Below are positions 1 through 64,000 of a stretch of 64,000 nt of DNA, one piece after another. The stretch is from Micromonospora saelicesensis (GTDB lineage Bacteria; Actinomycetota; Actinomycetes; Mycobacteriales; Micromonosporaceae). The notes beneath the pieces were generated by a model. The model was not told the origin of the DNA, searched no databases, and saw only the letters and a list, made by a program, of their open reading frames with translations. A program made the position numbers and the translations under genes. Numbering within the stretch: position 1 is the first letter of the stretch; every line of letters begins with the position of its first letter. The stretch lies in assembly GCF_900091575.1 (NCBI RefSeq), contig NZ_FMCR01000006.1, positions 62,001 to 126,000 of the forward strand, written 5' to 3'.

Positions 1-677
1 CCGGAGCGGTGCACCTGGATGCGGATGCCGTCGAGCTTCACGTCGACCACCGCCGGCGTGCCGGTCGCGGCGAGCGCCTCGTCGACCGAAGGGGCGCTCT
101 GCGCGAGCATCGGCGCCAGCGGGCGGCCGACCTGTAGACCGAACTCGGCCAACTCGGCGGCCCCTCCGGCCAGCGCGGCCACCGCCACGGCCCGGAGGTC
201 ACCGGCGAGCAACAGCGCCCGGCGGACCGCCGCCACCGGCACCTCGGCGGCCCGGGCCACCGCGTCCGCGAGGAGCCCGGCCTGGGCGCCCTGCCGTAGC
301 TCGCCACTGAACAGGCCGGTGAGCAGCCGCTGCTCGTCGGCCGTCGCCGCCGCGTAGAGGGCGCCGAGCAGCGCCCGACGCCGAGCCTGTGAGCCCGAGC
401 CGTGCACCGCGGCGATCTGCGCGATGGCCGCGTCCACGGCGGCCACCGTCAACGTCGGCTCGGCGGCCGGTGGCGGCAGGTCACGCAGGCTCGCGTAGCC
501 GACCCCGGTCTGCCGTTGGCGCAGCTCACCGGCGAGATAGCCGGCGCCGGGCTCGACCTCGCCGGGGTCGAGCCGGCGCAGCGCGTCAGCGAGCAGCTCC
601 ACCTTGGCCCGTCGGCCGCTGGTGGCGCCGACGGCGGCGGAAGTGGCTGCCAGATCGAGGAACCGCACGCAGCTCAT
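1..677 (-). CDS. ligB: ATP-dependent DNA ligase (5' part; runs off window start)
   Basis: Encodes the first 225 residues of an ATP-dependent DNA ligase, which seals nicks through a lysyl-AMP intermediate. The visible part is the N-terminal DNA-binding domain (starts MSCVRFLDLAATSAAVG) followed by the start of the nucleotidyltransferase domain. Motif I, KLDGIR, has its adenylated lysine at about residue 214. The ATG at 677 gives the usual spacing from N-terminus to motif I for LigB-type actinobacterial ligases. The remaining half (motifs III-VI, OB domain) lies outside the window. These enzymes accompany the essential NAD ligase LigA and are thought to act in repair. The family call is firm; the symbol is by homology recall. 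Confidence 0.9.
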   Translation of the reverse strand, partial: MSCVRFLDLAATSAAVGATSGRRAKVELLADALRRLDPGEVEPGAGYLAGELRQRQTGVGYASLRDLPPPAAEPTLTVAAVDAAIAQIAAVHGSGSQARRRALLGALYAAATADEQRLLTGLFSGELRQGAQAGLLADAVARAAEVPVAAVRRALLLAGDLRAVAVAALAGGAAELAEFGLQVGRPLAPMLAQSAPSVDEALAATGTPAVVDVKLDGIRIQVHRS

Positions 678-692
678 CCTGCCAGTCACCTC

Positions 693-730
693 CGACACCG
701 CCCGGGCATTGCCGTGCCCGGGCGGTGTCG
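693..730 (-). terminator. Perfect 16-bp hairpin, terminator-like
   Basis: Arms 693-708 and 715-730 (cgacaccgcccgggca and its exact complement) enclose a 6-nt loop. It lies 40 nt past the stop of the small gene ending at 770 and just before the ligase start, so it probably ends the small gene's transcript and insulates the ligase. No T-run follows, as is common in GC-rich actinobacteria. Confidence 0.7.
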
Positions 731-769
731 GCAGGGTGCCGCCCACTCACGCGGACGACGGATCAGGGC

Positions 770-976
770 CTAGGCGGAGACGGGTTCCTCGATGCGCAAT
801 CCTCGGGCCCGGACCTCGCCGGCGACCCGGGAGAGCACCGAGTCGAGGGCGACCAGTGCGGCGGAGAGCTCACCGAGCTGTTCGTTGAGCGTGTCCTCGG
901 ACCACGCGGAGACATCGACATCTCCCAGCGCGCTGACAGCGGCCCCCAACCGGGCCATCACCTCGTTCGTACTCAT
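770..976 (-). CDS. Small hypothetical protein, 68 aa
   Basis: I do not recognise this protein. It starts MSTNEVMARLGAAVSALGDV and is largely helical, with an Ala/Leu/Val-rich core, acidic patches and no membrane segment. The stretch around ALDSVLSRVAGEVRARG faintly resembles the helical N-terminus of DUF222/HNH proteins, but no HNH domain follows, so it may be a remnant or an unrelated small protein. ATG at 976 was chosen. It is a single gene between the M20 peptidase and the ligase with its own downstream hairpin, which argues that it is expressed. Confidence 0.5.
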   Translation of the reverse strand: MSTNEVMARLGAAVSALGDVDVSAWSEDTLNEQLGELSAALVALDSVLSRVAGEVRARGLRIEEPVSA

Positions 977-1053
977 GTACGAAAGGCTATAACAGCCGAC
1001 CATCCGACACGCCGTAAACTCCCAGATCAGGCCCAAAGTTGCCGTTCTGACAC

Positions 1054-2421
1054 CTAACCGCCGACCGCCGCCACGTTGCGCAGGAGAAGCGCCTCGGCGA
1101 GGCAGACCCGGGCGAACTCCCCCAGGTGCAGACTCTCGTTCGGGCCGTGCGCGCGGGCGTGCGGGTCCTCCACACCGGTCACCAGGATGGCCGCCTTCGG
1201 GAACATCTCCTGGAAGGTGGCGATGAACGGAATCGAGCCGCCGACGCCGATGTCCACCGGGGCGGTGCCGTCCCAGGCGGTCCGGAAGGCCGAACGGGCG
1301 GCGTCGAACATCGGCCCCGACGCGTCGATCACGCACGGGTCGCCGTCGTGTTCGAAGGTGACAGTCACCTGCGCACCCCACGGCGCGTGCTGCTCCAGGT
1401 GCGCGCGCAGCGCCGCGTACGCCCGCTTGGGGTCGTCGCCCGGGGCGAGGCGGACGCTGAGCTTCGCCTTCGCGGCCGGGACCAGGGCGTTCGGCGCCTC
1501 GCTGGTGGACGGCGCGTCCATACCGAGGATGGCCAGCGCCGGCTTGGTCCAGAGCCGGTCGGTGATCCGGCCGGTGCCGATGAACTGCACGCCGTCCGCG
1601 AGCCCCGCCTCGGCCCGGACCCGGTCCTCCGGGTAGTCGACGGTGGCGCCCTCCCGGCCGACGAGGCCGTCCACTGCCACGTCACCGGCGTCGTCGTGCA
1701 GCGTCGCCAACAGCCGGACCAGCGCGGTGAGCGCGTCCGGCACGGCGCCGCCGAACATGCCGCTGTGCACCGCGTGGTCCAGCGTGCGCACCTCGACGAA
1801 GCAGTTGACGATGCCCCGCAGCGAGGTGGTCAACGCCGGTACGCCGATGTCCCAGTTGCCGGAGTCGGCGATGACGATGACGTCGGAGGTGAGCTCGTCG
1901 CGGTGCTCGGCCAGCAGTTGCTCCAGCGAGTCGGAGCCGTACTCCTCCTCGCCCTCGATGAAGAGGACCACGCCGACCGGCAGCGCGTCACCGTACGCGC
2001 GCAGCGCCGCGACGTGCGCCATGATGCCGGCCTTGTCGTCGGCCGCGCCCCGGGCGTAGAGCCGGCCGTCCCGTTCCACCGGCTCGAACGGGTCGGACTC
2101 CCACAGCGACCGGTCGCCGACCGGCTGGACGTCGTGGTGGGCGTAGAGCAGCACGGTGGGCGCGCCGGGCGGGGCGGCCCGACGGCCGATCACCGCCGGC
2201 TGGCCGCCGGATCGCACGATGTCGACGTCCAGGCCACAGCCGCGCAGCAGCTCGGCGACCGCCTCGGCGGAGCGTTCCACGTGCGAGTGGTCGAAGCCCT
2301 CGAAGGCGATGCCGGGGATGCGGACGAGGCGCTCCAGGTCGGCCCGGACGCTGGGCATCTCCCGCTCGACGGCGGCCCGCACCTCGGACTCGGACATGAT
2401 CGGTGAGGTCATGACCGGCAT
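1054..2421 (-). CDS. M20 family metallopeptidase (dipeptidase)
   Basis: Zinc-dependent M20/M25/M40 peptidase of about 455 aa, cytoplasmic, expected to hydrolyse dipeptides or similar short substrates. Metal-site motifs are visible: YAHHDVQPVG (residues 93-102, with the H-x-D pair), GRLYARGAADDKAG (about 119-132) and FIEGEEEYGS (about 154-163, catalytic and metal glutamates). Length fits the dipeptidase subgroup. Start may be ATG 2421 or ATG 2412; both precede conserved sequence. It lies 12 bp after the M48 protease gene, so the two are probably cotranscribed. Confidence 0.9.
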   Translation of the reverse strand: MPVMTSPIMSESEVRAAVEREMPSVRADLERLVRIPGIAFEGFDHSHVERSAEAVAELLRGCGLDVDIVRSGGQPAVIGRRAAPPGAPTVLLYAHHDVQPVGDRSLWESDPFEPVERDGRLYARGAADDKAGIMAHVAALRAYGDALPVGVVLFIEGEEEYGSDSLEQLLAEHRDELTSDVIVIADSGNWDIGVPALTTSLRGIVNCFVEVRTLDHAVHSGMFGGAVPDALTALVRLLATLHDDAGDVAVDGLVGREGATVDYPEDRVRAEAGLADGVQFIGTGRITDRLWTKPALAILGMDAPSTSEAPNALVPAAKAKLSVRLAPGDDPKRAYAALRAHLEQHAPWGAQVTVTFEHDGDPCVIDASGPMFDAARSAFRTAWDGTAPVDIGVGGSIPFIATFQEMFPKAAILVTGVEDPHARAHGPNESLHLGEFARVCLAEALLLRNVAAVGG

Positions 2422-2433
2422 CGTATGCCGGCC

Positions 2434-3579
2434 TTACCGGGGCGTGCCGGCGGAGCCCGTACCGTCACCGCTGTCCGCGGGGCCGGCGCCGGCCCGCGCG
2501 CCCGGTGCGGCCCGCCCGGCGCGGTGTGCGCGGCCCGCCGCCTCGGTGGCCGCGTCCATCCAGGAACGGGCCCGACCGGCGGTGCCGCCCACCCACTCGC
2601 CGACGTCGCTCGCGCCGTCGCCGAGCCGGCGCAGCAACCCGACCAGTGGGTCGGTGGACCGGCTGAACTCCTCCCGGTACGACTCGGCCGCCGCCTTGAT
2701 CTCCTCCGACACGCTTGTCGAGCTGTCGTCCTCGCGGCGGGGGTAGTCCCCGGCCAGCACCTGCCCGTACGCCCCGGAGTCGATCCACTGGCGCAGCGAC
2801 GCCGCGCGCGCCACCGGCACCGGATGGGTGCTCCACGCGGTCATCCGGATCTTGTGCAGGCTGTCGCGCAGGTCGCCGCCACCGGAGTACTCGGCGGCCT
2901 GCTCCAGGAAGGCGGTGGTGTCGACCTGGGACAGGTCACCGCCACCGGCGAGCTTCATCAGCAGCCGCAGCGCGGCGGCCGGGTCCTGCCCGGCGAGCAG
3001 GCCGGCCCGGTCGGCGGAGAGTTCCGCCTTGCGCCACCACTCCAGCATCGCAGCGATGATGGCGCGCAGCGCGATCGCGCCGACCGGCAACCAGCTCAGG
3101 TTGGCCGCCCACCGGGTGAGGATCATGAGCATGGTCTTGTAGACCGCGTGCCCGCTGCCCACGTGCCCCAACTCGTGGCCGAGCAGGCAGCGCAGCTCGT
3201 CCTCGTCGAGTTGCTGCACGCAGGCGGAGTTCAGCACGATGAACGGCCGCTCCAGCCCGACCGCCTCGGCGCCCAACCAGGGCGACTGGGTCACGTACAG
3301 CTCGGGCAGTTCGGCCACGTCGAGCGCCGCCGCGGCCTCGGTGTAGCGCTGCCACACCGCCGGGTACTGCCGGTGGTCGACCCGGATGCCGGAGGCCAGC
3401 ACGGACAGCCGGAACCCCCGCTCGTTCCACATCCCGAAGAACGCCCGCACCACGTCGTCGAAACCACGCAGCTCACGCAGCGCGACCAGGGCACCCCGGT
3501 CGGCCGGATGCTCCCAGGCCCGCGAGCTGATGCCGGTGAGGGTGATCCGACGCCGCGCTGGCGCGTCCGCTGCCGTCAT
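2434..3579 (-). CDS. M48 family zinc metalloprotease
   Basis: Protein of 381 aa with the M48 zinc motif HELGH at residues 135-139 and the third ligand glutamate in KAELSADRAG (about E186). Two hydrophobic segments follow the motif (about 147-180), so it is probably membrane-associated, like HtpX-type proteases that degrade membrane or surface proteins. The C-terminal 40 residues are Ala/Gly/Arg-rich and disordered-looking. ATG at 3579 is preceded by a GGGGAG ribosome site 5-6 nt away; the open frame reaches 3765 but conserved sequence starts here. Its substrate cannot be told. Confidence 0.88.
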   Translation of the reverse strand: MTAADAPARRRITLTGISSRAWEHPADRGALVALRELRGFDDVVRAFFGMWNERGFRLSVLASGIRVDHRQYPAVWQRYTEAAAALDVAELPELYVTQSPWLGAEAVGLERPFIVLNSACVQQLDEDELRCLLGHELGHVGSGHAVYKTMLMILTRWAANLSWLPVGAIALRAIIAAMLEWWRKAELSADRAGLLAGQDPAAALRLLMKLAGGGDLSQVDTTAFLEQAAEYSGGGDLRDSLHKIRMTAWSTHPVPVARAASLRQWIDSGAYGQVLAGDYPRREDDSSTSVSEEIKAAAESYREEFSRSTDPLVGLLRRLGDGASDVGEWVGGTAGRARSWMDAATEAAGRAHRAGRAAPGARAGAGPADSGDGTGSAGTPR

Positions 3580-3646
3580 GGTGGCTCCCCGTTCGCCGTA
3601 GCTCTCCGCATCGTGCCGCAGTCGGTGGCCCACGTCCATGCCCCGC

Positions 3647-4261
3647 TCAGCGGAGTCGCACGTAGTACCGGTCCGCGTCGTACGGCAGTGTCGGCGCGCC
3701 ATCCACCAACAGGTCGGCGTGGGTCGCGGTCTCGTCGACGGCGAAGTGCGCCCGCTCCCCGTCATGCCAGCGGCGCAGCTCGGGCAGGATCTCCGGCCCG
3801 TCCCGGGCGACCGCGCGAGCCAGCCGCAGCGACGCGGGCGCGGTGACGAACACGGCCAGCGTCAGCTCCGGCCGGACGACCGCCCGGGCGGCGCTGACCC
3901 CCTCGACCACCAGCACCGGAGCCACCGGCACCGAAACCGGCCGGGGCAGAAAACACTGCCGGACCCAGCTGTACCGCCGATAGGCGCCCGGCTCCCCGAC
4001 GCGCAGCGGGGCGAGCACCCCCTCGTCGAGCCGGGGCCAGAAGGTGACCTGGTCGTCCCACCCGTCGAGCAGGTCGTCGGTGTGCACCACCGGCGGTCGG
4101 CCGCCGAGCGGCCCCGCCAGGGCATCCGCGAGCCGCGCCGCGAACCGGCTCTTACCCGCGCCGCTCGGCCCGTCGACCGCGACCAGCCGGGTCCGCCCCA
4201 ACCGCGCCGGGCCCGCGAGCACCCGACGAGCCAGTTCGGCGTACGCCTCGACAACCGCCAC
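3647..4261 (-). CDS. Uridine kinase-like P-loop kinase
   Basis: P-loop kinase with Walker A VDGPSGAGKS and a downstream LVVEGVSA strand, the layout of uridine kinase/phosphoribulokinase-like proteins annotated in actinobacteria as uridine kinase. It would phosphorylate a nucleoside or similar small molecule. The start is uncertain: GTG 4261 gives a compact enzyme of about 204 aa; ATG 4396 or GTG codons further up would add a Pro/Gly-rich leader with no conserved look. It lies 67 bp upstream of the M48 gene on the same strand. The fold is sure, the substrate is not. Confidence 0.7.
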   Translation of the reverse strand: MAVVEAYAELARRVLAGPARLGRTRLVAVDGPSGAGKSRFAARLADALAGPLGGRPPVVHTDDLLDGWDDQVTFWPRLDEGVLAPLRVGEPGAYRRYSWVRQCFLPRPVSVPVAPVLVVEGVSAARAVVRPELTLAVFVTAPASLRLARAVARDGPEILPELRRWHDGERAHFAVDETATHADLLVDGAPTLPYDADRYYVRLR

Positions 4262-4560
4262 GGTCGGCCCGCCAGTTCCCGGGTTCAGCGCAGCCTCCCG
4301 TGGTGCATGACCGAAGTATGCCGCCACCGCTGCTGGCGGGGTGATCGACTCCGGTTCATCGACGCCGCGGTACCCCTGTCGGTCCGTGTCGATCATGCCG
4401 ATCGGGGGGCCGAGGTGGGCCACGGTGACACCTCCGGCTGACCGTCCTGGCCGGCCATCGTCACGTCCGGGGGAATTGGTGCGGCGACGGGTGACGGGCG
4501 GCCCGTTCGCCGCCCGGGGTGCCACCGAATCGGCATGATCGGGTGGTGCTCCGAGACGTA

Positions 4561-4962
4561 ATGAGCCCCGGTATAGATGCCCTACTCGAACAGGCCCGCG
4601 CCGGGCTGCACCGACTGACTCCGCAGCAGACCGTCGAGGCGGTCCGCGGCGGTGCGCTGCTGGTCGACACCCGTACCGACCTACAGCGCCGCGAACAGGG
4701 CGACCTGCCGGGCGCGGTCGTCATCGACCGGACCGTACTGGAGTGGCGCCTCGATCCGGCCAGCGCCTGGCGGATCCCCGAGGCCACCGGGTACGACCGG
4801 GAGATCATCCTGGTGTGCCGACAGGGTTACAGCTCCAGCCTGGCCGCCGCCAGCCTGCAGACCCTCGGGCTGCGCCGGGCCACGGACATGATCGGCGGCG
4901 TGGACGCCTGGCTCGCCGCCGGCCTGCCCACCACCGACCGTCCCGCCGACATCCGCCCCTGA
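4561..4962 (+). CDS. Rhodanese-like domain protein
   Basis: Single rhodanese domain, 133 aa. The cysteine loop CRQGYSSS (about residues 84-91) is the active-site cradle that carries persulfide sulfur, and the LLVDTRTD strand near residue 37 is typical of the fold. The partner and sulfur acceptor are unknown. ATG 4561 (MSPGIDALLEQ) is preferred over codons nearer 4519-4546 because it begins the helix that precedes the domain. The gene stands alone, divergent from the kinase/protease run. Confidence 0.85.
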   Translation: MSPGIDALLEQARAGLHRLTPQQTVEAVRGGALLVDTRTDLQRREQGDLPGAVVIDRTVLEWRLDPASAWRIPEATGYDREIILVCRQGYSSSLAAASLQTLGLRRATDMIGGVDAWLAAGLPTTDRPADIRP

Positions 4963-5010
4963 CTCCCCCGACCCTGCCCCTCAGGTTCCGTCCCGGGCCG
5001 TCGGTCTGCG

Positions 5011-5090
5011 CAAGATCGCACTCGATCCAGGAAACAGGCCCCTCCTCGCGCGGACGAGGCCCCTGAAACAACGATCGAGCACGATCATGC
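5011..5090. repeat. GATC-bearing imperfect palindrome, set A copy 1
   Basis: Outer arms gatcgcactcgatc (5014-5027) and gatcgagcacgatc (5073-5086) pair with two mismatches. Inner arms around caggcccctc (5035-5044) and gaggcccctg (5056-5065) also pair with two mismatches. The element sits between the converging ends of the rhodanese gene and cobQ and shares the aagatcgc core with the elements at 9646 and 59463. Confidence 0.6.
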
Positions 5091-5217
5091 GGGAGTGGTG
5101 ACGCCCGGCGGGCCCCCCGACTGGCGACCGGCTGGCGACCGGCTCAAGAGCACGCCTCGCTGCCCGGGCGCGGCCTCCCGCCCCACGCTCCGCATGGGAC
5201 GGTGGACCGGCCAAGGG

Positions 5218-6756
5218 TCAGGACGGGGCGCCGGGTGGGATGAAGGGGAGGTCGGCGGGTGGGCCGGCTTCGATGAGACGCCAGAGGGCATCGGTGTCCA
5301 GGTGTTCCTCGACCAGGTCGCCGAGCAGGTCGAGTGAGCGCTCCCGGGCGGCGGCGAAGCTGGTGGCCGGCGCGACCCGGAACCCGCTGCGGCCGGCCAG
5401 GCGAGCCGCCTCGGTGAGGAACCATCGGCGGAACTCGTCGGACTCGAACGCCCCGTGCCAGTGCGTGCCGTGCACCACGCCGAGCACCCCACCCTCCCCG
5501 ACACCGTCGTCGCTGGTCAGCAGCGGGGTCAGGCTCGGGTCGGCCTGAGAGACGTACCCGTGGTGGATCTCGTAGCCCCGCACCGGGACGCCACCGTGAC
5601 CGGTGCCCACCGACTGCCGGACGGTCTTGCGCGGATCGAAGGTGATGTCGATGGGCAGCAGACCGAGCCCCGGCACGCTGCCCTGCCGGCTCTCCACCGG
5701 ATCGTGGATGGCGCGGCCGAGCATCTGGAAACCGCCGCAGAGGCCGAGCAGGGGCTTGCCGGCCGCCACATGGGTGGCCACCGCGTCGGCGAGACCGGTT
5801 TCGCGCAGCCACCGGAGGTCGGCGACGGTGGACTTGGAGCCGGGTAGGACGACCAGGTCGGCGGCGGCCAGCTCGGCCGGTTCGATGGTGAGGCGTACGC
5901 GGACGCCGGGCTCGGTGGCGAGCGCCTCCACGTCGGTGGCGTTGCTGATCCGGGGTAGGCGGACGACGGCCACGTCCAGCCATTCGCTGCCGTGCGGGGC
6001 GGCGGGTCGGCCGAGCACCCGGCCGTAGGCGAGTGAGTCCTCCGCGTCGAGCCACAGGTCGAGTGCCCAGGGCAGCACCCCGTACGTGGGGCGGCCGGTG
6101 ACCTGACGCAGCATGTCCAGACCCGGCTGGAGCAGCCCGAGGTCGCCCCGGAACTTGTTGATCACGAATCCGGCGATCAGCGCCTGGTCGGCCGGGTCGA
6201 GCAGGGCCACGGTGCCGAACATCGAGGCGAAGACACCGCCCCGGTCGATGTCGCCGACGACGATGGTAGGCAGGTTGGCGTGCCGGGCCAGCCCCATGTT
6301 GACGTAGTCACCGGCCCGCAGGTTGATCTCCGCAGGGCTGCCGGCACCCTCGCAGATCACCACGTCGTACGTCTCGCGCAGCTCGGCCAGTGCGGCGTAC
6401 GCGGTCTCGGCGAGCCGGGGGCGTAGCTGCCGGAAGGTGCCCGCGGTGATCGTGTCGACCGCCTCGCCCAACAGCACCACCTGACTGGCCAGGTCGCTGC
6501 CCGGCTTGAGCAGCACCGGGTTGAACCGCAGGTCGGGTGCGAGCCCGCACGCTGCGGCCTGCATGGCCTGGGCGCGCCCGATCTCGCCGCCGCGCCCGTC
6601 CGGCCCGACGACCACCGCCGAGTTGTTCGACATGTTCTGCGCCTTGTACGGCGCCACCTTCACGCCCTGCCGGTGCAGCCAACGACAGATGCCGGCGGTG
6701 AGCACGCTCTTGCCGGCGTCGGACGTCGTGCCGGCCACCAGCAGCCCGCCGCTCAC
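5218..6756 (-). CDS. cobQ: Cobyric acid synthase
   Basis: Glutamine-dependent amidotransferase that amidates the b, d, e and g side chains of adenosylcobyrinic acid diamide in cobalamin synthesis. The 512-aa product has the N-terminal dethiobiotin-synthetase-like ATPase ([11 protein letters not shown] at about 7-17, then KAQNMSNNS) and a C-terminal class I glutaminase-like domain with [12 protein letters not shown], whose Cys is the nucleophile, and a late HWHG histidine. GTG 6756 is chosen because GGGGGAG lies just upstream and it overlaps the cobD stop by 4 bp (GTGA), implying translational coupling. Longer in-frame starts lack conservation. Confidence 0.95.
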
Positions 6757-7832
6757 CGCCCACTCCCCCGCCGCACCCCGACGCCCCCGGCCACGCCAGC
6801 CAGCCCGCGCCCTCCGACCGCATCTGCCGGCCGTCGCCGACCCACCGCGCCGATCAGTGCACGCCTGCTCGCCGCGCCGACCAGCCGGCCGAGCGTCAGC
6901 GGGTACGCGGCGGCCAGCCCGACGGCGGCCAGGCCCACCGCGCCGGAGATCCGGGCGGCTCGCTTCAGGTGCCGAGCCTCCGGGCGGGGACCGTCGCCGA
7001 GGAACGGCCGCACCTCGGAGCGCCCGAAGTAGACGTTGCGACCACCGAGGCGGACCCCGAGCGCACCGGCCATCGCCGCCTCGCACTGACCGGCGTTGGG
7101 GCTCGGGTGGTCGTTGCGGTCCCGCCGCCACACCTGCCAGGCGCGCTGCCGGTCCCCGTGCGCGACCGGCGCGACGGCGATGGTGAGCAGCCCGGTCAGC
7201 CGGGACGGCACGAGGTTGAGTGCGTCGTCCAGCCGAGCGGCCGGCGTGCCGAACCGCGCGTAGCGCGTCGAGCGGTGCCCGACCATCGCATCGAGGGTGT
7301 TCGCCGCGCGGTAGCCCAGCAGCCCGGGCAGACCGGCGACCGCACCCCAGAGCAGCGGAGCGACCACCGCGTCGGAGGTGTTCTCCGCGACCGACTCGAC
7401 TGTGGCGCGGGCCAGCTCCGACTCACCCAGCGTCGACGGGTCCCGCCCGCAGAGGTGACCGAGGCGTCGCCGGGCGGCGGGCAGGTCACCGTCACGCAGC
7501 GTACGACCCATGACGGTCGCCTCGTGCCGTAGCGTGCGGCCGCCCAGCACGGTCCACGTGCCGGCCGCCACCAGCACCGCGCGGGTCACCGGCCGGTGCC
7601 GGGTAGCCGCCGCGGCGACCGCCCCGAGCAGCACCGGCCCACCGACGGCCAGCGCGGTGAATGCCGTACCCGCCGTTCGGTCGGGGCGGTAGAGGCGGCG
7701 CTCCAGCGCGCCCGCCGCCTGCCCGAAGCCGGCCACCGGGTGCCACCGGCGGGGGTCGCCGAGCACCCTGTCCAGCGCGTACCCGGCGAGCAGCCCCACC
7801 GCGTTCGCCATCGGCGCTGTCCGTCGCACCCG
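6753..7832 (-). CDS. cobD: Adenosylcobinamide-phosphate synthase
   Basis: Membrane enzyme (CobD/CbiB) that joins adenosylcobyric acid to aminopropanol phosphate. The sequence shows the typical N-terminal [19 protein letters not shown], several hydrophobic spans, and the conserved [17 protein letters not shown] and [16 protein letters not shown] blocks. Start GTG 7832 lies 8 nt after GGAGG; GTG 7838 and ATG 7811 are alternatives. First gene of the cobD-cobQ pair, overlapping cobQ by 4 bp. I found no cobalamin riboswitch sequence in the upstream 270 bp. Confidence 0.93.
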
Positions 7833-8105
7833 CACCACCTCCGGCCGGCCAGCCTAGACGAGCATTCCGTGAACCAGCCCAACCCACGGCCTCGCACCGG
7901 CAACGGGAACCCGTGGAGTGAACAGGCAGACCAGCCCACCGACGCCCGTCACGCGGGGTGACGACGCTGGTCGCGCCGCCACCCCGCCCCCGTCGTGTCG
8001 CACCGCGCCGTGCCGGATGGTGCCGTTTCGCCGCAGCACCCGTGACCGAGACGGTGCCTTGGCCGGCTCGACCGCCGCCCAACCCGCGACGGCCGAGCCG
8101 ATCGG

Positions 8106-8912
8106 TCAGGCTGGCTGCGGGATCCGGCCCCGGCCACGCCGCCCTCGACCGGGCGGCGCCGGCTCCGGCTGCCCCTCGTCGGGCATCGGCCCCAACTCGA
8201 TGTCCAGGTCACCGTCGGCGTTGTCGTCGTCCGCCTCGGGCGGAGGGGCCAACTCGTCGTCGAGGTCCGGCGGAACGTCGGCCTGCCCGGCCTGCCCGGC
8301 CTGCCCGCCGCTCGCAAGCGCTCCGCCGTTACCGAAGACCCCGCCGCTCGGGGAGCTGTCGTCGCCCGCCGGGTCGTTGCCGAACGGGCTGGTCCGCAGC
8401 TCCGCGTAGTCGGGCAGCTCGAAGTCGTCGTCCAGCGGACGGTCGTCGGGCAGCACGGGCGCCTGCCCGGCCGGCACCGGCTCGGTGGGCTCGCCGTGCA
8501 CCCGGCTCTCGGCCTCCGCGTCCTCCACGGTGCTGGTCGCCATGCTCGGCCGGTTGCGCAGGAAGCGGGCGCGACCCCGGGACAGGTCGTGGCCGACGGC
8601 CACCGCCTCCAGCTCGTAGAGCGTGCGATGGTTACCGCCGTCGTCGGTCCAGTCGCGGGTGTAGAGCCGCCCGCAGACCACCACCGGATCGCCGACCATG
8701 ACGGAGGCCGCCACCCCCTCGGCGAGCTTGCGCCAGCAGTTGACGCGGACGCGGAGCGAATTGCCGTCAACCCAACGGCCGCTGTCCCGATCGAGTCGGC
8801 GGGCGGTCGAGGCGACCTTGAAGTTGGCCACCAAGGTGTTGCTCTGGGTCGTACGCCGCCACTCGGGCGTAGTCAGCACATTGCCGACGATTGTCACGTA
8901 AGTGTCGAACAT
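8106..8912 (-). CDS. ssb: Single-stranded DNA-binding protein, paralogue without the usual acidic tip
   Basis: N-terminal OB fold (residues 1-110: MFDTYVTIVGNVLTTPE, then the WVDGNSLRVRVNCWRKLAEG region and GRLYTRDW) typical of bacterial SSB. The rest of the 268 residues is a long acidic, Gly/Gln/Pro-rich linker with a GQAGQAGQ run. The C-terminus ends in RGRGRIPQPA rather than the conserved DDDIPF-like tip used by SSB to recruit partners. It is therefore probably an accessory SSB, as seen in actinobacteria with two ssb genes, rather than the replisome SSB encoded beside rpsF/rpsR. ATG 8912 has GGAGGG 4 nt upstream. Confidence 0.9.
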   Translation of the reverse strand: MFDTYVTIVGNVLTTPEWRRTTQSNTLVANFKVASTARRLDRDSGRWVDGNSLRVRVNCWRKLAEGVAASVMVGDPVVVCGRLYTRDWTDDGGNHRTLYELEAVAVGHDLSRGRARFLRNRPSMATSTVEDAEAESRVHGEPTEPVPAGQAPVLPDDRPLDDDFELPDYAELRTSPFGNDPAGDDSSPSGGVFGNGGALASGGQAGQAGQADVPPDLDDELAPPPEADDDNADGDLDIELGPMPDEGQPEPAPPGRGRRGRGRIPQPA

Positions 8913-9008
8913 CGTCCCTCCAGGGGGATCGGGGCCTGCCAGCGCGAGTCGACTCGATACCGAGCATCGACACTGGGGACGCCCTCCGTGAGCGCCCGTC
9001 CCCGACCT

Positions 9009-9035
9009 GTGGATGACGCACCCACCTGTGGACAA
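9009..9035 (-). promoter_or_regulatory. Two DnaA-box-like 9-mers upstream of ssb
   Basis: On the minus strand 9027-9035 reads ttgtccaca, the favoured actinobacterial DnaA box, and 9009-9017 reads tcatccaca. The two are 18 bp apart in the same orientation, about 100 bp upstream of the ssb start. They may link ssb expression to DnaA. Two sites are too few for an origin. Confidence 0.45.
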
Positions 9036-9169
9036 CGCCCTGATCACGCCCGGATGTGGTACGCCCGACCCGCCCGAGCTGCCGTCCACGGTTTCCCAGG
9101 CCACCCGAACTGGGTAAGGACTTGATCAACGCACCACCGACAGCTCCACGTCGACGAGAGGTCAGCGCC

Positions 9170-9220
9170 ATGACGATCACTACCATCGACTCCGCGAACG
9201 CTTCCGAGGCGCAGCGATGA
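9170..9220 (+). CDS. 16-aa leader peptide coupled to the HPF-like gene
   Basis: An ORF reading MTITTIDSANASEAQR begins at ATG 9170 behind a GAGAGGT ribosome site and stops at TGA 9218-9220. That stop overlaps the ATG at 9217 of the next gene (ATGA). Translating it would deliver ribosomes straight to the downstream start, which has little ribosome site of its own. The peptide has no obvious amino-acid bias suggesting attenuation. It is either a coupling leader or a short conserved N-terminal peptide; comparison in relatives would decide. Confidence 0.5.
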   Translation: MTITTIDSANASEAQR

Positions 9221-9636
9221 GCGCCGTGGCGAACCCGGCCACCGTGGCTGAGTGCCTGCGGGTGGGCGCCGGATTCTCCCAGGGCGACCGCAACTGGATC
9301 GCCGAGCAGTTCGCCACCCTCGACGCCCGGCTCGCCAGCTTCCACGCTGACGCGACCGAGCTGGAGGTGTCGGTGAAGGACCGGGAGGCGCGTGGTCAGA
9401 AGGTCACCCTGGAGTGCTGGATCGCCGGGCGGCAGAAGATCGTCACCACCTCCGCCGAGGAGGACCTGCACGCCGCCCTCAATGACGTCCGTGACGACCT
9501 GCGCCGTCGGCTCAACGACGCCAAGACCCGCCAGGAGCCCCGGCACAACAAGCACCTGCGCGACCTTCCGCAGCCGCAGATGGAGGCCGACGAGTCGGAG
9601 AACCCGGCCCCCCGCGCCGACGCGGAAACGGCCTGA
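9217..9636 (+). CDS. HPF/RaiA-family ribosome-associated protein (short form)
   Basis: 139-aa protein resembling the N-terminal domain of hibernation-promoting factors, which bind the 30S decoding site and silence ribosomes in stress. The central part (FATLDARLASFHADATELEVSVKDRE in summary form) and a VTLECWIAGRQKIVTT strand fit the beta-alpha fold, with helix AEEDLHAALNDVRDDLRRRL after it. It lacks the C-terminal dimerisation domain of long HPF. The tail is charged and disordered. ATG 9217 overlaps the leader stop. Family assignment is moderately sure. Confidence 0.7.
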   Translation: MSAVANPATVAECLRVGAGFSQGDRNWIAEQFATLDARLASFHADATELEVSVKDREARGQKVTLECWIAGRQKIVTTSAEEDLHAALNDVRDDLRRRLNDAKTRQEPRHNKHLRDLPQPQMEADESENPAPRADAETA

Positions 9637-9645
9637 CCCACGCCT

Positions 9646-9719
9646 CGCGATCTTGCACTTTCGGCTCCCGATCAGTGGCCATTGCCCCTCTTTGTCGGGA
9701 CAGAAAGTGCAAGATCGCG
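9646..9719. repeat. Perfect 17-bp palindrome, set A copy 2
   Basis: Arms 9646-9662 (cgcgatcttgcactttc) and 9703-9719 are exact complements around a 40-nt centre that can pair further (ctcccga with tcggga). It starts 10 bp after the HPF-like stop, so it may end that transcript. It carries the same aagatcgc[a/g]ct core as the copies at 5011 and 59463. Confidence 0.75.
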
Positions 9720-9795
9720 GGGGTGAGTGGGTCGACCGAAGCGAGCGGGATGCGCGGGCTACCGCTGGGTAGGTTGGCGGCGTAGCGTCGCGTTC

Positions 9796-10881
9796 GTGGA
9801 ACCGGACGTGTTGGGGCCGCCGTACGAGCGGCAGACGATCGACCTGGGCACCGACGACGAAGGTCCCGTTGTCGCGACCCTTGTGCGGCGGCGGGCCGAG
9901 CGCCCCACCGGGCGGGCCGTGCTCTACGTGCACGGCTTCGTCGACTACTTCTTCCAGACGCACCTGGCCGACTTCTTCGCCGAGCGAGGCTGGGACTTCT
10001 ACGCGCTCGACCTGCGCAAATACGGCCGCAGTCTGCTCCCCGCCCAGACCCCCAACTTCTGCCGCGACATCAGCGACTACTTCCCCGAGCTGGACGCCGC
10101 CGCCGAGATCATCCGCTCCGACGACGGGCACGACACCCTGCTGGCGATGGGCCACTCCACCGGCGGCCTGATCATCTCGCTCTGGGCGGACGCCCGCCGC
10201 GACACCGGCACCATCGACGGCCTGGTGCTCAACAGCCCCTTCTTCGACCTGAACGCCCCCTGGGCGGTCCGTCGACCCCTCGCGGCCGCCGCGTCCCGGC
10301 TGGGCCGCAGGGCGCCGCACCGCATCCTCCCGTTCGGGCTGGGCACTGTGTACGGCGAGAGCATCCACTCCGACCACCGCGGCGAGTGGACCTACGACCT
10401 GGCATGGAAGCCGCTGGCCGGGTTCCCGGTCCGGGCCGGCTGGCTGAACGCGATCCGCACCGGGCAACGCCGGCTGCGCGCCGGGCTGGACATCCAGGTG
10501 CCGGTGCTGCTGGCCTGCTCGACCCGGTCCTTCCGGGGCACCAAGTGGCACGACAACGCGAGCCTGGCCGACGCCGTACTGGACGTCGAGCACATGGTCC
10601 GCTACGCGCCGCGCCTCGGCCGCCACGTCACACTGGCCCGCTTCGACGGCGGGCTGCACGACCTCACGCTCTCCGGCCCCACCGTACGGAAGAAGGTCTT
10701 CGACGAGGTGGGCCGCTGGGCCGAGGCGTTCCTCGCCGCCGGTCCCACCGCCCCGGCCGACGCCGCGCGGTCAGACGCGTCCCCAGCTGACACCGCGCCG
10801 ACCGACGCCGACCGCGCTGACGCACCGCCGACCAGCACGCAGACGGCCGACGCGGCGGGTGCGGCGACGCTCGGCGCCTGA
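9796..10881 (+). CDS. Alpha/beta hydrolase (serine aminopeptidase S33 type)
   Basis: 361-aa alpha/beta hydrolase. The oxyanion-side HGF motif is at residues 46-48 and the nucleophile elbow GHSTG at 119-123 (Ser121). A DGGLHDLTLSG segment near residue 285 supplies the likely catalytic His. It resembles monoacylglycerol-lipase-like S33 proteins, so an ester or lipid substrate is plausible but not shown. The last 45 residues are an Ala/Asp/Thr-rich low-complexity tail. Start GTG 9796 is preferred because upstream codons read basic non-conserved sequence that overlaps the palindrome side. Confidence 0.85.
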   Translation: MEPDVLGPPYERQTIDLGTDDEGPVVATLVRRRAERPTGRAVLYVHGFVDYFFQTHLADFFAERGWDFYALDLRKYGRSLLPAQTPNFCRDISDYFPELDAAAEIIRSDDGHDTLLAMGHSTGGLIISLWADARRDTGTIDGLVLNSPFFDLNAPWAVRRPLAAAASRLGRRAPHRILPFGLGTVYGESIHSDHRGEWTYDLAWKPLAGFPVRAGWLNAIRTGQRRLRAGLDIQVPVLLACSTRSFRGTKWHDNASLADAVLDVEHMVRYAPRLGRHVTLARFDGGLHDLTLSGPTVRKKVFDEVGRWAEAFLAAGPTAPADAARSDASPADTAPTDADRADAPPTSTQTADAAGAATLGA

Positions 10882-10902
10882 CCAGGCCGGACGGCGCGTG
10901 GT

Positions 10903-11598
10903 TCAGACGTCGCCGGGCGTCGCCGGGAGGACGGCACGGATCCGGTCGAAGGTCGCCACCGGGTGCGCGCCGACACCGGGCAGGACCAGACCCAGGCAGT
11001 ACGGGGCGACCTCACCGGTGGGCTCAGCCTGAACGATGAAGACCGGCGCGCCGACGTACCCCGGCGGCAGCTCGGTGGTGATCAGCACGGCGTCCCCGTC
11101 GCGAACCACCCGCTCGATCGCGACCTCCAGCGGCCGCGAGCCGTCTTCGCGTACCCCATGGGCCAGCACGAAAGCGGAACTGGCGTCGGCGCCGAGGCGG
11201 GCGACCACCTCGGGCCCGGCGGCGATCCCCGCCGGCACCGGCTGGACGCGCCACCGCCAGCCGCCGTCGCCGGCATACCGGTGCAGGCCAGCGGTCGGCA
11301 ACACCGCGACCCCGTCGCCCGCGAAGCGGGCCCAACCGGGCACGATGTCGGCCTCGGCAATGATGGCCGGGGCCACCCCCGCCGGCTCGGTGACACTCGC
11401 CCGCAGGCTCAACTCACCACCCGAGCCGCTCACCAGGTCGGCCGCCGTCAGCAGCGACTCCCCCACCGGGTCGTCGCCGCCGCGGAAGAAGAACGCGGTA
11501 CCGAAGTCGCCCGAGGACCGGTACGGCAGGATGGCGCGACCGACGACCTGGCACAGCTCGTAGGCGACGTCGCTCTCGGCGTCGGAATCCAGCAACAC
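10903..11598 (-). CDS. Hypothetical protein, degenerate trypsin-like fold suspected
   Basis: About 231 aa with no membrane span or signal peptide. The layout echoes chymotrypsin-fold proteases: an early GTAFFF strand, then LLTAADLV where active enzymes have TAAHxV, and late GYVGAPVF where active enzymes have GxSGxPVF. Both the expected His and Ser are missing, so if homologous it is an inactive binding relative. The start is unclear: GTG 11598 begins VLLDSDAESDV, while GTG 11751 would extend nearly to the tRNA gene through Arg-rich sequence. Family call is inference only. Confidence 0.5.
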   Translation of the reverse strand: MLLDSDAESDVAYELCQVVGRAILPYRSSGDFGTAFFFRGGDDPVGESLLTAADLVSGSGGELSLRASVTEPAGVAPAIIAEADIVPGWARFAGDGVAVLPTAGLHRYAGDGGWRWRVQPVPAGIAAGPEVVARLGADASSAFVLAHGVREDGSRPLEVAIERVVRDGDAVLITTELPPGYVGAPVFIVQAEPTGEVAPYCLGLVLPGVGAHPVATFDRIRAVLPATPGDV

Positions 11599-11756
11599 CA
11601 GCCAAAGGTACGGTCCGCGGCCAGGTCGCTCCGCGGTAACCCGGATGCCCGCTACGGGGCGGACGTGAGACTCTGCTCGGCAACGTGGACGCGGGCACCC
11701 TTTTCGCCGTCGGGCAGTGGGACGGCGGTACCCTCTGGGCGCGACATCCACGCCAC

Positions 11757-11832
11757 GCGCCCGTAGCTCAGCGGATAGAGCAGGGGACTTCTAATCCCAA
11801 GGCCGCAGGTTCGAATCCTGCCGGGCGCGCCA
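11757..11832 (+). tRNA. tRNA-Arg (anticodon TCT), CCA encoded
   Basis: Cloverleaf read by eye: acceptor gcgcccg (11757-11763) pairs with cgggcgc (11822-11828), discriminator G, then encoded CCA. The T arm gcaggttcgaatcctgc is canonical and the D arm has agctcagcggatagagc-like pairing. The anticodon loop cttctaa gives TCT, reading AGA. The anticodon stem has one likely G-A mismatch at its base. AGA is rare in such a genome. No integrase or duplicated att sequence is next to it. Confidence 0.95.
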
Positions 11833-12062
11833 CCGCTGACTTGCAGCTTCCGCTCCAACGAGCAATTCACCAGGCCAGGGCCGCGTCTGGAGTCGGTCAT
11901 CCGGAAGTCGCAGGCACGGGACCACAATCGAGCGCTGCCGACAGGCCCGCCCGTCCGGACGACCGAGACCCTTCCCCAGACGACAGACGGCCCCTGCCCG
12001 GACGGGAGGGACCGTATGGCGTTCGGCTTCACCGTGCGGGCAGGCCCGCGCGGAGGGTGTGC

Positions 12063-12365
12063 TCAGCCCTGCTCGTGGCGCTCGTTGCGCCGAAGGGCCT
12101 CTTCGAGTTGGTCCTCAAGAATGATGATCCGGCAGGCCGAGGCCATGTCAGTGCCCTGGTCACACAACTCCCGAGCTCGCGCGGCAAGGCGCAGTTGGTA
12201 GCGGGAGTAGCGGCGGTGCCCGCCACTGGAGCGCTGCGGGTCGATCAGTTTCGCGTCGCCGAGTCGGCGTAGAAAATCCTGCGAGCAGCCGAGGATCTCG
12301 GCGGCACGGCCCATCGTGTAGGCGGGGTAGTCCTCATCGTCGAGCATGTCATCGGGTTGAGCCAT
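12063..12365 (-). CDS. MerR-family helix-turn-helix regulator (small)
   Basis: 100-aa DNA-binding protein: acidic N-terminus, then YTMGRAAEILGCSQDFLRRL as the MerR-type helix-turn-helix (about 16-35) and the wing SSGGHRRYSRYQL. A C-terminal helix (RIIILEDQLEEALRRNE) probably dimerises. There is no effector domain or cysteine metal site. It resembles the HspR/BldC-like small MerR group. ATG 12365 has GGAGG 6 nt upstream. A very stable hairpin lies just before the ribosome site (12382-12411). Targets unknown. Confidence 0.8.
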   Translation of the reverse strand: MAQPDDMLDDEDYPAYTMGRAAEILGCSQDFLRRLGDAKLIDPQRSSGGHRRYSRYQLRLAARARELCDQGTDMASACRIIILEDQLEEALRRNERHEQG

Positions 12366-12381
12366 GGAACCTCCATCACGA

Positions 12382-12411
12382 GGGCCCCGGTGCTCGGAAG
12401 CACCGGGGCCC
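12382..12411 (-). promoter_or_regulatory. 13-bp perfect hairpin in the merR-like 5' leader
   Basis: Arms gggccccggtgct (12382-12394) and agcaccggggccc (12399-12411) close a 4-nt loop, ending 16 nt before the start codon and next to the GGAGG site. In this position it could be an attenuator, an mRNA end protector, or a binding site for the regulator itself. Confidence 0.6.
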
Positions 12412-13040
12412 AAGGGTTGTGGGTCAGGAACACCATCTACCGACAGAACGTCGGCTTGTCTTTTCCGCACCGGCCGTCAGGGACGGCTTCGGGTGCGAGG
12501 ATCGCATAAGCGTGACCGGAGACCACCTCTCGCTCGAGGGAAACTGCGGTGTCCGCGCCCAGCCCACGACAGCGACTGGCAGCGGGCGATCCAACGGTGT
12601 AATGCCCTCCCTTGCCTCTGATTTCCTCTGCCGTACTCCGTGCTGTCCGTCGGTGTCCGAGCCCCACGCGACTTCATGGCCCCAACACGTACGACGAACT
12701 CTTCTCACCTCGGGTGAAGCCCTGAACAAAGCGTTGGCCCCACCCGCTGTCACACGCCTTCCTGCGTACTACCTAACTGCGGCAAATGTCAGCCGCCGAG
12801 CTGAGCAGGGCTTGCAAGATCCCCGGCCCCACTCCTTCGCCCTCGTGCGGGGCGGCAACGTCAGCGTCTTTGTTGGCTCTGTTCTCGACCACAGGAACGT
12901 TAGTCGGCGACGGTGCGAATGTCTAGCGCTTCGCACATAGATTTTCTCCGAGGACGGAGATAGCCCCCGCCGGCGCGCAGCTGTCTCCCGGCGCTCAACA
13001 CCGGCACTGCGCTGCTAGCGTCGGGTTCCGCACTCCTCAG
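12412..13040. other. Gene-poor 629-bp stretch
   Basis: Open frames here on both strands have poor codon bias and no recognisable protein. Base composition is somewhat less GC-rich than the flanks. It presumably carries the promoter and a long leader for the minus-strand MerR-like gene and the promoter of the VOC gene at 13041. I see no tRNA, terminator with T-run, or repeat in it apart from the hairpin at its left edge. Confidence 0.5.
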
Positions 13041-13418
13041 GTGATCCTCTTCAGCGAGGACGTTCCGCGCGCGGCCGAGTTCTACGCCGGTCTCGGCTTC
13101 ACCGAGACCTTCCGGGTGCCGGTCGAGGGCGAGCCGATCCACATCGATCTCGCGCTCGACGGTTACAAGATCGGCATCGCCTCGGTGGCCTCCACCCGTG
13201 ACGATCACGGGCTCGACCCCGTACCCCAGGGCCAGCGGGCCGCCGTGATCCTCTGGACCGACGACACCGCCGCCGCGTACGCCGAACTCACGGCGAACGG
13301 CGCCCCCGCACTTGCCGCACCGCACCGGTGGCTCGATCGCCTGCTGATCGCGTGGACGGCCGACCCGGACGGCAACCCGATCCAGATCGTCCAACAGCTC
13401 CAGAGCGTGGACCGGTGA
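13041..13418 (+). CDS. VOC (glyoxalase-like) protein
   Basis: 125-aa vicinal-oxygen-chelate protein with the paired beta-alpha-beta-beta-beta modules: EDVPRAAEFYAGLGFTETFR in the first, VILWTDDTAAAYAELTANGA then DPDGNPIQIVQ in the second. Relatives include glyoxalases, dioxygenases and resistance proteins; nothing here fixes the substrate. GTG 13041 falls one or two residues inside the usual start (VILFSEDV), with no better in-frame start and only a weak ribosome site, so the N-terminus is tight. Confidence 0.8.
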   Translation: MILFSEDVPRAAEFYAGLGFTETFRVPVEGEPIHIDLALDGYKIGIASVASTRDDHGLDPVPQGQRAAVILWTDDTAAAYAELTANGAPALAAPHRWLDRLLIAWTADPDGNPIQIVQQLQSVDR

Positions 13419-13538
13419 TGACCGTGCCGCGGCGGGGCACCTACGTCAGCGACAGGTAGGCGCGTCACGACGGCCCTGCTCGGCAGAAAGTGCCCGGCAG
13501 GTGTCTACGGGCTGGCCGGCCTACGGCGTTAATAGGGC

Positions 13539-14036
13539 GTGACGTTCGAGGAGTACGCGTTCGCTCGCACCTCAGCGCTGGTGCGGCTCGCCCGGCTGCT
13601 GACCGGTGACGAGCACCGGGCCGAGGATCTGGTTCAGGATGTCCTCGCGCGGGCGTACGCCCGGTGGGGCCGCATCTCGCGGACGGACCGTCCCGATGCC
13701 TATGTCCGGCGCATGCTCGTCAACACCCACAACTCGTGGTGGCGTCGGCTCAGCAGCCGGGAGATCTCGGTTGCCGCGGTCCTCGATCAGGCGGGCGACG
13801 TGGACGAAGCCGCCGGGGTCGCCGAGCGCGACGCCCTGTGGCGGTTGGTCTGTGATCTGCCGGCGCGTCAGCGCACCGTGATCGTCCTGCGCTACTACGA
13901 GGATCTGGACGACACATCGATCGCCGAGATCCTGGCCTGTTCGACCGGGACGGTACGCACACACGCGAGGCGGGCCCTGGCGGCGCTGCGTCAGCGCCAG
14001 GTTGCGGCAACCCACGCATGGGCAGGAGAGCTTTGA
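13539..14036 (+). CDS. ECF sigma factor, SigE family
   Basis: 165-aa extracytoplasmic-function sigma factor. Region 2 is seen at about 12-43 (RLARLLTGDEHRAEDLVQD) and region 4 at about 105-155 with a helix-turn-helix (DDTSIAEILACSTGTVRTHA). It directs RNA polymerase to a small regulon. GTG 13539 (MTFEEYAFAR) is the common SigE-family start. Its stop overlaps the next start (TGATG); that gene encodes a membrane protein that is the likely anti-sigma or partner. Confidence 0.92.
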   Translation: MTFEEYAFARTSALVRLARLLTGDEHRAEDLVQDVLARAYARWGRISRTDRPDAYVRRMLVNTHNSWWRRLSSREISVAAVLDQAGDVDEAAGVAERDALWRLVCDLPARQRTVIVLRYYEDLDDTSIAEILACSTGTVRTHARRALAALRQRQVAATHAWAGEL

Positions 14037-15079
14037 TGTTCAGTGACCTCGATGAGCAGCTCGCCACCACGCTCAAGCATCGGGCGGGCGGCGACATCGA
14101 TCCGACGCCGATCGTGCAACAGGCCCGGCATCGCGGCCGGCGGTTGCGACTGCGACGAAGGGGACTGATCGCCGGCGGCGTGGCAGCGGCGTGTGTGGCT
14201 CTCACCTCGGTGGTGCTGGCGATCCCGGGCGTTCGGAGCACCGATGACCCGATCATGCCGGCCGCGGCGCTGATGCTGCCGGAGGCACAGAGCGATGGGA
14301 CCGTACGCCCCGAGGAGGTCGGTGCCGATCCCGCGACGGTGCACTTCTCGACCGACACGCTGGTCAGCGATGCCAGCTCCGCGTCGTGGCGCACCGGGCG
14401 CGGCATCGAGAGCGTCGAGTTTCGGGGTCCGACCGGGGGGGCCCGTTTCGTGTTGGCGCGTACCGAAGGGTTGCTGGACGGGCTCCAGCAGACGTTGTCC
14501 TCGCAGGGGCGACCGCAGGGACGGACCGAGGTGCGGGTCGGCGACCGCTCGGGGGTCGCCTGGTTCGATCCGTCCGGCGACCGGAAGCTGTGGTTCGTCC
14601 GCTGGCAACCCGCCGACGGGCTCTGGGCCCAGGTGGACGTCTACGCGACCACCCGGGACGAGGCGGCCGGTACGGCGAGCCGGGTCCGGTTCGACGGTGC
14701 CCACCGCTGCGTCGTGCCGTTCCGCCTGGAGTCGCTGCCGCCCGACGGACGGTTGCTGGAGTGCTCGGTGACGCTCGGCCGGTCGGCGCGGGACTCTTTC
14801 GTCGAGGGCTCCCTGGTGGTCGGTGACGCATCCGGCCGTTGGCTGACTGTTCGGGCGCAACTCGCCCCGGCCGGCGACGACGCCCGGCGCGGAGATCTTG
14901 TCGCCGGCCCCTACCGGGCCCGCCGGCAAGGCAGTGACGTGCTGGAGATGGTGGTCAAGCCCTGCCACGTCGAGGCGTTCCGCAAGGGTCGGGGGAACGG
15001 CTACACCGAGGCGGAGGGCTTGGCGATCCTCGGCGGGTACCAGCCGGCTCGCGATCTCGATCGCCCGGACACCTGGTGA
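14036..15079 (+). CDS. Membrane-anchored protein coupled to the ECF sigma gene
   Basis: 347 aa: a short cytoplasmic N-terminus of about 40 residues ending in an Arg-rich patch, one transmembrane helix (about 43-63), and an extracytoplasmic domain of about 280 residues with paired cysteines. I do not recognise the outer domain. Position and coupling (start codon overlaps the sigma stop at 14034-14038, AGGAGAG upstream) suggest it senses outside conditions for the sigma factor. The cytoplasmic part is shorter than a zinc anti-sigma domain and has no HxxxCxxC motif, so anti-sigma activity is unproven. Confidence 0.7.
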   Translation: MFSDLDEQLATTLKHRAGGDIDPTPIVQQARHRGRRLRLRRRGLIAGGVAAACVALTSVVLAIPGVRSTDDPIMPAAALMLPEAQSDGTVRPEEVGADPATVHFSTDTLVSDASSASWRTGRGIESVEFRGPTGGARFVLARTEGLLDGLQQTLSSQGRPQGRTEVRVGDRSGVAWFDPSGDRKLWFVRWQPADGLWAQVDVYATTRDEAAGTASRVRFDGAHRCVVPFRLESLPPDGRLLECSVTLGRSARDSFVEGSLVVGDASGRWLTVRAQLAPAGDDARRGDLVAGPYRARRQGSDVLEMVVKPCHVEAFRKGRGNGYTEAEGLAILGGYQPARDLDRPDTW

Positions 15080-15118
15080 CGCCAACGCGTGGCGCAAGTC
15101 TGGTTCATGAGCTGCGGG

Positions 15119-15616
15119 TCAGCCAAGACGCGTGGCTGGGCCGGTGTCTTGTTCGGGGCCCAGGAGCAGGCGCTCCACCCCGGTGATCCGCAGCACCCGT
15201 TGGGTGATTCCCTCGGCGCCTCGGATCGAGAACCGGGAGCCGACCCGGCCCGCCCGGTCCCGCGCCAGCAGGAGTACGCGCACACCCGCGGCGCTGAAGA
15301 AGCCGACGCCGGTCAGGTCGCAACAGACTTCGGGATGGCTGTCGATCGCGTTCATCAGGGCCGTGGCCAGGCGTGGGGCGGTGTCCATGTCGACGTACCC
15401 CACCGGGGCGACGACCATCCGGTCGGCCGAGATGGTCGCGGACAGGTTCGTGGGCTCGGTGTAGCGGGTCACCCGGAACGACGGCCCGGAGGAGTCGACG
15501 TCGAAAAGCCCATCCCGCTGGGGACCGGCGAGCGCCGCTGGCGTGGCCTGCCCGAGGCTGACCGCCGCCGGGAATCTGTCGAAGTGGCTCTGGAAGAACC
15601 AGGAACGCTCAGTCAT
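15119..15616 (-). CDS. STAS-domain protein (anti-sigma antagonist-like)
   Basis: 165 aa with a C-terminal STAS domain (about 60-160) containing VAPVGYVDMDTAPRLATAL and CDLTGVGFFSAAGVRVLL. In SpoIIAA-type antagonists the second motif reads D-S-S-G, where the middle Ser is phosphorylated by an anti-sigma kinase. Here it reads S-A-A-G, so that serine is Ala. The protein may bind partners without phospho-control, or be regulated differently. The first 60 residues are unique. ATG 15616 is preceded by AGGAGG 12 nt away. Converges on the ECF partner gene. Confidence 0.8.
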   Translation of the reverse strand: MTERSWFFQSHFDRFPAAVSLGQATPAALAGPQRDGLFDVDSSGPSFRVTRYTEPTNLSATISADRMVVAPVGYVDMDTAPRLATALMNAIDSHPEVCCDLTGVGFFSAAGVRVLLLARDRAGRVGSRFSIRGAEGITQRVLRITGVERLLLGPEQDTGPATRLG

Positions 15617-15795
15617 AGGAGCACACGCCTCCTGTGGAAAATCCGTTACAGGATTGGCGCATGGCTTGACCAACCTCGACGATAACCGCCTGGGCAGTCG
15701 GCCGCCACTCGGCGCGTCCGCTCCTGGCCGACCTCAGCCGACGCTGCGCTGGCGGGCCGCCACCTTCCGCGGCACAGCAGTCCGCTGCCGAACGC

Positions 15796-16542
15796 CTACG
15801 GCAGGTTGCCCAACCCACCGCGATCACGCTTGAGACTCGGCGGTTGGGTGGCCCTCTCCACCAGTGCGGCAGCGACCTCCCGCAGTTTGCGGTTGGAGTC
15901 CTGGGAGACCTTCGCGAGGACGGCGAACGCCTCGTCGGGGGTGCAGCGGCGTTCGCCCATGATGATGCCCTTGGCCTGCTCGATGACGGCCCGGCTCTGC
16001 ATGGCCAACTGCATCTGTGCGGCCAGGGTGGCGGTGGCGTCGTAGAGGTGGGCGTTGGCGAGGGCGACGGCCGCGTACCCCGCGAATGTCTGTGCGAGGG
16101 TGACCGCGTCGTCGTCGAAGGCACCCACCTTGGCCCCGTAGATGTTCAGCGCCCCGAGCACGGACTCCTGGATCGGGAACCCGATCGACAGTGAGCTGTG
16201 AGCCCCGCCCTGCACGGCTTCGGCCGCCCACTGTGGCCAGCGGGCCTCTTCGGACATGTCGGTGACGGACACGACAGCGGCGTCCCTGGCCGCCTCCAGA
16301 CACGGACCCTCACCATGCTCGTACTGCAGTTCGTCGAGTCGTAGCGCCATCTCACCGCTGAACGCGGCGGTGTGCGCACCCTCCCGCTTGATCAACGTCA
16401 CCGACACCTCCTCGGCTCCGGGGATCGTGCGTCGTGCCAACTCGGAGACCTGGGTCAAAATCCCAGACAGATCGGTCTCGCCGAGCTTGATCTGGCCGAG
16501 TTCGGAGATCGCCACATTGGGATCAATGGGCTGCTGTGCCAT
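15796..16542 (-). CDS. GAF and ANTAR domain RNA-binding antiterminator-like regulator
   Basis: 248 aa. GAF domain at about 25-165 (GEGPCLEAARDAAVVSVTDM, SLSIGFPIQESVLGALNIYG) then ANTAR at about 175-235 (MQSRAVIEQAKGIIMGERRC, then an AFAVLAKVSQDSNRKLREVA helix). ANTAR domains bind paired RNA stem-loops to prevent termination; GAF binds a small ligand or senses redox. This arrangement is common in actinobacteria. ATG 16542 has an AGGA site about 10 nt upstream. Targets are unknown. Confidence 0.9.
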   Translation of the reverse strand: MAQQPIDPNVAISELGQIKLGETDLSGILTQVSELARRTIPGAEEVSVTLIKREGAHTAAFSGEMALRLDELQYEHGEGPCLEAARDAAVVSVTDMSEEARWPQWAAEAVQGGAHSSLSIGFPIQESVLGALNIYGAKVGAFDDDAVTLAQTFAGYAAVALANAHLYDATATLAAQMQLAMQSRAVIEQAKGIIMGERRCTPDEAFAVLAKVSQDSNRKLREVAAALVERATQPPSLKRDRGGLGNLP

Positions 16543-16910
16543 GACTTCAAGGTCCTCGTGCCCGGGGCGCGTACCAGTTGCAGGAAGGCGACGGCAGCGC
16601 GCGTGGTGATGGCGCTCCGCGAGCACGGGGCGCCGCACGGACTCGCCAACGGAGCCCGGGCGCCCGCTGCTGGACGCTGACTGACCGACGCCCAGGCGTC
16701 GGCTGCGGCGACAACTATACGACGCGGAGTGGAACGTCCCCGAAGGTGCAGCCGGATCAACTCGGGCGCAGTCGTTTGACCCCCCGGACGGCGGGGCATC
16801 GTGCTCAGACAGCGTGAACACCACGCCCCGGCTCGGAATGTGCCGATGTCAGCTCAGAAGCGCGCGAGCCGGGCCTCGACCGCACTCGACAGCGGAGGTG
16901 GGAGGCACCG

Positions 16911-17234
16911 ATGCCAGCAGGATCGAGCCCGAAGAGAGAACGACAGTACGAGCACATCAAGGAGAGCGCGCAACAGCGGGGCGCCTCCTCCGGGCGGGCC
17001 AAGGAGATCGCGGCCCGCACGGTCAACAAGGAACGGGCCCGCTCGGGTGAGTCCCGAACGGCGAGCCGGTCCTCCCGGAACGACGTGTCGTCCGGGCACC
17101 GTGGCGGTAAGCGCTCCCACAGCGGTGCCCAGGGTCGCACCAAGGAACAGCTGTACAACGAGGCGAAGCAACGCGGCATCAAGGGCCGCTCGTCGATGTC
17201 GAAGAGCGAGCTGGAGCGGGCCCTGTCGAAGTAG
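16911..17234 (+). CDS. Small basic protein with Rho-N/SAP-like C-terminus
   Basis: 107-aa very basic, Ser/Arg-rich protein, start MPAGSSPKRERQYEHIKESA. The last 35 residues (KEQLYNEAKQRGIKGRSSMS) match the Rho N-terminal/SAP-like helix-extended fold that binds nucleic acid. Relatives in actinobacteria are labelled plasmid stabilisation protein, a label not tested by function. ATG 16911 has GGAGG about 13 nt upstream and a second GGGAGG closer. Confidence 0.75.
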   Translation: MPAGSSPKRERQYEHIKESAQQRGASSGRAKEIAARTVNKERARSGESRTASRSSRNDVSSGHRGGKRSHSGAQGRTKEQLYNEAKQRGIKGRSSMSKSELERALSK

Positions 17235-17269
17235 CGACCGGTCGGGCATCGTGGATCCGCCGAGCCGGC

Positions 17270-18268
17270 TCAGACGGGCCCCAGCAGGGTGACCAGCGCG
17301 TCGTCGCCCTGGCCGAGCTGCGCAGCGCCCGTCGCTGGCGCAACCAGGAACCGGCGGCAGCCGTCGAGTTCCACGTACCGGTCGGGGCCTGCACCTTCGA
17401 GCGGGCGTAGCACCGCGAAGCGGGTCGCCGGGGTGGCACAGTCGACCACCGCCCGGCGATTGGACAGCGCCCGGAGCACACCCGCCTGGCGCTCGGCCGG
17501 CGGCGGCCCGCCGTACACGAAGTCGCCTGCGGGTTTCTCGCCTTCCTGAAGCGACGCGGGCACCTGGTAGACGCAGAGGCGCAGCGGCCCGGCGGCCGGC
17601 GGCAGCCCGGGCCCTGCCGGCCCGGGGTTACCGTTCCGGGTCTCCACCCACACCATGTCCGTCCACTGCTGCGCGCATCCGGCAGCCTCGGCCGCCGCGG
17701 ATTCGATCTGCCGGATGGTACGGGTGTCCACCGTGGTCCACTGCGGCCCGGCCAACGCGGCGATCACCTCGGCGCGAGGCTTGCCGCAGGAGTCCGTCGG
17801 GATGTGGGGCCGCAGCCAACGCCCCCGGTCGTCCACCAGGGCCAACCACGGCGGGATGACCATCTCGAGGGTGCAGGCGACCTCCCCGCCGGTCTGCTCG
17901 CTGGGCAGGCGCAGCGCGGTGAGCAGCGGTGCGATCTGCTCGGCGCGTCGCTCGGTGGCGATCTGCTCCTGGCCGCCGTTGGGGCCCGGCCGAATCTCGC
18001 GCCCGCAGATCACGGCCGCGACCGGGGTGAACGCCCGGTCGATGCGACCGGGCGTCGGCTCCTTCACGGCCGGCGGCGACGTCTCCGCGTTCGGCACCGT
18101 GATCATCTCGCCGGCCCGGGGCGCCGCCTCGGCGCAGGAGGTCCACCCATCGACGATCTGGGCCGGAGCGGGCTCGTCGGCCCCGCCCGGCCCGATGTCC
18201 GTGCCACCGCAGCCACCCAGCGCCATGCCGAGCAGTGCCACCGCCAGTACCGTCCGGGACGAACGCAT
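17270..18268 (-). CDS. Lipoprotein of unknown function
   Basis: 332 aa with a lipoprotein signal: MRSSRTVLAVALLGMALGGC, Cys20 being the lipidation site. The mature part has about eight cysteines and no recognised domain. It would be anchored to the outer face of the membrane. ATG 18268 lies 12 nt after GGAAGG; GTG 18277 or 18280 are possible. It converges on the small basic protein gene and is divergent from the VOC gene at 18408. Confidence 0.75.
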   Translation of the reverse strand: MRSSRTVLAVALLGMALGGCGGTDIGPGGADEPAPAQIVDGWTSCAEAAPRAGEMITVPNAETSPPAVKEPTPGRIDRAFTPVAAVICGREIRPGPNGGQEQIATERRAEQIAPLLTALRLPSEQTGGEVACTLEMVIPPWLALVDDRGRWLRPHIPTDSCGKPRAEVIAALAGPQWTTVDTRTIRQIESAAAEAAGCAQQWTDMVWVETRNGNPGPAGPGLPPAAGPLRLCVYQVPASLQEGEKPAGDFVYGGPPPAERQAGVLRALSNRRAVVDCATPATRFAVLRPLEGAGPDRYVELDGCRRFLVAPATGAAQLGQGDDALVTLLGPV

Positions 18269-18407
18269 CCGGCTCACCACCCTTCCACCGGGGATGAGAC
18301 GGACGACAGACGCGTCCGGTTCCGGCCGGCCGGGCCGCGGCGTGACGCGGGTGACCGGTGGGGACGTCGCCGTCTGGACCCGGGGCGTCCGTCGGCAGAA
18401 TGGCCGA

Positions 18408-18803
18408 ATGGCACATCTGGGACTTGTCGCGCTGCTGGTCAGGGAGTACGACGAGGCGATCGGCTTCTACGTCGGCGACCTCGGTTTCGAACTGGTGGAG
18501 GACACCGCCCGACCGGACGGTTCACGCTGGGTGGTGGTCCGCCCGGCGGGGGCCAGGGAGACTGCCCTGCTGCTGGCCCGGCCGAGCAGCACCGAGCAGC
18601 AGGCTCGGATCGGCGACCAGACCGGCGGCCGGGTCGGGCTGTTCCTCTACACGGAGGATTTCGCTCGGGACCACGCCCGGATGGTGGCGGCCGGGGTGCG
18701 TTTTCTGGAGGAACCGCGGCACGAGGCGTACGGTTCGGTAGCGGTGTTCGTCGATCTCTACGGCAACCGCTGGGACCTTCTTCAGCCCCGCAGCACAGAG
18801 TGA
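18408..18803 (+). CDS. VOC (glyoxalase-like) protein
   Basis: 131-aa VOC protein. The first module runs VALLVREYDEAIGFYVGDLG and the second has RVGLFLYTEDFARDHARMVA with EAYGSVAVFVDLYGNRWDLL near the end, where the Glu or neighbours could bind metal. It belongs to the bleomycin-resistance/dioxygenase-like group; substrate unknown. ATG 18408 is chosen, since the frame is open far upstream but without conserved sequence. Confidence 0.8.
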   Translation: MAHLGLVALLVREYDEAIGFYVGDLGFELVEDTARPDGSRWVVVRPAGARETALLLARPSSTEQQARIGDQTGGRVGLFLYTEDFARDHARMVAAGVRFLEEPRHEAYGSVAVFVDLYGNRWDLLQPRSTE

Positions 18804-18921
18804 CACATTAGCGACACTCCGCACGCAAGCGATCACTCCGTCACGGTCCCCATGCTATTGTCCGATGTCGATCTACGCCGCGTGGACCCGGACCGGGTCG
18901 TTGTCGGAAGGACACTTCCCG

Positions 18922-20100
18922 ATGCCGGCCGTTGCCACCCCAACCGTGCCGCCGCCCACGCTGGACAATCCGGCCGGCGGGGCCCTGGGCCTCATCTTCA
19001 CCACGTTGCCAGCGCTGCTGCGGCTGAGCTGCGGGCTGTTCGGCGCGGCGGTGGCCGTGTCGGTGCAGACCCCGCCGGTGGAGCAGGCGGTGTTGCTGCC
19101 CGCCGTGGCAGTGCTGACCGGCTGGTCTCTCTGGTACGCGCACCGCGCCTTGCGCCACGGCATCGGCCCCGGCCTCGTCGCCGGTGACGTGGCGGTCACC
19201 GCGCTGACCTGCCTGCTCATCCCGGTGTTGGTGGCGCCCGAGGTGCTGCCCGGCGAGGGCAGTTGGATCGCCGTGCTGGCCAGCACCACGGTGATCAACA
19301 CACAGGCCACGACCTCGGCACGCTGGTCGATCCCGGCCGGGCTACTCGTGATGGCCACCTACGTGACCGGGGCGCAGGCCGCCGGCAACCCCATCGAAGC
19401 TCGGGCGCACGCGGCCACGCTACTGGTCCAGACCGCCTGCACGGCGATGATGGCGGCGGTCATGCGCCGACGCATCGGCCGGGCGGACCGCGCCTTCGTC
19501 GAACACCAGCGGATGACCCGGGAGGCGTTGGTCGCGCGCGCCGCCCGCGAGGCCGAACGCCAGCAGAACCGCGACCTGCACGACACAGTGCTCGGGACGC
19601 TGACCATGGTGGGGCTGGGCGCGGTGGCCGGACCCTCTGTCGTCTTCCGGGACCGGTGCGCGGCCGACCTGCGTACCCTCGTCTCGCTCACCGACGTCGG
19701 CCCGGTGGCCGGCGACGGCCCGGTGCCGCTCGACGGGCGGTTGCGGTTGGTGGTCGGCCGGCTGCCCGAGCTTGCGGTACGGCTGGACCTGGCGTCCTGC
19801 GCGGTCCCGGTCGGGGTGGCCGACGCGATCAGCGAGAGCGCCTACGCGGCGTTGTCCAACGTGGTCCGCCACGCGCCGGGCGCCGGGGCCACGCTGCGGC
19901 TGAGCCGCGACGCGATCGGCGTCGTGGTCGAGGTCGCCGACGACGGCCCCGGCTTCGACCTGGCCACCGTCCCACCGCACCGGTACGGGTTGCGCGAGTC
20001 GATCCGCGGCCGGATGGCGACGGTTGGTGGGCGGGCCGTCGTGCACTCGGCCGTCGGCGCGGGCACCCGGATTCGGCTGGAGTGGCCCGGTGTCGGCTGA
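18922..20100 (+). CDS. Membrane sensor histidine kinase
   Basis: 392 aa: about five hydrophobic spans in the first 170 residues, a linker helix, then a DHp-type phosphoacceptor helix RDLHDTVLGTLTMVG (about 208, phospho-His likely in LHD) and an HATPase domain with AYAALSNVVRHA (N box) and VADDGPGFD (G1). This is the NarL-partner kinase layout. ATG 18922 has GGAAGGA about 10 nt upstream. First of three overlapping genes ending in a LuxR-type regulator. Confidence 0.88.
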   Translation: MPAVATPTVPPPTLDNPAGGALGLIFTTLPALLRLSCGLFGAAVAVSVQTPPVEQAVLLPAVAVLTGWSLWYAHRALRHGIGPGLVAGDVAVTALTCLLIPVLVAPEVLPGEGSWIAVLASTTVINTQATTSARWSIPAGLLVMATYVTGAQAAGNPIEARAHAATLLVQTACTAMMAAVMRRRIGRADRAFVEHQRMTREALVARAAREAERQQNRDLHDTVLGTLTMVGLGAVAGPSVVFRDRCAADLRTLVSLTDVGPVAGDGPVPLDGRLRLVVGRLPELAVRLDLASCAVPVGVADAISESAYAALSNVVRHAPGAGATLRLSRDAIGVVVEVADDGPGFDLATVPPHRYGLRESIRGRMATVGGRAVVHSAVGAGTRIRLEWPGVG

Positions 20101-21298
20101 CCTGAACGCCCCGGCGCACCCCACCGACGCGCCGGAGGCACCGAACCGCACCAGCGTCCCGACCCCCCGCGAGCCGGACTCCCCCACGGCGCTCGCCGCG
20201 CCGGCCGCCGTGGCGCACGCGTCCGACCGGGGTGCCCGGATCGCCGCCGTCGCCATCGCGTTGGCCTGGCACGTCGCGATCGCGCTACCGGCGGTGCTGT
20301 CCGCCCGCGCGGAGTTCGCCGCACCAGCGGTGGTGCTCGGCGCCTGGATCCTGGTCGCCGTGACCGGAGCGGTGGCCGGGGTACGACTGCTGCAAGGCTC
20401 GCCACTGCCGCCGTGGCCGCTGGCCGGGCTGCTGCTGGTCGTCGACGCGGCCGTCTTCGCCGCGGCCGGTGAGCGGCAGTTGTTCACCGCCGCCAACTGG
20501 GTGTGGGGCACGCTCGGCTGGTTCTTCGTGCTGGCGGTGTGGGGTCGGCGCGTCGTGGGGCTGATCGCGCTCCTCAGCACGCACGCGTTGATCGCGCTGG
20601 TCGCCGTACTCGTGCACGGCCCCGATCCGGCCGACGTGGCGCGCTACGTGATGTACGTCTACGGCACGTTCTCCCTGCCGGTGGCGGTCTTCGTGGGCAG
20701 CACGGTCATCGTCGGCCTGGCTCGGGAACGGGCCGCCGTCTCGGCCGCCGGTCACGCGATGGCCGCGGAGCGGGATGCCGCCGAGCGGGGCCTTCGGGAA
20801 CGCCGGGACCGGCTCGCTCTGGTCAGCTCGGCGGCCGGGCGGGTCCTCGGGGACCTGGCCGGCGGCCAGGCCGACCCGGACGACCCGGAGGTGCAGCGCC
20901 GGTGCATGCTGGCCGCCGCCCGGCTGCGCCGGCTGATCGCCGAGTCCGACGATGTGCCCGACCCGCTGTTGCACGAGTTGCGAGCCGCTGCCGATCTGGC
21001 GGAACGCAACGGCCTACCGATCGACCTGGTCACCATCGGCACCCCGCCGCCGCTGCCGGTGGAGGTCCGCCGCCGGCTGGCCGACCCGCTCACCGGCACC
21101 CTGGCCGACGCCCGGGGATGGGCGCGCCTGACCGTGGTCTCCGGCCTGGACGAGGTGGTGGTCAGCCTCGTCACGCCGGACCGGGAGGGGCCGGAGTCGA
21201 CCGGCCCGCCCCTCGGGGAGCACGACGACGGGCCGGTGCAGTACCTCTACGAACGGGACGGGAACATCAGATGGGCGCAGACCCGGTGGCGGCGGTGA
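20090..21298 (+). CDS. Membrane protein, kinase-like partner without clear catalytic motifs
   Basis: 402 aa. A Pro/Ala-rich N-terminus of about 65 residues precedes about five membrane spans (to about residue 215). A cytoplasmic coiled helix (RERAAVSAAGHAMAAERDAA) and an alpha-helical region follow. The C-terminal part looks like a decayed histidine-kinase core: no DHp histidine and no GxGxG box are apparent. It overlaps the kinase by 11 bp and the response regulator by 28 bp, so it is surely part of the same signalling unit, perhaps as heterodimer partner or sensor. Confidence 0.7.
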   Translation: MSADLNAPAHPTDAPEAPNRTSVPTPREPDSPTALAAPAAVAHASDRGARIAAVAIALAWHVAIALPAVLSARAEFAAPAVVLGAWILVAVTGAVAGVRLLQGSPLPPWPLAGLLLVVDAAVFAAAGERQLFTAANWVWGTLGWFFVLAVWGRRVVGLIALLSTHALIALVAVLVHGPDPADVARYVMYVYGTFSLPVAVFVGSTVIVGLARERAAVSAAGHAMAAERDAAERGLRERRDRLALVSSAAGRVLGDLAGGQADPDDPEVQRRCMLAAARLRRLIAESDDVPDPLLHELRAAADLAERNGLPIDLVTIGTPPPLPVEVRRRLADPLTGTLADARGWARLTVVSGLDEVVVSLVTPDREGPESTGPPLGEHDDGPVQYLYERDGNIRWAQTRWRR

Positions 21299-21984
21299 CC
21301 GGCGATCGGCCGGTCGGGGTGGCGATCGTCGACGACCATCCGGTGGTGGTCGAGGGGGTCCGCGCCTGGCTCGCCACCGAGCCTCGTCTGACGGTGCTCG
21401 CCACCGGCGACGACCCGGACGCGGTGCTGCGGGCGGCGCCGCACGCCGATGTGATCCTGCTCGATCTGCGGCTGCACGGGCGGATGGCGTTGGACAAGTT
21501 GGCCGAGCTGAGCGCCGCCGGGCGGCGGGTGGTGGTCTATTCGGAGCACACCGACCCGCAGACGATGCTCGCCGCGCTGGACGCCGGGGCGGTGGCGTTC
21601 CTGGCCAAGCACGAGGGCCGGGAACACTGCGTGGAAACGGTGCTGGCCGCCGCGAGCGACCGCCCGTACGTGCCACCGGCGCTGGCCGGTGCGATGGTCG
21701 GCGACCCGCGGCCGGACCGGCCGATGTTGTCCGACAAGGAACGTGAGGCGCTGCTGCTCTGGTTCCAGTCGATGTCCAAGGCGTCGGTGGCTCGGCGGAT
21801 GCAGATCAGCGAGCACACAGTGAAGCAGTACGTCGACCGGGCGCGGATCAAGTACACCCGGGCGGGGCGACCAGCAGCCACAAAGGCGGCGCTACTCGCC
21901 CGTGCGATCGAGGACGGTCTCGTCCGCCCGGAGGAGATCGGCATCTACCGGTCACAGGCGACACACGACCGGCCGACCCCCTAA
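21271..21984 (+). CDS. LuxR/NarL-type response regulator
   Basis: 237 aa. Receiver domain with the acidic pair D21-D22, phosphoacceptor D65 in VILLDLRLHG and the lysine in AFLAKHEG. The C-terminal helix-turn-helix at about 155-215 reads LSDKEREALLLWFQSMSKAS then RRMQISEHTVKQYVDRARIK. Phosphorylation by the adjacent kinase would trigger DNA binding. ATG 21271 overlaps the end of the preceding gene by 28 bp. The linker is short, so the receiver and HTH are close-packed. Confidence 0.92.
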   Translation: MGADPVAAVTGDRPVGVAIVDDHPVVVEGVRAWLATEPRLTVLATGDDPDAVLRAAPHADVILLDLRLHGRMALDKLAELSAAGRRVVVYSEHTDPQTMLAALDAGAVAFLAKHEGREHCVETVLAAASDRPYVPPALAGAMVGDPRPDRPMLSDKEREALLLWFQSMSKASVARRMQISEHTVKQYVDRARIKYTRAGRPAATKAALLARAIEDGLVRPEEIGIYRSQATHDRPTP

Positions 21985-22056
21985 CAGGCGTCATGACAGG
22001 GGCGCTCCGGTCCGGAAGGCTTCAGTACACAGCCAGCTGACCGGAAGGTCGTGACG

Positions 22057-22779
22057 ATGCACGCCGACGCGTCCCCCTTCTTCATCGGTCCCCACCGGTT
22101 CGACGCCCCCGACGACGACGTGGGCCCGACCCTGGACCGCCGCTACAACCTGCGACCGATGCTCGGCGAACGGTTGCTCGGACGACACCGGCTGCTGGTC
22201 GCGGGCTACCTGCTCGGGCCGAGCGAGGTGCGCCGCCGTTGGCAGTTGCCCGAGCCGGTCGCGGTGACCGTCACCGACCAGCGGATCTGCTGGGTGGGCA
22301 GTGGCTCGCAGCTGTCGCTGGTCGCCGACGGCACGCACCGGGCCCGACCGCCGGCTCGACTGAACGGCCTGATGAGCGGTCAGATCCGCTGGCAGTGGCC
22401 GTCCCGGTTGGAGCTGCCGACGAGCGCGCCGGACGCCCCGGCACAGTTGCTGATCGTCTGCGACGCGCTGCGCACCATTCAGCAGCCGGCGTTGGCCCTC
22501 AGCGGAACGACCGCCGAGGTCGTGGCGCTGGCCCGGCAGGTCCGCCGGGCGGTGGCCATGTTCCGGCTCAACCGTCCACAACTGGTCGACCTCTCGGCCC
22601 AGGAGCGCGACGTGCTGCTGCTGCGGGCCGGCCCCGGTCTGCTCGCCGGGGACACCCGGATCACGCTGCCCGGCTCGTTGCCGGTGGAGTTCCACTCCCG
22701 GGACGACTACTACCGCTCGAGACCGGATCCGACCTCGTGGGGCGGGCTCGCAGGCGGCGCAGCATCCGGGCATCGGTGA
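22057..22779 (+). CDS. Hypothetical protein, 240 aa
   Basis: I do not recognise this protein. It has no signal peptide or membrane span and a run of beta-rich sequence (VAVTVTDQRICWVGSGSQLS) that recalls PH-like or DUF-type sheets. The final 15 residues (DPTSWGGLAGGAASGHR) are low-complexity and are encoded on the strand opposite the end of the GlxA-like gene, which overlaps it tail-to-tail by 119 bp. ATG 22057 is 8 nt after GGAAGG; GTG 22051 is too close to that site. Confidence 0.65.
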   Translation: MHADASPFFIGPHRFDAPDDDVGPTLDRRYNLRPMLGERLLGRHRLLVAGYLLGPSEVRRRWQLPEPVAVTVTDQRICWVGSGSQLSLVADGTHRARPPARLNGLMSGQIRWQWPSRLELPTSAPDAPAQLLIVCDALRTIQQPALALSGTTAEVVALARQVRRAVAMFRLNRPQLVDLSAQERDVLLLRAGPGLLAGDTRITLPGSLPVEFHSRDDYYRSRPDPTSWGGLAGGAASGHR

Positions 22780-23641
22780 AGCCGACGGCCCGCGCGGCGG
22801 CCTCCACTGTGGTGCCGTGCCCGATCAGGTGCTCGGCCCGTTCCACCCGGAGCAGCTGCTGGTAGCCGAGCGGGGTGAGGCCGGTGCTCGCCCGGAAGAG
22901 CCGGGTCAGGGTTCGTTCGGCCACACCGCCGGCGGCGGCCAGTTCGGCCAGCGGCAGGGGCTCTGCGTACCGGCTGTCGATCAGATCCTGCACCCGGTGC
23001 ACCGAGTCGGACAGGTGTGAGCGGTGCCGCATCAACGCGCTGGCCTGCGGCTCGTGCCCGTTGCGGCGGGCGTAGACGACCAGCGTGCGGGCGATCTTCG
23101 CGGCGGTCGCCGGGCCGTGCCGGGTCGCCACCAGGTGCAGCGCCACGTCGATGCCACTGGCGATGCCCGCCGAGGTGACCACCCGGTCGTCCACCACGTA
23201 CAGCACGTCGCGGACGACCTGGGCCGCCGGATGCCGGCGGGCCAGGTCGTCCTGCACCTCGTGGTGGGTGGTGCAGCGTCGGCCGTCGAGCAGCCCGGCC
23301 CGCCCGAGCGCGTACGCCCCGGCGCAGACACTGGCCACCGTGCCACCGGCCGCGTGGTGCTCGGCGAGCCGCCGCAGGTCGCCGGGTGACACCGGTCCCT
23401 GCGGCCCGTGCGCCGCCGGCCGCCAACCGGGCACGATCAGCAGGTCGTCCGGGGCCAGCTCGGGCCACCGGGTGTCGGCGACCAGCGGCACGCCCTGCAC
23501 GGTGGGAACCTGCTCGCGCTCCGCGACGTAGTGCAGTTGATAGTCGTACCCGAGGTCGGCGGCGCTGGAGAAGACCTGAGCCGGCCCGGCGAGGTCCAGC
23601 AGATGCAGCTGCGGGACCAGCAGGAAGACGACCCGGGTCAC
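22661..23641 (-). CDS. GlxA-family AraC-type regulator with truncated DNA-binding end
   Basis: 326 aa. Residues 1-180 form a DJ-1/PfpI-like domain (VSVCAGAYALG-like nucleophile elbow near 105), then an AraC/XylS domain from about 215. The first helix-turn-helix is present (PLAELAAAGGVAERTLTRLF). The second begins AARAVGFTDARMLRRL and then breaks into RARPTRSDPV and Ser/Pro/Gly-rich sequence, where relatives continue FRRxxGxSPxxYR. The conserved end is thus missing. It lies 4 bp after the isochorismatase gene and probably shares its mRNA. DNA binding may be impaired. Confidence 0.85.
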   Translation of the reverse strand: MTRVVFLLVPQLHLLDLAGPAQVFSSAADLGYDYQLHYVAEREQVPTVQGVPLVADTRWPELAPDDLLIVPGWRPAAHGPQGPVSPGDLRRLAEHHAAGGTVASVCAGAYALGRAGLLDGRRCTTHHEVQDDLARRHPAAQVVRDVLYVVDDRVVTSAGIASGIDVALHLVATRHGPATAAKIARTLVVYARRNGHEPQASALMRHRSHLSDSVHRVQDLIDSRYAEPLPLAELAAAGGVAERTLTRLFRASTGLTPLGYQQLLRVERAEHLIGHGTTVEAAARAVGFTDARMLRRLRARPTRSDPVSSGSSRPGSGTPPATSRAA

Positions 23642-23645
23642 GACG

Positions 23646-24254
23646 TCAGCCCCGGCTGCCGGCGAGGGTCGCGCCGGTGACCTCGTCCACGGTGCGGATG
23701 GTCGCGAAACGGCCAGCCAGCGCGTACTCGGTGCGGGTCACGATTTCCTCGTTGGTCAGGGTGCGCGGGTCGGCGAGGATCTCCGCGACCGTGGCGGTCT
23801 CCGGCAGGTCCCGGTGTGGGATGGGGAAGGTCAGCGTGGCGTCGGTGACGAAGGTCATCCGGTAGCCGAGGTCCGCGCCGACCCGGGTGGTGGTCTCCAC
23901 ACACTGCTCGGTGCGGATGCCGCAGACGGTGATGTCGGTGATGCCCGCCTGGGTGAGCAGTTGCTGGAGATTCGTGGTGGTGAACGCGTTGTGCGCGGTC
24001 TTGACCAGCGTCGGCTCACCCTCGGCGGGGACCAACCCGTCGATCAGCCGGACGTAGGAGAGGGCGGGGTCGAACAACCCGCCCGTGCCGGGCTCCGAGT
24101 GCAGGACCCAGACCACCAGGTCGCCGCGCTGCCGGGCGGCAGCCACCAGCCGGTCGACCTGGCGGAGCATGTCGGGGTTGGAGCCGTACGCCCAGATCGG
24201 GCGCTGACGGAAGGACTCTTGCACGTCGATCACGACGAGTGCTGCTCTGCTCAT
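23646..24254 (-). CDS. Isochorismatase-family cysteine hydrolase
   Basis: 202 aa with the family triad: Asp10 (LVVIDVQESF), Lys85 (LVKTAHNAF) and Cys118 (GIRTEQCVETT), with the cis-peptide VCGIRT before the Cys. Members cleave amides or enol ethers (nicotinamidase, N-carbamoyl hydrolases, isochorismatase); the substrate is not evident. It is the first gene of a pair with the GlxA-like regulator, an arrangement often seen in which the regulator controls the hydrolase. Confidence 0.88.
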   Translation of the reverse strand: MSRAALVVIDVQESFRQRPIWAYGSNPDMLRQVDRLVAAARQRGDLVVWVLHSEPGTGGLFDPALSYVRLIDGLVPAEGEPTLVKTAHNAFTTTNLQQLLTQAGITDITVCGIRTEQCVETTTRVGADLGYRMTFVTDATLTFPIPHRDLPETATVAEILADPRTLTNEEIVTRTEYALAGRFATIRTVDEVTGATLAGSRG

Positions 24255-24353
24255 GACGTCGATCCTGGTCGGACGGCGTTCGCGCCGGCAGACACCATTC
24301 TGTCCGGGTGCGGAACGATCCGGCCAACTAGGCGCGTGTCGAGGCCCCTGGCG

Positions 24354-25106
24354 TCAGGCGCTGGGGGCGCGGTGCTCGGCGGCGGCGTCCATAGCGGCGG
24401 CCTCCTCCGGTGTGGGCGCGCTGCCGCCCAGGTGCGCGGGCTGCCACCAGGTGTCGTCCGGGCCGGCGGGGGTGTCCGGATAATCCCGCTGCGCCCGGTC
24501 CACGAGGGCGCTGAGCCGGGTGGTCAGCTCGGCGGCCAGCACGTTCGGGTCCGGGAAGTCCGCCGGGTCGATCGGCTCGCCGATCAGGATGGTGATCGGC
24601 GTGTGCCGACGGGTCAGAGTGCGCGGGCGACCCTTGGTCCAGAGGCGCTGGGTGCCCCACAACGCGACCGGCAGCACCGGCACCTTCGCCGAGCGGGCCA
24701 TCCGGACCGTGCCGCTCTTGAGCTCCTTGACTGTGAACGACCGGCTGATCGTCGCCTCGGGGAAGACGCCGACGACCTCGCCCTGCTTGAGCGCGCCCAC
24801 CGCGGCGCGGAACGAGGCCGCGCCGGCCTGCCGGTCCACCGGAATGTGCCGCATGCCACGCATCAGCGGGCCGGAGATCTTGTGCGTGAAGACCGAATCC
24901 TTGGCCATGAAGCGGACCAGCCGGCCCGACGCGTTCGCGCCCAGACCGGCGAAGATGAAGTCGAGGTAGCTGACGTGGTTGCTGGCCAGCACGGCGCCGC
25001 CCGTGCGGGGTACGTGGTGGGCGCCCTCGATGGTGATCTTCAGGTCGAGGACCCGGAACAGCGTCTTGGCGGCGGCGATAACGGGCGGGTACACGAGCTC
25101 CGGCAT
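24354..25106 (-). CDS. plsC: 1-acyl-glycerol-3-phosphate acyltransferase-like (PlsC)
   Basis: 250 aa with the acyltransferase motifs NHVSYLD (HX4D, His44-Asp49) and FPEAT (115-119), plus a VPVLPVALWG strand. These enzymes acylate lysophosphatidic acid or related glycerolipids at the membrane. The C-terminal 60 residues are extra, Pro/Ala-rich. ATG 25106 begins directly at the usual N-terminal helix. It is a lone gene downstream of the debranching enzyme on the same strand, 95 bp apart. Confidence 0.9.
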   Translation of the reverse strand: MPELVYPPVIAAAKTLFRVLDLKITIEGAHHVPRTGGAVLASNHVSYLDFIFAGLGANASGRLVRFMAKDSVFTHKISGPLMRGMRHIPVDRQAGAASFRAAVGALKQGEVVGVFPEATISRSFTVKELKSGTVRMARSAKVPVLPVALWGTQRLWTKGRPRTLTRRHTPITILIGEPIDPADFPDPNVLAAELTTRLSALVDRAQRDYPDTPAGPDDTWWQPAHLGGSAPTPEEAAAMDAAAEHRAPSA

Positions 25107-25201
25107 TCGCAGAATCTACCCTGACCGGCTGGGGATCGGCTGGGTGGAGAACCGGCGGCGACGCGGGTGGCGCGCCACCGCCGGTTCGGCGGTCCGGTCG
25201 G

Positions 25202-27262
25202 TCAGTCGCCGAGCTTGTCCAGGTCCAGTCGACCCCGGGCGAACGCGTCCACCCGGCCCCAACGGCCCGGGATGTCCAGCACCTCGATGCGACCCATCCC
25301 CACCGGCAGCCGCGGCTCGACCGCCAGGTGACCCTCGTGCGGCTCCAGACCGAGCATGGTGCGCAGCAGCAGGAGCGGCGTACCGGTCGACCAGGCCTGC
25401 GGACTGCACGCCGTCGGATACTCCACCGGGAACTTCGTCAGCTCCCGCGGATAGCCGCCGAACGCCTCCGGCAACCGGCCGTCGAAGTAGGTGGCCGCGT
25501 CCAGGATGCCGTTGGCGATGGTCGCGGCCTCGTCGGCGAAGCCGTAACGGCGCAGACCCCAGGCGATGAACGAGTTGTCGAACGGCCAGATCGTGCCGTT
25601 GTGGTAGCCGATGGGGTTGTAGCGGGCCTCCCCCTCGGCGAGGGTGCGCACCCCCCAGCCGGAGAAGAGCCGCGGCCCGACCAGGTGCGCGGCGAGCTTC
25701 TCCGCCCGCTCGGGTTCGACGATCCCGCTCCACAGCAGGTGGCCGATGTTGGAGCTGAGGATGTCGCACTGCCGGCCGTCCGGGTCCAGGGCCAGGGCGA
25801 AGTACTCGCCGTCGTCCACCCACCAGTCCCGGTTGAACCGCTCTTTCAGCTCTGCCGCCTCCCGCTCCAACTGGTCGGCGAACTCCGGGTCACCCCAGAA
25901 CTCCCGCGCCAACCGGGCCGCGCGGACCTTCGCGTCGTACGCGTACCCCTGCACCTCGCAGGTGGCCCGTGGGAACGGTGGTAGCGTGCCGTCGGAGTAG
26001 GAGATCGAGTCCCAGGAGTCCTTCCAGCACTGGTTCTCCAGGCCGGTGTCGGTGTTGCGTCGCTCGTACCAGATGTAGCCGGTGCCGACCAGGTCGGCGT
26101 AGTTGTCGATCCACCTCAGCGCGGCCCGGGACTCCTGCTCCAACTCCTTGACCAGCGCGACGTCCCCGCTCCACCGCTCGTACTCGTCGAGCAGCACGAT
26201 GAACAGCGGCGTCGCGTCGACCGAGCCGTAGTACGGCGAGTGTGGCTGTTCCTCGAAGGCCGCGGTCTCGCCGTAGCGCATCTCGTGCAGGATGCGCCCC
26301 GGGTCCTCGTCCCGAAAGTCGTCGAACCGGCTGCCCTGCAGGGACGCCAGGATGCGCAGCGTCGTCTTCGACAGTTGCGGGGTGAACGGCAGTGTCTGCA
26401 GGCAGGTGAGGATGCTGTCCCGGCCGAACATGGTCATGAACCAGGGCAGACCGGCGGCGGGCAGGGTGGCGCCGCCCAGCGACAGCGGCGAGAAGCGCAG
26501 CGCCGCCAGGTCGATCAGACTGCGCCGGTACGTGCTGGCCACCCGGCCGTGCTCGCTGTTGACCTTCGGTGCGTCGGCGATCCACTTCTCCAGGTCGTGC
26601 TGGAGAGCGAGCCGCTCGGTGCCGTGCTGGCGCAGCCCGAACCGCAGGTCCCGGCCGCCGGGCCCGACCGCGTGGGTCTGGACGTCGATCGAGGCATCCC
26701 ACTGCTCGTTGGGCTCCAGGTGCACTGTGTACGCGAAGCCTTTGCTGTCGTACCGGGCCGACATCGACGACGAGATGACCGTCTCCCGCCGGAAGTTCCC
26801 CCGCCGGTACCCCAGCCGCAGCCGGTCCGACTCCACCTCGGTGTAGATCTCGCCCTTCTTGTTCAGGATCTCGTCCTTGACCTGGAACAGGTCGGCGAAG
26901 TCCGACGCCGCGTCCATCCGGACTTCCAGGTCGACCGGCTTCTCGTCGTGGTTGAGGATGGTCAGCTGCTCACAGAAGCTGCCGCCCACCGTGCGCTCCC
27001 GGATGATCGACAACTTCGCGTCCACGTAGTGCGTGGCCATCCCCGGGACCAGGAAGAATCGCGACTCGAAGTACTGCAGGTCGTCGTAGGAGAGCGAGTT
27101 GAGTCGCTCACCGTTGACGGTCAGCACCCAGGTCGACAGGAACCGGGTGTCGATGGAGAAGAGCCCGGTGGGCTCGCTCGGCGTCGCCTCGATGTCACCG
27201 GTGTCCTCGCAGACGACGAACGTGTTGCCGTCCAGGATCCGGATCGTGTTGCTCTGCCCCAT
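25202..27262 (-). CDS. Amylo-alpha-1,6-glucosidase / glycogen-debranching-like protein
   Basis: 686 aa. The N-terminal glycogen-debranching domain (about 10-210, LDGNTFVVCEDTGDIEATP) is followed by an (alpha/alpha)6 glucosidase barrel with MTMFGRDSILTCLQTLPF, RYGETAAFEEQPHSPYYGSV and ENQCWKDSWDSISYSDG, the GH63/GDE-like segments that hold the acids. It probably removes alpha-1,6 or similar branches from storage glucans. Its start overlaps the stop of the SCP2 gene (TGATG), so the two are coupled. Exact substrate is unproven. Confidence 0.9.
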   Translation of the reverse strand: MGQSNTIRILDGNTFVVCEDTGDIEATPSEPTGLFSIDTRFLSTWVLTVNGERLNSLSYDDLQYFESRFFLVPGMATHYVDAKLSIIRERTVGGSFCEQLTILNHDEKPVDLEVRMDAASDFADLFQVKDEILNKKGEIYTEVESDRLRLGYRRGNFRRETVISSSMSARYDSKGFAYTVHLEPNEQWDASIDVQTHAVGPGGRDLRFGLRQHGTERLALQHDLEKWIADAPKVNSEHGRVASTYRRSLIDLAALRFSPLSLGGATLPAAGLPWFMTMFGRDSILTCLQTLPFTPQLSKTTLRILASLQGSRFDDFRDEDPGRILHEMRYGETAAFEEQPHSPYYGSVDATPLFIVLLDEYERWSGDVALVKELEQESRAALRWIDNYADLVGTGYIWYERRNTDTGLENQCWKDSWDSISYSDGTLPPFPRATCEVQGYAYDAKVRAARLAREFWGDPEFADQLEREAAELKERFNRDWWVDDGEYFALALDPDGRQCDILSSNIGHLLWSGIVEPERAEKLAAHLVGPRLFSGWGVRTLAEGEARYNPIGYHNGTIWPFDNSFIAWGLRRYGFADEAATIANGILDAATYFDGRLPEAFGGYPRELTKFPVEYPTACSPQAWSTGTPLLLLRTMLGLEPHEGHLAVEPRLPVGMGRIEVLDIPGRWGRVDAFARGRLDLDKLGD

Positions 27263-27633
27263 CAGTGCACCTCCCCGGCGAATCGCCGACGCGGCCCGCG
27301 GGCGTCCGGGGAACCCGGGAAGATCCGCTCCACCTGTACGACGAGACGCGCGTCGCCCGACACCGTCATGTCCCCCCGCAACAGCGCGGCCAGGCCGTGC
27401 TCACGCCCCGAGGCGATGTCGTCGAAGAGGACCGGGCTCGCGCCGATCACCGTGTCGGCCTCCTGGTCCTCCTGACTGACGTTCAGCCGGCCGTGGTCGA
27501 TCCTCAGCAGCCAGTGTCGGGTCTGCGCCCCCTCGTGCAGGTCGATCCTCAGCGTCCCGGAGGTCTTGGCCAGCAGGGGTTCGTACCCCCGCCGGTCCAG
27601 GTCCTCGAAGAACCTCGTGGTCGCGTCCACCAT
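27262..27633 (-). CDS. SCP2 sterol-binding domain protein
   Basis: 123-aa small protein with an SCP2-like fold: GTLRIDLHEGAQTRHWLLRI, then VIGASPVLFDDIASGREHGL and LLRGDMTVSGD. SCP2 domains bind lipids, but many bacterial ones have no known ligand. ATG 27633 is chosen (MVDATTRFFEDL); the frame is open upstream but Arg-rich and not conserved. It is translationally coupled to the debranching-like enzyme, which is unusual enough to suggest a joint task. Confidence 0.8.
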   Translation of the reverse strand: MVDATTRFFEDLDRRGYEPLLAKTSGTLRIDLHEGAQTRHWLLRIDHGRLNVSQEDQEADTVIGASPVLFDDIASGREHGLAALLRGDMTVSGDARLVVQVERIFPGSPDARGPRRRFAGEVH

Positions 27634-27786
27634 CGGGTCCACTCCTCCCAGTTGCCGGGCCGGGGATCCCACCCACCGCGCTCGCGTCGCACGGACGGCC
27701 GGCGTTGCACGTCCCCGCACGGGTCCCCGCCGCTCCCCCGCTCAACCTCGCCCAATTCGGGTGACCCGTCCCCCACCCCGCCCTCC

Positions 27787-27863
27787 GCGCCGCCCCGCGC
27801 CGCCCCGCGCCGCCCGCCCCGCCCCGCGCCGCCCGCCCCGCCCCGCGCCGCCCGCCCCGCCCC
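27787..27863. repeat. GC-only tandem repeat
   Basis: Two 10-nt units gcgccgcccc (27787-27806) are followed by three exact 19-nt units gcgccgcccgccccgcccc (27807-27863). No A or T occurs. It lies between the SCP2 promoter side and the palindrome at 27868. It is probably replication slippage and may vary among strains. Confidence 0.85.
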
Positions 27864-27867
27864 GCGC

Positions 27868-27930
27868 CGGTGATCAAGAGCTTTGCGTCATCGCCTCCGG
27901 CGTGTCGTGACGCGAACCTCTTGATCACCG
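27868..27930. repeat. GATC-bearing palindrome, set B relative
   Basis: Arms cggtgatcaagag (27868-27880) and ctcttgatcaccg (27918-27930) are exact complements. Inner tttgcgtca (27882-27890) pairs with tgacgcgaa (27908-27916) with one mismatch. The centre contains cggcgtgtc, which is also found in the centres of the elements at 31610 and 47930. Confidence 0.7.
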
Positions 27931-27950
27931 AAGGGGTCGAGACGCCACAG

Positions 27951-27980
27951 CGCCGGCCCTCCCGGACGGGAGAGCCGGCG
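27951..27980 (-). terminator. Terminator-like hairpin after the CBS gene
   Basis: Arms cgccggc (27951-27957) with gccggcg (27974-27980) and ctccc with gggag, one C-A mismatch between, loop ggac. It lies 19 nt past the CBS-protein stop. Confidence 0.55.
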
Positions 27981-27998
27981 CGTGCCGCGGCGGACGGG

Positions 27999-28415
27999 TC
28001 AGTTGTTCGGGTCGTCGGCGCTGATGTCGGCCAGAACCGACTGCGGTTCGCGCTCGACCGCGAGGTCACCCATCGACACCAGGCCGATCAGGCGCCCGTC
28101 GTCGATCACCGGAAGTCGGCGTACGGCGTACGTCCGCATCAGGTCCGCGGCGGCCACGGCATCGTCGTACTGGCTCACCGTGATCACGTCGCGAGTGGTG
28201 ATCTGGCTCAACCGGGTCGAGCCCGGGTCCATGTTCTCCGCGACACCTCGGACCGTGATGTCCCGGTCCGTGACGATGCCGACCACACTGTCGCCGTCGG
28301 TCACCACCACATCGCCAATCGCGCTGTCACGCATCTCCTGCGCGGCGGCGATGAGCGTGTCGTTGCCGTCCATCGTCACCAACCGGGTCGTCATGAACTC
28401 TCCGACCGTTGTCAT
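27999..28415 (-). CDS. CBS-pair protein
   Basis: 138 aa made of two CBS motifs (about 5-62 and 72-130): VGEFMTTRLVTMDGNDTLIA then VVGIVTDRDITVRG, and DVITVSQYDDAVAAADLMRT then IGLVSMGDLAVE. CBS pairs bind adenosine nucleotides and act as energy or ionic sensors. This is a stand-alone form with no enzymatic partner in the gene. In actinobacteria such proteins are often dormancy- or hypoxia-linked, but nothing here shows that. Confidence 0.92.
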   Translation of the reverse strand: MTTVGEFMTTRLVTMDGNDTLIAAAQEMRDSAIGDVVVTDGDSVVGIVTDRDITVRGVAENMDPGSTRLSQITTRDVITVSQYDDAVAAADLMRTYAVRRLPVIDDGRLIGLVSMGDLAVEREPQSVLADISADDPNN

Positions 28416-28488
28416 GGTGCTCCCCTCTCGGTGTCGGCACGGCCCGTCTACCCGCCGCCCGGGAGGGGGTAACCCATACGGCCCCGGC

Positions 28489-29172
28489 CTATCGACGCGG
28501 GTGCCGCAGGCGTCGCAGTTCGTAGAGGCCGCTGCTGGTCAGGCTGTAGAACGCCGGCAGCAGCAGGAAGATCACCAGCGCGAACAGCGGGCCGGTGAGG
28601 AATCCGACCAGGATCGCCAGCGCGTACCCCAGGAGGCCGATCGCGGCCCGGGCCCGTTCGGCCGGGAAGAACCGAAGCGGCACCGTCGGGTCCAGCAGAT
28701 CGTGATGCCGGGCGAGGTAGTGGTACAGCCCCAGCCAGCTGACTGAGACCAGGACGCCGACCAGACCGTAGACGACCACGCCGGTCCGCTGGTCCGCCTG
28801 GTCGCCGTCCCGCATGGCCTGCGAGACGACCGAGGTGGCGAACGGCAGCAGCGCGGTGCTGAACAGCACTGCGAGGTTGTACCACTGGAGGGCCTTTCCG
28901 CTCTTCTCCACCCGGTTGAAGGCGGCTCGGTGGTTCAGCCAGCCCACCGCCACGTACACGTACGACGTGACATAGGCGAGGTACGCCGGCCACTGCTCGA
29001 CCAGCGCGCGCAGAAGCTGACCGCGGCCGACCCGGGGCGGCTGGAGGTCGAGCACCAGCAGCGTGATGATGATGGCGAAGACCCCGTCGCTGAACGACAG
29101 CAGCCGGGAGGTTTCCCGCCGCAGGGTCGGTCCCGCGGGGCCGGTCTCGTCGCTGCTCGTGCCGGCACCCAT
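28489..29172 (-). CDS. TMEM175-like potassium/proton channel protein
   Basis: 227 aa with the signature FSDG in SRLLSFSDGVFAIIITLLVL (residues 23-42), forming the pore-lining first helix, and about six membrane helices in all. Bacterial TMEM175 proteins are tetrameric potassium-permeable channels. ATG 29172 is preceded by a strong GGGAGGGGG site; an earlier in-frame start at 29238 adds a non-conserved Cys-rich leader. Divergent from the nucleotidyltransferase-like gene. Confidence 0.88.
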   Translation of the reverse strand: MGAGTSSDETGPAGPTLRRETSRLLSFSDGVFAIIITLLVLDLQPPRVGRGQLLRALVEQWPAYLAYVTSYVYVAVGWLNHRAAFNRVEKSGKALQWYNLAVLFSTALLPFATSVVSQAMRDGDQADQRTGVVVYGLVGVLVSVSWLGLYHYLARHHDLLDPTVPLRFFPAERARAAIGLLGYALAILVGFLTGPLFALVIFLLLPAFYSLTSSGLYELRRLRHPRR

Positions 29173-29276
29173 CGCCCACCCCCTCCCCGACGTCCCGCAA
29201 CGGCAAAGCAGGGCGGTATACCCGTCGACGGGCGGCACACCCCGCGCGCGTCGACTCCGCTGCCTACCGTGGGCGG

Positions 29277-29858
29277 ATGATGACGGGCGAGGAGGAGCTG
29301 CGGGAACTGGTCTCCGGCAGCGATTGGCTGACCCGGGCGCTGACCGTGGTGCGTGATTCCGGGCTGCCGGACGCCTGGATCGGCGCGGGCGCCCTGCGCG
29401 ACCTGGTGTGGGGCGAGCGGTACGGCGACGGGTTCGACCCGGCGCGGGTCCGGGACGTGGACGTGGTCTTCTTCGACCCGGCGAGGCTGACCCGCTCCGA
29501 CGACGACCGGGCCACCGCCCGGCTGGCGGGGATGTGGCCGCAGCCGCCGTGGCAGGCGCGCAACCAGGCGGCGGTGCACACCTGGTACGCGGCCAGGTTC
29601 GGCGGCGACCCCATCGAGCCGTACCGCAGCGTGGCCGAGGCGGTCGCCACCTGGCCGGAGTACGCGACAGCGGTGGCCGTCCGCCTGGACCCGGCCGGCC
29701 GGCTCAGGGTCTGCGCCCCGTACGGCCTGACGGATCTGCTGGCCGGGGTGTGGCGGCACAACCCGGCCCGGGTGGACGTGGCCCGGTCGCGGCAGCGGTT
29801 GGCCCGGCACCGGCCGGCGCAGCGTTGGCCCGGCGTGACCGTGATCGAGCCGGGCTGA
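29277..29858 (+). CDS. Nucleotidyltransferase-like family protein
   Basis: 193 aa. The segment AWIGAGALRDLVWGERYG followed by VRDVDVVFFDP recalls the G-[A/S]-x-R-D and D-x-D strands of a nucleotidyltransferase core (the group once called DUF925). Substrate unknown, and enzymatic activity is not established for the family. ATG 29277 and ATG 29280 are adjacent options. Confidence 0.75.
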   Translation: MMTGEEELRELVSGSDWLTRALTVVRDSGLPDAWIGAGALRDLVWGERYGDGFDPARVRDVDVVFFDPARLTRSDDDRATARLAGMWPQPPWQARNQAAVHTWYAARFGGDPIEPYRSVAEAVATWPEYATAVAVRLDPAGRLRVCAPYGLTDLLAGVWRHNPARVDVARSRQRLARHRPAQRWPGVTVIEPG

Positions 29859-29873
29859 TCGGCTGTGGGCGGG

Positions 29874-30314
29874 TCAGCCCCGAGGTGCCATCCCGTAGAG
29901 CCGCTCGACGTGCAGGCGTAGCACGATCCGTCCCTCGTCGACCATGGCCTGGCGGTACTCGTCCCAGTCGGGGTGTTCGCCGCTCAGCCCCCGGTAGAGC
30001 GCCACCAACTCCTCGACAGTCTCGTCGCCGAGTTGGGTGGCCGGCGGGGTCAGTTCGGCGCGACCCTCGACCACCGCGTACGCCCAGCCGTCCTCGCTGC
30101 TGACGTGGAAGCTGGCACGCGGGTCGCGGCGCAGGTTGGCGGTCTTGGCGCGGCCGTCGGTGACCGAGACCCGGATCAGGCCCGCGTCCCGGTCGAAGGA
30201 GTAGAGCACCGTGGACAGCTGCGGACGCCCGTCCCGCTTGATGGTGGCGAGCACGCCCATCGAGCGGCCGGCCACCAGATCGGTCAACGCCTGCTGGGTG
30301 CGGTCATCCGGCAT
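29874..30314 (-). CDS. PPOX-class F420-dependent oxidoreductase-like protein
   Basis: 146-aa split-barrel flavin/deazaflavin protein: LVAGRSMGVLATIKRDGRPQ at the N-terminus, LIRVSVTDGRAKTANLRRDP in the middle, and YAVVEGRAELTPPA. This is the F420-binding PPOX subgroup common in actinobacteria that make coenzyme F420. It would reduce a small organic substrate with F420H2. ATG 30314 was chosen over an upstream in-frame codon at 30350. It converges with the preceding gene, 15 bp apart. Confidence 0.85.
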   Translation of the reverse strand: MPDDRTQQALTDLVAGRSMGVLATIKRDGRPQLSTVLYSFDRDAGLIRVSVTDGRAKTANLRRDPRASFHVSSEDGWAYAVVEGRAELTPPATQLGDETVEELVALYRGLSGEHPDWDEYRQAMVDEGRIVLRLHVERLYGMAPRG

Positions 30315-30378
30315 GGTGTCCTCCAGGTTGGACGATCGTCTCCGACCCATCCAAGCACGACCTGCCGACCGCCGCGGG

Positions 30379-30420
30379 CGACCACCCGGAACGGCAGGGC
30401 GACGACCACCCGGAACGGCA
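30379..30420. repeat. 18-bp direct repeat
   Basis: The sequence cgaccacccggaacggca occurs at 30379-30396 and again at 30403-30420, a 24-bp period. It lies between the asd terminator and the oxidoreductase start; it could be a promoter element or a small duplication. Confidence 0.7.
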
Positions 30421-30455
30421 CCGAGCCCTCGCCGACGGACGGCGAGGGCTCGGTG
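30419..30455 (-). terminator. 15-bp hairpin after asd
   Basis: Arms 30419-30433 (caccgagccctcgcc) and 30441-30455 are exact complements with a 7-nt loop. It sits about 20 nt past the asd stop and is the likely terminator of that gene. Confidence 0.75.
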
Positions 30456-30473
30456 AGAGTTCGACAGTGCCGG

Positions 30474-31664
<1,191 letters not shown>

Positions 31665-31702
31665 AATGGCGCGAGGGGTAGCACGAGGCCGGCCGGGTGG
31701 GG

Positions 31703-33040
31703 TCAGGGGAGGAGATCTCCCAGGGCGGTGGCCTCCAGGTCGTCGCGGATCACTGCGGCGTCGCCCTCGATGACCAGGGTGAGGGCTTCCGGGTGCAGGT
31801 GGGTGGCTGCCGCTGCGGAGACCTGGGCCACGTCGGCGGAGAGCAGCGACTCGCGCAGCCGCGCGTGGTAGTCGTCCGGCAGGTCGTGCACCACCAGGGT
31901 GGTCAGCGCGGAGGCGATCGCCCGAGGGCTCTGCAACTCCACCGAGAGCTGCCCGGCCCGCCAGGAGCGGGCCACCTCCAACTCCTCCTCGGTCACCCCG
32001 GTGGCCTGGGTACGGGTGATCTCGCCCACCGCCTCGACCAGGGCCGGCGCGGTGACCGCCGTCTGCACGCCGGAACTGACCGCGAACCGACCGAACCGCC
32101 GCGACGCGGCGAAGTCGCCCCGGATGCCGTAGGTGTAGCCGTGCACCTCCCGCAGCAGGTGGTTGAGTCGGGACGTGAACGCCCCGCCGAGCACCGTGCC
32201 GGCGAGTGTCATCGGCACGTAGTCGGGGTGCGCCCGGTGTGGCGACGGGTGGCCCAACCGCAGCGTGGACTGGACCGAGCCGGGCCGGTCCACCAGGATG
32301 ATCCGTCGCCCGCTGTGCAGCGGCACCTCGATGGGGCCGCCCCGCTCGGCGGGGCCACCACCGGTGCCGGCGAACGCCGCGGCGGCCAGCGCGTCCAGGT
32401 CGATCCGGTCCAGGTCACCGGCGACGATCAGGGTGCCGGGGCGCAGGAACCACTCGGAGTGGAAGACCGTCACGTCCTCCACGTCCAACCCGGCGACCGA
32501 CTCCGGGTCGCCGTGCATCGGCCGTCCCCAGCGGTTCTGCGCGCCGAACAGGTCGGCGCGCAGCGCGGCGTCGGCGCGCGGGCCGGGGTTGGCCCAGTCC
32601 ATCCGCAGCGCGGTCGCCTCGTCGTCGCGGACCCGGCGTACGTCGGCGGGGTCGAGCCTGGGCGTCCGGACCGCCTCGGCGAGCAGTTCCACGGCGGCAC
32701 TCAGCCGGTCCACCGGGATCACCACGCTGGCCTGGAACGAGTCCCAGTCCAGACCGGTGGACAAAGCGGTGCCGAGCCCTTCGACGGCGAGCGCGTACGC
32801 GGCGGCGTCCCGCTGCGCGGTCCCCTCCTCCAACGCCTTGGCCAGCACGCCGGACAGACCCTCCTTGCCGACCGGCTCCTGGCCCGCGCCCACGTCGAGC
32901 AGCAGCAGGGCCACGGCGAGGTTCTGCCCCGGCAGGTGCGCGGCGACGACCTGACCACCGGCCGCGGCGCGGCGGACCACCGGCGGGAACCGGTACGGGC
33001 GGGCGGCACCCGGGCCGGGACGGTCGGCGATCAGCGTCAT
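31703..33040 (-). CDS. M16-family peptidase-like subunit, non-catalytic
   Basis: 445 aa with the M16 double beta-alpha fold: AHLPGQNLAVALLLLDVGAG at the start, GLSGVLAKALEEGT where active members have HxxEH, and GAFTSRLNHLLREVHGYTYG in the second half. The zinc motif is replaced by LAKAL, so it should be an inactive partner that shapes the chamber with the adjacent active subunit, as in processing-peptidase alpha/beta pairs. Its ATG overlaps the end of that gene by 4 bp. Confidence 0.9.
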   Translation of the reverse strand: MTLIADRPGPGAARPYRFPPVVRRAAAGGQVVAAHLPGQNLAVALLLLDVGAGQEPVGKEGLSGVLAKALEEGTAQRDAAAYALAVEGLGTALSTGLDWDSFQASVVIPVDRLSAAVELLAEAVRTPRLDPADVRRVRDDEATALRMDWANPGPRADAALRADLFGAQNRWGRPMHGDPESVAGLDVEDVTVFHSEWFLRPGTLIVAGDLDRIDLDALAAAAFAGTGGGPAERGGPIEVPLHSGRRIILVDRPGSVQSTLRLGHPSPHRAHPDYVPMTLAGTVLGGAFTSRLNHLLREVHGYTYGIRGDFAASRRFGRFAVSSGVQTAVTAPALVEAVGEITRTQATGVTEEELEVARSWRAGQLSVELQSPRAIASALTTLVVHDLPDDYHARLRESLLSADVAQVSAAAATHLHPEALTLVIEGDAAVIRDDLEATALGDLLP

Positions 33041-34326
33041 GAGGTCTCCTCGGGCAGGTAGGTCAGGGTCACCCGGTCGGTGGCGAGCACGTCGGCGGCG
33101 GCCTCGGCGATCTGCTCGGCGGTGACAGCGAGCAGGGCCGGCAACTGCTCGGCGATGCGGGCCGGGTCACCGAACTGCGTGGTGTACCGGCCGAGCAGGT
33201 CCGCGCGGCCGTCGACGGTGGACAGCTGACGCCACCACCCGGTGCTGAGCAACGCCTTGGCCCGATCCAACTCGGCGGCGGTGACCGGCACGGTGGCCAG
33301 CTCGTCGACGACGTCGGCCAGCCCTTCGGCCAGCCGCTCGGCGCTCACTCCGGGGCGGGCGGTGGCGGTGGCGATCAGCGGTGCCGGGGCGTGGGCGAGG
33401 TCCACCCCGTACGCCCCGACCAGGTCCGGTTGCGCGATCCGCTCACCGTCGGCGAGGCGCTGGTAGAGCCGGCTGCCCCGGCCGCTGCCCAGGATGGTGG
33501 CGAGCACGGTGATCACGTTGTATCCCGGGCTGCCGAACGGGTAGCTGCGGTGGGCGATGTAGACCCGTGGCGCGGGCACGTCGGCGCTCACCGACTCGAC
33601 GGCCGTCTGCCCGGTGGCGGGGACGCTGCGGCCGTCCGGTGCCGGCGGGATGTCGTCGCGGGCGGGCAGCGCGCCGAAGTACTTGTCGGCGAGCGCGAAC
33701 ACGTCGGAGGCGGTGGCGTCGCCGACGACGGTGAGCACCGCGTTGTTCGGCGCGTAGTAGGTCTGGTGGAACGCCTGGAAGGTGGCCAGGTCGGCGGCGT
33801 TCAGGTCGGCCATCGAGCCGATCGTCGCGTGGTGGTAGGGGTGCCCCGGCGGGTAGAGCAGCGGCAGCAACCGCAGCCAGGCGTCGCCGTACGGCACGTT
33901 CTCGTAGCGCTGCCGGCGCTCGTTCTTCACCACGTCCCGCTGGTTGTCCAGCGTCTCCTGGGTGAGGGCGGGGACCAGGCCGCCCATCCGGTCGGCCTCC
34001 AACCAGAGGGCCAGCTCCAGGTGCTCGGCCGGGACCGTCTCGAAGTAGTTGGTCCGGTCCGGGTTGGTGGTGGCGTTGAGCGAGCCGCCGGAGCCCTGGA
34101 TCAGCTTCATGTGCTCGGTCTTCGCCACGTTCACCGAGCCCTCGAACATCAGGTGCTCGAAGAGGTGGGCGAAACCGGTCTGCCCGGCCGGCTCGTGCCG
34201 GGAGCCGACGTCGTACCAGAGGTTGACGGCCACGGCGGGCGCGGTGCGATCCTCACTCACCACCACGCGCAGGCCGTTGTCCAGTCGGGACGTCTGAATG
34301 GGCCAGGGGTAACCGCTGTCGGGCAT
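33037..34326 (-). CDS. M16-family zinc peptidase, catalytic subunit
   Basis: 429 aa with the inverted zinc motif HLFEH (His54, Glu57, His58) and the distal ligand Glu136 in VVKNERRQR, the features of active M16 peptidases. The substrate is likely a small unstructured peptide. ATG 34326 (MPDSGYPWPIQTSRLDNGLR) starts at the usual first strand. Overlaps its inactive partner by 4 bp (ATGA). Divergent from the gene at 34426. Confidence 0.92.
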   Translation of the reverse strand: MPDSGYPWPIQTSRLDNGLRVVVSEDRTAPAVAVNLWYDVGSRHEPAGQTGFAHLFEHLMFEGSVNVAKTEHMKLIQGSGGSLNATTNPDRTNYFETVPAEHLELALWLEADRMGGLVPALTQETLDNQRDVVKNERRQRYENVPYGDAWLRLLPLLYPPGHPYHHATIGSMADLNAADLATFQAFHQTYYAPNNAVLTVVGDATASDVFALADKYFGALPARDDIPPAPDGRSVPATGQTAVESVSADVPAPRVYIAHRSYPFGSPGYNVITVLATILGSGRGSRLYQRLADGERIAQPDLVGAYGVDLAHAPAPLIATATARPGVSAERLAEGLADVVDELATVPVTAAELDRAKALLSTGWWRQLSTVDGRADLLGRYTTQFGDPARIAEQLPALLAVTAEQIAEAAADVLATDRVTLTYLPEETS

Positions 34327-34425
34327 GCCCCCGACGCTATCCGATCTCGGAGGCGGAAAGGTGACGTGCGGTCGGCGAGCCGACCCGGGCGGCATCGGAG
34401 CCGCCGCGTGGGGTACCGGAGAGCA

Positions 34426-35175
34426 ATGACCGTCACCCCGCCTCCGTCCCGGTCCGCCGGCCGGGCCGCCACCGCCGTCGTACGCGCCAGCACCGCGCTC
34501 GGCCGGCTGCGCCGCGGCCGGCTGCTGCATCCGGCCGGTCGCTCGTTCGTCGGCGAGACGGTGATCTGGGGTACGCCCGGACCGCCCACCGGGGTCGGTC
34601 TGCTCGACCACCCCGGCCGGTACCGGACCACCATCCGGCTCTCCAAGGGAACGCCCACGCCCGGCAGTTGGCCAGACGTCCTGGGCCTCGCGCTGCGCCT
34701 GCACCGCGACGGCGGCCGGCCGTTCGACCTGCTGGTCAGCTCCAGCGGCGCGGCCCCGCTGCTGCGGAACCTGCCGCTGCCCCGACGTCGCTTCACCGGC
34801 ACGTACAGCACGATCACGTACTTCCGCGCGGGTCGGCGCCGCCTCTGGCTGGCCGCCCTGGCCGACCCCGACTCGGCCGACCTCGGTCGCAGCCTGGCCA
34901 CGGTGGCCGCCGCGACCCGGACGGACACCCCGCGCCTGGTGCTCGCGGTCGCGTCGGCTGTGGGGCCGTGGCGGCTGGTCGGGCAGGTCAGCCTCGATGC
35001 CCAGCTCAGTGCCGCAGAGGACGCGGCGCTCGCGTTCGACCCGGTGCGCAACCTGCCACCCGAACTGCGGGTGGCAGGTCCGCTGGCCTGGCTGCGCGAC
35101 CAGACCTACCGGGGGTCACGCCGGGCTCGCGGGGCGACCGCTCAGTCCGGCGGTTCGACCGCCACCACGGTCTGA
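34426..35175 (+). CDS. Uncharacterised protein, catalase-fold resemblance
   Basis: 249 aa, no signal peptide. The stretch RRGRLLHPAGRSFVGETVIW followed by YRTTIRLSKGTPTPGSWPDV and LGLALRLH recalls the opening of small heme catalase-like proteins, which begin with a HPxGxxFxG motif, but the distal asparagine and proximal tyrosine are not evident. Some actinobacterial relatives are labelled phosphodiesterase without proof. Start ATG 34426 has GGAGAG about 5 nt upstream. Its 3' end overlaps a small minus-strand gene by 34 bp. Confidence 0.6.
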   Translation: MTVTPPPSRSAGRAATAVVRASTALGRLRRGRLLHPAGRSFVGETVIWGTPGPPTGVGLLDHPGRYRTTIRLSKGTPTPGSWPDVLGLALRLHRDGGRPFDLLVSSSGAAPLLRNLPLPRRRFTGTYSTITYFRAGRRRLWLAALADPDSADLGRSLATVAAATRTDTPRLVLAVASAVGPWRLVGQVSLDAQLSAAEDAALAFDPVRNLPPELRVAGPLAWLRDQTYRGSRRARGATAQSGGSTATTV

Positions 35176-35360
35176 TCCGAGGTACGACGCTCCAGCACCG
35201 TGTCCGGTGCGGCGTTCTGGTCCGCTTCGCGGATGTCCGAATCGGCGAGGATGGCCTCCGCCTGCGCCTCCGGGTCGTCGCTGCCCACCGCCTCCTCCTC
35301 GGGCAGGAGGTGGTGCGCGCGGGACTCCACCCGCTCCTGATCGCTCTGCTCGTGTGTCAT
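35142..35360 (-). CDS. Small acidic protein, 72 aa
   Basis: 72 aa, strongly acidic (MTHEQSDQERVESRAHHLLP, then several Asp/Glu runs), with no membrane span or cysteines. It looks natively unstructured and resembles short acidic proteins seen across actinobacteria. Function unknown. The coding strand shows the right codon bias and ATG 35360 begins a plausible N-terminus. Overlap with the convergent gene's 3' end covers both tails. Confidence 0.6.
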   Translation of the reverse strand: MTHEQSDQERVESRAHHLLPEEEAVGSDDPEAQAEAILADSDIREADQNAAPDTVLERRTSDQTVVAVEPPD

Positions 35361-35449
35361 GGCACCCCTGTTACCCCGACCGCACCCCCGGCACGCGATC
35401 TTCGCCCCGCATCTTGGGACGACAGGACGGGTGACCGCGTCCGGTCGGG

Positions 35450-35455
35450 TACGCT
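35450..35455 (+). promoter_or_regulatory. -10-like element for the aromatic leader
   Basis: tacgct at 35450-35455 fits an actinobacterial -10 and would place the transcription start at about 35461-35463, on or next to the leader's GTG at 35462, meaning a leaderless leader peptide. No convincing -35 box is seen. Confidence 0.4.
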
Positions 35456-35461
35456 GGCCCG

Positions 35462-35521
35462 GTGACGCGTTCCTATCGATGGTTTAGGCAGCCGGCTCGC
35501 ACGCCGGTGACTTCACCATGA
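35462..35521 (+). CDS. 19-aa leader peptide with Tyr-Arg-Trp-Phe
   Basis: GTG 35462 opens MTRSYRWFRQPARTPVTSP and stops at TGA 35519-35521, ahead of the DAHP synthase gene. Tyr, Trp and Phe, the three end products of the pathway, fall within four codons (35474-35485). Such clustering is how ribosome-mediated attenuation reads scarcity of charged tRNAs, as in trp and phe leaders. The following RNA has alternative stems and a terminator. Role inferred from position and codon content. Confidence 0.65.
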   Translation: MTRSYRWFRQPARTPVTSP

Positions 35522-35597
35522 ACTGACGTCACCACGGACCGAGCCGGCTGGGCAGGAGCTGTCGTTCCTGCCCTTTTGCGTACGAGCAGCCGGCTCG
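35489..35597 (+). promoter_or_regulatory. Attenuator-like RNA structures before DAHP synthase
   Basis: An 11-mer cagccggctcg occurs at 35489-35499 and again at 35587-35597. Its exact complement lies between them at 35540-35550, so two mutually exclusive 11-bp stems are possible. A smaller stem (ggtgac 35506-35511 with gtcacc 35528-35533) sits inside the first. Next, gggcagga (35550-35557) pairs with tcctgccc (35566-35573) and is followed by tttt, a classic intrinsic terminator. A ribosome paused at the Tyr/Trp/Phe codons would cover the first 11-mer. Confidence 0.6.
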
Positions 35598-35642
35598 TCC
35601 CGGGCACCGGCCCCGGGCACGGTCGGCGGAAGGATGCCCACC

Positions 35643-36728
35643 GTGACGACCCCGGAGACCGATCGGGTCAGCGATCAGCGGATCGACCGTGTCGTGCCGC
35701 TGACCACGCCCGCCCTGCTGCACCACGAGTTGCCCCTGGACGCCCCGCTCGCGTCGGCCGTGTTGACCGGCCGCCGCGCGGTCGGTCGCGTGCTGGACCG
35801 CGAGGACGACCGCCTGCTGGTGGTGGTCGGTCCCTGCTCGGTGCATGACCCGGCCGCCGCCCTGGACTACGCGCAGCGTCTTCGGACGGCAGCCGACCGG
35901 CTCGCCGACGACCTGCTGATCGTCATGCGGGTCTACTTCGAGAAGCCGCGCTCCACCGTCGGTTGGAAGGGCCTGATCAACGACCCCGGCCTGGACGGCA
36001 GCGGGGACGTCAACACCGGTCTGCGGCTGGCCCGGGCGTTGCTGCTCGACGTGCTCCGCCTCGGCCTGCCGGTGGGTTGCGAGTTCCTCGACCCGATCAC
36101 CCCGCAGTACATCGCGGACACGGTGGCCTGGGGCGCGATCGGTGCCCGCACCGTGGAGAGCCAGGTGCACCGTCAGCTCGCCTCCGGCCTGTCCATGCCG
36201 ATCGGCATGAAGAACCGCCCGGACGGCAGCATCGGCACGGCCGTGGACGCGATCCGCGCCGCCGGTGTGCCGCACGTCTTCCCCGGCATCGACTTCTCCG
36301 GCACTCCGGCGATCATGCACACCCGGGGCAACACCGACGGGCACCTGGTGTTGCGCGGTGGGGGCGGCCGACCCAACTACGACGCCGAGTCGGTCGCCGG
36401 GGCACTCGACCTGCTCCGCGCCGCCGACCTGCCGGAGCGGCTGGTGATCGACGCCAGTCACGCCAACAGCGGCAAGGACCACCGCAACCAGCCGCTGGTC
36501 GCCGCGGACGTGGCCGCTCAACTGGCCGCCGGCCAGCGTGGGATCACCGGCGTGATGCTGGAGTCGTTCCTGCTGCCCGGCCGGCAGGAGCTCGACCCGA
36601 CCCGGGAGCTGGAGTACGGCCGGTCGGTCACCGACGCCTGCCTGGGCTGGGACGACACCGCCGAGGTGCTCGACCACCTCGCCTCGGCCGTGCGGGCCCG
36701 TCGGGCCACGCTGCCGACGACGGTGTGA
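35643..36728 (+). CDS. aroG: 3-deoxy-7-phosphoheptulonate synthase, class I
   Basis: 361-aa DAHP synthase that joins phosphoenolpyruvate and erythrose 4-phosphate, the first step of the shikimate pathway to Phe, Tyr and Trp. Class I motifs: VVVGPCSVHDP, MRVYFEKPRSTVGWKGLIND, and KNRPDGSIGTAVDAI; metal ligands include the Cys of GPCS and His in SHANSGKDHRNQP. GTG 35643 lies 9 nt after GGAAGG, better than ATG 35634, which abuts the site. Which aromatic acid feeds back on it cannot be read here; control by the leader is inferred. Confidence 0.95.
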   Translation: MTTPETDRVSDQRIDRVVPLTTPALLHHELPLDAPLASAVLTGRRAVGRVLDREDDRLLVVVGPCSVHDPAAALDYAQRLRTAADRLADDLLIVMRVYFEKPRSTVGWKGLINDPGLDGSGDVNTGLRLARALLLDVLRLGLPVGCEFLDPITPQYIADTVAWGAIGARTVESQVHRQLASGLSMPIGMKNRPDGSIGTAVDAIRAAGVPHVFPGIDFSGTPAIMHTRGNTDGHLVLRGGGGRPNYDAESVAGALDLLRAADLPERLVIDASHANSGKDHRNQPLVAADVAAQLAAGQRGITGVMLESFLLPGRQELDPTRELEYGRSVTDACLGWDDTAEVLDHLASAVRARRATLPTTV

Positions 36729-36780
36729 CCGCCGACACCACGCCTCCCGGAACACGAGCGGGGGTCGGCTCGTTGACTGG

Positions 36781-36892
36781 GGTGTCGGTGTGTCCAGTGT
36801 CCCCGGGCCTCACCTAAATAGCCTTCGCGGAATACCGTCCGGCTGGAGCCGCGTAGTGCCACTCGCCGAGAGGCGACCTGCACACCGACACC
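36781..36892 (+). ncRNA. Candidate structured RNA or 3' UTR domain
   Basis: ggtgtcggtgtg (36781-36792) pairs exactly with cacaccgacacc (36881-36892), closing a 112-nt domain. Inside are a small hairpin tcgccgagaggcga with a GAGA loop and a ggct/agcc stem. It is followed at once by a strong terminator-like hairpin. The region has no ORF. It could be the aroG 3' UTR, a processed small RNA, or a cis element for the downstream regulator. I cannot match it to a named RNA family. Confidence 0.4.
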
Positions 36893-36929
36893 AGCGCCGC
36901 CCCCGGCCCACAAGGCCGGGGGCGGCGCT
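36893..36929 (+). terminator. 16-bp perfect hairpin ending the aroG unit
   Basis: Arms agcgccgcccccggcc (36893-36908) and ggccgggggcggcgct (36914-36929) with loop cacaa. It directly follows the closing stem of the candidate RNA domain. No long T-run. Confidence 0.8.
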
Positions 36930-37010
36930 GTCTGTACGTGGACCCTGGCAGTGCGCGCCCGCTGGAGCCGGGGGTGCGACAGGACCCCCGTCAACCGTCT
37001 GTCCCGGTCA

Positions 37011-37016
37011 TACGAT
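37011..37016 (+). promoter_or_regulatory. -10 box for a probably leaderless XRE gene
   Basis: tacgat at 37011-37016 ends 6 nt before the GTG at 37023, so transcription would begin at or beside the start codon. No ribosome site precedes the GTG, which supports leaderless translation. A weak -35-like cgtcaa lies at 36989-36994. Confidence 0.5.
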
Positions 37017-37022
37017 TGATTT

Positions 37023-37883
37023 GTGAGCGAGATGTCGAACGACCTTGGCGCGTTTCTGAGTGCTCGACGGGCGCTGGTGACACCCCGGCAGGCCGGCATC
37101 CCGGATGTGGGTGTGCGACGTGTGCCGGGCCTGCGCCGCGAGGAGGTCGCCATGCTTGCCGGCGTGAGCGCGGACTACTACCTGCGCTTGGAGCGGGGCC
37201 GTGACCGAAACCCGTCCGTGCAGGTGCTCGAGTCCATCGCACGCGTACTCCAGCTCGACGACGAGCACCTGACCTACCTGCTGAAGCTGGTCGCGGACAC
37301 TCCCCAAAAGCGCAGACGTCGACCGCGTACGGAAACTGTTCCGGCCGGTGCACTCAAACTTCTGGGCTCCCTCGTCCAGCCCGCCTTCATCGAGGGACGG
37401 TATTTCGACATTCTGGCCTCGAACAGCCTCGCCAGAGCCCTCTCCCCGAGCCTTGCCGAAGGGGGCAATCAGCTCAGGGATCTGTTCCTGAACCCCGCCG
37501 AGCAGGCACTGCACCCGGATTGGGAAAACATCACGGAGTGCTTCGTCGCGAACCTGCGACAGGCCGTGGGCACCGACATAGACGACCCCCGCTTCATCGA
37601 ACTCACCGGGGAACTCTCGTTGGCGAGCGCCCGATTCCGCCAGCTCTGGGCACGCCATGAAGTACGCGGACAGCGCGGAACGCCGATTCGGCTGAATCAC
37701 CCGCAGGTCGGGGAGCTGACCCTCAATCGGGAACGGCTGGGCATCGCCGGAGCGGATGGCCTGATGCTCGTCGTGTTTCATGCCGACGCCGGGTCCAGTG
37801 ACGCGGAGAAGCTGACCCTCCTTGCCGCCGCCGGCCTACCTGCCGTCAGCGAACCACGAGCAGTCCAGGCCGCGAAGACCTGA
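37023..37883 (+). CDS. XRE-family regulator with MmyB-like ligand domain
   Basis: 286 aa. N-terminal helix-turn-helix at about 25-75, including VPGLRREEVAMLAGVSADYY and RLERGRDRNPSVQVLESIAR. The C-terminal 180 residues match the MmyB-like ligand-binding domain (PAFIEGRYFDILASNSLARA), a PAS-related fold that binds fatty-acid-like or small aromatic ligands. Such genes typically sit next to a dehydrogenase they control; here a short-chain dehydrogenase follows 100 bp downstream in the same direction. Confidence 0.9.
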   Translation: MSEMSNDLGAFLSARRALVTPRQAGIPDVGVRRVPGLRREEVAMLAGVSADYYLRLERGRDRNPSVQVLESIARVLQLDDEHLTYLLKLVADTPQKRRRRPRTETVPAGALKLLGSLVQPAFIEGRYFDILASNSLARALSPSLAEGGNQLRDLFLNPAEQALHPDWENITECFVANLRQAVGTDIDDPRFIELTGELSLASARFRQLWARHEVRGQRGTPIRLNHPQVGELTLNRERLGIAGADGLMLVVFHADAGSSDAEKLTLLAAAGLPAVSEPRAVQAAKT

Positions 37884-37982
37884 GACGTGCCGAGGGCAGC
37901 TCCGGCGATCAGAGGGGGTCCTGTCAGACCCCGGTCTCAAGAGGGCTCCGGGTACGCCGAACTGCCGTGGATAGCGTTCGGG

Positions 37983-38666
37983 ATGACCGTCACACTGATC
38001 ACCGGAGCCAACAAGGGCATTGGCTTCGAGACCGCCAGACAGCTTCTGGAGTTGGGGCACGAGGTCTACATCGGCGCGCGTGATGTCGAGCGGGGCGAGA
38101 AAGCCGCCGCGACTCTTGGATCGCGATTCGTCCAGCTCGACGTCACCGACGACGCGTCCGTGCGCACCGCACTGGCGACGATCGACTCGGCCGAGGGTCG
38201 ACTCGACGTCCTGGTGCACAACGCGGGCATTCTGGTGACCGAGCTGGACGGGCCCGCCGCGCTGCGATCCTTCGACACCAACGCGGTGGGAATCGTGCGC
38301 GTCACCGAGGCGGCGCTGCCTCTGCTTCGCAAGTCGTCGAATCCCACAGTCGTCACCATCTCCAGCAGCGCCGGATCGTTCTGGGCGGTGAACAACCCTG
38401 AGCGTCCGGAGTTCGGCTTGTCGCTCGCGTTGTACTCGGCGTCCAAGTCCGCGGCCACCATGCTGACCGTGCAGTACGCGAAGTCACAGCCGGGCATCAA
38501 GTTCAACGCCCTCGAACCGGGCCCTACCGCCACCGACATGACCGCCCCCTTCGGCATCGGGCGACCGGTGGAAGAGAGTGCCCGACAGGTCGTACGCCTG
38601 GCGACCCTGGCGCCGACCGGGCCGACGGGGACCTTCCAGGACGAAGCAGGGGAACTGCCCTGGTGA
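37983..38666 (+). CDS. Short-chain dehydrogenase/reductase
   Basis: 227 aa Rossmann enzyme with the cofactor loop TGANKGIG, HNAGI, a catalytic Ser in ISSSAGSF, and YSASK (Tyr and Lys). After TGANKGIGF the residue pattern GARDVERG suggests NADP(H). Substrate unknown; carbonyl-reductase-like. ATG 37983 was chosen. It probably responds to the XRE regulator encoded just upstream. Confidence 0.9.
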   Translation: MTVTLITGANKGIGFETARQLLELGHEVYIGARDVERGEKAAATLGSRFVQLDVTDDASVRTALATIDSAEGRLDVLVHNAGILVTELDGPAALRSFDTNAVGIVRVTEAALPLLRKSSNPTVVTISSSAGSFWAVNNPERPEFGLSLALYSASKSAATMLTVQYAKSQPGIKFNALEPGPTATDMTAPFGIGRPVEESARQVVRLATLAPTGPTGTFQDEAGELPW

Positions 38667-38727
38667 GTCCCGTACGTCGGCCATCGGCGTGACGTTTGAC
38701 CGATTCCGCCCCGGGTAGCTGATCGAC

Positions 38728-38952
38728 GTGACCGACGACGCATCCGTGGCCGGCGAGCCGGATACCCAGGCCCTCGACGACCTGCTCGACGACATCTTCC
38801 GGGCGCAGGAGCGGGTCACCCAGGCGGAGATCTATCGCCGGGCGGTGGCCGCCGAGCTTCCACCGGACCTGCTCGCCCGCATCGACGCGCTTCCCGAGGG
38901 CGAGTACGCGGTGGACGAGGCCAGCGACCTGCTGGGCGGTTCCATCGGCTGA
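38728..38952 (+). CDS. Small acidic protein, 74 aa (DUF2795-like resemblance weak)
   Basis: 74 aa, mostly helical and acidic: LDDLLDDIFRAQERVTQAEI, then ELPPDLLARIDALPEGEYAV. No membrane span or cysteine. It recalls small actinobacterial stress-associated proteins but I cannot name a family with confidence. GTG 38728 opens the frame directly; no other start fits better. Confidence 0.6.
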   Translation: MTDDASVAGEPDTQALDDLLDDIFRAQERVTQAEIYRRAVAAELPPDLLARIDALPEGEYAVDEASDLLGGSIG

Positions 38953-39001
38953 GCGACCTGGGCGGCACCATCGCGTGAATGACCGCAGGAGGGACACCGA
39001 C

Positions 39002-39196
39002 ATGACGCACCACGAGGACCACGACGAGAAGGTGCCGGCGCTGGGTCAGCCCCCGAAGGGCAGGGACACCACGCCCGAGCCGGACTTCGCCAACGAGCAC
39101 GACCGCACGGCGGTGGATCGGGACATCATCACCGGGGCGGACGAGGACGAACGGGAGCCGGAGTCGCCGCACGGTTGGTCCGGCATGCAACGTTGA
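39002..39196 (+). CDS. Small charged protein, 64 aa
   Basis: 64 aa, His/Asp/Glu-rich (MTHHEDHDEKVPALGQPPKG), looks unstructured. ATG 39002 has GGAGGG 8 nt upstream, which decides it over GTG 38975. Ends at the strong bidirectional hairpin 39201-39244. Function unknown. Confidence 0.6.
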   Translation: MTHHEDHDEKVPALGQPPKGRDTTPEPDFANEHDRTAVDRDIITGADEDEREPESPHGWSGMQR

Positions 39197-39200
39197 GGCG

Positions 39201-39244
39201 TACGCGAAAGGGGGGCCGGTGTCTGCCGGCCCCCCTTTCGCGTA
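39201..39244. terminator. 19-bp perfect bidirectional terminator
   Basis: Arms 39201-39219 and 39226-39244 are exact complements; the right arm contains cccccttt and the left aaagggggg, so each strand ends the stem with T residues. It serves both converging genes (39196 plus, 39252 minus). Loop tgtctg. Confidence 0.9.
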
Positions 39245-39251
39245 CTGCTCG

Positions 39252-39794
39252 TCAGTCCTCGTCCTGGTGCCCGCCCTCGGCGGCCTGCTGCGCCGTCGCG
39301 TACGCCATCTGGAGGAAGTCGGACGCGGCGACCGCCGTCAGCGCGGTGGCCACCAGGCGGGTGAGCCGGGGCGCGAGCACCAGGCCACCGGTCAGCCCGG
39401 TGGCCACCCAGACCGCCAGGCAGAACGGGCAGCTCAGCAGCTCGCCGATGGCGTGCCGGGTGGGGCTGCCCGAGTCGCGGACCTGCTCCATCACCTCGCC
39501 GCTGCCGATCGGACGGTCGTAGCGGGTGAACGGCGCCCGCAACGGGCTGGTCACCGCGTCCTTCGACAGCAACCGACTCAGTTTGTGCGTGGCGATGGAG
39601 AGCAGCACCACGTCGGACGGCGCGGGACGCTCCGGCACCGGTCGGCCGGTCGCCTTGACCAGGCCGGCGAGAGCCGCTGTCACCCCGGCGTAGGCGCCCA
39701 TCGCCACCAGGTAGCCGCCGAGCGGCCGGTGCTCGTGCGGCGCGTACGCCCGGCGCAGCCGGGCCGCCTTCTGTCGCAGGCCAGTGTCGCTCAC
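39252..39794 (-). CDS. DUF1360 membrane-associated protein
   Basis: 180 aa with the DUF1360 core RHAIGELLSCPFCLAVWVAT, where the CPFC pair may bind metal or form a disulfide, and hydrophobic segments at about 27-48 and 118-135. Related proteins occur in sporulating Firmicutes and actinobacteria, but function is unknown. Start ATG 39794. Confidence 0.8.
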   Translation of the reverse strand: MSDTGLRQKAARLRRAYAPHEHRPLGGYLVAMGAYAGVTAALAGLVKATGRPVPERPAPSDVVLLSIATHKLSRLLSKDAVTSPLRAPFTRYDRPIGSGEVMEQVRDSGSPTRHAIGELLSCPFCLAVWVATGLTGGLVLAPRLTRLVATALTAVAASDFLQMAYATAQQAAEGGHQDED

Positions 39795-39847
39795 CCGATC
39801 TCCTCAACTGTCGTGGTGGTGCGGGAACGGCGTCCCGCGCGGCCGGC

Positions 39848-40186
39848 TCAGCCGGCCTGGAGGTTGTCGGCGACCTCGCGTGCCAGGTTGGTGAGCGCCT
39901 CGTCGGCCAACTGGTCCGGACCGGGCCCGCCGGACCCGTCGGCCAGGTCGAGCTGGATCCGGGCGCCGCCGGAATCGGCCGGCTCCACCCGGATCTCGGC
40001 GGACCAGTCGTCGGTGTCGCCGTCGCCCCAGCGGGCGCGCAGTTCCTCGCCGCTGATCTCCGCGGCGGGGCTGCCGTCGCCGCGCAGCGGCTCCGGCAGC
40101 CAGGCCGAGGCACGGTCGGGGTCGGTGGCCGTGTTGAAGACCACCTCGGGTGGCGCGGACATGCCGCGCACGGCGCGCGCCGGCAT
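39848..40186 (-). CDS. SRPBCC/START-like protein
   Basis: 112 aa, SRPBCC-like: VRGMSAPPEVVFNTATDPDR at the start, WSAEIRVEPADSGGARIQLD in the core. This fold binds hydrophobic ligands, but the protein is short for it, so it may lack the C-terminal helix. Its start overlaps the stop of the DUF6158 gene (TGATG at 40184-40188), so they are coupled. Confidence 0.75.
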   Translation of the reverse strand: MPARAVRGMSAPPEVVFNTATDPDRASAWLPEPLRGDGSPAAEISGEELRARWGDGDTDDWSAEIRVEPADSGGARIQLDLADGSGGPGPDQLADEALTNLAREVADNLQAG

Positions 40187-40521
40187 CACGCGTCCCGCAG
40201 GCGGCTGGGATCGACCTCGCGACCCGGGTGTCGGGCCAGGTACTCGGTCTCCAGCTCCGCCGTGCGCCGCAGGTGGTTCGCGAGTGCGGAGTCCGCCGCG
40301 TGCCGCAGGGTGTCCAGGCGGGTTCGGTGCAGGCTGTGCATCTCGCGGATCAGGTCCTCGTCGGTCAGCTCCGTCGGGTCGATGCCGAGGTCGCCGTCGA
40401 GGCCGGAAGCGCCGGCCGGGTCGGCGAGCTGATCGCCGCCCCACTCGGGCACCCGCTGCTCCGGGCTCATATCCGCACTGCCGCCGGACGCAAAGCCGTC
40501 CTCACGTACCGATCCGGTCAT
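40186..40521 (-). CDS. DUF6158-like helical protein
   Basis: 111 aa. The conserved-looking half runs GIDPTELTDEDLIREMHSLH then RTRLDTLRHAADSALANHLR and ends ELETEYLARHPGREVDPSRL, which I recognise as the DUF6158 type found in actinobacteria. The first 40 residues are acidic and disordered. Coupled with the SRPBCC gene that follows. Function unknown. Confidence 0.7.
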   Translation of the reverse strand: MTGSVREDGFASGGSADMSPEQRVPEWGGDQLADPAGASGLDGDLGIDPTELTDEDLIREMHSLHRTRLDTLRHAADSALANHLRRTAELETEYLARHPGREVDPSRLRDA

Positions 40522-40655
40522 GATCGCCCCCCTTGATCTCGTGTGGGCTGGCGTCTAGACGATTGCCCAGGCGTGGTGATGCCAAACCAAGCCGGCGAGG
40601 CGACGACTACGACACGGTGTCGGAGACCGGTAGCGCCCCCGGTACCCTCAATGTC

Positions 40656-41078
40656 ATGAGGCGGCTCTGGACCCCGGCGTGGATCGCACGTCACGTGGCC
40701 ATGGTCGTGCTGGTCGTGAGCTTCCTCGGGCTGGGCTGGTGGCAGATCAGCCGGGCCGCCGCCGGCAACAGCCTGAGCTGGGGGTACGCGGTCGAGTGGC
40801 CGATCTTCGCCGGCTTCGTGGTCTACGTCTGGTGGCGTGAGGTGAAGCTGGCCCGCCGCAAGGCGGCCGATGCCGACGCGCCGCCGGCGGATCCGGCCGT
40901 CGAGCCGGCGCCGGCGGTCGCCGCCGGGTCCCGACCGGCGGTACGCCGCCCGGTGCGGGTGTCCCGGGTGCCGGCCACCGGCGATGTCGTCGAGGACACC
41001 GACCTGGCCGCCTACAACCACTACCTGTCATGGTTGAACGCCAATCCGGGCGCCCGGCCCGGTGACTATCCCGGCTGA
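40656..41078 (+). CDS. Small two-span membrane protein
   Basis: 140 aa with two transmembrane helices (about 11-32, [17 protein letters not shown], and 43-60) and a cytoplasmic Ala/Pro-rich tail ending [17 protein letters not shown]-like sequence. Relatives are annotated as membrane proteins of unknown role. ATG 40656 is the only good start; the ATG 40651 frame stops after two codons. It precedes the DUF3817 gene, 25 bp apart. Confidence 0.7.
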
Positions 41079-41103
41079 GCCGGGCTCGGAAGGACGGACG
41101 AAG

Positions 41104-41433
41104 GTGGGCGCTGCCCTTACCCGGTACCGCGTGATCGCCTGGATCGTGGGCGTGGTGCTGATCCTGCTGGTCGTGATCGGCATGCCACTGAAGTACGCGT
41201 TCGACAACCCGGTCGTCGTGGAGACGATCGGGCCGGCGCACGGCTTCCTCTACATGATCTACCTGGTGGCCGCGTTCGACCTGAGCCGCCGAGCCGACTG
41301 GCCGCTGAAGCGGATGCTGCTGGTGATGTTGGCTGGCACGGTGCCGTTCGTCTCGTTCTACGCCGAGCGCCGGGTCAGCGCCTGGGTGGCCGCACCGCAG
41401 CAGGAACGGGCTCCGGAGCCGGTCGCCCGCTGA
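41104..41433 (+). CDS. DUF3817 membrane protein
   Basis: 109 aa, three membrane segments (about 8-28, 43-63, 70-92): YRVIAWIVGVVLILLVVIGM then IGPAHGFLYMIYLVAAFDLS, the DUF3817 signature with a glutamate-glycine-histidine loop before helix 2. GTG 41104 is chosen because GGAAGGA lies 9 nt upstream. GTG 41062 would overlap the previous gene. Function unknown; probably cotranscribed with the preceding membrane protein. Confidence 0.85.
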   Translation: MGAALTRYRVIAWIVGVVLILLVVIGMPLKYAFDNPVVVETIGPAHGFLYMIYLVAAFDLSRRADWPLKRMLLVMLAGTVPFVSFYAERRVSAWVAAPQQERAPEPVAR

Positions 41434-41484
41434 GCCTGCTGTCCGGCCGGTGGCCGGACGCGGCTCCGGCGCACCGCCGCCGGG

Positions 41485-42006
41485 TCAACGGTTGGGCCGC
41501 CACGGGTCCGCTTCCGCGAGCGGGTCGACCCAACTGCCGTAGCGGTTGACCTCCCGGGCCCGCAGCAGCGACCGGGTGACCTGGCCGAACTGCCGTTCGT
41601 CGTCGGCGCTGAAGAGCAGCACCTCCGAGCCTTGGTACCACCCCCACAGTTCGTGCGGCGGTGGGCGCCAGCGATCGCCGACCAGGGCGAGAGCGGCCGG
41701 GAGCAGGAACACCGCGCCGAGGATCAGGTACGCCTCGGCGGTGAGGCGTTGCAGACCGCCGGTGAAGCCGAGGAGCACCCCCACACCGCCGAGCATGCTG
41801 GCGGTGATGACCACGGCCCGGACGGCGATCCGGTCGTGCGGGCCCCGGGTGGTACGCAGATGGGTCAGGTCGGCGACCCGGTAACTGTTCCGACCGACGG
41901 TGAACCGGTCGACGGTCACGATGATGCCGGGCCGCGCGTACAGCAGGGTCGACCGGGCGCCCGGCACCGTTCGCGGCGGTCGCGTCTTTGCGCCTTCACG
42001 ATTCAC
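41485..42006 (-). CDS. DUF6232-like membrane protein
   Basis: 173 aa: an N-terminal beta-rich segment (LLYARPGIIVTVDRFTVGRN, VADLTHLRTTRGPHDR), two membrane helices (about 66-86, 92-110), then a soluble tail with EVLLFSADDERQFGQVTRSL. The PH-like layout matches DUF6232 as I recall it. Its ligand is unknown. ATG 42006 lies at the edge of the divergent promoter region shared with the NlpC/P60 gene. Confidence 0.7.
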   Translation of the reverse strand: MNREGAKTRPPRTVPGARSTLLYARPGIIVTVDRFTVGRNSYRVADLTHLRTTRGPHDRIAVRAVVITASMLGGVGVLLGFTGGLQRLTAEAYLILGAVFLLPAALALVGDRWRPPPHELWGWYQGSEVLLFSADDERQFGQVTRSLLRAREVNRYGSWVDPLAEADPWRPNR

Positions 42007-42507
42007 GGTTCCTCCCGAAGGGGACGGTTGGCCGAGTGGGCCCGCTGGCGACAGTCATCGCTGGCTGTCGACGGGATTCCCGGCTCCGGACTTCATTGTG
42101 TTGTGGCACCGCCAGTCGACCTGGGCATTTACCGGGTCCCGACAGCTCGGCACGACCGGGTGACATCGCCGAGAAACAGCATCCATTTCAGGTTTTATCG
42201 GTTATGGCGGCCAGGAATCCGGCGGCATGCGCCCGGAACGACGAAAGTCGTATATCCGTCAGTAGCTCGCGAAAAGGGTGATGTTCCCTCGTTCGGAGGT
42301 GTCATGAGCCACGATGGCGCCACCCAGCCCAGGGGCCCGGCCGGCAACTCTGCCAACTTTCGCCCCTGCTTCAACTGCGAGCGACAACCGTCCCGGGTTA
42401 GGTTGGGCGAGCCGGTCCGGCCCAGTGCCGTCCGCCCGGATGGCCCCGGCCGGTGTCGTCGAGGGCGTCAGCAGCCCCGGCGGCCGTGGGAGAGGGGCCT
42501 TCCGCTC
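42007..42507. other. 500-bp divergent region with an open reading leader
   Basis: Lies between the DUF6232 gene (minus) and the NlpC/P60 gene (plus). AT-richer at 42170-42270 (tttcaggttttatcgg, tatatccg), where promoters probably are. From ATG 42304 an in-frame open stretch, with GGAGG 5 nt upstream, runs through to the hydrolase at 42508. That stretch is either an N-terminal extension or a structured leader; see findings. I could not recognise a c-di-AMP (ydaO) riboswitch in it by eye. Confidence 0.5.
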
Positions 42508-43485
42508 TTGTCATCCCTGAGAAATCTGCTGCGCACCGTGGCGCTGGTCGGCATGTCGGCCGCGCTGATCGCCCCGACGGCGGTGGCCCAGGCCGAACCG
42601 TCCCCCGCCGACCTGACCCGCCGGATCGAGACGTCCTCGGCCGAGTTGGAGCGGGTCGTCGAGTCGTACAACAAACTGCGTGAGGAGATCAAGACAAACG
42701 AGGCCGCCGTGGCCCGATTACAGACCCGCATCGGCCCGCTCGAACAGCAGGTCGAGCAGAGCCGGGCCGACGTGGCGGAGCTCGCCTCCACCGCGTACAA
42801 GAGTGGCGGCCTGCGCACCGCGGACGCCCTGCTGCGCCCGGGGGGCTCGGCCGCGCTGCTGGACCGGCTCGGCACGATCGAGCAGTTGACCCGCCAGCGG
42901 CAGGAGCGCATCTCCGGCTTCACGGCCGATCAGCAGCGGCTGCTCGACGAGAAGGCCCGCCTGGGCGCGACGTTGACCCGGCAGGCCGCACAGGCGCGTC
43001 AGCTCGCCGCGGGTAAGAAGCAGATCGAGCAGGACCTTGCCAAGCTGTACGAGCTGCGCCGGCAGGCGTACGGGGCCGCCACCGAGCGACCCGAGCCCAA
43101 GGCGGCGACGACCGAGGCCAAGAACGTGCCCGCCGTGTCCGGTGCTGCCGGCACCGCGGTGCGTTACGCGTTCGGCGCGATCGGCAAGCCGTACGTCTGG
43201 GCGGCTGACGGGCCGAACGGCTACGACTGTTCCGGCCTGACCTCGGCGGCCTGGCGGGCGGCCGGGAAGTCCCTTCCGCACAACACCCGGATGCAGTGGA
43301 GCGCGGTAGCCCACATCGGGCGGGGTGAACTACGCCCTGGCGACCTGATCTTCTACAGCGGGCTCGGGCACGTCGCTCTTTACGTGGGCGACGGTCAGGT
43401 GATCGACGCGCCCAGCGCCGGTCGCAACGTGCTCAAGCGTGGCATGAACATGATGTCCATCCAGGGTTACGGCCGGGTCCGCTAA
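42508..43485 (+). CDS. NlpC/P60 cell-wall hydrolase with coiled-coil domain
   Basis: About 325 aa, secreted: signal peptide (SLRNLLRTVALVGMSAALIA to VAQA), then a long coiled coil (about 30-175), then an NlpC/P60 endopeptidase with Cys in YDCSGLTSAAW, His in GLGHVALYVGDG and a following polar residue. It cuts the D-Glu to diamino-acid bond in peptidoglycan stems, as RipA/Rpf-associated enzymes do. Start TTG 42508 (GGAGAGGGG about 10 nt up) fits a normal signal peptide; ATG 42304 with a better ribosome site would add 68 residues before it. Confidence 0.85.
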   Translation: MSSLRNLLRTVALVGMSAALIAPTAVAQAEPSPADLTRRIETSSAELERVVESYNKLREEIKTNEAAVARLQTRIGPLEQQVEQSRADVAELASTAYKSGGLRTADALLRPGGSAALLDRLGTIEQLTRQRQERISGFTADQQRLLDEKARLGATLTRQAAQARQLAAGKKQIEQDLAKLYELRRQAYGAATERPEPKAATTEAKNVPAVSGAAGTAVRYAFGAIGKPYVWAADGPNGYDCSGLTSAAWRAAGKSLPHNTRMQWSAVAHIGRGELRPGDLIFYSGLGHVALYVGDGQVIDAPSAGRNVLKRGMNMMSIQGYGRVR

Positions 43486-43497
43486 CCACGATCGGAA

Positions 43498-43544
43498 ACG
43501 GCGAACGGCCGGCGTCCCCCTATCGGACGCCGGCCGTTCGCCGT
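43498..43544. terminator. 20-bp perfect terminator between convergent genes
   Basis: Arms 43498-43517 (acggcgaacggccggcgtcc) and 43525-43544 are exact complements, loop ccctatc. It separates the NlpC/P60 gene from the sigma gene on the opposite strand and can end both transcripts. Confidence 0.9.
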
Positions 43545-43557
43545 CATTACTACCAGG

Positions 43558-44547
43558 TCAGGCTGCTTGCAGCCCCTCCGCCCGAGCCAGCTCGCGGAGC
43601 CGGCCGAGGGCCTGGATCTCCAGCTGCCGGATCCGCTCGCGGGACAGCGAGAACCGGGACGCGACCTCGGTGAGCGAGTGCTCCCGGCCGTCCTCCAGCC
43701 CGTAGCGGGCCCGCATGATGCCGGCGGACCGGTCGTCGAGGTGGTTGAGCAGCCCCTCAATGCGCTGCCGCTCCAGGCCGCTGAGGACGATGTCCTCCGG
43801 CGACGGAGCGTCACTGTCGGCGACCAGGTCACCGAGGTTCGTGTCGCCGTCGTCGCCCACCGGGGTGTCCAGCGAAACGGTGTCCTGCGACCAGCGGCGC
43901 AGCTCGTTCACCCGCTCGACGGTGACGCCGAGGGCGTTGGCGATCTGCTCCGGCTCCGGGTCGCTGCCCAACTCACGGGTCAGCTGCCGGGCCACGTTGC
44001 GCATCCGGTTGACGTCCTCCACCAGGTGCACCGGTAGACGGACGGTGCGCTCCTGCTGGGCGATCGCCCGGCTGATCGCCTGCCGGATCCACCAGGTGGC
44101 GTAGGTGGAGAACTTGTAGCCGCGCTCGTAGTCGAACTTCTCGACCGCCCGGACGAGGCCGGTGTTGCCCTCCTGGATCAGGTCCAGCATGGGCATCCCC
44201 GAGCGCACGTACCGTCGGGCGATCGACACGACCAGTCGGAGGTTGGCGCGGATGAAGAGGTCCTTCGCCCGCTCACCCTCGACGACCAGCCACTCCAGGT
44301 CGGCCCGGTCGACACCGGCGGGAACGGCTTCCTCACCGAGCAGGTGCTCGGCGTAGAGGCCGGCCTCGATCGCCTTGGAGAGATCGACCTCCTTGGCGGC
44401 GTCCAGCAGTGGCGTCCGGGAGATCTCGTGCAGGTAGACGCCGACCAGGTCGCGCTCCTCGGCAACCTCGTCGGTTCGCATGCCGATGTTCTTGTCCACG
44501 TTGCCCACGGTCCCCTCGCTCGCGCCGGTTGCCCGGTTCCTTGCCAT
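43558..44547 (-). CDS. Group 2 (HrdB-like) RNA polymerase sigma factor
   Basis: 329 aa, sigma-70 family. Regions 1.2-2 (DLVGVYLHEISRTPLL, ANLRLVVSIARRYVRSGMPM, LDLIQEGNTGLVRAVEKFDY, KFSTYATWWIRQAISRAIAQ), region 3, and region 4 with ERIRQLEIQALGRLRELA are complete. It lacks the long N-terminal extension of the principal sigma factor, so it is a group 2 factor like mycobacterial SigB or Streptomyces HrdA/HrdC. ATG 44547 (MARNRAT) is preferred; GTG 44556 is also in frame. Confidence 0.92.
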   Translation of the reverse strand: MARNRATGASEGTVGNVDKNIGMRTDEVAEERDLVGVYLHEISRTPLLDAAKEVDLSKAIEAGLYAEHLLGEEAVPAGVDRADLEWLVVEGERAKDLFIRANLRLVVSIARRYVRSGMPMLDLIQEGNTGLVRAVEKFDYERGYKFSTYATWWIRQAISRAIAQQERTVRLPVHLVEDVNRMRNVARQLTRELGSDPEPEQIANALGVTVERVNELRRWSQDTVSLDTPVGDDGDTNLGDLVADSDAPSPEDIVLSGLERQRIEGLLNHLDDRSAGIMRARYGLEDGREHSLTEVASRFSLSRERIRQLEIQALGRLRELARAEGLQAA

Positions 44548-44923
44548 TCCCCACACCTGTCAGCCCCTGGTAACTTCTGCTGTGCCGATCGGTGCTGACA
44601 CCTACACAACAGATGAGACGTGTCGGGGATTCCTCGTCGTGAGTCGAAAGTGTCACGAATGCCTGAGTAGTAGCTGAGAGCACGGTCCATGTTTGCTGTC
44701 AGCACCCCATCGGGTGGCTCGCCACTGGGCACCACGTACGGGTTACCGCACCATGGCAACACCGCCCGCCGTGGGGGCACAGCGACCCGGGTCACCACCG
44801 CGATGCGATCCTGGTCACTGCCAGATACGCACCGGTGGACCGGTCGGTTCATTCACGGGGGTGTTATTACCCCCCGGCCAGATGAACAATCCGAAGGCCG
44901 GTTCGCTTCCCGGGGCGGGTGGG
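44548..44923. other. 376-bp gap: sigma promoter side and murQ terminator
   Basis: No ORF with coding bias. The right part holds the murQ terminator at 44857-44874; the left 250 bp should hold the sigma-gene promoter(s). A ttgctgtcagcacc stretch near 44695 and several tgacac/gtgtca pieces are present but I could not assign a clear -35/-10 pair. Confidence 0.5.
44857..44874 (-). terminator. Terminator-like hairpin after murQ
   Basis: gggggt (44857-44862) pairs with accccc (44869-44874), loop gttatt. It lies 50 nt past the murQ stop. Confidence 0.6.
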
Positions 44924-45865
44924 CTAGGAGGCGAGCAGGGCGAGGGCGCCGCGCACCTGATCGGCCGAGCGGGCCAGCGCGGCCCGGGCGGCGTCGATCT
45001 CGGCGCCCGAGACGAGGGCGACGAGCGCCGTCTTCAGGTCCCCGTCCGCCTCGGTGAGGGCCTGCCGGCAGAGTTCCTCCGAGCAACCGGTGGCCTCGAC
45101 CAGAATCGAGATCATTCGTCCGCGAAGTTTCGCGTTGGTGGCCACCATATCGATCATGAGGTTCGAGTAGACCCGCCCCAGGCGCACCATGACGGCGGTC
45201 GAGAACGTGTTGAGCACCAACTTCTGCGCTGTGCCCGCCTTCATCCGGGTCGACCCGGTGACCACCTCGGGTCCGGTGTCCACCCCGATGAACACGTCGA
45301 CCGACCGGGCGGCCTCCGCCTCCGGATTGGCGCAGAGCAGCACCGTCGAGGCGCCCTTGGCGTGGGCCGAGGCGAGCGCCCCGAGGACGTACGGGGTGCG
45401 TCCGCTGGCCGCCAGACCAACCACCAGGTCCCCGGCCCGTACACAACTGGCCGCTTCGACCGCGCCGCCCCGGTCGTCGTCCTCGGCGTCCTCGACGGCC
45501 CGCCACATGGCGTCCGGGCCTCCCGCGAGGTGCGCGCAGAACCAGTGTCGGGGCGAGTTGAAGGTGGGGGCCAGTTCGGCCGCGTCGAGCACGCCCAGCC
45601 GGCCCGAGGTGCCGGCCCCGAAGTAGTGCACCCGGTGACCGCCGCGAAGCGCCGCGACCGCCAGGTCGACGGTGGTGGCGATCTCGTCGAGCACCGCGGC
45701 GACCGCCGCGGGCACCCGCCGGTCCGCCTCGTTGATCACGGTGAGCACGTCCCGGGTCGACATCAGGTCGAGGTCGACGCTGAGCGGGTTACGCCGTTCG
45801 GTGGGGGCACCCACCCGGACCGTGGGGCGAGCGGGCCGTGCGGGCATCTCCGCACCGGCCGTCAT
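44924..45865 (-). CDS. murQ: N-acetylmuramic acid 6-phosphate etherase
   Basis: 313-aa enzyme that cleaves the lactyl ether of N-acetylmuramate 6-phosphate to give N-acetylglucosamine 6-phosphate and D-lactate, recycling wall sugars. SIS-domain fold with HYFGAGTSGRLGVLDAAE (about 85-102), the catalytic glutamate region ASGRTPYVLGAL, and VVTGSTRMKAGTAQKLVLNT. Length and motifs fit MurQ. It overlaps the MurR-type regulator gene by 4 bp and is its likely target. Confidence 0.95.
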   Translation of the reverse strand: MTAGAEMPARPARPTVRVGAPTERRNPLSVDLDLMSTRDVLTVINEADRRVPAAVAAVLDEIATTVDLAVAALRGGHRVHYFGAGTSGRLGVLDAAELAPTFNSPRHWFCAHLAGGPDAMWRAVEDAEDDDRGGAVEAASCVRAGDLVVGLAASGRTPYVLGALASAHAKGASTVLLCANPEAEAARSVDVFIGVDTGPEVVTGSTRMKAGTAQKLVLNTFSTAVMVRLGRVYSNLMIDMVATNAKLRGRMISILVEATGCSEELCRQALTEADGDLKTALVALVSGAEIDAARAALARSADQVRGALALLAS

Positions 45866-46776
45866 GCCCGCCTCCGGTTGGCACCCACCCGGTGCGACTG
45901 GACCGCCTCGGCGGTCGCCTCCAGGGCCTTGCGGGCCCGGGCCCGGTTGCGGGCGGCCACCCCGACGAAGAGGCAGTCGACCACTGTGAGCTGGGCCAGC
46001 CGGCTGGCCGTCGCGCCGGAGCGGTAGGTGGTCTCCCGGGCCGCCGTGGTCAACACGAAGTCCGCCACGTCGGTGATCGGCGAGCGCGGGAAGTTGGTCA
46101 GCGCCACTGTCGCGGCACCACGGGTACGGGCCTGCTCCAGCACCTCGATCACGTCGGAGGTGGTGCCGGTGTGCGAGATGCCGATCGCCACGTCTCCCCG
46201 GCCCAGGAGGGCGGCCGAGGTGAGCGCGGTGTGCACGTCCGGGAAGTAGAAGGCGATCCGGCCGATGCGGTGCAGCTTTTGCTGGAAGTCCGAGGCGACG
46301 AACCCGCTGGCGCCGGCGCCGTAGATGTCGATCCGACCGGCACCGCTGATCGCCTCGACCACCTGCTCGCAGACGGCGGGGTCGAGTTGCTCGGCGGTCT
46401 CCTCGACGGCGCGGGCGTCGTTGAACGCGATGGTGGCGATGATCTGGGCGAGGTCGGCGCCAGGCGGGATGTCACCGCCGACCACTCGGGCGTCCGGTGG
46501 CTCGATCCGGCGGGCGGCCTCGGCGGCGAGGCGGATGCGCAGTTGGGGGTAGCCGTCCATGCCCACCGAACGGCAGAACCGGATGACTGTCGCCTCGGAT
46601 GTCTCGGCTGCGGTGGCGAGGTCGGTGATTGTCCGACGGGCGGCGGCCGCCGGGTCGGAGACCACCAGCCGGGCGACCCGCTGCTCGGCGGGCGACAGCG
46701 ATGGCAACAGCCCGCTGATGTGGACGATCAGCCCACCGGGCTCGTGACTCGCAGAAATCTTCGCACTCTTCGCCAC
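45862..46776 (-). CDS. murR: MurR/RpiR-family regulator
   Basis: 304 aa. N-terminal RpiR helix-turn-helix (about 30-100: LSPAEQRVARLVVSDPAAAA, ITDLATAAETSEATVIRFCR) and C-terminal SIS domain (YGAGASGFVASDFQQKLHRI, GISHTGTTSDVIEVLE) that senses a sugar phosphate, likely MurNAc-6-P given murQ. GTG 46776. The palindrome tgaaa-N5-tttca at 46780-46794 covers the ribosome-site position, which suggests it represses its own operon. Coupled to murQ by 4 bp. Confidence 0.92.
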   Translation of the reverse strand: MAKSAKISASHEPGGLIVHISGLLPSLSPAEQRVARLVVSDPAAAARRTITDLATAAETSEATVIRFCRSVGMDGYPQLRIRLAAEAARRIEPPDARVVGGDIPPGADLAQIIATIAFNDARAVEETAEQLDPAVCEQVVEAISGAGRIDIYGAGASGFVASDFQQKLHRIGRIAFYFPDVHTALTSAALLGRGDVAIGISHTGTTSDVIEVLEQARTRGAATVALTNFPRSPITDVADFVLTTAARETTYRSGATASRLAQLTVVDCLFVGVAARNRARARKALEATAEAVQSHRVGANRRRA

Positions 46777-46779
46777 GGA

Positions 46780-46794
46780 TGAAACTTACTTTCA
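46780..46794 (-). promoter_or_regulatory. Operator-like palindrome at the murR start
   Basis: tgaaacttactttca: arms tgaaa and tttca with a 5-bp spacer, ending 4 nt before the GTG of the MurR gene. It resembles short dyads bound by RpiR/MurR proteins. No other ribosome site is evident, so repressor binding there could block both transcription and, on RNA, initiation. Confidence 0.5.
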
Positions 46795-46852
46795 GCAGGC
46801 GTGAGCGTCAACTATGACTGTCCGAGGTGGGGGGAAACTTCGATCGCCGGGA

Positions 46853-47869
46853 TCACCGGTCCCGCACAGCCTGCCACTTTCCCAGGATCGCCGCCTCATC
46901 CGCCGGGTCGAGTCCACCCTGCCGGACGGCTGCCGGGTGCGCGGTCATCCAGGACGCGGTCGCCCGAACGGTATCGGCCAGCGGACGGATCGTCAGACCG
47001 GCGTCCAGGGCCGGCCGGACGTCCCGGTCCATCAGGCCGGCGGTCTCCGGCAGCCGCACCCAGAGCGGCAGCGCCCGCTCCCCCGACCACTCGCGCACGT
47101 CGTGCGACAGCAGGAACTCCTGGTCGACCCAGGTGAGGGCCGGATCGGCGATGCCCAGCCCGGCGGCCACCCCGGCCAACATCTCGGCCCTGGACATCGC
47201 CGGACCGGTGCCGTCGTACGTGCCGCCGAGGCGGGTGCTGGCGGCGTGCAACAGCCAACCGGCCAGATCGGCGACGTCCACGAACTGCACCCGATCGGTC
47301 GGATGCCCGGGGGCCAGCACCTCGCCACCGGCCGACAGCCGCCGCACCCAGTACGGGAAACGATCGCTCGGATCCTCCGCGCCGACGATCAGCCCCGCCC
47401 GGCAGATGAACGAACGGTCCACGCCCATCCGCTCCCGGACCAACTCCTCGATGCTCACCTTGCACTCGCCGTACCAGCGGTGGTCCGGTCCGACCGGACC
47501 GTCCACGTCCGGCGGGGCCGGCGCCAGGATCGGCGCGTCCGCAGCGGTCTGGCCCGGGGTGGCGTGGTCCGCGTACACCGAGATCGTCGACACGAACGAC
47601 CAGTGGCCGACGTGGTCGGCGAGCGCGGCCAGCGCGTGCCGGGCGTGGCTGATCTGGCGGGTCACGTCGACCACGGCGTCGAAGCCCGCGGCGGCGAGCG
47701 GGACCAGCGACTCGGGGTCATCGCGGTCGGCCGCGATGAATCGCGCCCCGGCCGGCACCGCCCCGGACACGCCACGGGCCGCACAGGTCACCTCGTGCCC
47801 CTGTTCGACGGCGAGCCGTGCCGTCGCCCGGCCGAGGAACCGCGTGCCACCGAGAATGAGGATCCGCAT
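46853..47869 (-). CDS. NAD-dependent epimerase/dehydratase-like protein
   Basis: 338-aa extended short-chain dehydrogenase. Rossmann start MRILILGGTRFLGRATARLA, SFVSTISVYADHA in place of the classical Ser, and YGECK (Tyr and Lys of the active site). Nucleotide-sugar epimerase-like, but the gene is isolated from sugar genes, so substrate is open. ATG 47869 begins exactly at the first strand. Confidence 0.88.
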   Translation of the reverse strand: MRILILGGTRFLGRATARLAVEQGHEVTCAARGVSGAVPAGARFIAADRDDPESLVPLAAAGFDAVVDVTRQISHARHALAALADHVGHWSFVSTISVYADHATPGQTAADAPILAPAPPDVDGPVGPDHRWYGECKVSIEELVRERMGVDRSFICRAGLIVGAEDPSDRFPYWVRRLSAGGEVLAPGHPTDRVQFVDVADLAGWLLHAASTRLGGTYDGTGPAMSRAEMLAGVAAGLGIADPALTWVDQEFLLSHDVREWSGERALPLWVRLPETAGLMDRDVRPALDAGLTIRPLADTVRATASWMTAHPAAVRQGGLDPADEAAILGKWQAVRDR

Positions 47870-47929
47870 CCGCCGATCCTGCGCCGTCGCGGGTCGATTC
47901 GGCCAGCCGCTCTGCCCACGGCAGACCGC

Positions 47930-47984
47930 GATCATGACGTTGTTGCCACTCGACTCGGCGTGTCACGGCAACAACTTCATGATC
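47930..47984. repeat. GATC-bearing palindrome, set B copy (reverse orientation)
   Basis: gatcatgacgttgttgcc (47930-47947) pairs with ggcaacaacttcatgatc (47967-47984) with one mismatch; centre actcgactcggcgtgtcac. The centre is the reverse complement of that at 31610 apart from a few changes. It lies between the divergent epimerase and SDR genes. Confidence 0.8.
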
Positions 47985-48027
47985 GACGGGGCGTTGGATG
48001 AGGGCTGGGGGCACTAGCGTGGGGTTC

Positions 48028-48720
48028 ATGGGAGAGCGCAGCGTGTTGGTGACCGGGGGTTCCGGTGGGCTCGGCGGGGCTGTCGTCACCGCGTTCGTCG
48101 AGGCGGGCTGGCGGGTGGTCGTACCGGAGCGGAAAGCCCGGCCCGGGTCGGAGCCGGCGGCGGCCGGACTGGTCCGGGTGGTCGCGGACCTGGGCGAGCC
48201 GGCGGGCGCGGCGCAGGCGGTCGAGGCCGCGGCCGGCGAACCGGCGGCGCCGCTGCGCGCGGTGGTCAACCTCGTCGGGGGGTACGCCAGCGGCGGGTTG
48301 GTGCACGAGACCCCGGTCGAGGAGTTCGAGCGGATGCTCACCGTCAACCTGCGGCCGACCTACCTGGTCACCCAGGCCGCGCTCCCGCACCTGGTGGCGT
48401 CCGGCGGCGGCGCGGTGGTCTGCGTCTCGGCCCGCGCGGCGGTCACCCCGTTTCGCGGCGCGGCCGGCTACTCGACGGCCAAGGCGGCGGTTCTGGCCTT
48501 CGCCAACGCGGTCGCTGTGGAGTACCGGTCGCAGCACGTGCGCTGCAACACAGTGCTGCCCAGCGTCATCGACACACCGGCGAACCGGGCGGCCCAGCCC
48601 GACGCCGACCATTCCCGCTGGGTGACCCCGGCCGAGATCGCGCCGGTGATCCGGTTCCTCGCGTCGGCCGATTCGGCCCCGACCAGTGGCGCCACCGTGC
48701 CGGTCTACGGGCGGGCCTGA
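48028..48720 (+). CDS. Short-chain dehydrogenase/reductase
   Basis: 230 aa: TGGSGGLG glycine loop at about 10-17, an NLVGG strand, catalytic Ser in VVCVSARAAV, YSTAK (Tyr and Lys). Classical SDR, cofactor not decided. ATG 48028 has no strong ribosome site but begins the conserved sequence MGERSVLVTGG. Its last 16 bp overlap the tail of the thymidylate kinase gene. Confidence 0.88.
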   Translation: MGERSVLVTGGSGGLGGAVVTAFVEAGWRVVVPERKARPGSEPAAAGLVRVVADLGEPAGAAQAVEAAAGEPAAPLRAVVNLVGGYASGGLVHETPVEEFERMLTVNLRPTYLVTQAALPHLVASGGGAVVCVSARAAVTPFRGAAGYSTAKAAVLAFANAVAVEYRSQHVRCNTVLPSVIDTPANRAAQPDADHSRWVTPAEIAPVIRFLASADSAPTSGATVPVYGRA

Positions 48721-49373
48721 GCCACCACCCGGCCGACGTCCTCTCCGCCGGAGGCGGACGGCGGTAGCCAGGTCTCCAGGTGCGCCTGAATCTGCTCGGT
48801 CACCTCCTCGGCCGTGCGGCCCGCGTCCACCAGCACGAAGCTGGGGTACTCGGGCAGTGCCCGGTAGGCGGTGTCGGCGGCGGTCAGCCACCCCATCGTC
48901 TCGTGGTCGGTGCCGCGTTCCTCGATGCGCCGGTACGCCTCCGCCGGGTCGACGGCGAGCAGGAAGGTCACCTGCGGCGTCGGGAACAGCCGGTAGCCGG
49001 CCCGGGCGAGCCGCTCCCAGCGCTGCCCGCCGTGCGCCCGGATGCTCGCGTACTGGCAGGCCGAGTAGCGGTCCATCACCGCCGTCCGGCCGGTGAGCAG
49101 ACAGCTGAGCAGGGCGATGGCGATGGCCAGCCAGCGCAGCACCGACTCCACGGCCAGCACGCCGTCGCGACCGACGAGCCGTTGCGCGTCCGGCCGGCCG
49201 AGGCGTTGGGCGAGCCGGCCGAGCCAGCGGCGGCCACTCGCGTTGCGGCGGTAGGTGGCGGGGCGTCCGGCGGCGGTCAGTGCGTCGGCCAGCCGGTGTG
49301 CCTGTGTGGTCTTGCCCGAACCGTCGATCCCGATCAGGGCGACGGTGCGCAATCGGGCCTTGCGTCGTCGCAT
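48705..49373 (-). CDS. tmk: Thymidylate kinase-like protein
   Basis: 222 aa. P-loop GIDGSGKTT (about 14-22), the DRYSACQYASIRAHGG segment with the DR(Y/F) motif and a lid region near ERGTDHETMGW. It phosphorylates dTMP to dTDP, or is a close kinase paralogue; the sequence is somewhat divergent from standard Tmk. ATG 49373 begins MRRRKARLRTVALIGIDGSG. Confidence 0.75.
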   Translation of the reverse strand: MRRRKARLRTVALIGIDGSGKTTQAHRLADALTAAGRPATYRRNASGRRWLGRLAQRLGRPDAQRLVGRDGVLAVESVLRWLAIAIALLSCLLTGRTAVMDRYSACQYASIRAHGGQRWERLARAGYRLFPTPQVTFLLAVDPAEAYRRIEERGTDHETMGWLTAADTAYRALPEYPSFVLVDAGRTAEEVTEQIQAHLETWLPPSASGGEDVGRVVAQARP

Positions 49374-49555
49374 CCCCGATGATCTGGCCACTCTCCACAG
49401 GTTATCCGACCCACGCACCTGGTCCGCGAGGTTTGTGGTGCTTCATCCCTGTTGACGCCCGACCGAGACACCAGCAGGTGTGGACGACCGGAATGCCGGG
49501 TACCGGAGTTTGAAATCCAACCGCCGGTCCACCAACACGACGACGGAGGAACCAG

Positions 49556-50140
49556 ATGGCTGAGCGCGGAGACGAGAGTCTTGTGCACACCCTCAAGAAG
49601 GTCGCCGCCGTGCTCAAGCAGTCCGAGATTCCGTTCGCCCTGGGCGGCAGCTTCGCCGTCTACGCCCACGGGGGCCACTCCAGTGATCACGACGTCGACT
49701 TCCTGATCCGGGAGGCCGACGTGGAAGAGGCACTGGAGGCACTGGTGGCCGCCGGCTTCGTCGCCGAGCGTCCACCGGAGGACTGGCTGGTGAAGGTCTT
49801 CGACGACGGCCGGATGGTGGACCTGATCCACCGGCCGATCGAGACGCCGGTGACCGAGGAGACGTTCGCCGACACGGTCATCCGACCGGTGGACGCGATT
49901 CACATGCCGGTGCTGTCCGCGACCCAGCTGATGGTGCACAAACTGCTCAGCTTCTCCCAGCACTACTGCGACTTCGCCCGTGGTCTGCCGTTGGCCCGCT
50001 CGCTGCGGGAGCAGATCGACTGGGAACGGGTACGCAAGGAGACGCAGCACTCGCCGTACGCCGAGGCGTTCCTGGTGCTGCTGGACCGGCTGGAGGTGGT
50101 GCCGGCCGCCGGCACCCAGCCAGGAGAGGGGACATCGTGA
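49556..50140 (+). CDS. Nucleotidyltransferase-like protein (DUF6036-type)
   Basis: 194 aa. The stretch PFALGGSFAVYAHGGHSSDH followed by DVDFLI gives a minimal nucleotidyltransferase core (G-G-S with D-x-D). These relate to toxin-antitoxin and tRNA-modifying transferases, but no antitoxin partner of the usual type is beside it. Overlaps the next gene's start by 4 bp (GTGA). ATG 49556 with GGAGGA about 8 nt up. Confidence 0.75.
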   Translation: MAERGDESLVHTLKKVAAVLKQSEIPFALGGSFAVYAHGGHSSDHDVDFLIREADVEEALEALVAAGFVAERPPEDWLVKVFDDGRMVDLIHRPIETPVTEETFADTVIRPVDAIHMPVLSATQLMVHKLLSFSQHYCDFARGLPLARSLREQIDWERVRKETQHSPYAEAFLVLLDRLEVVPAAGTQPGEGTS

Positions 50141-50412
50141 CCCACCATCGCGACATCGGCGCCGGGCCACCGGACGAGTACGTCGAGGCGGAGATCCAAC
50201 GGTTGCTCGTCGAGGACCCCGCCGTCGCCGAACAGGGGATCACAGTGGTTCGACGGGAACGCGCCCTCGTGCTCTACGGCGAGGTGGAGAGTCCGCACCG
50301 GCGGGAGGAGATCCTGCGTCGGGTGTCCGAGCGCTTCCCGGACGTGCCGATCACCAGCGACATCGGGGTGATCCGCGCCCAGGCGCCCACGGAGATCGAG
50401 CAACTGCCCTGA
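50137..50412 (+). CDS. BON-like small protein
   Basis: 91 aa: AEQGITVVRRERALVLYGEV followed by ESPHRREEILRRVSERFPDV is the alpha-beta arrangement of a BON domain, often lipid- or membrane-associated, though there is no signal peptide here. GTG 50137 overlaps the transferase stop by 4 bp, so the genes are coupled. Assignment is by pattern. Confidence 0.6.
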   Translation: MTHHRDIGAGPPDEYVEAEIQRLLVEDPAVAEQGITVVRRERALVLYGEVESPHRREEILRRVSERFPDVPITSDIGVIRAQAPTEIEQLP

Positions 50413-50422
50413 GGGAGGTTCC

Positions 50423-51199
50423 ATGGTGATCCGGATTGCCGCTGTGGGCGACGTGCATCTGGACGAGGACGTGGTCGGCCGGTTCCGACCGGCGCTGGAG
50501 GAGCTGCCGGAGTGCGCCGATGTGCTGCTGCTGGCCGGGGACCTGACCCGGCACGGCACCGAGGCCGAGGCGCGCTGCGTGGCAGAGGAGTTCGGCGGGT
50601 TGGCCGTACCGGTGGTGACCGTGCTGGGCAACCACGACCACCAGTGTGACCAGGTGCCACAGGTGGTCAAGGTGCTGGAGGACGCGGGCATCACAGTCCT
50701 GGAGGGCAACGGCGTCGTGCTGGACTGCGCTGGTGGCCGGCTCGGCATCGCCGGCGTCAAGGGCTTCGGCGGCGGGTTCGCCGGGCGGTGCGCCAGTGAC
50801 TTCGGCGAGCCGGAGATGAAGGCCTTCGTGCGGACCACCACCGACAGCGCGGACCGTCTCGGTGCGGCGCTGCGCTCACTGGACTGCGACATGCTGGTCG
50901 CGCTCACGCACTACTCGCCCGTGCCGGACACGCTGGCCGGCGAGCCGTTGGAGATCTACCCGTTCCTGGGGTCGTACCAGTTGGGGCAGGCGATCGACTC
51001 GGCGCCCACGGCGCTGGCCGTGCACGGGCACGCGCACGCCGGCACCGAGCGCGGCACGACCCCCGGCGGGGTACGCGTCCGCAACGTCGCGCACCCGGTG
51101 ATCAAGCAGGCGTACAGCGTCTTTCACGTTGGCGATCAACTCGACACCGACCAGGTTTCCCCGATCGGCCAGTCGGGTAGTCAGAGGTCATGGAGCTGA
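50423..51199 (+). CDS. Metallophosphoesterase
   Basis: 258 aa with the calcineurin-like metal blocks in order: GDVHLDED (about 9-16), GDLTRHG (41-47), GNHDHQ (75-80), THYSP (about 164), HGHAHAG (about 196). It hydrolyses a phosphomonoester or diester; target unknown. It is 10 bp after the BON-like gene and its end overlaps the GPGG protein by 10 bp, so the four genes form one unit. Confidence 0.9.
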   Translation: MVIRIAAVGDVHLDEDVVGRFRPALEELPECADVLLLAGDLTRHGTEAEARCVAEEFGGLAVPVVTVLGNHDHQCDQVPQVVKVLEDAGITVLEGNGVVLDCAGGRLGIAGVKGFGGGFAGRCASDFGEPEMKAFVRTTTDSADRLGAALRSLDCDMLVALTHYSPVPDTLAGEPLEIYPFLGSYQLGQAIDSAPTALAVHGHAHAGTERGTTPGGVRVRNVAHPVIKQAYSVFHVGDQLDTDQVSPIGQSGSQRSWS

Positions 51200-51333
51200 T
51201 TCTCTGGATTCTCGCAGTCGTACTCGTGGTCGCCGGCATCCTCGCGCTGTTCCGCCGGCAGATCCTGTGGGGCATCGTCCTCATCGTTGTCGGGCTGTTG
51301 GTCGGCCCGGGTGGTGTCAGCATCTTCAATTAG
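51190..51333 (+). CDS. GPGG-motif small membrane protein, 47 aa
   Basis: 47 aa: one or two hydrophobic helices MELILWILAVVLVVAGILAL and QILWGIVLIVVGLLVGPGG. The GPGG near the C-terminus is the hallmark of this actinobacterial small-protein family, whose role is unknown. ATG 51190 overlaps the metallophosphoesterase end by 10 bp and has AGAGGTC 2-3 nt upstream. Confidence 0.85.
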   Translation: MELILWILAVVLVVAGILALFRRQILWGIVLIVVGLLVGPGGVSIFN

Positions 51334-51480
51334 CGCTCGCACTCCTTAAAACCGGGACCCGCCGGGGTCGCCGCGACCGGAGCTTCGTCCTCCCGACAGA
51401 AGCACCGGCCGTGGCGATCCCGGCGCTTTTTCGTGTCGTCCGGCCCCCGACCGCCCTCCCGCTCGACGGTTTGAGCCGAC

Positions 51481-51518
51481 CCCGAGAGGAAATATCTCGA
51501 CCATGGAGATATCTCGGG
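51481..51518 (+). promoter_or_regulatory. Hairpin enclosing the tspO ribosome site and start codon
   Basis: cccgag (51481-51486) pairs with ctcggg (51513-51518), and atatct (51492-51497) pairs with agatat (51507-51512). The aggaa part of the ribosome site (51487-51491) lies in the bulge and the ATG (51503-51505) in the loop. Closed, the hairpin would hide both initiation signals. Alternatively the dyad gagatatctc (51506-51515) is a protein site. Confidence 0.55.
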
Positions 51519-51997
51519 ACGCGCCGGCGACCACCGGGCGGCGAGCGTGGGGGGCCCTCGCCGGCTTCGCGGCGGCGGTGTTCGTCGCCGCCGCGATCGG
51601 CGGGCTGGGCGTGCAGGGCACCACCGCGGAGTACGCGAACCTGCGGCAGCCCGGTTGGGCCCCGCCCTCGTGGCTGTTCGGCCCGGTCTGGTCGCTGCTC
51701 TACGCGCTGATCGCGGTGGCCGGCTGGCTGGTCTGGCGCCGGGTCGGCTTCTCCCCCGCCCTCTGGGCGTGGACCGCCCAACTGGTGCTCAACGCGATCT
51801 GGACCCCGCTGTTCTTCGGCGCGGGGCAGTACGGGCTGGCGTTCGCCGAGATCGTGCTGATGTGGCTGGCGATCGGTCTGACAGTGGTGCTCTTCGCCCG
51901 GGTGTCCCGGGTGGCGGCGGCGCTGATGCTGCCGTACTGGGCCTGGGTCACCTTCGCCGCCGCGCTGAACCTGTCGATCTGGCAGCTGAACAACTGA
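51503..51997 (+). CDS. tspO: TspO/MBR-family protein
   Basis: 164 aa, five membrane helices, with the family stretches TAEYANLRQPGWAPPSWLFG and PLFFGAGQYGLAFAEIVLMW. TspO proteins bind tetrapyrroles and other hydrophobic ligands and can photodegrade porphyrins. ATG 51503 lies in the loop of the hairpin at 51481-51518, with GAGAGGA 12 nt upstream. First residues MEISRDAPATTGR are variable. Confidence 0.92.
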   Translation: MEISRDAPATTGRRAWGALAGFAAAVFVAAAIGGLGVQGTTAEYANLRQPGWAPPSWLFGPVWSLLYALIAVAGWLVWRRVGFSPALWAWTAQLVLNAIWTPLFFGAGQYGLAFAEIVLMWLAIGLTVVLFARVSRVAAALMLPYWAWVTFAAALNLSIWQLNN

Positions 51998-52000
51998 CCG

Positions 52001-52036
52001 CACGGTCCCCGGCGGCGGTTTCCGCCGGGGACCGTG
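52001..52036. terminator. 15-bp hairpin between convergent tspO and M23 gene
   Basis: Arms cacggtccccggcgg (52001-52015) and ccgccggggaccgtg (52022-52036), loop cggttt. It lies between two converging stops and can serve both. Confidence 0.85.
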
Positions 52037-52048
52037 GCCGTCACCGGG

Positions 52049-52822
52049 TCAGCAGCGGGGCACGCCGGGGATGTATCCGTCGGAGCCGGTGTACACGTAC
52101 GCGTCCGCGATGTAGCGGCCGGAGCCGATCCGGTCCCAGATCGAGCTGGTGCCGAAGGTGCCGGTGACAGTGGTGCCGCTGGTCTGACAGGCGATGGTCA
52201 CCCGGGTGCCGTCGGCGACGGTGCCCACCGAGGCGTACCCGGTGCCGGGGCCGGAGCGGACCGTCAGCGGGGTGCCAGCGGTGTCGACAGTGCCGTTGCC
52301 GCTGCCCGAAGAGCACCCGTTGTTACTGGTGTAGCTCTTGGTGCCCCAGTACAGGGCGAGGGTGCCGTTGAACCGAACCTGGATGTCGGCCCCGTTGAGG
52401 CGCTGCTCGTAGTGCAGGTGGGGGCCGGTCGATCCGCCGGTGCTGCCGACCCAGCCGAGCACCTTGCCGTACCCGACCGTCTGCCCGACCGAGACGTTGA
52501 AGCCGTTGAGGTGCGCGTAGTAGGTGCTGTAACCGCCGCCGTGGTTGATTCGGACGTATTTGCCGTAGCTGGTGCCGCCGAGGTCGGTCACCCGGTCGAC
52601 AGTGCCGGGGGCGCTGGCGACCACCGGGTCGCCGAGGTCGTCGGTGCGGTTGAAGTCGACGGCGTACGCCGGGCTGTGGTCCGACCGGGTCTGCCCGGAC
52701 CAGGACTGGCCGCACGGGAACGGCACCTTGAAGGTCGGCGCGGCCAGGGCCGGGGTCGCCGGCACCAGAGCTCCCCCGACGAAGAGACCCGTCACCAGCA
52801 GGCTGATCCACCGCTTTCGCAT
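52049..52822 (-). CDS. Secreted M23 metallopeptidase with SH3b-like domain
   Basis: 257 aa with signal peptide MRKRWISLLVTGLFVGGALV to ALA, then an M23/LytM-like domain with HSPAYAVDFNR (HxxxD), HGGGYSTYYAHL and GSTGPHLHYEQ (HxH), and a C-terminal bacterial SH3 domain (TPLTVRSGPGTGYASVGTVA). It cleaves peptidoglycan cross-bridges or stems. No wall anchor. ATG 52822 is followed by a normal signal peptide. Confidence 0.9.
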   Translation of the reverse strand: MRKRWISLLVTGLFVGGALVPATPALAAPTFKVPFPCGQSWSGQTRSDHSPAYAVDFNRTDDLGDPVVASAPGTVDRVTDLGGTSYGKYVRINHGGGYSTYYAHLNGFNVSVGQTVGYGKVLGWVGSTGGSTGPHLHYEQRLNGADIQVRFNGTLALYWGTKSYTSNNGCSSGSGNGTVDTAGTPLTVRSGPGTGYASVGTVADGTRVTIACQTSGTTVTGTFGTSSIWDRIGSGRYIADAYVYTGSDGYIPGVPRC

Positions 52823-52989
52823 ACAGCTCCTCCTATGTCGAAAACCTTCGATCCGAGGTGGCTAGCCTGACAGATATCGTCAATCTTCGAAAGAGTCCCC
52901 AGCTTGTCCCGGGAGCGCGCCCACCAGGCAGCCCGCAGGTTTCCGGATTGTTACTCGCTCGTGTCTGACAGGGGGTGGACCGGGCCGGA

Positions 52990-53003
52990 TGCAAGCGCTT
53001 ACA
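52990..53003 (+). promoter_or_regulatory. LacI-family operator
   Basis: tgcaagcgcttaca at 52990-53003 matches the TGxAAxCGxTTxCA pattern of LacI/GalR operators with a central CG. It lies about 70 bp before the binding-protein start, over the likely -10 region (tacatg). The LacI-family gene of this cluster is the obvious regulator. Confidence 0.75.
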
Positions 53004-53072
53004 TGTGTGCACGCCCAATCGGACCGGCGACGGGTCACCAGCACGACCGCGCCGGCTAGGAAGGAGGACGGC

Positions 53073-54419
53073 ATGGCGGTCTTTACCAGACCACGCCAGG
53101 CCTTCGTGATCGCCGGCGTACTCGGGCTGGCGCTCAGCGCCACCGCCTGCGGCACCGGCGACGACAAGAAGAGCAACAACGCGGGCTCCGCGGAGTGCGC
53201 CGCATACGACAAGTACGAGGGCCACGACGGCAAGAAGGTCTCCATCTACGCGTCCATCCGTGACGCCGAGGCCGACCTGCTGGAGCGGTCGTGGTCGCAG
53301 TTCACCGAGTGCACCGGCATCGAGATCGACTACGAGGGCAGCGGCGAGTTCGAGGCGCAGCTCCCCGTCCGGGTCGACGGCGGCAACGCCCCCGACATCG
53401 CCTTCGTGCCGCAGCCGGGCCTGGTGAAGCGATTCGCGGACGCCGGCAAGCTGAAGAACCTGAGCGCCGACACCAAGGCCCTCGCCGAGCAGAACATGCC
53501 GGCCGACTGGCTGAAGTACGGCACCGTGAACGGGACCCTCTACGGCGTTCCGCTCGGCGCCAACGTGAAGTCCTTCGTCTGGTACTCGCCGAAGACGTTC
53601 AAGGAGAAGGGCTGGGAGGTTCCGACCACCTGGGACCAGCTCATCGCCCTGAGCGACAAGATCGCCGCCAGTGGCATGAAGCCGTGGTGCGCGGGCGTCG
53701 AGTCCGGTGACGCCACCGGCTGGCCGGCCACCGACTGGATCGAGGACGTGCTGCTGCGGACGGGCGGCCCCGAGGTCTACGACCAGTGGACCACCCACGC
53801 CATCCCGTTCAACGACCCGAAGGTCGTCGACGCGGTTGACCGCGCCGGCAGCATCCTCAAGAACGACAAGTACATGAACGGCGGCTTCGGCGGCGTCAAG
53901 AGCATCACCACCACCGCCTTCCAGGAGGCGGGCCTGCCGGTGACCACCGGCAAGTGCGCGATGCACCGACAGGCGTCGTTCTACGCCAACCAGTTCCCCG
54001 AGGGCACCAAGGTGGCCGAGGACGGCGACGCGTTCGCCTTCTACCTCCCGGCCATCGACCCGGCCAAGGGCAAGCCGGTGCTGGGCGCGGGCGAGTTCGT
54101 CGTCGGCTACGCCGACCGTCCCGAGGTCCAGGCGGTGCAGACCTACCTGGTCTCCGCCGAGTACGTGAACAGCCGCGCGAAGCTCGGCAACTGGGTCACG
54201 GCGAACAACAAGCTGGACATCGCCAACGTGGCCAGCCCGATCGACAAGCTCTCCGTCCAGATCCTCCAGGACAAGACGGGCACCTTCCGCTTCGACGGAT
54301 CCGACCTGATGCCGGCCGCCGTCGGCGCGGGAACGTTCTGGAAGGGCATGGTCGAGTGGCTGAACGGCAAGGCGACCGCCCCGGTGCTCCAGGGCATCGA
54401 GAGCAGCTGGCCTAAGTGA
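53073..54419 (+). CDS. Carbohydrate ABC transporter substrate-binding protein
   Basis: 448-aa extracellular lipoprotein (ALSATAC lipobox, Cys26 region) of the sugar-binding type, with YASIRDAEADLLERSWSQFT, NAPDIAFVPQPG, LYGVPLGANVKSFVWYSPKT and AFYLPAIDPAKG regions. With a GH13 alpha-glucosidase in the operon it probably binds alpha-glucosides. ATG 53073 has AAGGAGG 7 nt upstream. An operator for a LacI regulator precedes it; a stable hairpin follows it. Confidence 0.92.
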   Translation: MAVFTRPRQAFVIAGVLGLALSATACGTGDDKKSNNAGSAECAAYDKYEGHDGKKVSIYASIRDAEADLLERSWSQFTECTGIEIDYEGSGEFEAQLPVRVDGGNAPDIAFVPQPGLVKRFADAGKLKNLSADTKALAEQNMPADWLKYGTVNGTLYGVPLGANVKSFVWYSPKTFKEKGWEVPTTWDQLIALSDKIAASGMKPWCAGVESGDATGWPATDWIEDVLLRTGGPEVYDQWTTHAIPFNDPKVVDAVDRAGSILKNDKYMNGGFGGVKSITTTAFQEAGLPVTTGKCAMHRQASFYANQFPEGTKVAEDGDAFAFYLPAIDPAKGKPVLGAGEFVVGYADRPEVQAVQTYLVSAEYVNSRAKLGNWVTANNKLDIANVASPIDKLSVQILQDKTGTFRFDGSDLMPAAVGAGTFWKGMVEWLNGKATAPVLQGIESSWPK

Positions 54420-54425
54420 TCCCGG

Positions 54426-54461
54426 CGGTGGCCCGGTCCGCGTTCGCGGACCGGGCCACCG
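54426..54461 (+). promoter_or_regulatory. Intra-operon hairpin after the binding-protein gene
   Basis: Arms 54426-54441 (cggtggcccggtccgc) and 54446-54461 are exact complements with loop gttc. It sits 7 nt past the binding-protein stop and 29 nt before the first permease. It may raise binding-protein mRNA stability or attenuate reading into the permeases, as with REP sequences between malE and malF. Confidence 0.7.
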
Positions 54462-54489
54462 GCCGAGGTGGACCCGGAAGGGAGGGTTG

Positions 54490-55536
54490 ATGGAGTTCGA
54501 CTTCGCCGATCAGCAGCCGAAGCTCCTCATGCTGATGTACGGGCTGGTCGCCTTCGTGCTGGTGGTGGGTGGTCTCCTGCTGCTGCTCGACGTGGTGCCG
54601 GCCTGGTTCGCCCGGCGACGGGAGGCGCAGCTCGTCGCCGCCTCGGCGAGTGGTGCTCCACTGCCCCGTCGGCCCAAGCAGCGGGAGGGGATCTTCGCGC
54701 TCTTCTTCCTGCTGCCGACGCTGTTACTGCTCACCATCGGTCTGGTCGTGCCGGCCATCCGCACCGTGCTGCTCTCCCTGATGAACAGGACCAGCACGGA
54801 GTGGGTGGGCTTGGACAACTTTGGCTGGATGTTCTCCGACGACGCGATCGTCCGGGTCCTGATCAACACCCTGATCTGGGTGCTCCTGGTCCCGCTGGTG
54901 GCGACCGGCTTCGGCCTGATCTACGCCGTACTTGTGGACAAGGCCCGGTTCGAGGCGGTGGCCAAGTCACTGATCTTCCTGCCGATGGCCATCTCCTTCG
55001 TCGGCGCCAGCATCATCTGGAAGTTCGTCTACGCCTACCGGGGTGAGGGCGACCAGATCGGTCTGCTCAACCAGATCGTGGTCAGCCTGGGCGGTGAGCC
55101 CAAGCAGTGGCTGCTCGAATCGCCCCTGAACACGCTGCTGCTGATCGTCATCATGGTCTGGATCCAGGCCGGCTTCGCCATGGTGGTGCTCTCCGCCGCG
55201 ATCAAGGCGATCCCCGGCGACATCGTCGAGGCCGCCCGGCTCGATGGCGTCAGCCCGTGGCAGATGTTCTGGCAGATCACCATGCCGAGCATCCGACCGG
55301 CGCTGATCGTCGTGATGGTGACCCTCACGATCGCCACGCTCAAGGTCTTCGACATCGTCCGGACCTCGACGAACGGCAACTACGACACCAGCGTGATCGC
55401 CAACGAGATGTACAACCAGGCGTTCCGGTACAGCGAGAACGGGCGGGGTTCCGCGCTCGCGGTGTTCCTCTTCATCCTGGTCATCCCGGTCGTGATCTAC
55501 CAGATCCGCAACCTCCGTCAGCAGCGGGAGGGCTGA
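54490..55536 (+). CDS. Sugar ABC transporter permease (MalF/AglF-like)
   Basis: 348 aa, seven or eight membrane segments; the EAA loop with VEAARLDGVSPWQMFWQI (about 248-265) contacts the ATPase. An N-terminal membrane helix and linker of about 75 residues precede the usual domain, as in AglF-type permeases. ATG 54490 with GGGAGGG just upstream. The ATPase is not in this cluster, so it is presumably the shared MsiK-type protein. Confidence 0.9.
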   Translation: MEFDFADQQPKLLMLMYGLVAFVLVVGGLLLLLDVVPAWFARRREAQLVAASASGAPLPRRPKQREGIFALFFLLPTLLLLTIGLVVPAIRTVLLSLMNRTSTEWVGLDNFGWMFSDDAIVRVLINTLIWVLLVPLVATGFGLIYAVLVDKARFEAVAKSLIFLPMAISFVGASIIWKFVYAYRGEGDQIGLLNQIVVSLGGEPKQWLLESPLNTLLLIVIMVWIQAGFAMVVLSAAIKAIPGDIVEAARLDGVSPWQMFWQITMPSIRPALIVVMVTLTIATLKVFDIVRTSTNGNYDTSVIANEMYNQAFRYSENGRGSALAVFLFILVIPVVIYQIRNLRQQREG

Positions 55537-55537
55537 G

Positions 55538-56506
55538 ATGACCACCGCAACGCCCACCGTCGCCGTAGGCACCCAGAAGACCGACGGCACCCCGACCACC
55601 ACGGCCGGCCGGGTCCGCAAGCGGTTGAACAGCCGCACCGCGACGCTCGTCTCGATCGTCATCGCGGTGGTCTGGACCATCCCGACCTTCGGCCTGCTCG
55701 TCTCCTCCCTCCGACCGGAGGACGAGATCAAGACCACCGGCTGGTGGACGGCCTTCACCAACCCCCAGTTCACCTTCGAGAACTACCAGCAGGTCCTGTT
55801 CGGGCGGTCGTCGTCCTCCGGACAGCTCGCCGGGTCCTTCATCAACTCGCTGGCGATCACCATCCCGTCGGTGCTCTTCCCGCTCGCCTTCGCCTGCCTC
55901 GCCGCGTACGCCCTGGCGTGGATCAACTTCCGTGGCCGGGACTGGGTCTACATCGCGATCTTCGCGTTGCAGATCGTGCCGTTGCAGATGGCCCTGGTGC
56001 CGCTGCTGAGGTTCTTCTCCACCGGCGTCACCCTCGGCGGCGTCACCCTGATGCCGGCCTGGGACCTGGTCGACGAGCAGAAGTTCGCCCAGGTGTGGTT
56101 CGCCCACACCTGCTTCGCGCTTCCGTTCGCCGTCTTCCTGCTGCACAACTTCATCTCGCAACTGCCGGGGGACCTGATGGAGGCGGCCCGGGTCGACGGG
56201 GCCACCCACCCGAAGATCTTCCGCACCATCGTGCTGCCGCTGATCACCCCGGCGCTGGCGGCGTTCGGCATCTTCCAGTTCCTCTGGGTCTGGAACGACC
56301 TGCTGGTCGCCCTGATCTTCGCGGGCGGCGGCGACGAGACCGCCCCGCTCACCGTCCGGCTCGCCGAGATGGCTGGCACCCGGGGCAACGAGTGGCAGCG
56401 CCTGACCGCAGGTGCGTTCGTCAGCATCGTCGTACCGCTCATCGTGTTCCTGTCCCTCCAGCGCTTCTTCGTGCGAGGTCTGCTCGCCGGCAGCGTCAAG
56501 GGCTGA
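55538..56506 (+). CDS. Sugar ABC transporter permease (MalG/AglG-like)
   Basis: 322 aa, six membrane segments after a variable Thr-rich N-terminus, EAA loop MEAARVDGATHPKIFRTIVL (about 218-237). Start ATG 55538 is 1 bp after the stop of the preceding permease, an arrangement that suggests coupled translation. Partner of that permease. Confidence 0.92.
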   Translation: MTTATPTVAVGTQKTDGTPTTTAGRVRKRLNSRTATLVSIVIAVVWTIPTFGLLVSSLRPEDEIKTTGWWTAFTNPQFTFENYQQVLFGRSSSSGQLAGSFINSLAITIPSVLFPLAFACLAAYALAWINFRGRDWVYIAIFALQIVPLQMALVPLLRFFSTGVTLGGVTLMPAWDLVDEQKFAQVWFAHTCFALPFAVFLLHNFISQLPGDLMEAARVDGATHPKIFRTIVLPLITPALAAFGIFQFLWVWNDLLVALIFAGGGDETAPLTVRLAEMAGTRGNEWQRLTAGAFVSIVVPLIVFLSLQRFFVRGLLAGSVKG

Positions 56507-56511
56507 CCCGC

Positions 56512-56551
56512 GCGTCCGCCGCCGCCTGGCCCCTCGGGCGGCGGCGGACGC
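56512..56551 (+). terminator. 15-bp hairpin between permease and regulator
   Basis: Arms gcgtccgccgccgcc (56512-56526) and ggcggcggcggacgc (56537-56551). It may separate the transport genes from the regulator and glucosidase or reduce expression of the latter. Confidence 0.65.
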
Positions 56552-56574
56552 TCCGGGACCGAGCGGGGGAAACC

Positions 56575-57621
56575 GTGACGAGGATCGATGATGTGGCCCG
56601 GCTGGCCGGAGTGTCCACGGCCACCGTCTCGCGGGCGCTGCGCGGACTACCGACGGTCTCGGCCGCCACCCGACGTCGGGTGCTCGCCGCCGCCGAGCAA
56701 CTCGACTACGAGGTCTCACCGAGCGCGTCCCGGCTCGCCGGCGGCCGGACCGGCACGGTAGCGGTGGTGGTCCCCCGGATCACCCGCTGGTTCTTCAGCA
56801 CCGTCGTCGAGGCGGTCGAGGAGTACCTCCACCAGTCCGGCTACGACCTGCTGCTCTACAACCTGGGCGGCCGGGAGCAGGTCCGCCAGCGGGTCCTGCG
56901 TACGGCGAACCTGCACAAGCGGGTGGACGCCATGATGCTGGTCGCCACGCCCCTGCGTCCGGCCGACCTGACCGCGCTGGCCACGCTGGAACTGCCCGGC
57001 GTCACCATCAGCTCGGGCAGCAGGGTGCCCAACTGGCCGTGCGTACGGATCGACGACGTGGCGGCAGCGCGGGTAGCCACCAAGCATCTGATCGACCTCG
57101 GTCATCACCGGATCGCCCACATCTCCGGCGACCCGGACGACGAGTTGGCCTTCACCACCCACCTCGACCGACGTCGGGGTTACCAGGCGGCGCTGCGCTC
57201 CGCCGGCCTGCGACCCGACCCCACCCTGGACATCGAGTCCACCTTCACCATCGACGGCGGCAACCGGGCCACCGCCGAGCTGCTGGCCCGCGGCGAGCCA
57301 CCGACCGCGATCGTCGCCGCCTGCGACGAGATGGCGATGGGCGCGATGACCGCCCTGCGCGACGTCGGACTGCGGGTGCCGCAGGACGTCAGCGTGGTCG
57401 GCATCGACGACCACGACCTGGCCGGTGTGCTCGGGCTCAGCACCGTCGCCCAGCCCGCCGCCGAGCAGGGCCGGCTGGCCGCCCAGATGCTGCTCGACCC
57501 GCTCGGGGCCCGACCGCCGGGCCCCATCGTCAGTCAACGGGGCGCCGGTTGCGACACTCCGGTGGTCCTGCCCACCCGGTTGGTGGTCCGGGACTCGACC
57601 GCACCGCCCCGGGCACACTGA
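56575..57621 (+). CDS. LacI-family regulator
   Basis: 348 aa, helix-turn-helix MTRIDDVARLAGVSTATVSR with hinge, and a periplasmic-binding-protein-like core (GTVAVVVPRITRWFFSTVVE, AIVAACDEMAMGAMTALRDV). Most likely the repressor acting on the operator at 52990 and induced by a glucoside. GTG 56575 begins at the usual start MTRIDDVA. Its stop is 30 bp before the glucosidase start, with both genes in the same frame. Confidence 0.92.
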   Translation: MTRIDDVARLAGVSTATVSRALRGLPTVSAATRRRVLAAAEQLDYEVSPSASRLAGGRTGTVAVVVPRITRWFFSTVVEAVEEYLHQSGYDLLLYNLGGREQVRQRVLRTANLHKRVDAMMLVATPLRPADLTALATLELPGVTISSGSRVPNWPCVRIDDVAAARVATKHLIDLGHHRIAHISGDPDDELAFTTHLDRRRGYQAALRSAGLRPDPTLDIESTFTIDGGNRATAELLARGEPPTAIVAACDEMAMGAMTALRDVGLRVPQDVSVVGIDDHDLAGVLGLSTVAQPAAEQGRLAAQMLLDPLGARPPGPIVSQRGAGCDTPVVLPTRLVVRDSTAPPRAH

Positions 57622-57651
57622 ATTCCAAACACCGCAACACGGGAGACGACC

Positions 57652-59325
57652 CTGAACACCGACCCGACGCAGCAGACCCCTTCCGGTCACCCGGCCACCG
57701 GCTGGTGGACGGAGGCCGCCATCTACCAGATCTACCCCCGCTCGTTCGCCGACTCGGACGGGGACGGAATCGGTGACCTGCCCGGCATCACCGCCCGCCT
57801 GGACCACCTGGTCGAGCTGGGCGTGGACGCGGTGTGGCTCTCTCCCTTCTACCCCTCGCCGCAGGCCGACGCCGGCTACGACGTGGCCGACTACCGCGAC
57901 ATCGACCCGCTGTTCGGCACCCTCGCCGACGCGGACAAGTTGATCGCCGAGGCCCGGTCCCGCAACCTGCGGGTGATCGTCGACCTGGTCCCGAACCACA
58001 CCTCCTCGGCGCATCGCTGGTTCCAGGCCGCGCTGCCGGCCGCGCCCGGCAGCGCGGAACGGTCGCGGTACATCTTCCGGGACGGCCGCGGTCCGACCGG
58101 CGACCAGCCGCCGAACGACTGGCAGAGCGTCTTCGGTGGTCCGGCCTGGACCCGGACGGTCGACGCCGACGGACAGCCCGGCCAGTGGTACCTGCACCTG
58201 TTCGACACCGGGCAGCCCGACCTCAACTGGGACAACCCGGAGGTGCACGCGGAGTTCCTGGACGTACTGCGCTTCTGGCTGGACCGCGGCGTGGACGGCT
58301 TCCGGGTCGACGTGGCGCACGGTCTCATCAAGCAGGCCGACCTGGCCGACTGGCAGGAGCCGCAGGAGATCCTCTCCGGCAACGAGATCGACAAGCCCCG
58401 CCCGCCGATGTGGGACCAGGAAGGCGTGCACGAGATCTACCGGCAGTGGCGGCAGGTGCTGGACAGCTACCCCGGCGAGCGGGTGCTGGTCGCCGAGGCC
58501 TGGGTGGAACCGGCCGAGCGGCTGGCCCGCTACGTCCGCCCGGACGAGATGCACCAGGCGTTCAACTTCGAGTACCTGCTCGCCGCGTGGAGCGCACCGG
58601 CCCAGTACGCGGTGATCACCCGATCGTTGGAGGCGACCGACTCGGTCGGCGCGCCGACCACCTGGGTGCTGTCCAACCACGACGTGGTGCGGCACGCCTC
58701 CCGGCTCGGCCTGCCGGTCGGCACCGTACGCCCCAACGGCATCGGCATCGGCGACCCGCAGCCGGACGCCGCACTCGGTCTGCGCCGGGCCCGGGCGGCC
58801 ACCCTGCTGATGCTGGCGCTGCCCGGCTCGGCGTACCTCTACCAGGGTGAGGAGCTGGGGCTGCCCGAGCACACCACCCTGCCCGACGAGGCCCGACAGG
58901 ACCCGACCTGGGTCCGCAGCGGGCACACCCAGCGCGGCCGGGACGGCTGCCGGGTGCCGATCCCGTGGGAGGCCGACGCGCCGTCATACGGCTTCGGGCC
59001 GACCGACGCGAGCTGGTTGCCGCAGCCCGCGCTCTGGGCGGAGTACGCGCTGGACCGCCAACGCGACGTGCCCGGTTCGACGTACGAGCTGTACCGCGCG
59101 GCGTTGCGGTTGCGGCGTGCCCACGGGCTGGGTCGCGGCACCCTGGAGTGGTTGTCCTCCGGCGACGAGGTGCTGAGCTTCCGCAACGGTGAGCTGACCG
59201 TGCTGACCAACTTCGGTGCCGCCCCGGTGCCGCTGCCGGCCGGCGCCGAGGTGCTCGCCGCCAGCGCACCCCTGGACGACGACGGCGCGGTCCCGGCCGA
59301 CGTGACCGTCTGGCTGCGAGGCTGA
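57652..59325 (+). CDS. GH13 alpha-glucosidase, apparent CTG start
   Basis: 557 aa from CTG 57652. GH13 acids: nucleophile Asp220 (GFRVDVAHG), acid/base Glu282 (LVAEAWVEP) and Asp344 (LSNHDVVRH). It should hydrolyse terminal alpha-glucosides brought in by the neighbouring transporter. The frame from the LacI stop (57621) holds no ATG, GTG or TTG until GTG 57823, which would remove the conserved AAIYQIYPRSFADSDGDG part of the barrel. CTG 57652, with GGGAG 6 nt upstream, is the best start. A sequence error or true non-standard start is possible. Confidence 0.9.
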   Translation: MNTDPTQQTPSGHPATGWWTEAAIYQIYPRSFADSDGDGIGDLPGITARLDHLVELGVDAVWLSPFYPSPQADAGYDVADYRDIDPLFGTLADADKLIAEARSRNLRVIVDLVPNHTSSAHRWFQAALPAAPGSAERSRYIFRDGRGPTGDQPPNDWQSVFGGPAWTRTVDADGQPGQWYLHLFDTGQPDLNWDNPEVHAEFLDVLRFWLDRGVDGFRVDVAHGLIKQADLADWQEPQEILSGNEIDKPRPPMWDQEGVHEIYRQWRQVLDSYPGERVLVAEAWVEPAERLARYVRPDEMHQAFNFEYLLAAWSAPAQYAVITRSLEATDSVGAPTTWVLSNHDVVRHASRLGLPVGTVRPNGIGIGDPQPDAALGLRRARAATLLMLALPGSAYLYQGEELGLPEHTTLPDEARQDPTWVRSGHTQRGRDGCRVPIPWEADAPSYGFGPTDASWLPQPALWAEYALDRQRDVPGSTYELYRAALRLRRAHGLGRGTLEWLSSGDEVLSFRNGELTVLTNFGAAPVPLPAGAEVLAASAPLDDDGAVPADVTVWLRG

Positions 59326-59335
59326 TCTCGCGCCG

Positions 59336-59376
59336 ACCGGCCCGCCCCGCCGAGCGGTACCAGCGGGCGGGCCGGT
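59336..59376 (+). terminator. 12-bp hairpin after the glucosidase
   Basis: accggcccgccc (59336-59347) pairs exactly with gggcgggccggt (59365-59376), 17-nt loop. It lies 10 nt past the stop and probably ends the operon. Confidence 0.7.
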
Positions 59377-59462
59377 TGGGGCGGACCACCTCGCTGTGGA
59401 GCTGATGTCGTAAACGATTCACGCCCCGCGCCCTGCGCGCGCTCGTCTACGGCACCCGCACC

Positions 59463-59570
59463 GCGCCGCCCGCCCCTCAAGATCGCGCTGTTTCCAGGAT
59501 GTAGTGGCCTCGGCCCACCGGAAGGCAACTAGAACCAGGAAGTAGCGCGATCTTGAGGGGCGGGCGGCGC
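59463..59570. repeat. Perfect 27-bp palindrome, set A copy 3
   Basis: Arms 59463-59489 and 59544-59570 are exact 27-nt complements containing ctcaagatcgcgct. Centre of 54 nt with partial pairing (tttcc/ggaa). It lies between the glucosidase operon and the MFS gene and would also work as a bidirectional terminator. Confidence 0.85.
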
Positions 59571-59603
59571 GAGCAGCGCCGGGGCGCGAGCAGCGCGGCG
59601 GCG

Positions 59604-61037
59604 TCAGAGGCGGTCGGCTCGGGTGTGTAGCAGGTCGTGCACGTTGTCGATGTCCGCCGGTGAGGTTCGCGAGGCGAGCCAGTACATGACACCGGTCGGG
59701 ATGAAGAAGAGCTGGAACGCGGCCAGCCCGACGGCGAAGTTCAGCGGTGGCGGGAATGCCGCTCGCAGCGCCTGGAAGGCCACCCCGACCAGCCCGTTGC
59801 CGGCCGCGCGACCGACCCCGTTGACCAGGTTGCCCAGGCTGTAGACAGTGCCCCGATGCTCCGGCGGGTTGACGTCGGCGATCAACGCGAACCAGTTCGG
59901 CGAGTTCGCCGACGTCAACGCGAGCGCCACGATGGCGGTGAGCAGGCTCAGCCCGACCGACGGCTCGGTGAACACACTGGCCAGTACCGCACCGACGACC
60001 GCGCCGCCACTCGCGCCGTCCGGCACGTCGATGGTCACCGGAACGAAGAACAACACCAGGTAGAACGGCAGTGCGGCGAGGATGCCGATCGAGGCGACCA
60101 GTGCCCGCCCTCGTGGGGTACGCCGTTGCACGGCGTCACCGATCAGCCCGCCCACGATGGACAGCACCCCACCGAGCTGGAACAGGGTGGCGAAGACGCT
60201 GCCCACCACCACCGCTGTCGACGTGGAGTAGCCCTGGGCCTCGGCCCGTTCGGCGAAGAGCACCGGCAGCCAGACCAGCGAGCCGAACGCGGCCTGCGCG
60301 GTCAGACCCTGCAGGATCAGCCACCGGTTGGTCCGCCGGGCCAGGATGCGCGGCAGGTCGGCGCGGCTGATCCGGTAGTCGTACTCGGCGCCGGCGTCCA
60401 ACCTGCCGGCCAGTTCCGGCTCGCTCTGGCCACGCCGGACGTCGTACGTGAACAGGTAGGCCAGCGTGGCGACCAGGCCGACACCGGTCAGCAGCAGGAA
60501 CGGCCGCCGCCAGTCGGCAGCCCCGAGCAGCCCGCCGACGAGCGTGCCCGCGAGGGTGCCGACCCCCTGGGAGAGCCCCCAGAAGCTCATCACCAGCCCA
60601 CGCCGGGTCGGCGAGATCAGGTCGGTGACCACGGAGAAGCCCACCGAACCGACCGCGCCGAGGCCGACCGCCGCGACCAGTTGCGCGGCCAGGAACGTCA
60701 GGTAGCCGCCGGCGAGCGCGCTCCCGCCGGTGCCCGCCGCCCAGAGCAGCGTGCCCACCATGAGCAGCGGTTTGCGGTTGGTGTGGTCCCCGACGTATGC
60801 CCAGCCGACCGCCGCGACCGCGCTGACCAGGAAGCTGACCGCGGTGACCACGCCGAGCAGCCGACCGGACACGTCGAACGCGTCGGAGATCGGGCCGTAC
60901 AGCGGGGGGACCAGCCCGATCGCCACGTTGTCCAGCGAGGCGAGCAGCACGAACACCACGACGCTGTACAACCGGTGGGCCGGCCCACCGCCTCGACCGT
61001 GCGGGCGCAGGCTGGGCCCGCCGCTGGTCACCGTCAT
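59604..61037 (-). CDS. MFS transporter
   Basis: 477 aa with about 12 membrane helices; motif A-like GDHTNRKP follows helix 2 and a second-half copy reads GDAVQRRTPRGR. The N-terminal half has the pattern LDNVAIGLVPPLYGPISDAF. Sugar or drug substrates are equally possible; proximity to xylB-xylA is suggestive only. ATG 61037 (MTVTSGG). Confidence 0.85.
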   Translation of the reverse strand: MTVTSGGPSLRPHGRGGGPAHRLYSVVVFVLLASLDNVAIGLVPPLYGPISDAFDVSGRLLGVVTAVSFLVSAVAAVGWAYVGDHTNRKPLLMVGTLLWAAGTGGSALAGGYLTFLAAQLVAAVGLGAVGSVGFSVVTDLISPTRRGLVMSFWGLSQGVGTLAGTLVGGLLGAADWRRPFLLLTGVGLVATLAYLFTYDVRRGQSEPELAGRLDAGAEYDYRISRADLPRILARRTNRWLILQGLTAQAAFGSLVWLPVLFAERAEAQGYSTSTAVVVGSVFATLFQLGGVLSIVGGLIGDAVQRRTPRGRALVASIGILAALPFYLVLFFVPVTIDVPDGASGGAVVGAVLASVFTEPSVGLSLLTAIVALALTSANSPNWFALIADVNPPEHRGTVYSLGNLVNGVGRAAGNGLVGVAFQALRAAFPPPLNFAVGLAAFQLFFIPTGVMYWLASRTSPADIDNVHDLLHTRADRL

Positions 61038-61130
61038 GACCGGCAGCCAACCAGACCGCGTAGAGGAGGTCGTCACGCGGGTGGGTGCCGGTCGACGGCG
61101 ACCGGCACCCATCCGCGTCGATCCCGACGG

Positions 61131-62558
61131 TCAGCGCCGGTCGAGTACCAACCCGCGCGCCGCGGCGTACTGGTCGCGGACGGCGGGGACGGCCGCCGCC
61201 GCGTACTCCTCGGTGCCCTCGACCGCCCAGACCGGCGGCGCGGCGCCGCCCAGGGCGACCCAGGCGGCCTGGCGGGCGGCGCCGTCGGCGACGTACTCCC
61301 CGGCTGGCGGGACGACGACCGGGCAGCCGAAGACCTGCGGGGCGATCTGACGCACCGCGGCCGACCGGGCCCCGCCGCCGACCAGGATGACCCGGCGGGC
61401 GGTGGCACCCTGCGCGGTCAACGCGTCCAGTCCGTCGGCGAGCGCGCAGAGCATGCCCTCCACGGCGGCCCGAGCCAGGTGCGCGGGGGTCGACGTGCGC
61501 AGGGTCAGGCCGTGCACCGCACCGGTGGCCAACGGTCGGTTCGGCGTCCGCTCACCCTCCAGGTAGGGCACCATGACCAGCCCGTCCGCCCCGGCTGGCG
61601 CGGAGAGCGCCAGCTCGGCCAGCTCGTCCAGGTTGACGCCGAGCATCGCGGCGGCGGCGTCCAGCACCCGGGCCGCGTTGAGCGTGCAGACCAGGGGCAG
61701 GAAACGGCCGGACGCGTCGGCGAAGCCCGCTACGGTGCCGCTCTCGTCGGCGGCCGGCACGTCGGCGACGCTGAACACGGTGCCGGAGGTGCCGATCGAG
61801 ACGACCACGTCACCAGGGCCTGCGCCGACGCCCAGCGCGGCGGCGGCGTTGTCGCCGGTGCCCGCGCCGAGCAGTGCTCCGCCCGGCCCGCCGAGGCCGT
61901 CGGCGAGCTTGCCCGCCGACTCGGCCGGACCGAGCACCTCGGGCACCACCAACCGCCGACCGAAGCCCCGCTCCAGCAGGTCCAGTCGGTAGTCGCCGGT
62001 CGCTGGCGACCAGTAACCGGTGCCGCTGGCGTCGCCCCGGTCGGTGCGCAGCGCGCCCAACCCCGGTGCGCCGGCCAGCCGCCAGGTCAGCCAGTCGTGT
62101 GGCAGGCAGACGGCGGCAACCCGGGCGGCCAGCTCCGGTTCGTGCCTGGCCAGCCATCGCAGCTTGGTGATGGTGAAGCTGGCCACCGGAACGCTGCCGG
62201 TGGCCTCGGCCCAGAACCGACTCCCGGCCGAGCCGCCGCCGGCCTCCTCGATGAGGTCGGCGGCGGCGTCGGCGGATCGGGTGTCGTTCCACAGCAGCGC
62301 CGGGCGGACCACCCGGCCGTCCTCGTCGAGACACACCATGCCGTGCTGCTGGCCGGCGACGGAGATCGCCGCCACGTCGGCCAACCCGCCGGCCTGGTCG
62401 GCGGCGCTACGTAGCGCCTGCCACCAGGCTTCCGGGTCGACCTCCGTGCCGTCCGGGTGCGGTGCCCGGCCCTGCCGGAGCAGGGCTCCGGTCTCCGCGT
62501 CCCGGATCACCACCTTGCAGGACTGGGTGGACGAGTCAACGCCTGCGACCAACGGCAT
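61131..62558 (-). CDS. xylB: Xylulokinase
   Basis: 475-aa FGGY kinase that phosphorylates D-xylulose. Motifs include [19 protein letters not shown] (substrate and ATP site start), [18 protein letters not shown] (the catalytic Asp follows, at WNDTRS) and [15 protein letters not shown] for the adenine pocket. ATG 62558 is 9 bp after the xylA stop, so xylA-xylB are one unit. Confidence 0.95.
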
Positions 62559-62567
62559 GGCGGGGCC

Positions 62568-63755
62568 TCAGCGGGCGCCGAGCAGGTGCTCGACGGCGAG
62601 CTGGTTGAGCCGGACGAAGGCGAAGCCCCGGGCGGCCACCGCGTCCACGTCGACGTCCTCGAACGCGGAGCGGTCGGCCAGGAGCTCCTCGTAGCCCTCG
62701 CCGTCGCCGAGCGTCGGCGTGCTCAGCTCGCCGACCTTGCTGGCGGCGAGCGCCTCGACCACCTCGGGGTCGGCGCGGAACGCCGCTGCCCGCTCCTTGA
62801 GCAGCAGGTAGGTGCTCATGTTGGCCGCCGCGGAGGCCCACACCCCCTCCATGTCCTCGGTGCGGGACGGCTTGTAGTCGAAGTGCCGGGGGCCGTCGTA
62901 GGCCGGCCCGCCGTTGGGGCCGCCGTTCTCCAGGAGGTCCACCAGGGCGAACGCGTTCATCAGGTCACCGTGGCCGAAGACCAGGTCCTGGTCGTACTTG
63001 ATGCCGCGCTGGCCGTTGAGGTCCAGGTGGAACAGCTTGCCCTGCCAGAGCGCCTGGGCGATGCCGTGGGCGTAGTTGAGCCCGGCCATCTGCTCGTGGC
63101 CGACCTCCGGGTTGAGGCCGACCAACTCGGGGTGGGCCAGCTGGGAGATGAAACCGAGCGCGTGCCCGATGGTCGGCAGCAGGATGTCGCCGCGCGGCTC
63201 GTTGGGCTTGGGCTCCAGGGCGAACCGCAGGTTGTAGCCCTTGTCGATGGAGTACTGAGTGAGCAGGTCCACGGCCTCGCGGTAGCGGTCCAGGGCGGCC
63301 CGGACGTCCTTGGCGAGGTCGTACTCGGAGCCCTCGCGGCCACCCCACATGACGAAGGTGCTGGCACCCAGCTCGGCGGCCAGGTCGACCTGACGCAGCA
63401 CCTTGCGCAGCGCGTACCGGCGGACGTCGCGGTCGTTGCTGGTGAAGCCGCCGTCCTTGAAGATCGGGTGGGTGAAGAGGTTGGTGGTGACCATCGGCAC
63501 CACCAGGCCGGTCTCGTCGAGGGCCTTGCGGAACCGGGCGATGTGCTGGTCACGGGTGGCCGCGTCGACGCCGAACGGGATCAGGTCGTCGTCGTGGAAG
63601 GTGATGCCGTACGCGCCCAGCTCGGCGAGCCGGTGCACTGCCTCGACCGCGTCGAGCTCGGGACGGGTGGCGTCACCGAACGGGTCGCGGGCCTGCCAGC
63701 CCACGGTCCAGAGCCCGAAGGAGAACTTGTCGGCGGGGGTGGGACGGGGTGCCAT
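62568..63755 (-). CDS. xylA: Xylose isomerase
   Basis: 395-aa enzyme that converts xylose to xylulose with two divalent metals. The catalytic His54-Asp57 pair ([10 protein letters not shown]), the [12 protein letters not shown] metal segment, [15 protein letters not shown] and [11 protein letters not shown] are all present; length matches the short actinobacterial class. ATG 63755 has GGAGG 6 nt upstream; the frame continues upstream to 63782 but that part is not conserved. Controlled, in all likelihood, by the divergent ROK protein. Confidence 0.96.
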
Positions 63756-63783
63756 GAGCAACCTCCGGGGTGGTGTTGTCATC

Positions 63784-63809
63784 TATTTGTTCAGCGATTG
63801 AATTATTTG
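63784..63809. promoter_or_regulatory. Candidate ROK operator between xylA and the ROK gene
   Basis: ttcagcgattgaa (63790-63802) is a dyad with a 5-bp centre, flanked by tatttg at 63784-63789 and atttg at 63805-63809. It lies in the AT-rich 78-bp divergent promoter region and is the natural place for the ROK repressor to bind. Confidence 0.55.
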
Positions 63810-63833
63810 CCCACCCTATGGCACTGTCAAGGG

Positions 63834-64000
63834 GTGAGCCTCACCCACGCCCCGGCCGGCGCAGTCCGTCAGGGCAGCCTTCGCGAGCTCAACCTCGCCC
63901 TGGTCCTCGGTCGGATCGCCATGGCCGACCGACCTCCCTCCCGGGCCGACCTGGCGACCGCGACCGGCCTGACCAGAGCCACCGTGTCCGCGGTGGTCGA
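63834..64000 (+). CDS. ROK-family regulator, 5' part (runs off window end)
   Basis: First 55 residues: VRQGSLRELNLALVLGRIAM then a winged helix RADLATATGLTRATVSAVV. This start, with divergence from xylA, is typical of XylR/NagC-type ROK repressors that release DNA on binding xylose. GTG 63834, with AAGGGG just upstream. The sugar-kinase-like domain lies outside the window. Confidence 0.85.
   Translation, partial: MSLTHAPAGAVRQGSLRELNLALVLGRIAMADRPPSRADLATATGLTRATVSAVV

Follow-up and report, generated by a model that had tools for sequence, protein, structure and literature searches.

Comparative sequence analysis indicated that the type I DAHP synthase gene of the window (the whole 64-kb stretch of Micromonospora DNA that was analysed) is probably controlled by a ribosome-position sensor of the aroR type. 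The sensor is well supported, and we infer from the sequence that a ribosome stalls on it and in which direction this stalling acts. The leader that would form the sensor is widely conserved in many actinobacteria, as judged from their upstream DNA. DAHP synthase is the entry step for phenylalanine, tyrosine and tryptophan, and also for the aromatic units from which many natural products of actinobacteria are built, and its control would therefore be useful in producer strains.

Table 1. Features of the synthase gene and of its upstream region, with positions in the window
Feature	Position	Strand	Basis or remark
-10 element TACGCT, probable leaderless-type promoter	35450..35455	+	ends 6 nt before the leader start codon
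Leader ORF, VTRSYRWFRQPARTPVTSP and stop	35462..35521	+	open frame read directly; codon-position bias in relatives
Control stretch TAT CGA TGG TTT AGG (Tyr-Arg-Trp-Phe-Arg)	35474..35488	+	uncommon synonyms flanking the single Trp codon
Strand 1, first copy of the 11-mer CAGCCGGCTCG	35489..35499	+	35490-35499 pairs with 35540-35549 (folds)
Inner stem GGTGAC:GTCACC within the 1:2 helix	35506..35533	+	fold; 73.5% paired in alignment
Strand 2, CGAGCCGGCTG, complement of strands 1 and 3	35540..35550	+	folds, duplex energies, alignment
Intrinsic-terminator hairpin (10 bp, 4-nt loop) and T run	35550..35577	+	folds, terminator scan
Strand 3, CAGCCGGCTCG repeated downstream of the terminator	35587..35597	+	folds allow pairing with strand 2, enclosing the terminator
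GGTCGGC, weak candidate strand 4, flush on Shine-Dalgarno GGAAGG (35628-35633)	35621..35633	+	read in the letters
Type I DAHP synthase gene (aroF/G/H family)	35643..36728	+	TIGR00034 467.5 bits, PF00793

Aromatic leader upstream of the synthase gene

The synthase had its best named match in Micromonospora sp. BL4 (98% identical), and GTG 35643, which is preceded by GGAAGG, was taken as its likely start, since many relatives lack the ATG at 35634. Upstream of the gene, an open frame of 19 codons and a stop was read directly in the letters from GTG 35462 to TGA 35519-35521, in which TAT (35474), CGA, TGG (35480) and TTT (35483) follow one another. This bears out the frame described in an earlier sequence-only reading, with Tyr, Trp and Phe within four codons, and the aromatic leader upstream of DAHP synthase that was proposed there is supported. 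Two different frames meet a stop codon within CCATGAACTGA (35519-35526). Among relatives, a shift by one base downstream of PA switches the leader between these stops, so that the end of the peptide is not conserved in frame.

Since TACGCT ends 6 nt before GTG 35462, the transcript is probably leaderless, and transcription is predicted to start at or next to this GTG. In the set of 171 leaders described below, the TAnnnT nearest to a 6.5-nt gap ended 5-8 nt before the start codon in 171/171 cases and 6-7 nt before it in 165/171; a box close to the start codon earned one point in the leader scorer, and its exact spacing earned none. No sigma-70 consensus promoter was detected by a simple scan, and the leaderless -10 element rests on the comparison with relatives. 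No Rfam riboswitch, T-box or leader family reached its gathering score in the region, where three weak matches were far below the cut-offs, and a tRNA elsewhere in the window was the only match.

Upstream DNA of type I DAHP synthase genes was sampled at 201 loci, consisting of 23 of 80 named loci and of genomes from searches of relatives, the family, the class and a second family. In the class sample, for which five candidates were scored per genome, 89 of 393 genomes matched this type I enzyme, two of them weakly. A leader was called in 171 of the 201 upstream regions by a scoring rule for short aromatic ORFs that required at least two aromatic codons within six together with PA, AP, AL or SA; this rule preselects aromatic codons and these pairs, so that the leader counts are biased, and many loci are close kin. 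The scorer fired in three of 904 other windows of this sequence. Tyr, Trp and Phe codons were all present in 157 of the 171 leaders, Phe and Tyr in 13 (12 of these from family f32, of the YPYF-, YRYF- or YSYF-type) and Trp and Tyr in one. The earlier proposal that a single peptide reads all three end products is borne out as far as codon content goes. Conservation of the leader codons and stems in relatives, the check suggested in the same reading, was found both in these leader counts and in the retained pairing of strands 1:2 and 2:3.

Representative leaders are VTRSYRWFRQPA in Micromonospora, MQRAYFWFSRPARGG in Rhodococcus, VRAYWRFIVAPGGA in Mycobacterium colombiense, VNRWYWRYEPAPGGA in one Streptomyces and VKRSYWRFFEWPAL in Kribbella. 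Among the 30 loci missed by the scorer, 15 belonged to family f29, in which 15/15 examined loci failed and the upstream DNA differs in appearance; in six of the 30 (L012, L179, L186, L214, L216, L240) the leader was recognisable by eye. One Actinoplanes-type leader (L165, at 396) contains two copies of the aromatic block (VSRWYSWLPTYSWFEWPAF..), which looks like a duplication.

Within the genus, the core TATNNNTGGTTTANNNNGCCGGC was present in 61/61 genomes (backwards control, 0), once in 60 genomes and three times in G013, and 63/63 core places were located 134-171 nt upstream of the synthase match on the same strand. In G013 (contigs C1, C18), two of the three copies share a small contig with fragments of DAHP synthase, and the triple core may represent either a duplication or an assembly artefact.

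In 53 Micromonospora-type leaders, changes at positions 1, 2 and 3 of codons 2-11 numbered 1, 5 and 48, respectively, each of 530, and this variation mainly at third positions indicates that the leader is translated. Exceptions to the third-position drift were TAT (53/53), TTT (53/53), CGA (51/53) and AGG (48/53). In synthase genes of the same genus (n = 30), CGA and AGG accounted for 23 and 2 of 895 Arg codons, TAT for 0 of 150 Tyr codons and TTT for 1 of 142 Phe codons. Over all leaders, the ratio UAU:UAC (TAT:TAC) was 187:6, compared with 1:334 in synthase genes, and UUU:UUC (TTT:TTC) was 181:26, compared with 2:380.

In E. coli, the choice of control codons has been explained by selective charging of isoacceptors (PMC1183508). 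Among the 66 tRNA matches in the present genome, tRNA-Phe (GAA) is represented by a single gene and tRNA-Tyr by two (both GTA), and with one anticodon for each amino acid selective isoacceptor charging cannot explain the choice of Phe and Tyr codons here. It is possible that the rare U-ending codons are read more slowly by wobble. A reading of these codons purely in terms of codon usage was weakened by the Phe codons themselves, since the earlier Phe codons were TTC in 23 and TTT in 13 cases, the last Phe codon was TTT in 166 and TTC in 2, and the base 3' of the last Phe codon was A in 138/169 leaders. Part of the constraint may therefore act on nucleotides. The last aromatic codon was located three codons ahead of a PA/AP-type pair in 146/169 leaders. 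A tRNA array of 17 genes in about 1.8 kb was also observed in the source genome (contig C10, 449000-451100, L289); it includes Trp and Tyr tRNAs and further copies of common tRNAs.

Complementary strands and the terminator

The 11-mer that had been noted twice with its exact complement in between is present as strands 1, 3 and 2 of Table 1. Strand 1 started 0-5 nt after the last aromatic codon in 53/56 representatives. The helix of strands 1 and 2 exceeded shuffled sequences with a median z of -4.2 (59 representatives) and was paired in 86.1% of cells of alignment A1 (42 Micromonosporaceae), with a change on both sides in 3/10 pairs. This alignment comprises 42 of 43 sequences selected from 91 for diversity, L165 with its duplicated block being left out. 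Its whole structure beat shuffles in percent paired, changed cells and covariation score, though not in the number of pair types, and the covariation score of 0.130 was nearly equalled by a +1 slide (0.129). The gap between the end of the 1:2 helix and the terminator was 0, 1, 2 and 3 nt in 35, 15, 4 and 2 of 56 representatives, respectively. Within the inner stem of this helix lie the stop of the leader and, in a different frame, a further TGA (35524).

For the duplex energies of strands 1:2 and 2:3, 18 of 152 loci were left out because a U-tract hairpin between strands 2 and 3 was absent or miscalled, and the remaining 134 were reduced to 59 representatives; 56 were used for the tests of terminator arms, strands 3:4 and spacing, of which 53 gave a 3:4 value. 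Within the limits that kinship sets on all strand 2:3 figures, the duplex was better than the dinucleotide-shuffle mean in 58/59 representatives (Wilcoxon p 2.6e-11), with a median z of -2.0 and z below -2 in 30/59. In 42/59 (p 4.9e-6), strand 3 paired better with its own strand 2 than with those of other lineages; the other 17/59 were no better with their own strand, which counts against the proposed control. In alignment A1, 84.9% of the 2:3 cells were paired, compared with at most 43.2% when slid; two pairs changed on both sides, which is as many as shuffling gives, and the covariation score of 0.067 was reached by 0/500 shuffles, but a one-column (+1) slide gave 0.072. Strand 3 began 11-20 nt after the terminator in 48/56. 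When the window leader was folded in full, as far as the gene start, 2:3 was preferred at equilibrium even without masking, so that 1:2 would have to win by forming first.

The terminator-type hairpin with a T run that the sequence-only reading had pointed out was confirmed at 35550-35573, followed by TTTT, and was the only terminator-like site in a scan of 35380-35660, where shuffles averaged 0.1. Its helix was poorly aligned in A1 (57.2% of cells paired). The puzzle raised in that reading, namely that the terminator overlaps the paired 11-mers by at most one base, proved to be genuine: G35550 is the single base common to the 11-mer complement and the terminator stem, and the arms have no conserved alternative partner. 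Five comparisons of the terminator arms with leader and downstream RNA gave median z values of 0.00 to 0.53, with at most 6/56 below -2, and no conserved antiterminator pairing with either arm was found upstream or downstream.

Strand 1 was masked as by a stalled ribosome at 136 loci (16 of 152 were left out), and terminator probability exceeded 0.5 in 131 of them; in the leader of the window, the terminator formed in every masked fold, at each masking point tried. Exposure of the Shine-Dalgarno sequence on masking went up in 27 and down in 17 of the 136 loci, with no consistent change of the kind expected if stalling relieved its sequestration. Neither classical output thus follows from simple folding. 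A strong 3:4 hairpin at the ribosome-binding site was rejected, the pairing being weak (median z -0.71, below -2 in 7/53).

Predicted mode of control and alternative explanations

In the proposed mechanism, transcription would start at or next to the GTG, and a ribosome would load directly on the leader and cross the short run of rare codons for Tyr, Arg, Trp, Phe and Arg. A shortage of Phe-, Trp- or possibly Tyr-tRNA would stall the ribosome with its leading edge over strand 1. From the size of the ribosome footprint, a ribosome stalled at Trp or Phe should overlap strand 1 in part, and one stalled at Tyr should extend no further than about 35487, a position just before strand 1, and Tyr may therefore not be sensed. 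With charged tRNA present, the ribosome would move on, strand 1 would pair with strand 2, and the helix would close flush on the terminator. Because 1:2 would form only after passage of the ribosome, this helix would be the signal of charged aromatic tRNA, and it is expected to go with termination and low enzyme. With strand 1 covered, strand 2 would be free and, in readthrough transcripts, would pair with strand 3 around the terminator. The persistence of the terminator under masking and the absence of strand 3 in a relative resembling Corynebacterium glutamicum count against this mechanism, as do the inconsistent exposure of the Shine-Dalgarno sequence, the equilibrium preference for 2:3 and the 2:3 covariation score that a slide matches.

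As to the output of the sensor, our preferred guess is that the 1:2 helix stacks on the terminator and strengthens it, and that strand 3 acts after readthrough, on translation or stability. An attenuator of stacked helices, in which the flush 1:2 helix would strengthen the terminator by stacking or by its position, with no strand being excluded, readthrough RNA would be subject to a second decision and the rare synonyms would form the sensor stretch, is put forward tentatively, as one possibility. The second decision is suggested by the position of the only alternative partner found for strand 2, which lies beyond the terminator. A leader in which no competitor strand was found makes it testable whether a flush upstream helix sets terminator efficiency, and also whether rare codons read by wobble sharpen tRNA sensing with a single isoacceptor.

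Translational attenuation of the ermC kind appears rather doubtful. Here, covering of strand 1 would allow 2:3 to form, strand 3 would leave the ribosome-binding site and aroG would be translated, with the terminator acting as a separate constant brake or pause. The retained 2:3 pairing agrees with such a scheme, as do the Rhodococcus, Nocardia and Amycolatopsis types, in which no T run directly follows the hairpin (T-run-less loci L006, L008, L009, L013, L014, L018, L025, L028, L199-L202, L206), strands 2 and 3 make, by eye, one hairpin CGAGCCGG-n-CCGGCTCG, and in several cases the second half of strand 1 (GGGTCGGTC-like) is copied beside the Shine-Dalgarno sequence, again by eye. However, the exposure of the Shine-Dalgarno sequence shifted inconsistently, strand 3 pairs weakly downstream, and the C. 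glutamicum-like relative has no strand 3.

Attenuation of the classical trp/his/phe type, by which a stalled ribosome lets an antiterminator take one terminator arm, is unlikely. The leader peptide with control codons and the intrinsic terminator before the gene are both present, and aroF operon transcription in C. glutamicum is reported to go up under Phe limitation (PMC11802643), but the terminator arms lack a conserved partner, none of the tested pairings sequesters either arm, and the terminator survives masking, in the Corynebacterium-like relative too. The ribosome-mediated attenuation proposed in the sequence-only reading was therefore not supported, for the pairings tested, in its classical antiterminator form. 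A further alternative, in which the ORF would be incidental and the repeats would be either operators in the DNA or GC-rich palindromes arisen by chance, is very improbable: AGCCGGCT is palindromic, which makes pairing of its copies partly automatic in GC-rich DNA, but the codon-position bias, the 1:2 and 2:3 pairs of which some have changed on both sides, the strand sequences changing together between lineages in 42 of 59 representatives and the narrow spacing to codons and terminator all argue against it.

Comparison with known systems

An aroR leader/attenuator upstream of aroF in C. glutamicum was reportedly described by Neshat et al. in 2014. The C. glutamicum aroF leader contains Phe-Tyr-Phe, and attenuator transcripts were detected in this organism, with aroF among the sites (PMC4046766). 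According to a review, transcription of the aroF operon is enhanced under Phe limitation, and Tyr availability has no effect (PMC11802643). Both aroR and the Micromonospora leader are short aromatic leaders directly upstream of a DAHP synthase gene, and the features of the aroR type were found here, that is, clustered aromatic codons before a type I DAHP synthase and a helix joining the strand just after these codons to the strand just before the terminator. The two differ in their codons, which are Phe-Tyr-Phe without Trp in aroR and Tyr-Arg-Trp-Phe in Micromonospora.

One genome of 201 searched (locus L309) has an aroF start that agrees with that of C. glutamicum at all but 3 of 27 bases and is presumably a Corynebacterium. 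Its leader MFAARFYFMTGSGASPRKLAINCAS, which begins MFAARFYFMTGSGA.., encodes Phe-Tyr-Phe and is followed by a 1:2 helix and by a terminator with six T (U-tract) that also survives masking. As in Micromonospora, the strand after the codons pairs with a strand just before the terminator, whereas the strand 3 that follows the terminator in Micromonospora was not found there (strand 2 against downstream RNA, z +1.3). In L239, which belongs to the same genus group, a GC-rich stretch is retained downstream of the terminator. Because this relative has the Phe-Tyr-Phe of aroR, the Micromonospora leader would be a three-amino-acid version of the aroR kind.

In translational attenuators of the ermC type, one strand has two alternative partners, and a stalled ribosome makes the choice. 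A general statement on such attenuators is available (PMC13236596). The Micromonospora leader likewise has one strand with two alternative partners; it differs in that the terminator lies between strands 2 and 3 and that release of the Shine-Dalgarno sequence is not predicted.

The uORFC-13-1 motif upstream of aroF in Acholeplasma also combines a Phe-coding uORF and a terminator before a DAHP synthase gene (PMC8632094). It belongs to an unrelated lineage, an RBS is described for it, its U run codes for at least one Phe, and the portion of the description cited here mentions no strands like 1, 2 and 3 (PMC8632094). The trpE leaders of Streptomyces and Corynebacterium are further actinobacterial cases of a leader peptide with control codons and a terminator, and that of S. 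lividans is leaderless (PMC1262725; PMC8079986), as is probable for the Micromonospora leader. They differ in having Trp codons only and in an antiterminator and terminator that share complementary triples (PMC1262725; PMC8079986), for which no counterpart was found in the aromatic leader. The 2005 study, in the part cited, saw no conserved structures before phenylalanine or tyrosine operons (PMC1262725). Among the open-literature matches listed, no description of an aroR-kind leader outside Corynebacterium was found, which is a limited statement. The aroR kind is known before aroF in Corynebacterium, and the variation presented by the Micromonospora leader consists of three amino acids and of a strand 3 beyond the terminator.
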